Below are positions 1 through 35,909 of a stretch of DNA of 35,909 nucleotides, one piece after another. The DNA is from Anaerolineaceae bacterium (lineage in GTDB: Bacteria; Chloroflexota; Anaerolineae; JAAYZQ01). The notes beneath the pieces are model-generated. The model saw nothing but the letters and a program-made list of their open reading frames with translations, searched no databases and was not told the origin of the DNA. Numbering within the stretch: the stretch's first letter is position 1; the number at the start of each line of letters is the position of its first letter. Where the stretch lies: the NCBI GenBank assembly GCA_012514775.1, contig JAAYZQ010000062.1, positions 1-35,909 of the forward strand. The letters run 5' to 3'. Position numbers and translations under genes: made by a program.

Positions 1-117
1 GAGCCGGGCCGCACCTACTATGTTCTCTATCGCAACACCGATAACGCCATTCAATCGGGCCGGCCGGCGACCATCGCCGTCGGCGACCTGAAGCTGGAGC
101 ACGCAGTTCCCTGGTAG
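1..117 (+). CDS. C-terminal end of an unidentified protein (5' truncated)
   Basis: The frame is open from the first base and ends in TAG at 115-117, giving 38 residues that end in LKLEHAVPW. The composition (YYVLYRNTDN, then a short hydrophobic strand) looks like the edge of a beta-rich domain, but I do not recognise the family. It lies 21 bases before the DUF4418 gene, whose ribosome binding site (AAAGGAG) falls in the gap, so it is probably the upstream member of the same operon. Its start lies outside the window. Confidence 0.6.
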   Translation, partial: EPGRTYYVLYRNTDNAIQSGRPATIAVGDLKLEHAVPW

Positions 118-138
118 GGAGGCTGAAAGGAGAAAAAC

Positions 139-558
139 ATGAAAGTCGCGTCTTTTGCAATCATGGTTCTGGCGGTCTTGATCGGCGTCGTTCCCATGTT
201 CACCGACTGCGAGTCGGCCGGACGGATGCTCACGCTGGAGGATGGACGGCAGGTGTCGATGAAGTGCCACTGGACGGCGCGAGCGGAGCTGGGCCTTGCC
301 CTGCCGCTGCTCGCCGTGGGCGCCATGATGCCCTTCTCGAAGAACAGGGGGTCGCGGCGCATGCTGGGCATCGCGGGCGCGGCCCTGGGGATCGCGACCA
401 TCCTGCTGCCCACGGAGCTTATCGGGGTGTGCATGAACCCCTCCATGCCGTGCGTGTCGACCATGAAGCCTGCGCTCCTGCTCATGGGCGCGCTGGTGCT
501 GGCCATTGGCCTCGTGACCGTCGGATTCTCGTGGGGTCGGGAGCCTGACCAGCCGTGA
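139..558 (+). CDS. DUF4418-like small membrane protein
   Basis: This is a 139-residue protein with about four hydrophobic segments (roughly 5-20, 49-65, 74-95 and 110-130). The pattern of a DC pair near residue 28, MKCHWTARAELG at 41-52, and LIGVCMNPSMPC at 94-105 matches what I recall of DUF4418 proteins, which carry conserved cysteines on short loops. The start is supported by AAAGGAG eleven bases upstream of the ATG. It overlaps the next gene by four bases (GTGA), indicating translational coupling. DUF4418 proteins are often encoded beside FtsX-like ABC permeases, as here. The function is unknown; an accessory membrane or redox/metal-binding subunit of the transporter is an inference from position and cysteines. 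Confidence 0.75.
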   Translation: MKVASFAIMVLAVLIGVVPMFTDCESAGRMLTLEDGRQVSMKCHWTARAELGLALPLLAVGAMMPFSKNRGSRRMLGIAGAALGIATILLPTELIGVCMNPSMPCVSTMKPALLLMGALVLAIGLVTVGFSWGREPDQP

Positions 559-1829
559 CGCTCTGGCGGTTGGTGCTGCGCAACGTTCTGGGCAGCCTGT
601 TCCGGAGCGGTGCCATCGTCGCCTGCGCTGCCCTGGTAGCCGGCCTGAGCCTGTCGGCTACGCTGGTGGTGCGCGAGGCTGAGGGCGGGCTGCGGCGGAA
701 CCTGAGCCGCATGGGCGCGGACATCCAGGTCATCCCCTGGGGGACCATGGCGCCCGAGTTCGACGGGGCGCACCTGGTGGGGATGATGACCCAGCGCTGG
801 ATGCCCCACGCCTACCTGGAACGCATCGCCCGCGTCGAGGGGGTGGAAGCTGTTACGCCGCAGCTCTTTATCTCGACCCTGAACTCCCCCGGCCCCGCCG
901 GGGCGGGAGGGAGGGTTGCCTCCGACTCTTACGGCGCCGTGGGGGTAGGGAGCAGCTACGACCCCGCCGCGGCGGAGGCGAGTGGGGTGACCTACCTGGT
1001 GGCCTACGATCCGGCCACCGATTTCGTGCTCAAGCCCTGGCTGGAGCACGATCCGCTGGGGACGCTGCGCATGGGAGAGGCCGTGGCCGGGGTGGACGTT
1101 CTCGACGACGGGGACGATGCCAGGCTCCAGGCCTACGGCTATCCCCTGAAGCTGGTACGCAGGCTACAAGAGACGGGCAGCGACGTCGATCGGACGCTGT
1201 TCGTGAGCTTTGATACGGCCGGGGCCATCCTGGACGAGGTGCAAAGGCAGCCGGAGCCGGCCTTTGAGCTGGCGCCGGAGAGCATCTCGTCGGCCATGGT
1301 GAAGGTGCGCCTGGGGAGCGATCCCCACGACGTGGCGGTGCGCATCCTGGAGCAGGTGCCGGGGGTGGTGCCCCTGGAGAGCACGGGCTTTTTCCAGACG
1401 CAGCGCTCGCAGATGGTGGGCCTGCTGCGGACGGTCCTCGTCCTGGCGGCCGTCACGTGGCTGATGTCCATGGCCTTTGTCGGCCTGGTGTTCACGCTGG
1501 CCGCCAACGAGCGCCGGCGAGAGATGGGCACGTTGCGGGCGCTGGGCGCCACCAGCGGCACGATCCTGCGCACGTTACTCCTGGAGGGGGTGACGCTGGC
1601 CGTGACAGGAGGGCTGGTGGGCCTGGGCCTGGCGGTGGCAGTTGTGGGGCTCGCGGGGCCCGGGATCGCCCGGAGGACGGGTATTCTGGTCGCGCTGCCC
1701 CCACCGTTGATCCTTGCCGGGCTGGCGGCCGCCGGCCTGGCGCTGGCAGTGGTGAGCGTCACCGTGGCGGCGTGGCTGCCCGCCCGCAAGTTGAGCAGGG
1801 AGGAGCCGGCACTATCCATGCGCGAGTAA
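555..1829 (+). CDS. FtsX/MacB-like ABC transporter permease, first copy
   Basis: This is a 424-residue integral membrane permease: one N-terminal TM helix (about 18-38), a large extracytoplasmic domain (about 40-285) and three C-terminal helices with the FtsX-type segment NERRREMGTLRALGAT near residue 320. The GTG start overlaps the preceding stop codon. The N-terminus (WRLVLRNVLGSLFRSG) aligns with that of the next permease (LRLALRNVSGSSFRSW), so the two are paralogues that probably form a heterodimer with the ATPase at 3091. Compared with its partner it has about 26 extra Gly/Ser/Ala-rich residues near 110-145, at the site where the partner has a Cys-Cys pair. The substrate cannot be told from sequence. 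MacB-type transporters usually act by mechanotransmission on lipoproteins or exported molecules. Confidence 0.85.
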   Translation: MTLWRLVLRNVLGSLFRSGAIVACAALVAGLSLSATLVVREAEGGLRRNLSRMGADIQVIPWGTMAPEFDGAHLVGMMTQRWMPHAYLERIARVEGVEAVTPQLFISTLNSPGPAGAGGRVASDSYGAVGVGSSYDPAAAEASGVTYLVAYDPATDFVLKPWLEHDPLGTLRMGEAVAGVDVLDDGDDARLQAYGYPLKLVRRLQETGSDVDRTLFVSFDTAGAILDEVQRQPEPAFELAPESISSAMVKVRLGSDPHDVAVRILEQVPGVVPLESTGFFQTQRSQMVGLLRTVLVLAAVTWLMSMAFVGLVFTLAANERRREMGTLRALGATSGTILRTLLLEGVTLAVTGGLVGLGLAVAVVGLAGPGIARRTGILVALPPPLILAGLAAAGLALAVVSVTVAAWLPARKLSREEPALSMRE

Positions 1830-1893
1830 AGGCTCGCGCCGAAGGGATGAGGTGCACGGAGTTGGGAGCAGAACGAATCACGGGGTGAAATCA

Positions 1894-3087
1894 ATGAACC
1901 AGTTACGGCTTGCCCTGCGCAATGTGTCGGGCAGTTCTTTTCGAAGCTGGATGGTGTTCTTTTGTGCCGCCCTGATGGCCGGGTTTGTCATCGTGGCGAC
2001 TGTGGTCATCGGCGGTGCCGACGACAGCCTGCGCCTGGCGCTGGAGCGCCTGGGCGCGGATATCATCGTCATCCCCGAGGGGAACGAGCAGCGGCTGGAG
2101 AGCGCGCTGCTCATGGGCGTGCCGCTGCACTTCTGGATGTCGGATACGACGGTGGAAAGGGTGGCGGCCGTGCCCGGCGTGGCCGCGGCCTCGCCGCAGC
2201 TCTACCTGTCGACGCTGCGCGGGGCGACCTGTTGTTCAGTGCCCGAGATGTTTCTCATCGCCTACGATCCGGCCACTGACTTTACCTTGCGTCCCTGGCT
2301 GGAAAAGCACGTGGAAGACGGCCTGGAGGTAGGTGAGGCCGTGGGCGGCAGCCTGGTGTTCGTGCCCGAGCAGGACGGAGAGCTGCTGGTCTACGGCTAC
2401 GGCCTGGAGCTGGCGGGCAGCCTGGACCCGACGGGCACCGGCCTGGATCAGAGCATGTTCTTTACCATGGACACTGCCTTCGAGATCCAGCGGCTATCGG
2501 CGGAGCAGGCGGTCAAGGTTCTGGACATCCCGCCGCGGACGGTGTCGTCGGTGCTGGTCAAGGTGGGGCTGAACGAGGACCCCCAGGCCGTGGCGCAAGC
2601 CATCTCGGCGGCCATCCCGGGGGTGTCGCCCATCGTAACGAATAGTCTCTTTCGCGGCCAGCGGGAGCAGATCGTGAGCCTGCTGAACAGCGTGGTGTTG
2701 CTGCTGGCCATCACGTGGGTGCTGTCCATGGCCCTCATCGCCGTGGTGTTCTCGCTGGCGGTGAATGAGCGGCGGCGGCAAATCGGCGTCATGCGAGCGC
2801 TGGGGGCACGGCGGCAGGTCGTGTTGCGGTCGCTGTTGCTGGAGGCGGTGCTGCTGGCCCTGGCCGGCGGCCTGGCGGGCGTCGCCGTGGCCGGCCTGGC
2901 CATCTATCTCTTCCGGCCGCTGATCATCGGCCTGTTGGGCACGCCGTTCCTGTTCCCGGCCTTGCCGGGGCTCTTGGCGCTGGGGCTGGGCGCGCTGGCC
3001 CTGGCGTTGGTGGGCGTCGTCCTGGCGGCGCTGGTGCCGGCGTTGCGCATCAGCTTCCAGGATCCGGCCATCTCGATGAGGGAATAA
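1894..3087 (+). CDS. FtsX/MacB-like ABC transporter permease, second copy
   Basis: This is a 397-residue paralogue of the preceding permease with the same order: TM helix 1 (about 18-40), an extracytoplasmic domain, and three C-terminal helices with NERRRQIGVMRALGAR. I chose the ATG at 1894 over an in-frame GTG at 1852 because GGGGTGA lies just upstream and the N-terminus then aligns with the first copy without an extension. A Cys-Cys pair at residues 113-114 sits in the loop before the shared segment IAYDPATDF. The pair could bind metal or form a disulfide; that is inference. Only three bases separate it from the ATPase gene. The arrangement (two FtsX permeases plus an ATPase) recalls the permease/ATPase part of the Campylobacter P19 iron locus, but nothing here proves iron transport. 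Confidence 0.85.
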   Translation: MNQLRLALRNVSGSSFRSWMVFFCAALMAGFVIVATVVIGGADDSLRLALERLGADIIVIPEGNEQRLESALLMGVPLHFWMSDTTVERVAAVPGVAAASPQLYLSTLRGATCCSVPEMFLIAYDPATDFTLRPWLEKHVEDGLEVGEAVGGSLVFVPEQDGELLVYGYGLELAGSLDPTGTGLDQSMFFTMDTAFEIQRLSAEQAVKVLDIPPRTVSSVLVKVGLNEDPQAVAQAISAAIPGVSPIVTNSLFRGQREQIVSLLNSVVLLLAITWVLSMALIAVVFSLAVNERRRQIGVMRALGARRQVVLRSLLLEAVLLALAGGLAGVAVAGLAIYLFRPLIIGLLGTPFLFPALPGLLALGLGALALALVGVVLAALVPALRISFQDPAISMRE

Positions 3088-3090
3088 GCG

Positions 3091-3756
3091 ATGATATCGG
3101 TGCAGAACGTAAGCAAGATATACGTAACCAAGTCACTTACCGTTCCGGCGGTGCACAACGTGAGCCTGGAGGTAGATCCGGGCGAGTTCGTGGTCATTAC
3201 CGGGCGCTCGGGATCGGGCAAGACGACGTTGCTAAGCCTGGTGGCGGGATTGACACGGCCCACTTCGGGGCAGGTATTGCTGGACGACGTGGCCGTGTGG
3301 AGCCTCCCCGACAAGGAGCAGTCGCTGCTGCGCAACGAGAAAATCGGCTTTGTCTTCCAGTTCCCGAGCCTGTTGCCGACGCTCACTGCGCTGGAGAACG
3401 TCATGCTCCCCGCCATGTTTGGCGGCAAGCGCAACGGCCAAGTCCAGGAGCGGGCCGGGCACCTGTTGGAACAGGTGGGTCTGGCCGACAAGCTGCGCTC
3501 CTATCCCCGGCAGCTTTCGGGCGGGCAGCAGCAGCGGGTGGTCATTGCCCGGGCGCTGATGAACGAGCCGGAGCTGCTCCTGGCCGACGAGCCGACCAGC
3601 GACCTTGACGAGATGACCGAGCGAGAGATCATGTCGCTTTTTCGCGACATCCATCAGCAGACGGGGGTGACGGTCCTGTTGGTGACTCACTCGGCAGAGC
3701 TGGGGCAGTATGGGACGCGCTCGATTCAGATGGCCGGAGGTGAGATCGTGAAGTAA
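3091..3756 (+). CDS. ABC transporter ATP-binding protein, LolD/MacB type
   Basis: This 221-residue nucleotide-binding subunit supplies ATP hydrolysis for the two FtsX-like permeases upstream. It has Walker [10 protein letters not shown] at 38-46, Q-loop Gln at 90, signature LSGGQ at 142-146, Walker B LLLADEP at 162-168 with catalytic Glu167, and switch His200. The length is normal for the LolD/MacB/FtsE class, and it lacks the C-terminal extensions of importers. It is the last gene of the apparent DUF4418-permease-permease-ATPase unit, three bases after the second permease. The assignment as ATPase is secure; the substrate is unknown. Confidence 0.93.
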
Positions 3757-3834
3757 TGGTTTGTGGGTCGGGGCCTGAATGGCCACGGTTCAGCTCGATG
3801 TCTGCGGCGACACCAAACACAAGGAGGAAAAACC

Positions 3835-6204
3835 ATGCTGGAAAGGAGATTATGGTCCTTGTCCCTGTTCGTGGTGAGCCTGCTGCTGTTGTGCAGCGCC
3901 GCGCTGGCACAGGGACCCATCACACAGGATGACCCGCGCGTGCGCATGCCCGGCACGCAGCCGGAGCCGGAAAACAAGGTGGACATCAACGATGCCGCGG
4001 GCTGCCTGGGCTGTCACGGGGGTTTTAACCCCGGTGTCGAGCCCGGGCATAACTGGCAGGGCTCGATGATGGCCCAGGCCGGCCGCGACTTTATCTTCTG
4101 GCCGACCTTTGTGGTGGCCGCCCAGGACTCCAAGTGGGCGCTGCCCGACGATAGCCCCAATGCCGCCGATATCTGCGAGCGCTGTCACTTTCCGGGCGGC
4201 TGGCTGGCCGGCCGCTCGGAGCCGCCCAACGCCTCGGCCATGCGCCAGGACGACTATGACGGGCTGACCTGCGACTTCTGCCATCGCCTGTACGACCCCT
4301 TCTTCCAGGACACGTACGACGGCGTGCGGGAGGGCAGCGACTGGACGGGCTACTGGGACGAGACCGGGCTGAGCGCCCTTCCCTCGGGGCCGGCGGCCGA
4401 CGAGACCTACCAGGCTGACGTCACCCAATCGCTGGGCACCTTGCTGTTCAACGGCAGCCCTTTCTTCGGCGCCGACCACCGCCCCTTCAGCGTGGACTAC
4501 ACGGAGAACGGGGCCGGCCAGTACTTTGTGAGCGAGGACGAGCCGCGGCGCGCGTCCTTTGCCGATGCCCAGGAGGGCCACGCCCGGCTCTATAGCCGCT
4601 ACCACAAGAGCCGCTTCTTCTGCTCGACCTGCCACGACGTTTCCAACCCGGTGCTCCACAACCTGAACGCCGACCCGGCCGATCCGCTGCCCAGCGAGAC
4701 CGACCCGGCCTATTCCTACTTTCACGTGGAGCGCACCTGGTCCGAGTTTGCGCTGTCGGACTATGCCCAGCAGGGAGGGGCAGCGGGGTTGGGTCCCTTC
4801 GCACCGGGCGTGCTCGACACTTCGCAGCCGGGCGACGTGATCGCCAGTTGCCAGGACTGCCACATGCGAGACGTGGTGGGGCGCGCGTCGGTGAACCCGG
4901 CGGGTATTCTGCGGCCCAACGGCAGCCAGGAGCACCCCAACAGCGGACTGCCGCTGCACGACCTGACGGGCGGCAGCGCCTGGGTGGCGTGGGTCCTGGC
5001 CAGCGCGGTGCCGGGCTCGCCGAACTTTGACCAGACGAACCATGACTTGCTGTGGCAGGGGCCGGCGGCCCTGACGCTGGACCTGTCCGCAGGGCTGGGC
5101 ATCACCCACACGGCGCTTCTCGATGGGGCAGAGCGGGCAAAGCAGCAGATCGAAATGGCTGCCGAAATCCAGAACGTGGACTACAAGCCTGCATCAGGGA
5201 CGCTGAGCCTGCGGATCCAGAACCAGACGGGCCACAAGCTGCTGAGCGGCTATCCGGAAGGCCGCCGCATGTTCCTTAACGTTCGCGCCTACCAGGAGGG
5301 GGAGCTTGTGTACGAGGTGAACCCCTACGACCACGTGGTGGGCACGCTGAAGGGGCTGCCCGGCGCGCCGCTGGGGCCCGACGAGGTCTATCGCGACGAC
5401 CTGGTGTACGAGGCCAAGATGGCCTCGGCCCTGAGCGGAGAGGAGACGACGTTCCACTTTGCCCTGGCGACGGGGCGCTACAAGGACAACCGGATCCCGC
5501 CCAAGGGCTTTCGGCTCTCGGATGCCGCCGAGCGGCTGGTGGAGCCGGTGTGGGAAGGGGGCACAGCGCCGGATCTCTACACGGGCGAGGAATACCAGGG
5601 AGGCTACGACGACGTGTCCCTGCCCATCGTCCCGGGCGCCGATGCCGTGGAGGTGCGCCTCTATTACCAGACCACCAGCCGGGAGTACATCAGCTTCCTG
5701 CGGGACGAGATCAATGGTACGGGTGGCACCCTGCCGGCGGAAGCCTACGTGGCGCAGACCGATCCCTTCTTTGCCCAACTGCGTGCCTGGGGCGACACCA
5801 TCTGGGCGCTGTGGGATCACAACAAGGACGTGCCGGGCGCAGCGCCCTACCTGATGGCGGAGGCCGGCTGGCAGGTGCCGCCGGCGGTGCTGCCCCTGGC
5901 GCCCGAGTTGCTGTCGGCGGTTCCGGGCCGGTCCAGCATCCTGCTGGCATGGAGCGCCGCCCATGATGCGGACCCCCTCATCTTGGGCTACCGGCTGTAC
6001 TATGACCAGGCGGGCAAGGTGCAACTGGTGGACGAGGTGGGGCTTATCACGGCCTACCAGGATGCCGCCCTCACGCCCGGGGAGCAGTACTGCTACCGGG
6101 TGGCGTCGCTGAACGCCAACGGCGAATCGAGCCTGAGCAATGTGCTGTGCGCACAGGCGGGCTATCCCTTCCAGTTGTACCTGCCGGTGGTGGTGCGCGA
6201 CTAG
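3835..6204 (+). CDS. Secreted five-heme c-type cytochrome with fibronectin III domain
   Basis: The 789-residue exported protein begins with a signal peptide (residues 1-26, ending SAALAQ). The ATG at 3835 is chosen for the strong AAGGAGG at 3821-3827; an in-frame GTG at 3763 would put an unlikely segment before the signal. Five CXXCH heme sites occur at 57-61, 114-118, 146-150, 263-267 and 339-343, so it should carry five covalent hemes and act in extracytoplasmic electron transfer. The middle part (about 440-680) has no recognised domain. A fibronectin type III domain covers about 700-780. The last residues, LYLPVVVRD, resemble a C-terminal tail common on secreted Chloroflexota proteins. The redox partner is unknown. 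It may be transcribed with the ABC genes, since only 78 bases separate them. Confidence 0.9.
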   Translation: MLERRLWSLSLFVVSLLLLCSAALAQGPITQDDPRVRMPGTQPEPENKVDINDAAGCLGCHGGFNPGVEPGHNWQGSMMAQAGRDFIFWPTFVVAAQDSKWALPDDSPNAADICERCHFPGGWLAGRSEPPNASAMRQDDYDGLTCDFCHRLYDPFFQDTYDGVREGSDWTGYWDETGLSALPSGPAADETYQADVTQSLGTLLFNGSPFFGADHRPFSVDYTENGAGQYFVSEDEPRRASFADAQEGHARLYSRYHKSRFFCSTCHDVSNPVLHNLNADPADPLPSETDPAYSYFHVERTWSEFALSDYAQQGGAAGLGPFAPGVLDTSQPGDVIASCQDCHMRDVVGRASVNPAGILRPNGSQEHPNSGLPLHDLTGGSAWVAWVLASAVPGSPNFDQTNHDLLWQGPAALTLDLSAGLGITHTALLDGAERAKQQIEMAAEIQNVDYKPASGTLSLRIQNQTGHKLLSGYPEGRRMFLNVRAYQEGELVYEVNPYDHVVGTLKGLPGAPLGPDEVYRDDLVYEAKMASALSGEETTFHFALATGRYKDNRIPPKGFRLSDAAERLVEPVWEGGTAPDLYTGEEYQGGYDDVSLPIVPGADAVEVRLYYQTTSREYISFLRDEINGTGGTLPAEAYVAQTDPFFAQLRAWGDTIWALWDHNKDVPGAAPYLMAEAGWQVPPAVLPLAPELLSAVPGRSSILLAWSAAHDADPLILGYRLYYDQAGKVQLVDEVGLITAYQDAALTPGEQYCYRVASLNANGESSLSNVLCAQAGYPFQLYLPVVVRD

Positions 6205-6226
6205 GACCGGGAAGGACGAGGGACAG

Positions 6227-6260
6227 AACCCCCTCCCCGCCTGGCGGGGAGGGGGTTTTT
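6227..6260 (+). terminator. Rho-independent terminator after the multiheme cytochrome gene
   Basis: The arms AACCCCCTCCCCG and CGGGGAGGGGGTT close on a CCTGG loop and run into TTTTT on the plus strand. It lies 23 bases after the cytochrome stop codon and between two convergent genes. Confidence 0.9.
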
Positions 6261-6281
6261 CATGATCAGGGGCAAAGGTCG

Positions 6282-7361
6282 TCAGCGGATGTTGAACAGG
6301 ACGCGGGCCAGGGTGGAAGGGTGCAGGAGCATGTTGGCATAACTGGCGTTGGCCATGGGGCAGGCGCACTCGCCGGCGGCAATGCTGCGCCTCATGCGCC
6401 CCAGATCACCGGCCTGCTCGAACCAGATGGGCCGCAGGTCGTAACCCGTCTCGCGGAGGTTGCCGGCGGGCTCGGCGCGCACGCAGCAGGTCCACACGTC
6501 GCCGTTGGGGGCGATGTGGCCGCTGGCCCAGCCGGCCTGGCAGGGGATGACCTGCCGCCCTTCTTCCAGGACACGACGGGCGAGCTGGTAATACCGGCCG
6601 CGGAAGGCCTGGGTGAAGCGGGCCAGCCCCTTTGCCGGCGCCGCTTTGGCCCGCGCCGACAAATAGTCGGCGATGACCCCATACTGCTCGGGCCGGGGCG
6701 TGATGTCCCAGCCGACGGTGCCCAGCTCCACGCGCTCCTCGGCCACCTCGGTGATGTAGGAATCGGGATCGAGAAAGGCCAGTCCTTCGACGATGCCGGG
6801 GATGCGCTCGGCGTTAAAGCGCGAGACGACAGTGTGCACGCTGAGGACAAGGTTGGCGTGGCGGGCCTGGAGCCCTTTCAGGCCCCGCCATGTGTCCATA
6901 GCGCGCTGCCAGTTGCCGGGTACGCCGCGAATCTCGTCGTGCTCGTCGCCCACGCCGTCCAGGGAGAGGTTCAGGCCCACCTGGGAGTGGGGCGCGGACG
7001 CGCAGATGTTCTCGACGCCGTCCAGGATGCGCCGCGTAAGGAGACCGTTGGTGGGGATGGTGATGACGGCGGGCCGGCACAGCTCGGCGGCGGCGATGAC
7101 CAACTCCGGAAGGTCGGACCGGAGAAAGGGCTCGCCGCCGGTAAAGGTCAGGTAGAAGGGCGCCCGGCCCAGCCGAGCAAAGACCTGGCGCCATTCCTCC
7201 AGGCTCAGCTCCTCGCTCTCCCGGCGCCACACCCCACACGTCTTGCAGCGGCTGTTGCAGCGATAGCTAACGCTGATGACCAGGCTGAAAGGCAAAAGCC
7301 TGGGCCGGCCCAGGTGGTAAAAGCTCCAATAGAACGGGAGCCTACCGAGCAGTTCTAACAT
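6282..7361 (-). CDS. Radical SAM protein with SPASM-like C-terminal cysteine region
   Basis: The 359-residue protein has the radical SAM cluster motif CNSRCKTC (Cys35, Cys39, Cys42), which binds the 4Fe-4S cluster that cleaves S-adenosylmethionine. The glycine-rich strand [10 protein letters not shown] follows. A C-terminal cysteine set ([21 protein letters not shown]) fits a SPASM/twitch-type auxiliary cluster. Such proteins modify peptides, cofactors or proteins; no substrate peptide gene is visible next to it. The ATG at 7361 is preceded by GGAGGAG. A longer reading to 7460 is rejected because it would run through a perfect promoter. The gene is monocistronic, facing the cytochrome gene tail to tail. 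The specific substrate is unknown. Confidence 0.88.
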
Positions 7362-7431
7362 ACGCCTACGCGCTCCTCCGGTTTGCCCCGCTGCCCAAGC
7401 CGGCGGCATTGATACCCGCGGCACGCGGCGT

Positions 7432-7460
7432 ATTATACCAGCGGTGGGCCGCCCTGTCAA
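7432..7460 (-). promoter_or_regulatory. Consensus sigma-70-type promoter for the radical SAM gene
   Basis: On the minus strand, TTGACA (7455-7460) and TATAAT (7432-7437) are separated by exactly 17 bases. Transcription should start near 7425, leaving a leader of about 65 bases before the ATG at 7361. Confidence 0.88.
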
Positions 7461-7478
7461 TCGGACTGCTGTGGTCTA

Positions 7479-8948
7479 CTACGACTGCTCCTCGTCCGGG
7501 TTGTGGGTGGTGTGTGGCCTGAGCAGGTCCTCTCCCTCCTCGGGCACGCGCGCGTGGCGGGCTTGGGCTTCGATGTTCACGGCCTCGGTGTGCAGGCCCG
7601 CCTCTGCCTGGGTGGACACGGTCGGCGGTTCTTCCGCGGCGCGGCGCGGTCGCCTGGCCTCCTGCTGCGGGCCCTCCGGCTGTTCGATCGCGACCGGGAT
7701 CCGGTCGCGCAAGATCAGCTCCCGCGTTTCTCCCGGCATCTCGATGCCGGCGGATTCGTAGGCGCCCTTGACCAGGCGGATGATGGACGACTTGACCTTT
7801 TGCCAGCTAAACTCGGCGCCGTCTATCCAGAAGTAGATGCGCAGGTTGACCGTGGCGCTGCCAAGACTCTCCACCAGGACGAGCGGCTCCGGCTCGGGCA
7901 GGACCGCCGGATGCTCCTCCAGGATCCGCAGCGCGATTTCCTGGGCCCTGGCGATGCTGTCCTCGTAGCCGATCCCCACGGAGAAGTCCGCCCGGCGATT
8001 GGGGTTGCTGGTATAGTTGTTGATCTTGCTCTTGTACACCGTGGAGTTGGGGATCTGTACGTGGTTGCCCTCCAGGGTCATGAGGATCGTCGCGCGGGTC
8101 GTCAGCCTCTGCACAAAGCCCATGGTCCCGTCAATGTCCACCAGATCTCCGGACTCGAAGGGCGTCTGCACGCTGAGAAAGATGCTCGCCAAAAAGTTCT
8201 CCGTGATGTCCTGGAAAGCAATGCCGAGGATGATGCCCAGCAGCCCGGTGCCACCCAGGACCGTCAGGGCGATGCTGGTGAGCCCTGCGACCTGGAAGAT
8301 GATAAACAGGCCGACCAACAGCACCAACCCGCCAACCGCCCGCGTGCCGACAGAGATCAAGAGGGGGTTCCATTGCCGCCGGCGCAACGACCTGTGGGTG
8401 ACCGAGGCTGCGATGCGGGCGGCCAGCAAGGAAAGCAGCAGGACCACGGCACCAAAGACGATGATCGGAACGGAACTGACCACGGAGCGTGCCTGGGCGC
8501 GCAGCCCGCTCATCACGGGCCGAAAGTCCCAGATAGAAGGCTGCACGACCTCCATCTGGTTGACCACTGCCGTGACGTCGCCCGTTCTACGCGCCAGGTC
8601 TCCGGCCCACGTCTTGTACTCGACGTCTTTGGCCTGCCCGCGGATAAAGACTACCCCTTCCTGCACCTCCACGCTGGGGGCGACGAACCAGCCCGTGGCT
8701 TCCAGGATCCCCTGCAGCCTGGCCCGGATCTCTTCGTCGCGGGCCTCGGGCCGCACCTGCACGCTATCCGGCGCCTCGACCGGCATGTCTTCCGGCGTGG
8801 GCGTCGGCAGTTGGAGGTTTTGGGCCAGCACTCGTGCCGGAGCCGCGGCCTGGCAGGCCACCAGGATCAGCAACAGAAGCGTACTGAATAGGAAGGCCTG
8901 CTCTCCCCGCCGGGCACGGGCCATAGGTTTCCCCGAGGATTGCTCCAT
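7479..8948 (-). CDS. MscS-family mechanosensitive channel with N-terminal BON domain
   Basis: The 489-residue protein has a cleavable or anchoring N-terminal hydrophobic segment (about 17-40). A BON-like domain follows (about 68-135; DEEIRARLQGILEATGWF and a V-F-I-R-G strand), then about three to four TM helices (roughly 155-275). The MscS pore/beta domain comes next, with GLLGIILGIAFQDITENFLAS as the pore-lining helix and FESGDLVDIDGTMGFVQ as the start of the beta domain. A charged tail rich in Glu and Arg occupies the last 70 residues. MscS channels release solutes when membrane tension rises. A periplasmic BON domain suggests contact with lipid or envelope. The ATG at 8948 has AGGAG five bases upstream. 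It is transcribed away from the LysM lipoprotein gene from a divergent promoter pair. Confidence 0.9.
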   Translation of the reverse strand: MEQSSGKPMARARRGEQAFLFSTLLLLILVACQAAAPARVLAQNLQLPTPTPEDMPVEAPDSVQVRPEARDEEIRARLQGILEATGWFVAPSVEVQEGVVFIRGQAKDVEYKTWAGDLARRTGDVTAVVNQMEVVQPSIWDFRPVMSGLRAQARSVVSSVPIIVFGAVVLLLSLLAARIAASVTHRSLRRRQWNPLLISVGTRAVGGLVLLVGLFIIFQVAGLTSIALTVLGGTGLLGIILGIAFQDITENFLASIFLSVQTPFESGDLVDIDGTMGFVQRLTTRATILMTLEGNHVQIPNSTVYKSKINNYTSNPNRRADFSVGIGYEDSIARAQEIALRILEEHPAVLPEPEPLVLVESLGSATVNLRIYFWIDGAEFSWQKVKSSIIRLVKGAYESAGIEMPGETRELILRDRIPVAIEQPEGPQQEARRPRRAAEEPPTVSTQAEAGLHTEAVNIEAQARHARVPEEGEDLLRPHTTHNPDEEQS

Positions 8949-9037
8949 TCGCTACTCCTGTCTGGCTTCTAGTCTGCTCGATTTCCTGGCTTGGCTTTTG
9001 ACGCTGGGAAGCCGTTCCGCGGTGATTGCCTGCCACC

Positions 9038-9067
9038 AGTATAGCACGCTGTCGAGCGGCGTGTCAA
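9038..9067 (-). promoter_or_regulatory. Promoter for the MscS gene
   Basis: On the minus strand, TTGACA (9062-9067) and TATACT (9038-9043) are 18 bases apart. The expected leader is about 80 bases. It is back to back with the plus-strand promoter at 9100-9129. Confidence 0.75.
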
Positions 9068-9099
9068 ATCGGCCGGGCCCGTACCCTGGCGGTTGCCGC

Positions 9100-9129
9100 T
9101 TGGCGCTCCTGGCCGGGGCATGGTATAAT
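9100..9129 (+). promoter_or_regulatory. Promoter for the LysM/M23 lipoprotein gene
   Basis: TTGGCG (9100-9105) and TATAAT (9124-9129) are 18 bases apart. A transcript from about 9136 rules out the longer in-frame start at 9026 and leaves ATG 9170 or 9200 as the start. Confidence 0.7.
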
Positions 9130-9199
9130 ATCGGCATCAAGAGTGCTCTGGAGGCTGGCCGGGAGGGTGATGAATGGCAGCTATGCCCGGGGGCGAGGC

Positions 9200-10726
9200 A
9201 TGAACAAGGCCGCGCTCTTCCTGCTCGTGTTGCTGCTGGCCGTGAGTGGCTGTGCCCGCAAACAGGATCCCACGCCGGCGAGCGGCCAGGTTCGTCCCCC
9301 TCCCGGGAACACGCCGGCCGCTGCCCGGGTCGAGCCCACGAATGCCCCGATTTCGGAAGCGGGCCCGGGGCTGCTGCCCCTCGAGGCGCCGCCCTCGGAG
9401 CTCAGCGACGCCGGCGCCCAGCCATCGCCTGCCCCCCAGGTGTACACGGTGGTCGCGGGCGACACGCTGAGTGAAATCGCCCGGCGCTTTGGCTGCAACC
9501 TCCGGTCGCTCATCGATGCCAACCAGCTCGCCGATCCCAATGCCCTGCGGGTGGGGCAACAACTGCGCATCCCCGCCCTGGAGGTCGTTTCCGCGCCTTC
9601 GACCCGCCTGCTGCCCAACAGCGAGTTCGTCTACGGCCCGGCCTATGTCGGTTTCGACACCGAGGCCTTTGTCCAGAAGCAGGGAGGCTACCTGGCCGAA
9701 TATTCGGAGTGGCTGGGGGGCGAGCTGTTGAGCGGGGCCGAGGTCGTGGACCTGGTCGCCCACCATTACAGCGTTGGCCCACGCCTGCTCCTGGCCATCA
9801 TGGAGCTGCGCAGCAACTGGGTGACCGGCTCTGCCGGGCAGGTGTCGGCGCTGCCCCTGGGCTACAACGGCGGCGGCTGGGACCTCCTCAGCCGGCAGCT
9901 AGCCTGGGCCGCCGACGAGCTGAATCGCGGCTACTATGACTGGCGCGGGCGAGGCATCGCGCCCCTCTCCTGGCCCGACGGAACCGTCAGCCACTATCCG
10001 CCGGATCTCAACGCCGCGACGGCCGGATTGTATTATTTCTTCTCGCTGGACAGCGACAGGCCAGGGTGGGAAGTCCTGGTCGGCGATGGACCGGGCAGCT
10101 TCCTGGAGGCCTACCGGCAGCTCTTTGGCGATCCGGCGCGTTACGCCATGGAGCCGCTCATCGCTGCCGGCACCACCATCCCGGATCTGGTCCTGCCCTG
10201 GGCCCGGGGAGAGGACTGGTTCTACACCGGCGGGCCTCACGGCGCCTGGAGCGAAGGCAGCGCCTGGGCCGCGGTAGATTTTGTGCCCGACGAGGGCTTC
10301 CTGGGCTGCCAGGCGGCCACGGCCTGGGCCAGGGCGGCCGCCGGTGGCCTGGTGGTCTATAGCGGCACGGGGGAGGTGAGCCTCGACCTGGACGGCGACG
10401 GCTACGAGCAGACCGGTTGGGTGCTCTTTTACCTGCACCTCGCCACGGAGGGCCGGGTGACCGAGGGCACGTACCTGAAGCAGGGCGACCCCGTCGGGCA
10501 TCCCTCGTGCGAGGGCGGCTTTGCCGAGTCGACGCACCTGCACTTTGCCCGCAAGTACAACGGCGAGTGGATTGCCGCCGACGGGCCGCTGCCCCTGGTC
10601 CTCTCGGGCTGGCAGTTCTTCTCCGACGGCAAGGAATACGACGGCACGGCGGTGCGCGGCGGCGAGGAGCGCGTCGCGGCCGAAGCCCGCGACCACTCGC
10701 TCAACGGCCTCCGGACCGACCGCTAG
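9200..10726 (+). CDS. LysM-domain M23 (LasA-type) peptidase lipoprotein
   Basis: This is an exported lipoprotein of about 508 residues. The start at 9200 gives a standard lipoprotein signal (MNKAALFLLVLLLAVSGC) with the lipobox Cys at 18. An in-frame ATG at 9170, preceded closely by GGAGG, would add ten residues and cannot be excluded. A Pro/Ala-rich linker leads to a LysM domain (about 87-130; YTVVAGDTLSEIARRFG), which binds peptidoglycan. The C-terminal part has the M23 pattern: HGAWSEGSAWAAVDF (zinc His and Asp), LFYLHLA and STHLHFARK (catalytic HxH). It should cut peptide cross-links in cell wall or remodel the envelope. The spacing to the next gene is 12 bases, so they are probably cotranscribed. 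Confidence 0.88.
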   Translation: MNKAALFLLVLLLAVSGCARKQDPTPASGQVRPPPGNTPAAARVEPTNAPISEAGPGLLPLEAPPSELSDAGAQPSPAPQVYTVVAGDTLSEIARRFGCNLRSLIDANQLADPNALRVGQQLRIPALEVVSAPSTRLLPNSEFVYGPAYVGFDTEAFVQKQGGYLAEYSEWLGGELLSGAEVVDLVAHHYSVGPRLLLAIMELRSNWVTGSAGQVSALPLGYNGGGWDLLSRQLAWAADELNRGYYDWRGRGIAPLSWPDGTVSHYPPDLNAATAGLYYFFSLDSDRPGWEVLVGDGPGSFLEAYRQLFGDPARYAMEPLIAAGTTIPDLVLPWARGEDWFYTGGPHGAWSEGSAWAAVDFVPDEGFLGCQAATAWARAAAGGLVVYSGTGEVSLDLDGDGYEQTGWVLFYLHLATEGRVTEGTYLKQGDPVGHPSCEGGFAESTHLHFARKYNGEWIAADGPLPLVLSGWQFFSDGKEYDGTAVRGGEERVAAEARDHSLNGLRTDR

Positions 10727-10738
10727 ACCCGCCCGAGC

Positions 10739-11578
10739 ATGCCTCTTCAGATTACCAGCTTGCGGAATCCCAGGATCAAGGCCCTGCGCGCCCTTCGCCT
10801 GCGCAAGGTCCGCCAACAGGAGCGCCGTTTCCTCGTGGAGGGCATCCGCATCGTCGAGGAGGCCTTTGACCTCGGGGCGCCGGTGGAGACCCTGGTCTAT
10901 GCCCCCGATCTGCTTGTGAGCGCCCGGGCTCGGGAGCTGGTGGAGCGGGCCGCCGGCGTGGAGCGGCTGGAGGTTTCGGCCGAGGTGCTCAACAGCCTGT
11001 CCGACCGCGAGCAGTCGCAGGGGCTCGCCGCCGTGGTGCGCATCGAGGATCGTCCCCTATCCAGCATTCCGGGGGGCGAGAGCCTGTTGGCGGTGGTGGC
11101 CTACCAGCTCCAGGACCCGGGGAACCTGGGCTCTATCGTGCGAACGGCCGATGCGGCCGGTGCCTCGGGCGTGGTCGTCGTGGCGCCCTCCGCCGACCTG
11201 TACGATCCCCAGGCCGTGCGGGCTACCATGGGCTCGCTCTTTGCCCTGCCCGTCGTCTGGCTGGACGATCCGGAGGCACTGCTGTCCTGGTTTCAAGACC
11301 TGAGGGGTGAGGGGCTGCCGCTCCTGGTCGTCGCCTCTTCGGCCCACGGCCGCGACACCCATTATGATGTGGGGTATTGCCGGCCCCTGGTGCTCGTCGC
11401 CGGCAGCGAGCGTTATGGCCTGCCGGCAGCCGTGCGACAGGCGGCCGACGTCGACGTGCGCTTGCCCATGGCCGGCCGGGCCACGTCGCTCAACGTTTCG
11501 GCCGCCACGGCCGCCCTGCTTTACGAGATCCTTCGCCAGCGGTTGTCTTGTCCTCCGCTGTCCGGCTCTGCTTCGTAG
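10739..11578 (+). CDS. SpoU/TrmH-family RNA 2'-O-ribose methyltransferase
   Basis: The 279-residue protein has an N-terminal substrate-binding domain (SLRNPRIKALRALRLRKVRQ and RRFLVEG). A SpoU methylase domain follows, with LQDPGNLGSIVRTADA (motif 1, about 124-139), LVLVAGSERYGLP (motif 2, about 217-229) and LPMAGRATSLNVSAATA (motif 3, about 242-258). These form the trefoil-knot SAM site. The family methylates riboses in 23S rRNA or tRNA; the exact nucleotide cannot be predicted. The start lies 12 bases after the lipoprotein gene with only a weak Shine-Dalgarno, so translation may be coupled. Its last 89 bases overlap the end of the convergent histidine kinase gene. Confidence 0.9.
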   Translation: MPLQITSLRNPRIKALRALRLRKVRQQERRFLVEGIRIVEEAFDLGAPVETLVYAPDLLVSARARELVERAAGVERLEVSAEVLNSLSDREQSQGLAAVVRIEDRPLSSIPGGESLLAVVAYQLQDPGNLGSIVRTADAAGASGVVVVAPSADLYDPQAVRATMGSLFALPVVWLDDPEALLSWFQDLRGEGLPLLVVASSAHGRDTHYDVGYCRPLVLVAGSERYGLPAAVRQAADVDVRLPMAGRATSLNVSAATAALLYEILRQRLSCPPLSGSAS

Positions 11579-13487
11579 GAGCCTTCAGCCCCGGCTCTTC
11601 TTGCGGCGGGGGCTCTAGCGGCAGCCAGACGACAAAGGTGCTGCCCGCGCCCACCTTGCTTTGCACCTCGATGCGGCCGCCGTGGGCTTGCACGATCCCC
11701 AGGCTGACCGACAGGCCGAGCCCCGTCCCTTCGTCCACGGCCCGGGTCGTGAAAAAGGGCTCAAAGACGCGCGTCAGGTTCTCTGCCGGAATCCCCTCCC
11801 CGGTGTCGATGAAGGACGCTGCCACGCCGTCGCCACTGCGCTCGCTGCGCACTGTCAGCGTACCTCCATGGGGCATGGCCTGGAGGGCATTGATGCACAG
11901 GTTGAGAAAGACCTGCTTCATCCGGCTGGCGTCCATCGCCGGGCAGGGCAGGTCGGGCTCGTACTGCTCCAGGATGATGATGCCCTTGTTCTCCAGGCGC
12001 TGGCGAAGAAGAAGCAGCGACTGCTGGAGCAGAGCGTTGAGGTCGACCCGGTCGATGATATAGTCGTGCGGCTCCGCAAAGTCGAGCAAGCTCCGGACAA
12101 TGTCTCGGGCCTTGGCCGCCTGGCGGCAGATGGCCTCCAGCCTGCGTCGCGCCCGGGCATCGGAAGGAGTTTGTTCCAGGAGCATTTCGGTGTAGCCCAG
12201 GATCGAAGTCAGGGGAGTGTTCAGCTCATGGGCCACACCAGCGGCCAGATCGCCCACGGCCGCCATCTTGGCCGTCTGCACGAGCTGGGTTTGCGCCTGG
12301 CTCAACTCGCGCAGACGCTCCTGCAGGTTCTCGTAAAGCTGAGCATTCTCAAGGGCAATGGCTGCCGACGACGCCAGCGACTCGACCATGGGCACGGCGC
12401 CCGTTCCCAGGCGGCCGGGCCGCGAATCCAGCGCCTGGATGACGCCGACCATCTTGCCCTTGATGCGAAGCGGCACGCTCAGGATGGAGCGCATCTGGAG
12501 GCCTGTCTCCTCGTCTATGCCAGGATAGTGGCGGGGATCGCACTGTGTATCGGTCACGAGGAGGCTCTTGCCGTTCTGGGCCACCGAGCCCGCCAGGCCC
12601 TGGCCCGGGCTCAACCGCCAGCCGCGCACCTTGGCTGCGTGGGCGCCTGCGGCGCGGCGGCAGACGAGATCTCTGCTGTCGTCGTCCAGCAGCCACACGG
12701 AACAGGCCTGCACGTTCAGCAGCTCGCGGATCTGTCTGACGACCGTGACGAGCACCTGGTCGAGGTCGAGGGAGGCATTGAGGGCCTGGCCCGCGGCGTT
12801 GAGGCGCTCCAGGTCCAGGTTGCGCCGCTGAAAGGCGTCTTCGGCCCGCTTTTTGCGAAGCGACACGGCGGCCAGGTGCGCAAACAGCTTGAGGACGTCA
12901 TCGGGCGGGATCTGGACACCCCGCGGCATGACCAGGACGGACGAACCCAGCAGCTCTCCACCGTGGCAGAAGGCCAGTCCGGCAAAATAGTCGATCCCGA
13001 AGGCTTGCTGCACCGCGGCGCTCACGGGCCCGGGTATGGCGCCAAAGGTGGTCGCCGTAAGAGTTTTCTCAAAGCGCAACACGGTGTCGAGCATTTCCTG
13101 ATACAGCTCGCGGCTCACGCGAAAGCGCATGCCCAGCGGCTTGCGGCGGAGCAGCGAGGCCAGACGGGTGAGGTATGGCCGGGCAGGGACAACCGTCGTC
13201 AGGACCAGATCCTGGCTATCCTGGTCGTACAGCGAGATGCTGACGGCCATGGCGCCCGTCAGGCCGCGCAGGCTTTCGGCGATGAGCGACAGCAGGTCGG
13301 CCTCCGGCGGAGCGGCGGCCAGATCGATGGCCAGGCGGCTGACCGCTGCCAGGCTCTGGGCCTGTCGCTCGTTCTGAGCCTCGGTACTGGATCTCAAGGC
13401 TTCCGCCACCTGAAGGCCAGTGAGCTGTGATCGGAGTTCGTCTAGTTCGCGCAGCAACGAGTCGCGGCTGCGCACTTCTGAGGTCAT
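11490..13487 (-). CDS. Soluble GAF-domain sensor histidine kinase
   Basis: The 665-residue protein has no membrane segment. It has an N-terminal coiled region (1-45), a GAF-like domain (about 48-210) and a second, clear GAF domain (about 236-382). HisKA follows, with the phosphorylated His420 in VAHELNTPLTSILGY, and then a HATPase domain (about 520-625) with NLCINALQA (N box), DTGEGIP (G1) and GTGLGLS (G2). It should autophosphorylate in response to a cytoplasmic ligand or redox signal and pass phosphate to a response regulator, none of which is nearby, so it is an orphan. The ATG at 13487 is chosen for GGAGA eight bases upstream. The longer frame to 13691 crosses the promoter and an upstream terminator. 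The charged tail overlaps the methyltransferase gene on the other strand. Confidence 0.92.
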   Translation of the reverse strand: MTSEVRSRDSLLRELDELRSQLTGLQVAEALRSSTEAQNERQAQSLAAVSRLAIDLAAAPPEADLLSLIAESLRGLTGAMAVSISLYDQDSQDLVLTTVVPARPYLTRLASLLRRKPLGMRFRVSRELYQEMLDTVLRFEKTLTATTFGAIPGPVSAAVQQAFGIDYFAGLAFCHGGELLGSSVLVMPRGVQIPPDDVLKLFAHLAAVSLRKKRAEDAFQRRNLDLERLNAAGQALNASLDLDQVLVTVVRQIRELLNVQACSVWLLDDDSRDLVCRRAAGAHAAKVRGWRLSPGQGLAGSVAQNGKSLLVTDTQCDPRHYPGIDEETGLQMRSILSVPLRIKGKMVGVIQALDSRPGRLGTGAVPMVESLASSAAIALENAQLYENLQERLRELSQAQTQLVQTAKMAAVGDLAAGVAHELNTPLTSILGYTEMLLEQTPSDARARRRLEAICRQAAKARDIVRSLLDFAEPHDYIIDRVDLNALLQQSLLLLRQRLENKGIIILEQYEPDLPCPAMDASRMKQVFLNLCINALQAMPHGGTLTVRSERSGDGVAASFIDTGEGIPAENLTRVFEPFFTTRAVDEGTGLGLSVSLGIVQAHGGRIEVQSKVGAGSTFVVWLPLEPPPQEEPGLKAPTKQSRTAEDKTTAGEGSRKAGRPWRPKR

Positions 13488-13551
13488 GATGTCCGTCTCC
13501 ATATCAGAGGACGTCAGCCGGGCAAACGCGGGAAGAACGGAACCGGCCACC

Positions 13552-13580
13552 AGTATACACCATGTTGCCGCAGAAAGCAA
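13552..13580 (-). promoter_or_regulatory. Promoter for the histidine kinase gene
   Basis: On the minus strand, TTGCTT (13575-13580) and TATACT (13552-13557) are 17 bases apart. The transcript would begin near 13545, about 58 bases before ATG 13487. Confidence 0.65.
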
Positions 13581-13652
13581 GCCACGACCTTTGCGGATCG
13601 TGTAGCTTTGTGCAATTGGGCAGTGCGGGGTTGTGAGCGGGGAACGGAACTG

Positions 13653-13683
13653 GCCCCCCTGCCGCCATCGGCGGCAGGGGGGC
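13653..13683 (-). terminator. Strong hairpin ending the MFS-GNAT-RIO-GNAT operon
   Basis: The arms GCCCCCCTGCCGCC and GGCGGCAGGGGGGC form a perfect 14-bp stem with a 3-base loop, nine bases after the GNAT stop codon. There is no U tract on the minus strand, so it may pause or protect the RNA end, or be a non-canonical terminator. The next downstream gene has its own promoter, which supports a transcript end here. Confidence 0.6.
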
Positions 13684-13691
13684 TTTGCCAC

Positions 13692-14741
13692 CTACATTTC
13701 CTTGCGGTAGGTGGTCATGCGCTTGACTACCTGGAACCCCATGCTCTTGTAGAGCTGCAGGGCGCCGTTGGGATTCTGGGCGTCGACGCCCAGGGCCGCC
13801 TCGGTCATGCCCAGGTCCTTGAGCAGGCGAAAGCTGCGGGCGATTAGGGCCTTGGCCAGGCCCTGGCGGCGCCAGGGGCGGCGCACGCTGATGCCCTCGG
13901 TGTAGCCCCGCAGCCGGCCGTACTCCTTGTTCTGCGCGTGGTCGATAAAGTTCTGCACCATGCCGGCCACCTCGTCGCCGTCCCAGGCCACCTGCCACAG
14001 CTCGGGCATAAAGGTCGGCGCTTCCCGCCAGCTTTCCAGCTCTTGCTCCCACTCGTGTTCACTGAAGCCCCAGTGGTCGCGAAAGGCCTCCTTGGACGCA
14101 TCCCAGATCTGGGGGATCTGCTCGGGCTGCACCGGCCGAACTTCCAGGCCGGGGGGCAGGGGCAGATCCGGGATGTTCTCCAGGTCCGGGCGCACCATCT
14201 CAAAACCGTAGCGGACCACCTCGTAGCCTTCCTCGCCGAGGAGCCGTTCCCAGTGGACCTCGCCGTCTTCGGCCCAGGCGTCCAGGAAGCGCGGCCCGTC
14301 GTCGGGATGCTCCGCGGCGATCTGGCGCAGGCGCTCTTCGTTGCGGTGCAGCATGGCGCGCCGGATGCCTTTGCCCCGCCACTCGGGCAGGAGGAAGACA
14401 AAGTGCGGGTAGCGCCGCAGGCCGCTGGCTTCCTGATCCCAGAAGACCCGCCCGTAGCCCACGACCTGCCCCTTGACCTCGGCAAAGATCATATCGCGGT
14501 AGGGATCGCAGTTGTACAGGTGGCGGTAGTTGCGGGCGATGTCTTCGAGGGTGTCGGTGCGCTCCACCCTGTCGGCTTCCTTGGACCCCTCGATGACAGC
14601 CAGCATCGACGGGTAGTCCACCTCGCCGCGGAATCCGCGAAAGACCAGGCCGGGCACCGACGGCGTGGCCGTCGGGGGACGCCCCGTCTCGGCGTCCCGG
14701 GTCACCGGATTCGTAATTCTTGTCTGCTCTCGTACTAACAT
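13692..14741 (-). CDS. Tandem-domain GNAT acetyltransferase (second copy in operon)
   Basis: The 349-residue protein holds two GNAT folds in a row. The first spans about 32-185 (acetyl-CoA loop around LPEWRGKGIRRAML) and the second about 195-345 (VRRPWRRQGLAKALIARS and LGVDAQNPNGALQLYKSMGF). The two-domain layout resembles mycothiol synthase (MshD)-like proteins, but other substrates, including antibiotics, are equally possible. The ATG at 14741 has AGAGG eight bases upstream and lies 23 bases after the RIO kinase stop codon. It is clearly paralogous to the GNAT at 16069: the segments RVERTDTLEDIARNY and FRDHWGFSEHEWEQ match QLERAVTLEGMQHEM and FRDHWGWTAFSYEEY. The second domain keeps the better acetyl-CoA motif. 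Confidence 0.85.
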   Translation of the reverse strand: MLVREQTRITNPVTRDAETGRPPTATPSVPGLVFRGFRGEVDYPSMLAVIEGSKEADRVERTDTLEDIARNYRHLYNCDPYRDMIFAEVKGQVVGYGRVFWDQEASGLRRYPHFVFLLPEWRGKGIRRAMLHRNEERLRQIAAEHPDDGPRFLDAWAEDGEVHWERLLGEEGYEVVRYGFEMVRPDLENIPDLPLPPGLEVRPVQPEQIPQIWDASKEAFRDHWGFSEHEWEQELESWREAPTFMPELWQVAWDGDEVAGMVQNFIDHAQNKEYGRLRGYTEGISVRRPWRRQGLAKALIARSFRLLKDLGMTEAALGVDAQNPNGALQLYKSMGFQVVKRMTTYRKEM

Positions 14742-14764
14742 CTCGGTTGCCTCTTTCGTTGCGT

Positions 14765-15793
14765 TCAGGACTCTTGCAGAGCCAGTTCCATTTCCAACCG
14801 CGATTGGTCGGCGGCCGCGTCCTCCGGGTCGATCTCGGCCACGTGACGGCGCCACAGATCTCTGGCGATGGCCTCCGGATCGCAGTCCACGCCCTGGGCC
14901 GCAAAGTACTCGCACGTACGCAAGATGTCACGCTCCAGGATCATGCGGGCCCTGGGATTGCTGTGCAGGTTGACCACCTGCGGAAAGTCGATGATGGTGA
15001 TTGCGCCCTCCCAGTAGAGCACGTTGTAGGCCGAGAGGTCGCCGTGGATCAGGTCGTGATGCAGCATGAGATCCACGTTGCGCAACACCTCGCGGAACAG
15101 CTCCTGCGCTTCCTCGGCCTCCAGCTCCACGCTGTTCAGCGTCGGCGCGGCCATGGCCCGGTCGCCGTGGTAGCTCATCAGGATGGCATTGTCGCTGGCA
15201 TGGATGGGCCGCGGCACGGCGGCGCCGGCCTCGTACAGCCGTTCCATGGCCGTGAACTCGTACAGCAGCCACGACGTGTGGGCGGCCTGCTGCCCAAAGG
15301 CCGACTTGCTGCGGATGGCGCGCTCGATATAGCCCGAGTCGCGGCCCGCCGGCTTGCCGCTGCCGACCAGGATCTCCCGGCCGTGGCGGTACATGGCGTC
15401 GTTCCGCAGGTTGCGGAACATGCGCGGCCTGTAGACCTTGGCCGCCACCAGCTCCAGGCCGGTGGCGGGATGCGCCTGGCAGAGATAGACGCTGGCTTCC
15501 TTGCCGCCCTTGATCGCCGACAGGACGTCGGTGATGAGCCCTTCGTTGTAAAAAGCGTGCAGCGACGACAGCAGCCAGCCGCTCTCGTAGCGCGACGGCG
15601 TGTAGGTGGTCTCGAAGCCCAGCTCCACGTCCGACAGGTCATCCGTCAGCTCGGCCAGGATTTGCCCCTCGGCCTTTTTGGGTTTGTGGTTCCCCTTTCG
15701 CTTTCCGTTCCGTCCCGCGGGTAGGCCCGGGGTCGGGTCGTAAAGATCTTCGTAGCGTTCGTATTTGTCCAGGTAAGAGTCGTCACTCGTCAC
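14765..15793 (-). CDS. RIO1-type atypical serine kinase
   Basis: This is a bacterial RIO-family protein of 342 residues. Visible elements are a Lys/Arg-rich N-terminal stretch (about 28-40), the RIO phosphate loop KGGKEASVY (95-103), ATP-binding Lys119 in AAKVYRP, catalytic HGDLSAYNVL (250-259; Asp252, Asn257) and the metal-binding IIDFPQ (Asp269). All active-site residues are present. Archaeal and eukaryotic RIO kinases act in small-subunit ribosome maturation; the bacterial role is poorly known. The GTG start at 15793 is chosen because AAGGAG lies nine bases before it; a TTG at 15820 lies upstream of that site. It sits between the two GNAT genes and 23 bases from the small ORF upstream, consistent with an operon. 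Confidence 0.88.
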   Translation of the reverse strand: MTSDDSYLDKYERYEDLYDPTPGLPAGRNGKRKGNHKPKKAEGQILAELTDDLSDVELGFETTYTPSRYESGWLLSSLHAFYNEGLITDVLSAIKGGKEASVYLCQAHPATGLELVAAKVYRPRMFRNLRNDAMYRHGREILVGSGKPAGRDSGYIERAIRSKSAFGQQAAHTSWLLYEFTAMERLYEAGAAVPRPIHASDNAILMSYHGDRAMAAPTLNSVELEAEEAQELFREVLRNVDLMLHHDLIHGDLSAYNVLYWEGAITIIDFPQVVNLHSNPRARMILERDILRTCEYFAAQGVDCDPEAIARDLWRRHVAEIDPEDAAADQSRLEMELALQES

Positions 15794-15816
15794 CGTTGGA
15801 ATCTCCTTCAAAATGG

Positions 15817-16008
15817 TCAAGTACCTGGCCCTCGCCGGGTGCTGCCCCGGGGGTCCGGGGCCGGGATGACGGTCAGGCTCGGTCCTCGCCGGCCTGCCTT
15901 CCCGGTCGGCGGCCCTGCCCGATGGGCGTGGCCCGGCGACAGGCGATCCGTATTTCGCTCGATGTTTTTGCCCACGTCTGACACATCGCTTTCCTCTATC
16001 TCAACCAT
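15817..16008 (-). CDS. Possible small protein of 63 residues
   Basis: An ATG at 16008 is preceded by AGGAGG at an ideal eight-base distance, downstream of a small hairpin (GGCAC/GTGCC). The frame stays open for 63 codons to just 23 bases before the RIO kinase gene. The N-terminal part is acidic (VEIEESDVSDVGKNIERN), whereas the rest is rich in Pro, Gly and Arg, as random GC-rich sequence would be. It matches no family I know. It fills the 275-base gap between the GNAT and RIO genes. It could be a real small protein, a leader for rio translation, or a decayed ORF. Confidence 0.35.
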   Translation of the reverse strand: MVEIEESDVSDVGKNIERNTDRLSPGHAHRAGPPTGKAGRRGPSLTVIPAPDPRGSTRRGPGT

Positions 16009-16068
16009 CAAGGAAACCCTCCTTTCTGTGGCACAGGCTGGTGCCTCGTCGTCGTTGTTCAGTCTCGT

Positions 16069-17058
16069 TTAGCCGGCTAGGTTGCCGTTGTGCAGTGCGC
16101 GGCGATAGACCGCCGTGGTCTTGCGGACCTGGAAGCCCATCCGCTCGTAGATGCGCACCGCGCCTGTCAGGTTCTCGGCGTCGGCGCCCAGGTGAGCAAA
16201 TTCCATGCCCGCCTCCCGGAGCGTCCGCAGGCTGTGCGCCAGCAGGGCCGTCCCCAGCCCGAGCCGGCGGTACTCGCGCAGCACGCCCAGGATGCTGACC
16301 ACGCCCTCCTGCCGACCCGTCTCGGCGATCCAGTCCGGATCGATCTTGTTCAGGCAGATGCCCGCCATCTTGCCCGTGGCCTCCTCCTCGGCGATGAGCC
16401 ACAGCTCGGGCCGGAAGTGGGGCTGGTAGACCCAGTGCTCGTACTCCTCGTAAGAAAAGGCGGTCCAGCCCCAGTGGTCGCGGAACGAGTCCACGTCCAC
16501 GCGGTAGACGGCCTCCATGTCGCGGCTCGGGTCAAAGGTGCGCAGGCGAAAGCCGGACGGCGTCTCTGCCGGGGGCAAGCCGTTGTTGATGGGCCGCGCC
16601 ATGTCAAAGAAGTAGCGCACCCGGTGCATGCCAAAGCCCTCGAACAGGGCCCGCCGGTCTTCTTCGATATCGCGGCCGCTGCCCTGCAAGTATGCCGGCT
16701 TGTCGCCCAGCCCCTGCAGCCGTTGCGTGGCCCGGTGGTATAGGGTCTCCATCAGGTGCCGGCCGATGCCCAGGCGGCGCCAGCGAGGGTGGACCATTCC
16801 CCAGGTGTAAAAGAGAGTAGGAGCGTTCTCCTCGCCGGCTCGCATCAAGAAGTCGGCATAGGCCACCAGGCGGCCGTTCTTCCAGGCAAGGAAGCAGTCG
16901 GTTTCGGGATGGTAGTTCGGCCACGTCATCTCGTGCTGCATCCCCTCCAGGGTCACGGCCCGCTCGAGTTGATCGTATTCATTTGCCTCGTTGATCATTG
17001 CCACCAGCGCCGGCAGATCCTCAGGCTGGTAGTTGCGTACGATTACGTTCGCTGGCAT
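16069..17058 (-). CDS. Tandem-domain GNAT acetyltransferase (first copy in operon)
   Basis: The 329-residue protein has two GNAT domains. The first spans about 4-155 (acetyl-CoA loop HPRWRRLGIGRHLMETL) and the second about 165-320 (REYRRLGLGTALLAHSLRTL, then LGADAENLTGAVRIYERMGF). It is the paralogue of the GNAT at 13692. Two starts are plausible. ATG 17058 has AAGGAGG five bases upstream. ATG 17136, in frame, overlaps the MFS stop (ATGA), has AAGGAG seven bases upstream, and would add 26 residues similar in length to the paralogue's N-terminal tail. I use 17058 because the fold begins right after it. It probably acetylates a small molecule or peptide; the pairing with an exporter suggests detoxification, which is inference. 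Confidence 0.87.
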   Translation of the reverse strand: MPANVIVRNYQPEDLPALVAMINEANEYDQLERAVTLEGMQHEMTWPNYHPETDCFLAWKNGRLVAYADFLMRAGEENAPTLFYTWGMVHPRWRRLGIGRHLMETLYHRATQRLQGLGDKPAYLQGSGRDIEEDRRALFEGFGMHRVRYFFDMARPINNGLPPAETPSGFRLRTFDPSRDMEAVYRVDVDSFRDHWGWTAFSYEEYEHWVYQPHFRPELWLIAEEEATGKMAGICLNKIDPDWIAETGRQEGVVSILGVLREYRRLGLGTALLAHSLRTLREAGMEFAHLGADAENLTGAVRIYERMGFQVRKTTAVYRRALHNGNLAG

Positions 17059-17132
17059 GTTTCCCTCCTTGATTGACTTCCACTGTGTAGGCCGGTTCGC
17101 TTGTCTTGCAACGCCTCGGGTTGTTGTTACGC

Positions 17133-18434
17133 TCATTGTCCTGCTCCTTGTGTTAGATCCAAAACGCCCTGCTCTCTGAGCAAAGCTGCGCGCCGCTGCC
17201 GATCGTCCGTCCTCTGAAAATAGCGCTTTTCCAGGACCGAAGCCACGATGTACAGCGTGCAGGTGATGACAAAGATCGGCTGGAAGCCGATGTCCGGATG
17301 GGCTTGCATGAAGCCACTCACAAAGGGCCCGATGGTCCAGCCGATGTTCCAGCTCATGCCCATCAGCCCGCTGATGGTTGCCCGCTCCCCTTCGGCCACC
17401 TGTTCCATGGCAAAGGCGCTGTACAGCGGGTTGCCCATGTTCATCAGCGCAGCTCGAACCCAGAAGGCCAGGCCCGATAGCCAGAAGATCCCCGAGAAAC
17501 CGATGAGCAGCAGGAAGGGGATCGATACCAGTTGTGTCAGCACCAGTGCCCGGATGCGTCCCCAGCGGTCGGCCAGCAGCGGCGAGGCCAGCGTCGCCAC
17601 GCCCGTTACCACCGACGATACGGCAAAGAGCGTGCCCAGGAGCCTGTCCGAGATGGCAAACGTCTCCTTGAAGAACAGGTTCATATACGGGATGAGGATG
17701 GCGGCCCCCATGGAGATGATGATGTTGGGCACAAAGATGCGCATCGCCAGGCGCGGGCTGGATAGGTTGCGCCACGGCAAAAACGAGCGCACCCGGGCTC
17801 CCTCGGGACGTGCCCCTTCCTCGATCATGAGCACCGGCACCACGGCCAGCAGTGCCAGGAGCACGATGGTAAACATCGTGGCCGCGTAGGCCTGCGGGCT
17901 CTCCACGCCGGCCCCCATGGCGTTCCCGAAAACCGTGGGCAGGTAGCCGCCCAACAGCGTTCCGAAGAACCCCACCAGGGTTTGCAACCCAAAGTTGGCG
18001 CTGAACAGCGTGTTGCGCTCCTCCTCCCTCGAGTTCTCCATCATGAACGGCGCGGCGCTCACCATCCACAGCGACTGCGCCACACCAAAGACGACCATCG
18101 AGATCCGCAGTGACCAGGGCCCCGGCGAGAATACGATGCCGAGATAGGCGACCAGCCGCCCGAGGTTGGCCAGGTTCATGGCCCGCTTGCGCCCGATCTG
18201 GTCCACCAGCACTCCGGCGGGCAAGGCGCTCAGCAGGGCGATGAGGTTCGGCATCGACTGCAGCTCGCCCAGGAATTGGCGCGAGTAGCCCTGGCTATCC
18301 ACGAACAGGTTAAAGATGAGCATGTAGATGCTATAGCCGAACCCCGTGATGACCGTGCTGAGCAGAAAGAGCCGCGCGTTGCGGCTAAAGCTCGCCAGTT
18401 GTTGTAGGTAGCGGCGTGTCGCACGAACGATCAT
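17133..18434 (-). CDS. 12-TM MFS transporter, first structural gene behind the attenuator
   Basis: The 433-residue polytopic protein has about twelve TM helices and the MFS motif A form GVLVDQIGRKR (74-84) between helices 2 and 3; related signals recur in the second half (LADRWGRIRAL). This is typical of drug or metabolite exporters, though importers cannot be excluded. The ATG at 18434 has GGAAAG and GAGGAG upstream. No credible promoter is visible in the 77 bases between terminator T2 and this start, so expression should depend on read-through from the promoter at 18735 past both leader terminators. It overlaps the alternative start of the following GNAT gene (ATGA). A toxic, translation-inhibiting substrate would fit the regulation, but that is a hypothesis. 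Confidence 0.88.
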   Translation of the reverse strand: MIVRATRRYLQQLASFSRNARLFLLSTVITGFGYSIYMLIFNLFVDSQGYSRQFLGELQSMPNLIALLSALPAGVLVDQIGRKRAMNLANLGRLVAYLGIVFSPGPWSLRISMVVFGVAQSLWMVSAAPFMMENSREEERNTLFSANFGLQTLVGFFGTLLGGYLPTVFGNAMGAGVESPQAYAATMFTIVLLALLAVVPVLMIEEGARPEGARVRSFLPWRNLSSPRLAMRIFVPNIIISMGAAILIPYMNLFFKETFAISDRLLGTLFAVSSVVTGVATLASPLLADRWGRIRALVLTQLVSIPFLLLIGFSGIFWLSGLAFWVRAALMNMGNPLYSAFAMEQVAEGERATISGLMGMSWNIGWTIGPFVSGFMQAHPDIGFQPIFVITCTLYIVASVLEKRYFQRTDDRQRRAALLREQGVLDLTQGAGQ

Positions 18435-18511
18435 CAGCTTTCCAGGCTCCTCGTGTTTGTCAAGGTTGTGTTGCCCCGCTCCAGGTCCTTCTCCAGAATT
18501 GGCGGACCAAC

Positions 18512-18542
18512 AAAAAAGCCGTGGGATCCTCTTCCCACGGCT
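18512..18542 (-). terminator. Intrinsic terminator T2 in the MFS leader
   Basis: On the minus strand, the arms AGCCGTGGGA and TCCCACGGCT form a 10-bp stem with a six-base loop, followed by a run of six U. The stem core is the same as in T1. It lies 77 bases before the MFS start codon. Confidence 0.85.
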
Positions 18543-18568
18543 CTCGGGCGACGCGCGCCCCGGAAACT

Positions 18569-18605
18569 AAAAAGGCCGTGGGATCCAGTGCTCCCACGGC
18601 CTTTT
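18569..18605 (-). terminator. Intrinsic terminator T1 in the MFS leader (attenuator terminator)
   Basis: The arms AAAAGGCCGTGGGA and TCCCACGGCCTTTT form a perfect 14-bp stem with an eight-base loop, with U5 on the minus strand. The A/U flanks also make it usable from the plus strand. It begins 12 bases after the leader ORF stop codon, and its 5' arm and loop can alternatively pair with the end of that ORF. Confidence 0.9.
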
Positions 18606-18706
18606 ACTTAACGATAACTAGAGGCGTGTGGGCGCACTACGAGAAACAGCAGCACCGATGCTGGTGAACTCGGCACGATAGATGGTTTGCTGCATGTAGC
18701 GCATCC
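18587..18706 (-). promoter_or_regulatory. Predicted ribosome-controlled transcription attenuator
   Basis: Three RNA segments can pair in exclusive ways. Segment 1 (18696-18706, GGAUGCGCUAC, including the leader start codon) pairs with segment 2 (18630-18640, GUAGUGCGCCC) at 10 of 11 positions, two of them G-U. Segment 2 (18622-18638) pairs with segment 3 (18587-18602, the T1 5' arm and loop) by 14 bp: GCCU/AGGC, CCCAC/GUGGG, GUGC/GCAC and A/U, broken by one mismatch and one small internal loop. Segment 3 with 4 is T1. A ribosome stalled early masks segment 1 and frees 2 to block T1; a ribosome finishing the ORF masks 2 and lets T1 form. This is the architecture of classical attenuation. The inducer is unknown. 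Confidence 0.7.
18618..18704 (-). CDS. 28-residue leader peptide upstream of the MFS operon
   Basis: ATG at 18704 follows AAGGAGG (18712-18718) by seven bases, an ideal initiation site, and lies 30 bases downstream of a near-consensus -10 box. The 28 codons read MRYMQQTIYRAEF (1-13) then TSIGAAVSRSAPTRL (14-28), ending in TAG at 18618. Terminator T1 follows after 12 bases. It shows no run of one amino acid, so amino-acid starvation control as in trp or his leaders is not obvious; a drug- or metabolite-dependent arrest peptide, as in erm or cat leaders, fits better. The last seven codons form the antiterminator strand. I know no homologue. Confidence 0.7.
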   Translation of the reverse strand: MRYMQQTIYRAEFTSIGAAVSRSAPTRL

Positions 18707-18734
18707 AGTTGCCTCCTTTCATAGACTGCGCGCC

Positions 18735-18763
18735 ATTCTAGATCAAGTGCTCTGAATTGTCAA
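18735..18763 (-). promoter_or_regulatory. Near-consensus promoter of the leader/MFS/GNAT/RIO operon
   Basis: On the minus strand, TTGACA (18758-18763) and TAGAAT (18735-18740) are exactly 17 bases apart. Transcription should start near 18728, 24 bases before the leader peptide start codon. Confidence 0.88.
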
Positions 18764-18802
18764 GTACGAGATCGCATGTGTCCAAGATTACAATACCAGG
18801 GG

Positions 18803-19612
18803 CTAGGGGCCGAACCGCAGAAGGATGGCCAGCCCGAGCATGGCAACCACGGCATACTCGATCAACAGCCGGCGGGTCAGGCGCCCCTGGAGCTGCTGGT
18901 TGGCCAGCCCGGTGGCGACGTAAAAGCCGAGGAGCAGGATCAGCCCGCCGGTGATGCCCGAGATGCGCCAGTAGTTCATGGCCCAGATGATCTCGCCCGT
19001 CGACAGGCCGGCGATGGCGGCATAGAGCGCCGTCCGGCCAAAGCCCCGGCCCGCGCTGCGCAGGAACTCCAGGGCGAGGAGCGCGCTGACCAGGGACACT
19101 CCCGTGGCCGAGACGAGGCTGCGGGCTTTCGCCGAATAGATCAGGGTAAAGAGGACGATGGCCAGGAAGTAGGCCCAACCGTTGAGGCTCAGGCGGGCGG
19201 CAAGATAGCGCGGGCTGGCATGGTCGACGGTATAGTACTCGGCGCTGATGACGAGGATCAGGATCAATCCGGTGAGGATATAGCCCACCAACTGGTAGAG
19301 GCGGGTGGGCGCCTGCGGCAGCAGGATGGTCGCCAGCAGCACCGTCAGGGCGGGCAACGTCCATGTGACAAAGCTGAAGCGGGCCTCGATACGCTGCGCC
19401 GTGGGGTGCGAGCGCACGATGGCGTCGGTTCCGGCGCAGGTGATCCCCACCAGGAGCGCCGCCATAAGGGCCGTCTGGGAGACGTTGATCCGCAGCGGCG
19501 AGCCCAGGACCGTCAGGTCGTGGCTCCAGGGCGGGAGTTCCAGGAACGCCGCCAGGATCAGGCCCAGGACCACCAGCGTAGCCACCACGCTGGCGCGATC
19601 ACGATAGAGCAT
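18803..19612 (-). CDS. Polytopic membrane protein of unknown function
   Basis: The 269-residue protein has about eight hydrophobic helices across its whole length and few charged residues. I do not recognise conserved catalytic motifs. The composition and size bring to mind the DUF5656 family of Chloroflexota membrane proteins, but I cannot confirm it. The ATG at 19612 has GGAGG nine bases upstream and a promoter at 19639-19667; a longer reading to 19693 would run through that promoter. It is transcribed divergently from the radical SAM/HhH gene and ends about 40 bases before the promoter of the attenuator-controlled operon. Confidence 0.8.
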   Translation of the reverse strand: MLYRDRASVVATLVVLGLILAAFLELPPWSHDLTVLGSPLRINVSQTALMAALLVGITCAGTDAIVRSHPTAQRIEARFSFVTWTLPALTVLLATILLPQAPTRLYQLVGYILTGLILILVISAEYYTVDHASPRYLAARLSLNGWAYFLAIVLFTLIYSAKARSLVSATGVSLVSALLALEFLRSAGRGFGRTALYAAIAGLSTGEIIWAMNYWRISGITGGLILLLGFYVATGLANQQLQGRLTRRLLIEYAVVAMLGLAILLRFGP

Positions 19613-19638
19613 TGCTCGTTGCCTCCATTGCACGGCCC

Positions 19639-19667
19639 AATATACCACAGGCTGCCCGGCGGTGCAA
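19639..19667 (-). promoter_or_regulatory. Promoter for the polytopic membrane protein gene
   Basis: On the minus strand, TTGCAC (19662-19667) and TATATT (19639-19644) are 17 bases apart, with a short leader of about 20 bases before ATG 19612. Confidence 0.7.
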
Positions 19668-19733
19668 GTGAGCGCGGCGCCAGGCCGACGCATGCCGCAG
19701 GCCAGGGATTCCGGCTGCCGAGGGGACCGCAGA

Positions 19734-19761
19734 TTGACAGCCGGAACACGTGTGCTATAAT
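19734..19761 (+). promoter_or_regulatory. Promoter for the radical SAM/HhH-CDF operon
   Basis: TTGACA (19734-19739) and TATAAT (19756-19761) are 16 bases apart. Transcription from about 19768 excludes an in-frame start at 19750 and supports ATG 19786. Confidence 0.85.
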
Positions 19762-19785
19762 ACGGGCGGGGAGGCTGTCAGGGCC

Positions 19786-20952
19786 ATGGACCTGGTGCAA
19801 AAGATCGAGACCCTGGGTGAATCGGCGCGATATGACCTGTGCAACGCTTGTGGTGCCGCGGCCCGCAAGCGCGACGACATCGGCCGCTGGATCTATCCCG
19901 CGGCCCTGCCCGACGGTCGCCGGGTGCGGGTCCTCAAGGTCCTCATGACCAACGTCTGCGACAAAAATTGCCGCTACTGCGGCATCCGCGCCAGCCACGA
20001 CGTGCCCCGCGCCAGCTTTACGCCCGACGAGCTGGCCGCCGCCTTTGACCGGCTTCACCGGGCCGACCTGGTGGACGGCCTCTTTCTCAGCTCGGGCGTG
20101 AGCACCGGGCCGGCGGCCACCATGGACCGCATGATCGCCTGCGTGGAGCTGGTACGCCGCCGTTACCAGTTCACCGGCTACGTGCACATGAAAATGTTGC
20201 CCGGGGCCTCCGAGGCGCACATCGAGCGCGTGCTGCAGCTTGCCCAGCGCGTGTCGGTGAACCTGGAGGCGCCCAACGCCGAACGCCTGAAGGTCATTGC
20301 CCCGCGCAAGAGCTTTTTCGAGGAGCTGGCCGAGCCCATGCGCATCGCCCGGCGCCTGATAGACGCCAGCGGCGGCCGCCTGGCGCCCGCCGGGCAGACG
20401 ACGCAATTCGTCGTCGGCGCTGCCGGCGAGCCCGACCGCGAGATCCTGGACACCACGGCCCGGCTCTATGGCGAGCTGGGCCTCAAGCGCGCCTACTTTT
20501 CCGCCTTCCAGCCGGTGAGAGGCACCCCCCTGGAAGGCCTGGAGCCGACGCCTGCCTGGCGCGAGCACCGACTTTACCAGGCCGACTGGCTGATGCGCTT
20601 CTACAGGTTTCGCTTCGAGGACCTGATCTTTGACAGCGAGGGGTTCCTACCCCGCCGGGCCGATCCGAAGATGATGTGGGCCCGGGCCCATCCCGAGCTG
20701 TTCCCCGTGGAGGTCAATCGCGCGTCGCGGGAGGAGCTGCTGCGCGTGCCGGGCTTGGGGCCCCGCTCGGTGGAGCGGCTGCTGCGCTGGCGCCGCCAGG
20801 ACAAGATCCGCGAGGTGGCCGACCTTGGCCGGGCCGGTGCCATGACGGCCCGTGCCGCGCCCTTTCTGCTTCTCGATGGGGTGCGTCCCCCTCACCAGCT
20901 TCCCCTCTGGGAGCCTTCCCTCTGGGATCGAGAGCCCGGCGGCAACCCATGA
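19786..20952 (+). CDS. Putative DNA modification/repair radical SAM protein with helix-hairpin-helix
   Basis: The 388-residue protein has the radical SAM motif CDKNCRYC (Cys58, Cys62, Cys65), an additional N-terminal pair CNAC (19-22), and a C-terminal helix-hairpin-helix VNRASREELLRVPGLGPRSV (about 307-326) that would bind DNA. This domain order matches the family annotated as putative DNA modification/repair radical SAM protein (TIGR03916, COG4277). Its members are commonly encoded next to a uracil-DNA-glycosylase-like partner. No such partner is in this window; the stop codon instead overlaps the start of a cation transporter gene (ATGA). The biochemical reaction is not established for the family. 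Family assignment is strong, function inferred. Confidence 0.88.
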   Translation: MDLVQKIETLGESARYDLCNACGAAARKRDDIGRWIYPAALPDGRRVRVLKVLMTNVCDKNCRYCGIRASHDVPRASFTPDELAAAFDRLHRADLVDGLFLSSGVSTGPAATMDRMIACVELVRRRYQFTGYVHMKMLPGASEAHIERVLQLAQRVSVNLEAPNAERLKVIAPRKSFFEELAEPMRIARRLIDASGGRLAPAGQTTQFVVGAAGEPDREILDTTARLYGELGLKRAYFSAFQPVRGTPLEGLEPTPAWREHRLYQADWLMRFYRFRFEDLIFDSEGFLPRRADPKMMWARAHPELFPVEVNRASREELLRVPGLGPRSVERLLRWRRQDKIREVADLGRAGAMTARAAPFLLLDGVRPPHQLPLWEPSLWDREPGGNP

Positions 20953-21899
20953 CCGATCAGAAACTCGACTATGTCGAGCGCGTACGGGATCCCGAGATCG
21001 ACCGTGGGCTGTACCGCCTCTACCTGCGCTCCATCTGGATTGCCCTGGCGGGCAACACGCTCCTGGCCGTAGCCAAGGCGGGCACGGCCTGGATCACGGG
21101 CAGCACAGCAGTCCTGGCCACGGCCGTCGACTCGGTGACCGACCTGGTCTACACCCTCTTTATGGCGTGGGGGCTGTGGCGCAGCCAACAGCCGGCCGAC
21201 GAGGACCATCCCCAGGGCCACGCGCGCATCGAGCCCCTGGTGAGCATCGTCACCGCCTTGATGATGGGGCTGGCCGGCTGGGAGGTCATCAAGCGGGCCG
21301 TGTCTCAACTGGACGCCGCTCCCGAGCCCGAATTCCTGTCGGCCTTGCCCGTGGCCGTGCTGGTCGGCAGCGCCCTGGTCAAGCTCGTCATGTATGCCGT
21401 CGTCCGTCGCCTGGCACAACGGGCCCACAGCCCGGCCATTGCCGCTGCGGCCCGGGACAACCTGGCCGATGTCGTCTCGTCGGGCACGGCCCTCGTGGGC
21501 GTGGTGCTGGCGACCTGGCTGCACCCCCTGGCCGATCCCGTGGCCGCGCTCCTCGTCTCCATCTGGATCTTTCGCAACGCGGTGGCCATCCTGTTCGAGA
21601 ACCTGGGTTACCTGGTGGGCCGGGCACCCGGTGAAGACCTCCTGGCCCGGGTACACGCCGCCGCACTGGATGTCGAAGGCGTGGCAGATGTGCACCGCGT
21701 GGTTGCCGACTATGTGGGGCCGCGCGTGCGCGTCGATCTGCACGTGGACGTGCCGGGCGAGATGTCGCTCTCCGACGCCCACGACGTTAGCACCAGGGTA
21801 ATCGCCGCCGTCGAGGCGTTGGAGGAGGTGGACCAGGCCTTTGTTCACCTGGAGCCGATACACCTGCGGGACCCATCCCTCGACGGAACCGGCCGCTAA
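20949..21899 (+). CDS. Cation diffusion facilitator transporter, probable Mn/Fe type
   Basis: The 316-residue protein has six TM helices (about 28-210) and a C-terminal cytoplasmic ferredoxin-like domain (about 220-305; VRVDLHVDVPGEMSLSDAHD). The family exchanges divalent metal for protons and usually exports it. The metal site in helix 2 is DSVTD (Asp61, Asp65). In helix 5 it is DNLAD (Asp170, Asp174), where zinc carriers such as YiiP have HxxxD; the DxxxD pair is more typical of Mn/Fe members. The signature DHPQGHARIEPL is present at 86-97. Its ATG overlaps the stop of the radical SAM gene, so the two proteins should be made together; control of iron or manganese for the cluster enzyme is a possible link. 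Confidence 0.9.
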   Translation: MTDQKLDYVERVRDPEIDRGLYRLYLRSIWIALAGNTLLAVAKAGTAWITGSTAVLATAVDSVTDLVYTLFMAWGLWRSQQPADEDHPQGHARIEPLVSIVTALMMGLAGWEVIKRAVSQLDAAPEPEFLSALPVAVLVGSALVKLVMYAVVRRLAQRAHSPAIAAAARDNLADVVSSGTALVGVVLATWLHPLADPVAALLVSIWIFRNAVAILFENLGYLVGRAPGEDLLARVHAAALDVEGVADVHRVVADYVGPRVRVDLHVDVPGEMSLSDAHDVSTRVIAAVEALEEVDQAFVHLEPIHLRDPSLDGTGR

Positions 21900-21943
21900 C
21901 CCGACAGGCCCCGCGGCAGTTGACGGCGATAAGGAGGTCGCCC

Positions 21944-22321
21944 ATGACGACGGATGAGAGGACGACGGTGGGAATGCTGCGCGAGGCGGTGGCGCGCTTT
22001 GTCGACGCCCGCGAATGGCGTCCCTTTCACAGCCCCAAGAACCTGGCCATGTCCATTGCCATCGAGGCGGCCGAGCTCATGGAGCGCTTTCAGTGGCTGA
22101 CGAACGAGCAGGCGTGGGCCGCGGCCCCCGGCGACGATGGCGTGGCCGAAGAGCTGGCCGACGTCCTGATCTACTGCCTGAGCCTCAGCAACGCCCTGGA
22201 CCTGGACGTTAGCAGCGCGGTGATGGCCAAGCTCGAGGTCAACGAGGGACGTTACCCGGCGTCCGAGTTCCGCGGCCGCTTCCGCCGGCCCGAGCGGGAT
22301 AAGGCAAACAATGACGCATGA
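21944..22321 (+). CDS. MazG-like nucleotide pyrophosphohydrolase
   Basis: This is a 125-residue all-helical protein of the MazG/dCTPase (RS21-C6-like) class, which cleaves nucleoside triphosphates to monophosphates and cleans the nucleotide pool. The metal-binding pattern is EAAELMERFQW (41-51) followed by EELADVLIYCLSLSNAL (69-85), the usual ExxE and ExxD arrangement. The ATG at 21944 has AAGGAGG six bases upstream. It follows the CDF gene by 44 bases and precedes a GNAT gene by 10 bases, so it probably belongs to the same transcript. Confidence 0.9.
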   Translation: MTTDERTTVGMLREAVARFVDAREWRPFHSPKNLAMSIAIEAAELMERFQWLTNEQAWAAAPGDDGVAEELADVLIYCLSLSNALDLDVSSAVMAKLEVNEGRYPASEFRGRFRRPERDKANNDA

Positions 22322-22331
22322 GGAGATGGCA

Positions 22332-22820
22332 ATGGAGATCCGTGCTGCAACCCCTGAGGACCATGAGGCCATCTGGGCCATCTTTCACGAGATTGTCTCC
22401 CGGGGCGATACCTACGCCTTTGACCCCGAAACCGGCCGCGAAGAGGCCCTGGAGATCTGGGTGCACAGGCCGGCGGCCACCTACGTCTGCGAGCTGGACG
22501 GCCAGATCGCCGGCACCTACTACGTGAAGGCGAACCAGCCGGCCCTCGGCGCCCACGTCTGCAACTGCGGCTACATGGTGCCCGCCTGGGCGCGGGGCCG
22601 GGGCATTGCCACGGCCATGTGCCTTCATTCCCAGGTCGAGGCCGTGCGCCTGGGCTTCAAGGCGATGCAGTTCAATTTGGTGGTCGCCACCAACGAGGTC
22701 GCCGTGCGCTTGTGGCAGAGCCTGGGCTACGACGTCGTCGGCACCCTGCCCCGGGCGTTCAACCACCGGGCCCTCGGCCTGGTAGACGCCCACGTCATGT
22801 ACAAGTGGCTGGAGCCCTGA
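22332..22820 (+). CDS. GNAT-family N-acetyltransferase
   Basis: This is a 162-residue single-domain GNAT. The acetyl-CoA pyrophosphate loop is PAWARGRGIATAMC (about 83-96), and the C-terminal half has NEVAVRLWQSLGYDVVGTLP, typical of phosphinothricin/L-amino-acid acetyltransferases. I choose ATG 22332 because GAGGAG lies six bases upstream and the fold begins at MEIRAATPEDHEAIW; an ATG at 22311 overlaps the MazG gene and lacks a good ribosome site. The substrate is unknown. It is probably cotranscribed with the pyrophosphohydrolase gene. Confidence 0.87.
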   Translation: MEIRAATPEDHEAIWAIFHEIVSRGDTYAFDPETGREEALEIWVHRPAATYVCELDGQIAGTYYVKANQPALGAHVCNCGYMVPAWARGRGIATAMCLHSQVEAVRLGFKAMQFNLVVATNEVAVRLWQSLGYDVVGTLPRAFNHRALGLVDAHVMYKWLEP

Positions 22821-22889
22821 CCGGGCGGGCGCCACGACGGTTCCATACCCGTAGGGGCAAGGGCTCGCCCCTGACCGGCCCGCGCTCCT

Positions 22890-22918
22890 TTGACAGGCGC
22901 GGCCTCTTCACGTATAAT
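22890..22918 (+). promoter_or_regulatory. Consensus promoter for the 14-TM MFS gene
   Basis: TTGACA (22890-22895) and TATAAT (22913-22918) are exactly 17 bases apart. The leader is about 70 bases long and starts with a hairpin. Confidence 0.88.
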
Positions 22919-22926
22919 GCGGGCAG

Positions 22927-22949
22927 GCCCGGCTTCGCACAGGCCGGGC
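22927..22949 (+). other. Hairpin at the 5' end of the MFS mRNA
   Basis: GCCCGGC and GCCGGGC form a 7-bp stem with a nine-base loop, starting within a few bases of the expected transcription start. It could stabilise the mRNA or bind a repressor in DNA form; either is inference. Confidence 0.45.
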
Positions 22950-22995
22950 GCGATGCGGTTATCGGGCAAGGGAGTTTCGAGCCGTCCATTCCTGG

Positions 22996-24396
22996 ATGAG
23001 GAGCCGGATCATCACAGCGCCAGCCTCTCGGTGGGTCACCCTGACCGCCATCCTCATCGGTACCTTTGTCGGCACGTTGGGCAACAGCCTGACCAACGTG
23101 GCCGTACCCTCGATCATGGCCGAGTTTGACGTCCCCCTCAGCAGTGCCATGTGGGTGGTCACGGTCTTTGTCCTGATCCTGGCCGTGCTGATGCCCGTGG
23201 GCGGCTACCTGGGCGACCTTTACGGCCAGCGGCGGGTCTACCTGTGGGGGATGGTGCTCTTTACCCTGGCGGCCGTGGCCAGCGGCCTGGCGCCGACCTT
23301 TGCTTCTCTCCTGGGCGCCCGGGCCCTGTTGGGCATCGGCATCGCCCCCACGCTGCCCTCGATCATGGCCATCATCGCCTTCACCTTTCCTCCCGGCGAG
23401 CGGGGCCGGGCCATGGGCTTCTGGGCCCTGGCCAACGCTTCGGCCCACGCGCTCGGGCCGCCCCTCAGCGGCTTTCTCATCGATCACCTGGGCTGGCGGG
23501 TCGCTTTCATGTCCAGCGTGCCCCTGTGCCTGGTGAACATTGCCGCCGTGTGGTGGCTGGTGCCCGCCGACCTCAGCCGCGAGCGCCGGCCCTTTGACTT
23601 TGCCGGAGCGGCGGCCCTCACCGCCTCGGCCACGGGCCTGATGCTGGCCCTGACCCAGAGCGCGCGCTGGGGCTGGACCGCGCCCGCGAGCCTGGCTCTG
23701 TGGGCCGGCACCCTTTTGGCCCTGGGCAGTTTCGTCGTCGTGGAGCGGCGGGCTGCCGTGCCCTTTGTGGAACTGGAGCTCTTTCGCAAGCGGCAGTACA
23801 CGGCGGCCATGGTGGTCATTGCCGCCCAGAACTTTTGCCTCTTTGGCCTGCTGCTGGCCCTGCCCATCTATCTTATCCAGGTCCAGGGCCGCAGCAGCCA
23901 GCTCGCCGGCCTGCTGGTGCTGCCCCTGCCCCTCATCATGTCGGTGGTGGCCCCCTTTGCCGGGCGCCTGGCCGACGCCTGGGGCAGCCGTCGCACCTGC
24001 ACCCTGGGCATGGCCGTCGTCCTTCTGGGCGCACTAGTGCTCCTGGCCCAGGGGCCCGCGGGAGGGATGCTCACCTGGTACGGGCTGACGGCCGCGCTCC
24101 TGGTCATCGGCGGCGGGATGGGCTTGACCCAGTCGCCTGTGACATTGGCCGTGACGGGCATCGTGCCCCAGGCGCAGATGGGGGTCGCGACGGGCATCTT
24201 TCACATGGGGCGTTTTGTCAGCGGCTCCCTGGGCACCACGGTCTTTGGCCTCATCCTGTCGATGGAGGCCGCGGGGATGGCCGCCGGCTTTCAACACAAC
24301 GTGCTGGTGGTCCTCATCGCCGCCTCCGTGGCGGTGGTCGCCACTCGGCTGCTGCCCGGCCGCCTGGCGGCCGCCGGGTCTCGGGCCCCGACGTAG
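22996..24396 (+). CDS. DHA2-family (14-TM) MFS drug transporter
   Basis: The 466-residue protein has about fourteen TM helices. It carries MFS motif A as GGYLGDLYGQRRVY (about 72-85) and the EmrB/QacA-type motif C region LGPPLSGFLIDHLGWR (155-170). Proteins of this group export drugs or toxic metabolites by proton exchange. The start at 22996 has no clear Shine-Dalgarno (GGGAG lies about 20 bases away), but no other start codon fits the first helix; the hairpin leader may influence initiation. It has its own consensus promoter and faces the DUF2079 gene tail to tail. It is not closely similar to the 12-TM MFS protein at 17133. Confidence 0.9.
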   Translation: MRSRIITAPASRWVTLTAILIGTFVGTLGNSLTNVAVPSIMAEFDVPLSSAMWVVTVFVLILAVLMPVGGYLGDLYGQRRVYLWGMVLFTLAAVASGLAPTFASLLGARALLGIGIAPTLPSIMAIIAFTFPPGERGRAMGFWALANASAHALGPPLSGFLIDHLGWRVAFMSSVPLCLVNIAAVWWLVPADLSRERRPFDFAGAAALTASATGLMLALTQSARWGWTAPASLALWAGTLLALGSFVVVERRAAVPFVELELFRKRQYTAAMVVIAAQNFCLFGLLLALPIYLIQVQGRSSQLAGLLVLPLPLIMSVVAPFAGRLADAWGSRRTCTLGMAVVLLGALVLLAQGPAGGMLTWYGLTAALLVIGGGMGLTQSPVTLAVTGIVPQAQMGVATGIFHMGRFVSGSLGTTVFGLILSMEAAGMAAGFQHNVLVVLIAASVAVVATRLLPGRLAAAGSRAPT

Positions 24397-24426
24397 CGCG
24401 CCGGCAGGCGCCGCCGAGACCTCCTC

Positions 24427-26925
24427 CTACGGCGCAGCCAGCGACACCTCGACAAAATCCCGTCCCGTGCCGTCGACGGGCAGCCGCTCGGCCGTTGCCG
24501 GGTCGTACAGTCCGGCGATGAGCCGGAACTGGCCGGCGTCGAACCCCTGGGGCAAGGCCAGCGTTACCTCGTCGCTGACGATCTCGCCCGGCAGCCACCA
24601 CGTGGTGGGATAGCCGCCGCCCCGCGGCACCTGGTCTGCCTGCGCCCGGACGGCGCCCGCCGGGCCGAGGATCTGGGCAAAGACGGCATAGCTGGTGTCC
24701 ATGCGCGCCAGGGCCTGCCAGTGAAAGATCAGGCGCAGGGTATCCGGCGCACCCTCCGGGTCTCGTACCACGTCCGCGCCGAGGAGTCGCACTTGCCCGC
24801 CAAAATCGACGTGCAGGGGCTGGCCGGGCGTGGGCGGGGCAAAGGTGCGCGGCTCGTCCACGGGCCGGCCGTCGTCCAGGCCCAGCAGGCGCGCCCAGGT
24901 GTCGCCGTCAAAGGTGCGGACGATGCCGGCCGACGATTCGACTCGCAGGCGGAGCCGGTCGTCGACGGTGGTCCAGTCCTCCCCCAGGAAGGCCCCCAGT
25001 CCGACCGCCACGTCGTCCCCCACGTCCCAGGGCAGGGTGCGGGTGACGACGACCTCGCCCGGCTGCCAGCTCTCGGGCGGGTACCAGACGGTCTCGATCA
25101 TGGGCCTGAGGCTCGTGTCCTCCACGACGTGGCCGGTGGCGTCGTCAAAGTAGAAGGGACGGAGGCGCAGCCCGGCCGGCAGCGGGCGCAGGGCCCGCCA
25201 GTAGAGGGACAGGCTCTGGGTGCCCTGGCGCGCATCGTGCGTTACGTCCAGGCCCAGGCATTCCAGGGCCGGCCTTGCGCCCGCATCCGGGTCCTTGCCG
25301 GGCAGGTAGAACTGGAGCAGGAGGGGGAACCGCGGCCGGGCATCGGGCGCGCGGGCATAGTCGTAAAAGGCGGCAGGCAATTCCTTCCGGTCGCCGCCGC
25401 GGCGCAGCAGCAGCCAGCCGTCGGCGGCGCGCTCCACGCCCCAGCCGCCGGCCAGCAGGTTTTGCACCCCCCGCTGCAGGTCGTTGGGATGCAGGGGCCA
25501 GCCATCGGTCACGTCCAGCCAGGCGAGATCCGCGCTCCACGTGCCGCCGGCGTCCTGGAGGGGCGAGAGAATCCCCTCGTCGTCTATGGCGTCGATGACC
25601 AGGAGCCGCTGCCGCTGGCTGGCGTGGGGGTTGAGGCGGGGCAGGGCCGCCACGGCCGCCGCGCCAGGGATCTCCCCGGCCATCCGGGCGCCCAGGCGGT
25701 GATGGCCGGTCACCGCCGGCCACAGGTGGCGATAGCCGGCCGCCAGGGGCGTGTAGCCGTGGCCGGCGTGGTATGCGAGGCTGGCGGCCAGCACCAGCAG
25801 GGTCAGGGCGGGCAGCAGCACCCCGCCGCGGCGCAGGTGGCCCACCCTGCGCGACAGCCAGCCCACGCCATAGGCCGCCGCGGCGACGACGATGGGCGCC
25901 AGGGGAGCGCCATAGTGAAAGCCCTCCAACTGGTGCATGAAGCCATCGGTGCTCAAAAGGTTGACGGCCAGGGAGGGCAGGGCCAGCATCAACACCTGGG
26001 GCGCCAGGAGCGCGAGAAAGGCCGTGGGCAGCAGGAGGTCGCGCAGGTAGGCCAGGTTCTCGCCGGTGGCCAGGCGCTCCAGGACGAGGCCGGGACGGGT
26101 GACCATCGTCTGTGCCATTTCCAGCGGACCGTCGCCCAGGTAGGCGTAGCGGTTGGCCAGGGGCGAGACGCCGCGTGTGTCAAAGTGGGGCATGATCCAG
26201 CCCACGGCCAGCCCGAACCAGGCCAGGGAGGCGGCCATCGTCGCCAGACCGACCCAGGGCCGGCGGCGAACGACGAGGGCGTACAGCCCCAGCATGAGCA
26301 CCAGGAGTGGCGCGTCCTCCTTGCAGCTCATGGTCAGCAGGGCAAAAAGGCCAAAGGCGCCCCAGCGCTCCGTCTCCAGGAAATAGAGGGCGAACAGGAA
26401 AAAGGTGGGCGCCAGGGCCACGGCGTGAAAGTCGAAATAGTTGGCCGACTGGAGGGCGGGAAAGAGCAGGTAGATCAGGGCAAAGGCCAGGGCGGCGACG
26501 GTGCCAACGGGCGCCTCCCGAGTCCACCGGCGCCGGGCCAGGAGGTAGAGGGGCCAGGCGCCCAGGCCGATGACCAGTGTCTGGAGGAGGAGCAGTGCCC
26601 GCGGGTCGCTCCACACGAAATAGACGAGAGACACGGGCAGCAGGATGGGCTCGACGTGGGTCCCCAGGCGGTTGTCCAGGCCATAGATGTTGGTCATGGC
26701 AAAGGGGCGGCCATGGCGCGTGTTCCACACCGCCTGGTCGACGTTGCCCAGGTCAAAGGCCGTAGATTGGAAGGCATTGTGCTTCTGGACCGTCAGGGCC
26801 CCGAAGTAGGCCACGTAGGCCGCGATGAGCAGGGCCAGGACCAGGCCGGGCCACCAGGTGTGGCGGCTCATCCTCCCCCGCGGGCCTTTGGGCGCCTGGA
26901 CCTGCGAGCCGGCCGGCGCGCTCAC
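24427..26925 (-). CDS. DUF2079-family membrane protein, glycosyltransferase-like
   Basis: This is an 832-residue polytopic protein. A first TM helix (about 26-45) is followed by QKHNAFQSTAFDLGNVDQ and HVEPILLPVSLVY, both typical of DUF2079 (COG3463). These proteins are thought to share the GT-C glycosyltransferase architecture. About ten further helices reach to residue 400. A soluble extracytoplasmic part follows (about 430-830) with a beta-rich module near the C-terminus (LRLIFHWQA, TTWWLPGEIVSDEV, LIAGLYDP) that also occurs twice in the upstream gene product. The GTG start overlaps the stop of that gene (GTGA). Both proteins probably glycosylate lipid or surface proteins; the reaction is inferred from the fold class only. 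Confidence 0.85.
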   Translation of the reverse strand: MSAPAGSQVQAPKGPRGRMSRHTWWPGLVLALLIAAYVAYFGALTVQKHNAFQSTAFDLGNVDQAVWNTRHGRPFAMTNIYGLDNRLGTHVEPILLPVSLVYFVWSDPRALLLLQTLVIGLGAWPLYLLARRRWTREAPVGTVAALAFALIYLLFPALQSANYFDFHAVALAPTFFLFALYFLETERWGAFGLFALLTMSCKEDAPLLVLMLGLYALVVRRRPWVGLATMAASLAWFGLAVGWIMPHFDTRGVSPLANRYAYLGDGPLEMAQTMVTRPGLVLERLATGENLAYLRDLLLPTAFLALLAPQVLMLALPSLAVNLLSTDGFMHQLEGFHYGAPLAPIVVAAAAYGVGWLSRRVGHLRRGGVLLPALTLLVLAASLAYHAGHGYTPLAAGYRHLWPAVTGHHRLGARMAGEIPGAAAVAALPRLNPHASQRQRLLVIDAIDDEGILSPLQDAGGTWSADLAWLDVTDGWPLHPNDLQRGVQNLLAGGWGVERAADGWLLLRRGGDRKELPAAFYDYARAPDARPRFPLLLQFYLPGKDPDAGARPALECLGLDVTHDARQGTQSLSLYWRALRPLPAGLRLRPFYFDDATGHVVEDTSLRPMIETVWYPPESWQPGEVVVTRTLPWDVGDDVAVGLGAFLGEDWTTVDDRLRLRVESSAGIVRTFDGDTWARLLGLDDGRPVDEPRTFAPPTPGQPLHVDFGGQVRLLGADVVRDPEGAPDTLRLIFHWQALARMDTSYAVFAQILGPAGAVRAQADQVPRGGGYPTTWWLPGEIVSDEVTLALPQGFDAGQFRLIAGLYDPATAERLPVDGTGRDFVEVSLAAP

Positions 26926-29327
26926 GGCGCCGCTCCGGGGAGGGGCACCGTCTCCAGGGGCAGGGCGTCGCCCAGGGGCTGGCCGCCGGGGCCCGTGGCT
27001 TGCAGCCTCTGGTCCGTGGGCAGGTGGTACAGGCCGGCCACGAGGCCATAGTCCCCGGCCGGCGCGCCCGCCGGCAGCGCCAGCGCGTGCTCGCTGACGA
27101 CGGTCTGCCCGGGCAGCCAGGCGGTGGTGGGCAAAAAGAGGCCGCCCGGCGGCGCGTCGTCCTGATCGACGATGCTCCCCTGGCCGTCCACCAGGTGCAC
27201 AAAGGCGGTATAGTCGCGGTCCAGGGGTTCTGCCGCCTGCCAGTGGAGGGCCAGCCGGCAGCCCGGCGCCTCGCCCTCGCAGGCCAGGTCATAGCCCAGC
27301 AGCCTGACCCCCTTGAAATCAACCTCCAGGGCCTGGGCCGGCGGCACGGGAGCGGTGGGGCCGACGTCGATGGCCGCCAGGGCAACGCGATCCTGGCCAT
27401 CGGCCAGGAGGGGCGACTCTACCTCGCCGGGCCTGTAGAGCCCCAGCTCCAGGCGGTAGCGCCCCGGCGGCACCGAGGCCGGGATCTGGATCCGGTGCCG
27501 GTCGGGCAGGCTGCGATCCCGGGGCCAGAGGTCCGGCTGGTAGAGGGCCTGCAGGACGGGCTCATCCACGCCGGCCAGGCCGCTGCCGTCGGCTGCCACC
27601 AGGTGCAGCAGGGCGGTATAGGCTGGGCCGGCGTCGGGCAGGGCCTGCCAGTGCAGGACCACCTCCAGGTCGTCGCCCGGCGCGGGGGTTGTCTTTGAGA
27701 GGGCAAAACCCGTCAGGGCCAGCTCGCCCCCGAAGGCGACCTGGCGTCCTCGCTCGAAGGCGGGCTCGGGCGGCGTGGCGCTGCCCTCGCCGCGAAAGAC
27801 GAGCACCCCCCGCTCATTCCAGGCCAGGTCCATCTGCTCCACGACGCTCAGGATGAGATCGGGCTCGTAGCGGGTCTGGAAGCGCCAGCCGTCGGTGACG
27901 AACCACAGGCGCGGCGCCTCCTCCAGGAGCTCGAGGAAGGCGACCGTGGTGGTCAGCACCGGCGTCGCGGTCCACAGGTCGATGGGCATGTGGTCGCCGG
28001 GCCGCTCCACGACGTATTCCTCGTAGCCGTGCTGGATGGCAAAGGCATCGTTGTGGCCCAGGTAGAGGAGGGCGGCGGTGCTCATGGAGGTTGCCAGCCG
28101 GTCGCCGGCCTCCGGCTGCCAGTTGTCCTCCAGGTGGCGAAATGCCTGGTCGTAGCCCCACTCTTGCACGTACGCCTTGCTCGTCCCGGCCAGCCCGACG
28201 TAGGCGGCCACGAGGAGGGCCAGGGCCGCGGGCAGCCAGCGGCGGGCAAGGGCCGGCAGGGGCAACAGGCCGGCCAGCCGGGCCAGCACCTGGCCGCCGA
28301 CGAGGAAAAGCAGGGGCAGGGCCAGGAAAAGATAGCGTTCTCGTTGCCACGCGGCCCCCGCCAGGGTCATCAGCAGGCCCAGCAGCCCCAACAGGACGAC
28401 GTACAGGTAGGTCAGGGCGCCGCGGCGCCGGAAGCGAGGGTAAAACAGGAGGGCGATGCCCACCAGGGCCAGCAGGCCAAAGGCCAGGCGGTGAGACGCC
28501 GTGATGGCCGGGCCAAAGGCCAGGGGACCGCTTAACAGGTCGGCCGACAGGTCGAGGTAGCCCCGCCCTTCCCGTTCCATGGTCTCCAGGTGTTCCGGCT
28601 GGCCGTATTTGGCGACGAGAAAGAACGCGACGGCCCCCGCCCCGCCGAGGACAAAGGGCAGCACGACGTCGCGCCGGAACAGTTGCCGCCAGGGCAGGGC
28701 CACCAGGGTGGCGAGACCCAGGACGGGCAAGAGGAAGGCGGCCTCCGCGTGGGTAAAGATGGCCGCCACCAGGACCCCCATGGCCACGACGCGCTGGCGT
28801 GCGGCGTCGCGCGTGCTGCCGCCGGCCAGCCCCCGGAAATAGAAATAGACGGCCACGAGCACCAGGAGCTGGAGCAGCCCGTACATGCGTGCCCGCCCGC
28901 CCCAGACGACGAGATCGGGATCGACGGCCATGGCCGCCGCCGCCACCAGGCCCGCCTCCTCGGAGAGGATGCGCCGGCCAACCAGGTAGGCCACCGGCAG
29001 GGCGGCCAGGCTGACGAGGACCCCGGGGATGCGCACCATCACCTCGTCAAAGCCGCCCAGGAGAAATGGCGCCACCAGGTAGGTAAAGAGCAAGCCGTGG
29101 GGATAGATGTTGCCCGAGGGAAAGACGGGCGCGCCCCGCAGGAGCACGTTCTGGGCGGCCCAGGCGGTGACAAACTCGTCGACAAAGAGGCTGATCTCGT
29201 GCACATAGCGCCAGCGCAGGGCAAAAGCAAGGGCCAGGAGCAGGGCCAGAGCGACGATGGAAGGCCAGCCCGGCCGCCCTACCCGGATCGACTCACTCTC
29301 TTCCGTCGAGCCACGTTTGGAAGCCAT
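26922..29327 (-). CDS. GT39/PMT-like membrane glycosyltransferase with beta-module repeats
   Basis: This 801-residue protein begins with a TM helix (about 23-40) and the acidic loop motif HEISLFVDEF (45-54), matching the catalytic aspartate region of ArnT/PMT-type GT-C glycosyltransferases. These use polyprenyl-phosphate sugars on the outer face of the membrane. About eleven helices run to residue 380. The C-terminal half contains two related beta modules (coding approximately 27400-27740 and 27000-27330), each with the pattern HWQA, YTA, PG.YRL or GDYGL, and GLY. The ATG at 29327 lies only eight bases from a perfect TATAAT, so the mRNA may lack a leader. No other in-frame start fits before the first helix. 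It is coupled to the DUF2079 gene. Confidence 0.87.
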   Translation of the reverse strand: MASKRGSTEESESIRVGRPGWPSIVALALLLALAFALRWRYVHEISLFVDEFVTAWAAQNVLLRGAPVFPSGNIYPHGLLFTYLVAPFLLGGFDEVMVRIPGVLVSLAALPVAYLVGRRILSEEAGLVAAAAMAVDPDLVVWGGRARMYGLLQLLVLVAVYFYFRGLAGGSTRDAARQRVVAMGVLVAAIFTHAEAAFLLPVLGLATLVALPWRQLFRRDVVLPFVLGGAGAVAFFLVAKYGQPEHLETMEREGRGYLDLSADLLSGPLAFGPAITASHRLAFGLLALVGIALLFYPRFRRRGALTYLYVVLLGLLGLLMTLAGAAWQRERYLFLALPLLFLVGGQVLARLAGLLPLPALARRWLPAALALLVAAYVGLAGTSKAYVQEWGYDQAFRHLEDNWQPEAGDRLATSMSTAALLYLGHNDAFAIQHGYEEYVVERPGDHMPIDLWTATPVLTTTVAFLELLEEAPRLWFVTDGWRFQTRYEPDLILSVVEQMDLAWNERGVLVFRGEGSATPPEPAFERGRQVAFGGELALTGFALSKTTPAPGDDLEVVLHWQALPDAGPAYTALLHLVAADGSGLAGVDEPVLQALYQPDLWPRDRSLPDRHRIQIPASVPPGRYRLELGLYRPGEVESPLLADGQDRVALAAIDVGPTAPVPPAQALEVDFKGVRLLGYDLACEGEAPGCRLALHWQAAEPLDRDYTAFVHLVDGQGSIVDQDDAPPGGLFLPTTAWLPGQTVVSEHALALPAGAPAGDYGLVAGLYHLPTDQRLQATGPGGQPLGDALPLETVPLPGAAP

Positions 29328-29335
29328 ACCTGGCC

Positions 29336-29344
29336 ATTATATCA
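29336..29344 (-). promoter_or_regulatory. Extended -10 promoter giving a nearly leaderless GT39 mRNA
   Basis: On the minus strand the sequence is TGATATAAT, a TGn plus a perfect -10 box, with no strong -35. The ATG begins eight bases after the -10 box, so transcription should start at or within a few bases of the start codon. Confidence 0.65.
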
Positions 29345-29442
29345 CGCTTCCCGCGCCGTGGAAAATCAAGGTCCAGGCAAAAGCCGGACTGGCCGTCGGA
29401 ACGCCGGCACCGTGCCAAGCCCAAAATTGGCAGCGGTAGGTT

Positions 29443-29471
29443 TTGACACCGCCTGGAGGTTGTGGTATCCT
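29443..29471 (+). promoter_or_regulatory. Promoter for the cytochrome bd oxidase genes
   Basis: TTGACA (29443-29448) and TATCCT (29466-29471) are 17 bases apart. The -10 is imperfect, as in regulated promoters. The transcript should start near 29478. Confidence 0.7.
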
Positions 29472-29492
29472 AACCCTGGTTGTGTTCCACTT

Positions 29493-29510
29493 CACAAACG
29501 TACGTTCGTG
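29493..29510 (+). promoter_or_regulatory. 18-bp palindrome, candidate operator for cyd genes
   Basis: CACAAACGTACGTTCGTG is a palindrome with a single mismatched pair; its core AACGTACGTT is perfect. It lies between the predicted transcription start and the ribosome site of cydA, a typical repressor position. The regulator is unknown and the sequence is not an obvious Rex or FNR box. Confidence 0.45.
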
Positions 29511-29524
29511 GGGGAGGTCCTGTT

Positions 29525-30910
29525 ATGACCGCACTTGGACTGGCACGATGGCAATTCGCCATCACAACCGTCTATCACTTTTTCTTTGTTCCCCTGACCC
29601 TCGGCCTTTCCATCCTCGTGGCCATCATGGAGACGATGTACGTGCGCACAGGCAACGAGGAATACAAGCGGATGACGAAATTCTGGGGCAAGCTGTTCGT
29701 CATCAACTTTGCGATGGGGGTCGTCACGGGCCTCGTGATGGAGTTCCAGTTCGGCATGAACTGGTCCGAGTACTCTCGCTTCGTGGGCGACATCTTTGGC
29801 GTGCCCCTGGCCATAGAGGCGCTCCTGGCCTTTTTCCTGGAGTCCACGTTCCTGGGCATCTGGATCTTTGGCTGGGAAGTCCTGCCCAAGGCCATCCACG
29901 CCGCGGCCATCTGGCTGGTGGCCATCGGCGCCAACATCTCGGCCCTGTGGATCCTCATCGCCAACTCGTTCATGCAAGAGCCGGTGGGCTATGTCCTGCG
30001 CAACGGGCGCGCCGAGATGACCGACGTCGGCGCCCTGGTGACCAACCCCCACGTCTGGGTGCAGTTCCCCCACGTCTTTTTCGCCGGGATGACGACGGCG
30101 GGCTTTTTCGTGTTGGGCATCAGCGCCTACCACCTCTTCCGCGGCTCCGGCGAGCCCGAGGGCGAAGGGGGCAACCACTTCCGCCGCTCGTTCCACATTG
30201 CCCTGGTGTGGACCCTCATCGGCTCTATCATGGTCGGGCTGGTGGGCCACACGCAGGGCCAGAAGATGTTCCAGACCCAGCCCATGAAGATGGCTGCCGC
30301 CGAGGCGCTGTGGGAGAGCGAAGATCCGGCTCCGTTCTCGCTGTTCACCATTGGCAACGAGCGAGAGCGAGAGGACGTCTTTGCCATCCACATTCCCTAC
30401 CTGTTGACCATTCTGGCCTACAACAGCCTGGAGGGCGAGGTCCAGGGCATCAACGACCTGTAGGCCGAGTACGAGGAGCTGTACGGCCCGGGCGATTACG
30501 TGCCGCCCGTGGCCGTGAGCTACTGGGCCTTTCGCTTCATGTTCATCCCCGGCGTCATCATGCCGCTCGTGGCGCTCCTGGGCCTGTACCTCGTGCTCCG
30601 CAACCGGCTGGACCGCGCGCCCTGGTATCTGCGCTACCTGCCCCTGGCCATTCCCCTCCCCTACCTCGCCAACACGGGCGGCTGGCTCCTGACCGAGGTT
30701 GGCCGGCAGCCCTGGATCGTCTTTGGCCTCATGCGCACCGAGGAAGGGGTTTCGACCGCCGCCCCGGTGGGCGCCATTTTCGCGTCCCTCGTCGTCCTGG
30801 CGCTGGTCTATACCGGCCTCATCGTGGCCGACGTCTACCTGCTGAGCAAGTTTGCCCGGCGCGGGATGCAAGCCGAAGAGGAAGAGACCAGAGAGCTGGC
30901 GGTGGCATGA
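29525..30910 (+). pseudogene. cydA: Cytochrome bd oxidase subunit I, interrupted by an in-frame TAG
   Basis: The reading frame encodes a 461-codon CydA, the quinol-oxidising subunit of cytochrome bd. Before the stop it has the heme ligand His18 (YHFFFVP), Glu98 and Glu106, the second His183 (FPHVFFAG) and the quinol-loop residues of KMAAAEALWES. Codon 313, ending GINDL, is followed by TAG at 30461-30463. The same frame then continues with AEYEELYGPGDYVPPV, the R-x-M heme b558 motif (FRFM, 337-340) and the GRQPW motif, and ends at 30910. A truncated product would lack the b558 methionine and should be inactive. A single C-to-T change (CAG to TAG) would explain it. GGAGG lies seven bases before ATG 29525. 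CydB follows 26 bases later. Confidence 0.88.
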
Positions 30911-30936
30911 GGCCGCGGTCACGATAGGAGGCAGAA

Positions 30937-31950
30937 ATGGATCTGAACACCATCTGGTTTGTCCTGCTCATGTTCCTGTTTACCGGCTATTTCCTGTTGG
31001 AAGGTTTTGACTATGGCGTCGGCGTTCTCCTGCCCTTCCTGGGCAAGGACGACGCCGACCGGCGGGTCATCGTCAACACCATCGGGCCCTTCTGGGACGC
31101 CAACGAGGTGTGGCTCGTCACGGCCGGCGCCTCGATGTTTGCCGCCTTTCCCCACTGGTACGCCACCCTCTTTAGCGGCTTTCACATCGCGCTGCTGCTC
31201 CTGCTGGTGTCGCTCATCTTTCGCGGGGTCGCCTTCGAGTTCCGGAGCAAGGACCGCCATCCGCGGTGGCGCAGCCTGTGGGATTGGTCCATCTTTGCCG
31301 GCGGCCTGGTGCCGGCGCTGCTGTGGGGCATTGCCTTTGCCAACATTGTGCGGGGCGTGCCCATCGGCCCCGACATGCAGTACCAGGGGGGCTTCTGGAA
31401 CCTGCTGAATCCCTACGCCCTGTCGGGCGGGCTGGCGTTCCTGGCCCTCTTTACCCTGCACGGCGCCGTCTTTTTGAACCTGCGCACCAGGGGCGAGATG
31501 CTGGAGCGCGCTCAGAAAGCGGCCGAGCGCCTGTGGCTGCCCACCGTGGTGCTGGTCGCCATCTTTGTGGTGGGCGGCTACCTGGCCACCGACATGTTCA
31601 GCCGCCTGGGGCTCAACCCCGGCCCCGTGCCCCTGGGAGCCGGCGCGGCCCTCCTGGCCGTGGGCTGGTTTATCCGGCAGCGATCCCACGGCTGGGCCTT
31701 TGCCATGACCTCCCTGAGCATCGCCCTGTCGGCCGCCGGCGTGGCCATGGGCCTCTATCCGCGCGTGATGGTTTCCAGCCTGAACGATGCCTGGAGCCTC
31801 ACGATCTATAACGCCTCGTCCAGCCCCTACACGCTGCAGGTGATGAGCATCGTGGCCCTCGTCATCCTGCCCGTCGTCCTGATCTACCAGGGCTGGAGCT
31901 ATTGGGTTTTCCGCAAGCGCGTCGGACGCGAAGACGTCCTGGAGTATTAA
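30937..31950 (+). CDS. cydB: Cytochrome bd oxidase subunit II
   Basis: The 337-residue subunit has about eight to nine TM helices. The N-terminus shows the CydB pattern FLLEGFDYGVGVLLPFLGK (about 19-37), with GPFWDANEVWLVTAGASMFAAFP (50-72) and FRGVAFEFR (95-103). It pairs with CydA to reduce oxygen to water with quinol electrons without pumping protons. AGGAGG lies upstream of ATG 30937. The gene is intact, which argues that the stop in cydA is recent, suppressed, or a sequence error. The following amidohydrolase starts five bases after its stop codon. Confidence 0.93.
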   Translation: MDLNTIWFVLLMFLFTGYFLLEGFDYGVGVLLPFLGKDDADRRVIVNTIGPFWDANEVWLVTAGASMFAAFPHWYATLFSGFHIALLLLLVSLIFRGVAFEFRSKDRHPRWRSLWDWSIFAGGLVPALLWGIAFANIVRGVPIGPDMQYQGGFWNLLNPYALSGGLAFLALFTLHGAVFLNLRTRGEMLERAQKAAERLWLPTVVLVAIFVVGGYLATDMFSRLGLNPGPVPLGAGAALLAVGWFIRQRSHGWAFAMTSLSIALSAAGVAMGLYPRVMVSSLNDAWSLTIYNASSSPYTLQVMSIVALVILPVVLIYQGWSYWVFRKRVGREDVLEY

Positions 31951-31955
31951 GCCTG

Positions 31956-33557
31956 ATGACAAAGATTGTTCTCTACAACGGCAACATTCATACCATGGAC
32001 CCCGCCCGCCCGCGGGCGACAGCGCTGGCCATCGCCGGCAACCGCATCGTGGCGGTGGGCGACGACGCCGAGATGCAGGCCCTCGTGGGCCCGGATGGGC
32101 AGGCCGTGAACCTGGAGGGGCGCACGGCGGTGCCGGCCTTTACCGACAGCCACCTGCACTTTATGTCCTGGGGCCTGAGCCTTCGCCAGATTGACCTGGC
32201 AGGCGTGCCGGCCCTGGACGAGGCCCTGGGCCGCGTGGCAACCCGCGCCGAGGTGACCCCCGCCGGCCAGTGGCTCACGGGCCGCGGCTGGGATCATTCC
32301 CTGTGGAGCGGTGGGGGCTTTCCCACGCGCCACGACCTGGACCGCGTGGCGCCCGATCACCCCGTCTGGCTGCGGCGCAAGTGCGGCCACGCCGGCTGGG
32401 CCAACAGCCGGGCCCTGGCCCTGGCGGGCGTCACGGCCGCGACGCCCGATCCGCCGGGCGGTGCCATCGAGCGCGACGACGGCGGCGAGCCCACGGGCAT
32501 TCTGAAGGACACGGCCATGGACCTGGTGTCGAGCTTGATCCAGGAGCCCACCCTGGCCGAAGCGGCGGAGGCCATCCAGGCCGCCACGGCCGCGGCCCAC
32601 CGCCACGGACTGGTGAACGTCCACACCATGGAGGGGCCGGCCGCCTTGCGCGCCTTCCAACACCTCCACGGGGGCGGCGAGCTGCAGATGCGCGTCCTCA
32701 TCCAGGTTCCCGAGGAGAACCTGGAGGCCGCCGTGCAGTTGGGGCTGCGCAGCGGCCTGGGCGACGAGCGGCTGCGCATCGGCGGGGTCAAGATCTTTGC
32801 CGACGGTGCCCTGGGGGCGCGCACGGCCGCCATGCTGGCCCCCTACGAGGGCCATCCCGGCGATCGGGGGATCGTAATCGCCGATGGCGAGGCGCTGACC
32901 GCGATGGTGCGCCAGGCCAGCCGGGCCGGACTGGCCGCCTTTGTCCATGCCATCGGCGACCGGGCCAACCGCGACGTCCTGGACGCGGTGGAGGCCAGCC
33001 GCCGCGCCGGCGAGGGGCTACACCTGCGCCATCGCATCGAGCACGCGCAGATCCTGTCTCCCGACGACGTGCCGCGCCTGGCCCGGCTGGGAATCGTGGC
33101 TTCCATGCAGCCCCTCCACGCCACGCAGGACATGCTGCTGGCCGATGCCTTGTGGGGCGCCCGCTGCGCGGGCGCTTATGCCTGGCGCAGCGTGCTGGAC
33201 AGCGGGGCGGTGCTGGCCTTTGGCTCCGACGCGCCGGTGGAGGACCTGAGCGTCATTGCCGGGATCCACGCCGCCGTCACCCGGCGCCGGGCCGACGGCT
33301 CGCCGGGGCCCGAGGGCTGGATCCCCAGGGAGCGCCTGAGCGCCGAGGAAGCGCTCCGGGCCTACACGGTCGGGGCGGCCTATGCCAGCGGCGAGGAGGC
33401 CATCAAGGGCAGCCTCTCGCCCGGCAAGCTGGCCGACGTGGCCGTGCTCTCCCGTGACATCCTGGCGATCCCGCCCGACGAGATCCTGGAAACGGAAGTG
33501 GTGGCCACCCTCCTGGACGGCAGGTTCGTCTACCGCCAGGAGAATGCCCTATCCTGA
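31956..33557 (+). CDS. YtcJ-like amidohydrolase (amidohydrolase 3 family)
   Basis: This is a 533-residue metal-dependent hydrolase. An N-terminal beta segment (IVLYNGNIHTMDP, EGRTAVPAFTDSHLHFMSWG) carries the HxH metal pair. KIFADGALGAR holds the lysine/acid region, HAIGDRA and HRIEHAQ the further metal histidines, and FGSDAPVEDLS the catalytic aspartate. All metal residues are present. Members hydrolyse amides, such as N-substituted formamides, but the natural substrate of most YtcJ-like proteins is unknown. It starts five bases after cydB without a strong Shine-Dalgarno and so is probably coupled to it. A second, divergent family member lies opposite at 33635. Confidence 0.9.
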   Translation: MTKIVLYNGNIHTMDPARPRATALAIAGNRIVAVGDDAEMQALVGPDGQAVNLEGRTAVPAFTDSHLHFMSWGLSLRQIDLAGVPALDEALGRVATRAEVTPAGQWLTGRGWDHSLWSGGGFPTRHDLDRVAPDHPVWLRRKCGHAGWANSRALALAGVTAATPDPPGGAIERDDGGEPTGILKDTAMDLVSSLIQEPTLAEAAEAIQAATAAAHRHGLVNVHTMEGPAALRAFQHLHGGGELQMRVLIQVPEENLEAAVQLGLRSGLGDERLRIGGVKIFADGALGARTAAMLAPYEGHPGDRGIVIADGEALTAMVRQASRAGLAAFVHAIGDRANRDVLDAVEASRRAGEGLHLRHRIEHAQILSPDDVPRLARLGIVASMQPLHATQDMLLADALWGARCAGAYAWRSVLDSGAVLAFGSDAPVEDLSVIAGIHAAVTRRRADGSPGPEGWIPRERLSAEEALRAYTVGAAYASGEEAIKGSLSPGKLADVAVLSRDILAIPPDEILETEVVATLLDGRFVYRQENALS

Positions 33558-33568
33558 AGCAGAACCTG

Positions 33569-33616
33569 CCGGCGCGGAACGGAGGCCTGGCAGCCCAGGT
33601 CCCTGTTCCGCGCCGG
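33569..33616. terminator. Large hairpin between convergent amidohydrolase genes
   Basis: CCGGCGCGGAAC and GTTCCGCGCCGG form a 12-bp outer stem around an inner CCTGG/CCAGG stem, in the 77-base gap between two convergent genes. It could end both transcripts. There is no T run on either strand, so it is not a textbook terminator. Confidence 0.5.
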
Positions 33617-33634
33617 TGGCCGGCAGGCCGGGCG

Positions 33635-35296
33635 TCAGCCCGCCTGCTCCCGTCTCCCCTGGTCCGCCCCGCGCTCCCACACCACCTTGCCGCCGACGAT
33701 GGTGGCGTCCACCTGGATGTCCTTGATCTCCTGGTCGGGCACGGCGAAATAGTCGCGGTCGAGGATCGCCACGTCGCCCAACTTGCCAATCTCCAGGGTG
33801 CCCTTCAGCCCCTCTTCCCGTGTCAGCCAGGTGCCTCCGGCCGTGTAGGCCCACAATGCCTCGTCGCGGCCGATGGCCTCCTGGGGGCCGACGATCTGGC
33901 CCAGGTGATTCTGGCGCGTCACGAGGGAATAGATGCCCAGGAATGGGTTGGGTGAAACGGTGCTGGTGACGTCAGAGCTGGAGGTGACGGGGATGCCCCG
34001 GTCCAGGTATGTGCGCGCCGGCTTGTAGGCGTGGGCCCGCCGCTCACCCACGTCGCGGAATAGCAGCTCGCTCTCCCAGTAGATAAAGCTGGGCTGCAGG
34101 ACCGCGGCGATCTGGTGCCGGGCCATCTGTTCCAGGGCGCGAGGCGTGGGAAAGTAGCCGTGGATGATGCTATGGCGGGCGTCGGGCCGCGGCATGTCGC
34201 GCGCCACCTCGGCCATGACGTCGACGGCCAGATCCTGGGCGTGATCGCCGCAGCAGTGGATGCCCACGTCCCAGCCAAGCTCCTGGGCGGTGCGCAGGTA
34301 ACGGCGCAGTGCTTCCAGGGGCAGGCGGTTAAAGGCGACGAGCTCGCTGTCGCCCTCGTAGGGCTCGTACATATACGCCGTGTGGGGTGTGGTGCCGCCA
34401 TCAATGGCCATCTTCAGCGCGCCGATGCGCAGCCATTCGTCGCCCAGCCCGCTGAAAATGCCCGGCTGCCGGGCCCGGCAGTCCAGCTCGGCCTCCTCTT
34501 CGTCGTCGTGAAAGCCGTGCCAGGCGGGCATGAGGTTGGCGCGGAGGGTCAGCTCGCCGGTGTGGTAGGAGGCCTGGTAGGCGCGGATCTCTTCCGGGCG
34601 CAGGCCGGGCTCGACGACGCTGGTGATGCCGTAGCGGTGCACCTCGGCATAGGCCAGGCGCAGGTAGGCCAGCATCTCTTCCAGGCCGGGCCGGGGCATC
34701 AGGCGCCGCGCCGCGGCCTTGGCGCTGGCCCGCAGCAGGCCGTTGGGCTCGCCGTCGGGGTCGCGCTCGATGCGGCCGCCCTCCGGATCGGGCGTGTTCC
34801 GGTCTATGCCCGCCAGCCTCAGGGCGACGGTGTTCACCACGTCGGTGTTGAAAAAACGCATCAGGATGACCGGGTGTTGGCCCGTGGCCAGATCGAGATC
34901 GTGGCGGGTCGGCAGCCGCCCGTCGACAAAGTAGCCCTCGTTCCACCCCTGGCCCACGATCCACTCCCCGGGCGGCGTTTCCCGGGCGCGCTGCCGCACC
35001 AGCTCGACCATCTCTTCCACCGACCGGCACTCGTCCAGGCGAGTGGTGCTCAGCTTGGCGCCCACCTCCAGGAGATGGTTGTGGCTGTCGAACAGGCCGG
35101 GGATGGCCGCCCGGCCCCGCAGATCGATCTGGCGGGTGCCTGGCCCGGCCAGGGCCTGGATCTCGGCATCGCCGCCCAGGGCGACCACGCGGCCGTCCTG
35201 GATGGCCAGGGCCGGCACGACGTTGCGCCGGGCATCCAGGGTGTGGATTGTTCCCCGGTGCAGGACGAGGTCCGGGACGAGTTCCTTGACAAACAT
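33635..35296 (-). CDS. YtcJ-like amidohydrolase, second divergent copy
   Basis: This is a 553-residue metal-dependent hydrolase of the amidohydrolase 3 family. LVLHRGTIHTLD starts the beta sandwich, and IPGLFDSHNHLLEVG has an HNH metal site instead of the HLH of the neighbouring copy. LKMAIDGGTTPHTA, HCCGDHAQD, HSIIHGY and SSSDVTSTVSP are the counterparts of the remaining metal and catalytic segments. AGGAGG lies five bases before ATG 35296. It is downstream of a peptide-binding protein gene on the same strand (97-base gap with a hairpin), which suggests that imported peptides or amides feed it; that is inference. The reaction is not predictable from sequence. Confidence 0.88.
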   Translation of the reverse strand: MFVKELVPDLVLHRGTIHTLDARRNVVPALAIQDGRVVALGGDAEIQALAGPGTRQIDLRGRAAIPGLFDSHNHLLEVGAKLSTTRLDECRSVEEMVELVRQRARETPPGEWIVGQGWNEGYFVDGRLPTRHDLDLATGQHPVILMRFFNTDVVNTVALRLAGIDRNTPDPEGGRIERDPDGEPNGLLRASAKAAARRLMPRPGLEEMLAYLRLAYAEVHRYGITSVVEPGLRPEEIRAYQASYHTGELTLRANLMPAWHGFHDDEEEAELDCRARQPGIFSGLGDEWLRIGALKMAIDGGTTPHTAYMYEPYEGDSELVAFNRLPLEALRRYLRTAQELGWDVGIHCCGDHAQDLAVDVMAEVARDMPRPDARHSIIHGYFPTPRALEQMARHQIAAVLQPSFIYWESELLFRDVGERRAHAYKPARTYLDRGIPVTSSSDVTSTVSPNPFLGIYSLVTRQNHLGQIVGPQEAIGRDEALWAYTAGGTWLTREEGLKGTLEIGKLGDVAILDRDYFAVPDQEIKDIQVDATIVGGKVVWERGADQGRREQAG

Positions 35297-35337
35297 ACGA
35301 GCCTCCTGGTGTGGGATCGAGTTGGGGGAGGGCGATG

Positions 35338-35368
35338 GCGGGGCAGCCGCGGCCCGCGGCTGCCCCGC
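35338..35368 (-). terminator. Hairpin after the peptide-binding protein gene
   Basis: GCGGGGCAGCCGC and GCGGCTGCCCCGC form a perfect 13-bp stem with a five-base loop, 25 bases after the upstream stop codon. It lacks a U tract, so it may reduce rather than stop transcription into the amidohydrolase gene. Confidence 0.5.
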
Positions 35369-35393
35369 TCCTCTCTGTCCGCCGCGAGAACGG

Positions 35394-35909
35394 CTATTCC
35401 CGCGGCTGGGTCGAACGATAGATCAGGCTCTCCCGCGACGAGAAGCGGTGGCGCATCCAGGTCACGACGCCATCCTCCCCGGGCTCCAGCATCTGGCCCC
35501 GGATGTCGGGCTTGACCATGGCCACAAAGATGGCGTGATAGACGGGCACCAGGGCCACGTCCTCGATGAGCATGCGCTCCGCCTGGCGGTAGAGCGTGTT
35601 GCGCTGTTCCTCGTCGCCAAAGATGACCCCGGCGTCGCACAGCAGCTTGTTATAGTCCTGGTTGTACCAGGTGTGGCGGCCGGGCATAGCGGAGAGATCC
35701 GCCCCCTCTGTCTCGCAGCCGCCCCAGACGCTCAAGAGGTTGCTGCCATCCACAAAGTCGAACTCGTAGGGGACGATGCCAAAGATGAAATCGCCGGCCT
35801 TCTCCCTCTTTTGCTTGTACATGGACTCCATGTAGATGCTGTACTCCAGGTCCTGGACCTCGACGGTTACCCCCAGGTTTTCCTTGATCATGGCGGCAAC
35901 AGCCTCGGC
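35394..35909 (-). CDS. Peptide ABC transporter substrate-binding protein, C-terminal part
   Basis: The frame is open to the window edge, so only the last 171 residues are seen and the true start is outside; the internal Met at 35891 is not the start. The segment resembles the end of family 5 solute-binding proteins (DppA/OppA). It has AMIKENLGVTVEVQDLEYS, the IYMESMY region, YNQDYNKLLCDAG, and RQAERMLIEDVALVPVYHAI, the usual penultimate helix-strand. These lipoproteins capture peptides or related solutes for an ABC importer, whose other genes should lie beyond the window. It is upstream of an amidohydrolase on the same strand. Confidence 0.88.
   Translation of the reverse strand, partial: AEAVAAMIKENLGVTVEVQDLEYSIYMESMYKQKREKAGDFIFGIVPYEFDFVDGSNLLSVWGGCETEGADLSAMPGRHTWYNQDYNKLLCDAGVIFGDEEQRNTLYRQAERMLIEDVALVPVYHAIFVAMVKPDIRGQMLEPGEDGVVTWMRHRFSSRESLIYRSTQPRE

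Follow-up and report, generated by a model that had tools for sequence, protein, structure and literature searches.

Attenuators of the trp type are built from exclusive RNA segments ordered 1:2, 2:3 and 3:4, as in the leader described here. To our knowledge, leader-peptide attenuators of resistance genes have been described singly, per gene or operon. In Bacillus subtilis, the bmrBCD leader is translated and its ABC exporter is induced by ribosome-targeting drugs; the portion of the source used here deals with one operon, whose 53-codon leader carries a single terminator inside the ORF, and describes no set of clients sharing the RNA (PMC4191407). The vmlR leader of the same species precedes an ABC-F gene. 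Stalling in its uORF blocks the anti-antiterminator and the antiterminator forms, the accepted logic being that the antiterminator gets the chance to form first; in the parts of the paper cited here, there is one gene and one terminator, and translation of the gene is controlled as well (PMC9226507). For the macrolide attenuator of mef(E)/mel, the sections used describe transcription attenuation of an efflux operon by an 8-residue leader peptide containing RLR (PMC4335068).

The leader that we analyzed lies within a 35,909-nucleotide stretch of an Anaerolineaceae bacterium (the window). Like the BmrCD and VmlR leaders, it has its own promoter, a leader ORF led by a Shine-Dalgarno sequence (SD) and an intrinsic terminator before the client gene, and its exclusive antiterminator and anti-antiterminator are conserved, though folding without a ribosome agrees only partly with this scheme. 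The mechanism is thus of a known kind; what is new is a common core over many clients and phyla, possibly with coupled terminators. As with bmrBCD, ABC exporters with a fused membrane domain are frequent clients in the family. RxR, which recalls the RLR of mef(E)/mel, is enriched among its leaders, with no clear excess in the smallest thinned set, but the RNA is another one and the window leader lacks such a motif before the core. Compared with trp-type attenuators, the family has no regulatory codon run and different clients. We searched the open literature on leader peptides and attenuation together with Chloroflexi, Anaerolineae and rsgA (subscription papers and preprints being outside its scope) and saw no description of this family; no Chloroflexi names were found in PMC2965389.

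Results

The window leader and its genes

All features of the locus are on the minus strand:

18735..18763, minus strand: sigma-70-type promoter TTGACA-17-TAGAAT (-35 TTGACA 18763-18758, -10 TAGAAT 18740-18735, spacer 17; 11 of 12 consensus matches in the promoter scan)
18712..18719, minus strand: Shine-Dalgarno sequence AAAGGAGG of the leader ORF
18618..18704, minus strand: leader ORF MRYMQQTIYRAEFTSIGAAVSRSAPTRL, 28 codons, from ATG at 18704 to TAG at 18618
18696..18706, minus strand: segment 1, around the leader start codon; partner of segment 2 (anti-antiterminator 1:2)
18622..18640, minus strand: segment 2, overlapping the last codons of the leader ORF; can pair with segment 1 or 3
18638-18631, minus strand: conserved core AGTGCGCC inside segment 2
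18586..18602, minus strand: segment 3, the T1 5' arm and loop; partner of segment 2 (antiterminator 2:3)
18569..18605, minus strand: terminator T1, helix 3:4 and U-tract (core 18601-18574)
18508..18545, minus strand: terminator T2, helix 5:6 and U-tract (core 18542-18517)
17133..18434, minus strand: MFS transporter, first client gene, ATG at 18434 (Pfam MFS_1, 2.3e-38)
16069..17058, minus strand: GNAT acetyltransferase with two matching stretches
14765..15820, minus strand: RIO-domain kinase
13692..14741, minus strand: second GNAT acetyltransferase, two matching stretches

The promoter, the leader ORF, both terminators and the helices 1:2, 2:3 and 3:4 were recovered at the positions given in a preliminary description made from the letters alone. 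In addition, the T2 5' arm is able to pair with the T1 3' arm (helix 4:5). A scan of 9 kb returned 3 promoter-like sites, against 1.1 +/- 1.1 in shuffles. The same description had seen no credible promoter between T2 and the MFS start, and the scan indeed calls none there, despite a TTGACA hexamer at 18463-18458 shortly 5' of that start. The gene upstream of the leader ends at 18803 on the same strand. The four downstream genes presumably form one operon.

Rfam matched no family in the window at gathering score, the leader giving sub-threshold hits only; on 20 loci of the family described below, it found two tRNAs and no other match. Elsewhere in the window, a full-consensus promoter (TTGACA-16-TATAAT with a TG before the -10, at 19734-19761 on the plus strand, in DNA of 67% G+C) lies directly 5' of a radical SAM gene, and a hairpin at 31656-31693 weakly matches the T1 part of our covariance model on both strands (10-11 bits).

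We then asked how strong the pairings are in the window alone. Helix 2:3 has an energy of -22.7 kcal/mol as an isolated duplex. Within the upstream leader, the T1 5' half pairs best with segment 2, and a partner at least as good occurs in 14 of 1000 dinucleotide-shuffled leaders; for 1:2, 29 of 1000 shuffles equal or beat the window. Both pairings are thus suggestive in the window, modestly significant and not decisive. That they are more than chance follows from a family of 79 members.

Relatives of the leader and of the exporter

Searching the window leader DNA against 298 genomes of one class gave matches in 11 genomes; in several of them, unrelated genes were preceded by similar terminators and a leader ORF that encodes RSAP. 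A strict pattern was found in 28 of 396 genomes of the class (reversed control pattern, 3 of 396). From an alignment of the window and 27 other leaders we built a covariance model, which gave a match at E <=0.01 in 194 of the same 396 genomes, low-score false hits included; by hand count, about 120 reach 1e-6. Some genomes have more than one match: at 1e-4, G380 and G355 have four each. The family set used below (n=79) consists of the window, the 27 early members and 51 further members read down to 46 bits. Three of the 28 pattern matches (L055, L071 and L075), judged to be chance from their surroundings, were dropped, and L107 and L108 were added from the leader DNA search.

Below this score, we read 20 matches of 37-46 bits, a part of those given by the model, and six from a phylum-wide draw; a fitting leader ORF was present in 23 of these 26. 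Low scores are mixed: 12 places at 22-34 bits in another phylum comprise 6 members and 6 sites without such a leader. The phylum-wide draw gave matches at 1e-6 in 13 of its 251 genomes, and two groups that are probably other classes have matches in 2 of 2 and 2 of 91 genomes. Within the family, a promoter with at least 10 of 12 consensus bases lies within 100 bases 5' of the leader start in 60 of 72 leaders, compared with 0.8% of shuffles.

The leader is also present in the phylum of a Candidatus Edwardsbacteria MAG, where 7 of 10 genomes match at 0.01 and 6 of 10 (L252-L256 and L258) have the architecture of leader ORF, T1 and T2. Since these genomes, meant as the negative control, contain members, the covariance model has no clean outgroup control. 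The core of these members is GGTGCGCC or TTGCGCC; five of the six have a promoter of 11/12, only two have an SD of at least 4 bases, and the 2:3 pairing of each is equalled by only 2-3% of its loop shuffles in all six. In all five with downstream sequence, rsgA follows 303-392 bases downstream. These genes score above the TIGR00157 cut-off and below the cut-offs of two other RsgA models.

Relatives of the MFS exporter were followed as well. Proteins 68-93% identical to it exist, the named close relatives being from Chloroflexi and Anaerolineae MAGs (91%). At E 0.05, the covariance model found no such leader in 43 loci (L001-L043) of MFS relatives at most 48% identical. The upstream DNA of L001-L036, where present, was scanned for terminators and contained a hairpin in L027, L028 and L030 only; these distant relatives were rejected as members, as they have a single strong hairpin and T-run of another kind and lack a fitting leader ORF. 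No MFS relative was found in viral contigs and no DNA match in plasmids. Six pattern matches in viral contigs were also rejected: the best model score there was 13 bits, elsewhere in the locus.

Conservation of the helices

If 2:3 is a functional helix, each segment 2 should fit its own T1 better than that of another member. The pairing reached -21.1 with own partners and -18.8 +/- 0.27 with partners swapped among members, and 0 of 5000 swaps reached the own value. It was stronger than the average for loop-shuffled T1 in 78 of 79 members, and stronger than 95% of shuffles in 61 of 79. Among the first 28 members, segment 2 preferred T1 over T2 in all 23 with a parsed T2. Helix 1:2 was better than shuffles in 63 of 73 leaders, and again own partners were better than swapped ones.

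The T1 hairpin itself was compared over 100 matches: 98.1% of cells were paired and both sides had changed in 9 of 9 pairs. Double changes filled 80 cells, versus 18.5 in shuffles, a count that leans towards the hairpin because the alignment was fitted to it. The T1 3' arm and the T2 5' arm (4:5) also co-vary (own -19.7, swapped -16.7 +/- 0.27; 0 of 5000), which suggests that one decision opens both terminators; the likeness of T1 and T2 could alternatively come from duplication. T2 was parsed in 75 of 79 members, some parses being doubtful.

Because members share ancestry, the permutation figures are not strict probabilities, but they hold after thinning, done by a crude identity measure. With 58, 32 and 15 representatives, 0 of 3000 swaps reached the own value for 2:3 or 4:5; 12 members with doubtful T2 parses were excluded from this 4:5 test and kept in that on the full set. 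For 1:2 (55, 29 and 14 representatives), swaps reached it in 0, 0 and 21 of 3000.

Leader ORFs and reading frames

An SD-preceded ORF of 12-50 codons is found in 73 of 79 members, its stop ending between +1 and +31 from the A of AGTGCGCC. The rule used allowed stop ends from -5 to +47 and was satisfied by 11.2% of 1560 dinucleotide shuffles. L094 and L170 have a leader ORF without an SD that passes the rule. The preliminary description had tied its reading to a leader ORF and a 2:3 pairing being kept at orthologous loci. Both are kept in these related loci, which precede other genes and are not orthologues of the window operon. Taken together, the family sequences show the exclusive helices 1:2, 2:3 and 3:4, followed by T2, as predicted structures kept along with a leader ORF whose stop falls within segment 2 or shortly after it.

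Stop ends concentrate at three positions, +21 (34 leaders), +27 (10 leaders) and +2 (10 leaders). With such stops, a ribosome that finishes the ORF would lie on segment 2. The core is read in frame 0 by 56 of the 73 leaders, in another frame by 12 and in the third by 5. RSAP is read exactly in 35 of the 56 frame-0 leaders, with 0-6 residues, or slightly more, after it (the window peptide ends RSAPTRL), while in the ten leaders with a stop at +2 the TAG overlaps the first bases of the core. At L107:3265-3361, the core is changed to GTGTGCCC, 2:3 stands at -21.8 and the peptide ends VCPLAAG instead of RSAP. Since the finishing ribosome would sit on segment 2 while the peptide differs, we take the RNA, not the peptide, as the conserved part. 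Three reading frames over one RNA core likewise suggest that ribosome position counts for more than peptide sequence.

Folding of the growing transcript

The growing transcript of the window was folded with a ribosome footprint at chosen codons, taking 18703 instead of 18704 as the leader start, so that the simulated ribosome is shifted by one base. With the ribosome at the last leader codon, 2:3 was absent at every length and T1 formed as soon as possible. With the ribosome at codons 2-8, 2:3 reached 0.78 of the arm, the maximum that the helix allows, until the 3' end passed 18578; it was kept up to 18578 for all of codons 2-8, or 18576 for codons 2-6. When no ribosome was placed, or the ribosome stood at codon 12, 1:2 formed first, then 2:3 led at 3' ends 18588-18580 (up to 0.75) before yielding to T1 by 18578, a few bases before the codon 2-8 states.

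In this model, a finishing ribosome is clearly separated from an early one, and an early one from none by a few bases only. The exclusion of 2:3 at the last codon and its longest persistence at codons 2-8 agree with a translation-sensing switch, but the state without a ribosome also passes through 2:3. Folding thus bears out the protective role of 1:2 only in part, and the main argument for this role is the conservation of the helix.

At full length, T1 was favoured at equilibrium in every state (p 0.76-1.0), so the decision must be kinetic and taken during transcription. Helix 4:5 folded at -27.3, compared with -22.1 for T2 alone. Once segment 6 is present, T2 has an advantage of about 6 kcal/mol over 4:5, and 4:5 too would therefore be kinetic.

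Client genes and possible signal

We analyzed 75 downstream genes, i.e. the 79 minus L109 and L171 (no readable downstream gene) and L097 and L152 (doubtful ORFs). Within 700 bases, the longest frame was taken as the client, which in some cases is a gene other than the first and in a few (e.g. L085 and L196) is likely a wrong frame. Pfam matches, several of which may fall in one protein, were ABC_tran (40), Acetyltransf_7 (GNAT; 17), ABC_membrane (14) and ABC_tran_Xtn (ABC-F type; 5), with rarer ones to MFS_1 (3), HAD_2 (3), ABC2_membrane (3), RIO1 (1) and RtcB (1). By comparison, in 27 upstream open frames (longest open stretches, uncurated), ABC_tran, GNAT and MFS were absent among 25 of the 27 families found.

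Among solved structures, the ABC-F protein of L167 is closest by sequence to EttA. The matches of the L084 protein include P-glycoprotein, TM_0288 and further multidrug exporters. L151:1480-2424 encodes a RIO kinase that shares 46% identity with that of the window and stands behind the same kind of leader, so RIO recurs as a client. The first-client translations of L163, L185 and L176 resemble HAD-type hydrolases and have no obvious resistance link.

The 73 leaders have no residue run in common, only ten short runs of various residues, which makes amino-acid starvation unlikely as the signal. An R/K-x-R/K motif precedes the core in 26 of 73 leaders versus 11.4 expected, the sole excess among spacings 0-5. 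After thinning, RxR was found in 8 of 29 leaders versus 2.8 expected, and the smallest set gave no clear excess (2 of 14 versus 1.4). Ketolides mainly stall ribosomes at the R/K-x-R/K motif, according to the part of PMC8298421 used here. Some members are perhaps tuned to macrolide-like drugs. More generally, the signal would be hindered early elongation, read by a general sensor, and the window operon would be drug-inducible.

Discussion

We consider it likely that the window leader attenuates transcription under control of the ribosome, as one member of a family that shares a single RNA core. The translation-sensing reading of the preliminary description gains support from the conservation of leader ORF, 2:3 and 1:2 across this family. 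In the mechanism that we propose, 1:2 would form when no ribosome is present, and T1 and T2 would end transcription. A ribosome that completes the ORF would rest on segment 2, and both terminators would again act. If a ribosome instead starts and is then held up within roughly the first eight codons, as by elongation inhibitors, it would cover segment 1 and leave segment 2 free; 2:3 could then form before segment 4 is made and RNA polymerase would read into the exporter operon. With T1 opened, its free 3' arm would take the T2 5' arm in helix 4:5, so that a single decision would open both terminators.

The recurrence of RSAP over the core, in most frame-0 leaders and in the window, at first suggested that this ending is an arrest peptide and that the stall it causes is the signal. 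We dropped this idea because other frames appeared, in which 17 of the 73 leaders (12 and 5) read the core; in addition, 21 of the 56 frame-0 leaders lack RSAP, and ten leaders stop at a TAG overlapping the core start. Moreover, by stalling at RSAP a ribosome would mask segment 2 and favour termination instead of expression. Nascent-chain arrest is thus very improbable as the basis of control. Stalling by a scarce charged tRNA would use the same helix logic as trp-type attenuators, but the leaders lack the codon run by which those are recognized and the clients are mostly ABC proteins, GNATs and exporters instead of biosynthesis genes, which leaves an amino-acid attenuator barely credible.

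A ligand or protein could also act on the hairpins independently of any ribosome, or T1 and T2 could merely be the terminators of the upstream gene. Both look strong, that gene ends shortly before the leader on the same strand, and the transcript passes through 2:3 without a ribosome. However, a promoter lies between that gene and the terminators, here as in most members, the leader ORFs have preferred stop positions, and the window holds no Rfam family at gathering score. We judge control independent of the ribosome, in either form, to be highly unlikely, and retain the ribosome-controlled attenuator.

A wider reading is that the element is a modular attenuator, placed in at least two phyla before dozens of unrelated operons of resistance type or linked to the ribosome. 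Such a regulon would be encoded in RNA and need no regulator protein, and its two terminators would be chained, with 2:3 opening T1 and the freed 3' arm then disarming T2 through 4:5. We put this forward tentatively, as a possibility somewhat short of even. Shared by genes for ABC exporters, ABC-F proteins, acetyltransferases, RIO kinases and RsgA, a single RNA core would amount to a general alarm for stalled translation in uncultivated bacteria. The three frames read over one RNA element are a natural experiment that sets ribosome position against peptide sequence. If the reading is true, the genes behind the leader are candidates for unknown resistance genes.
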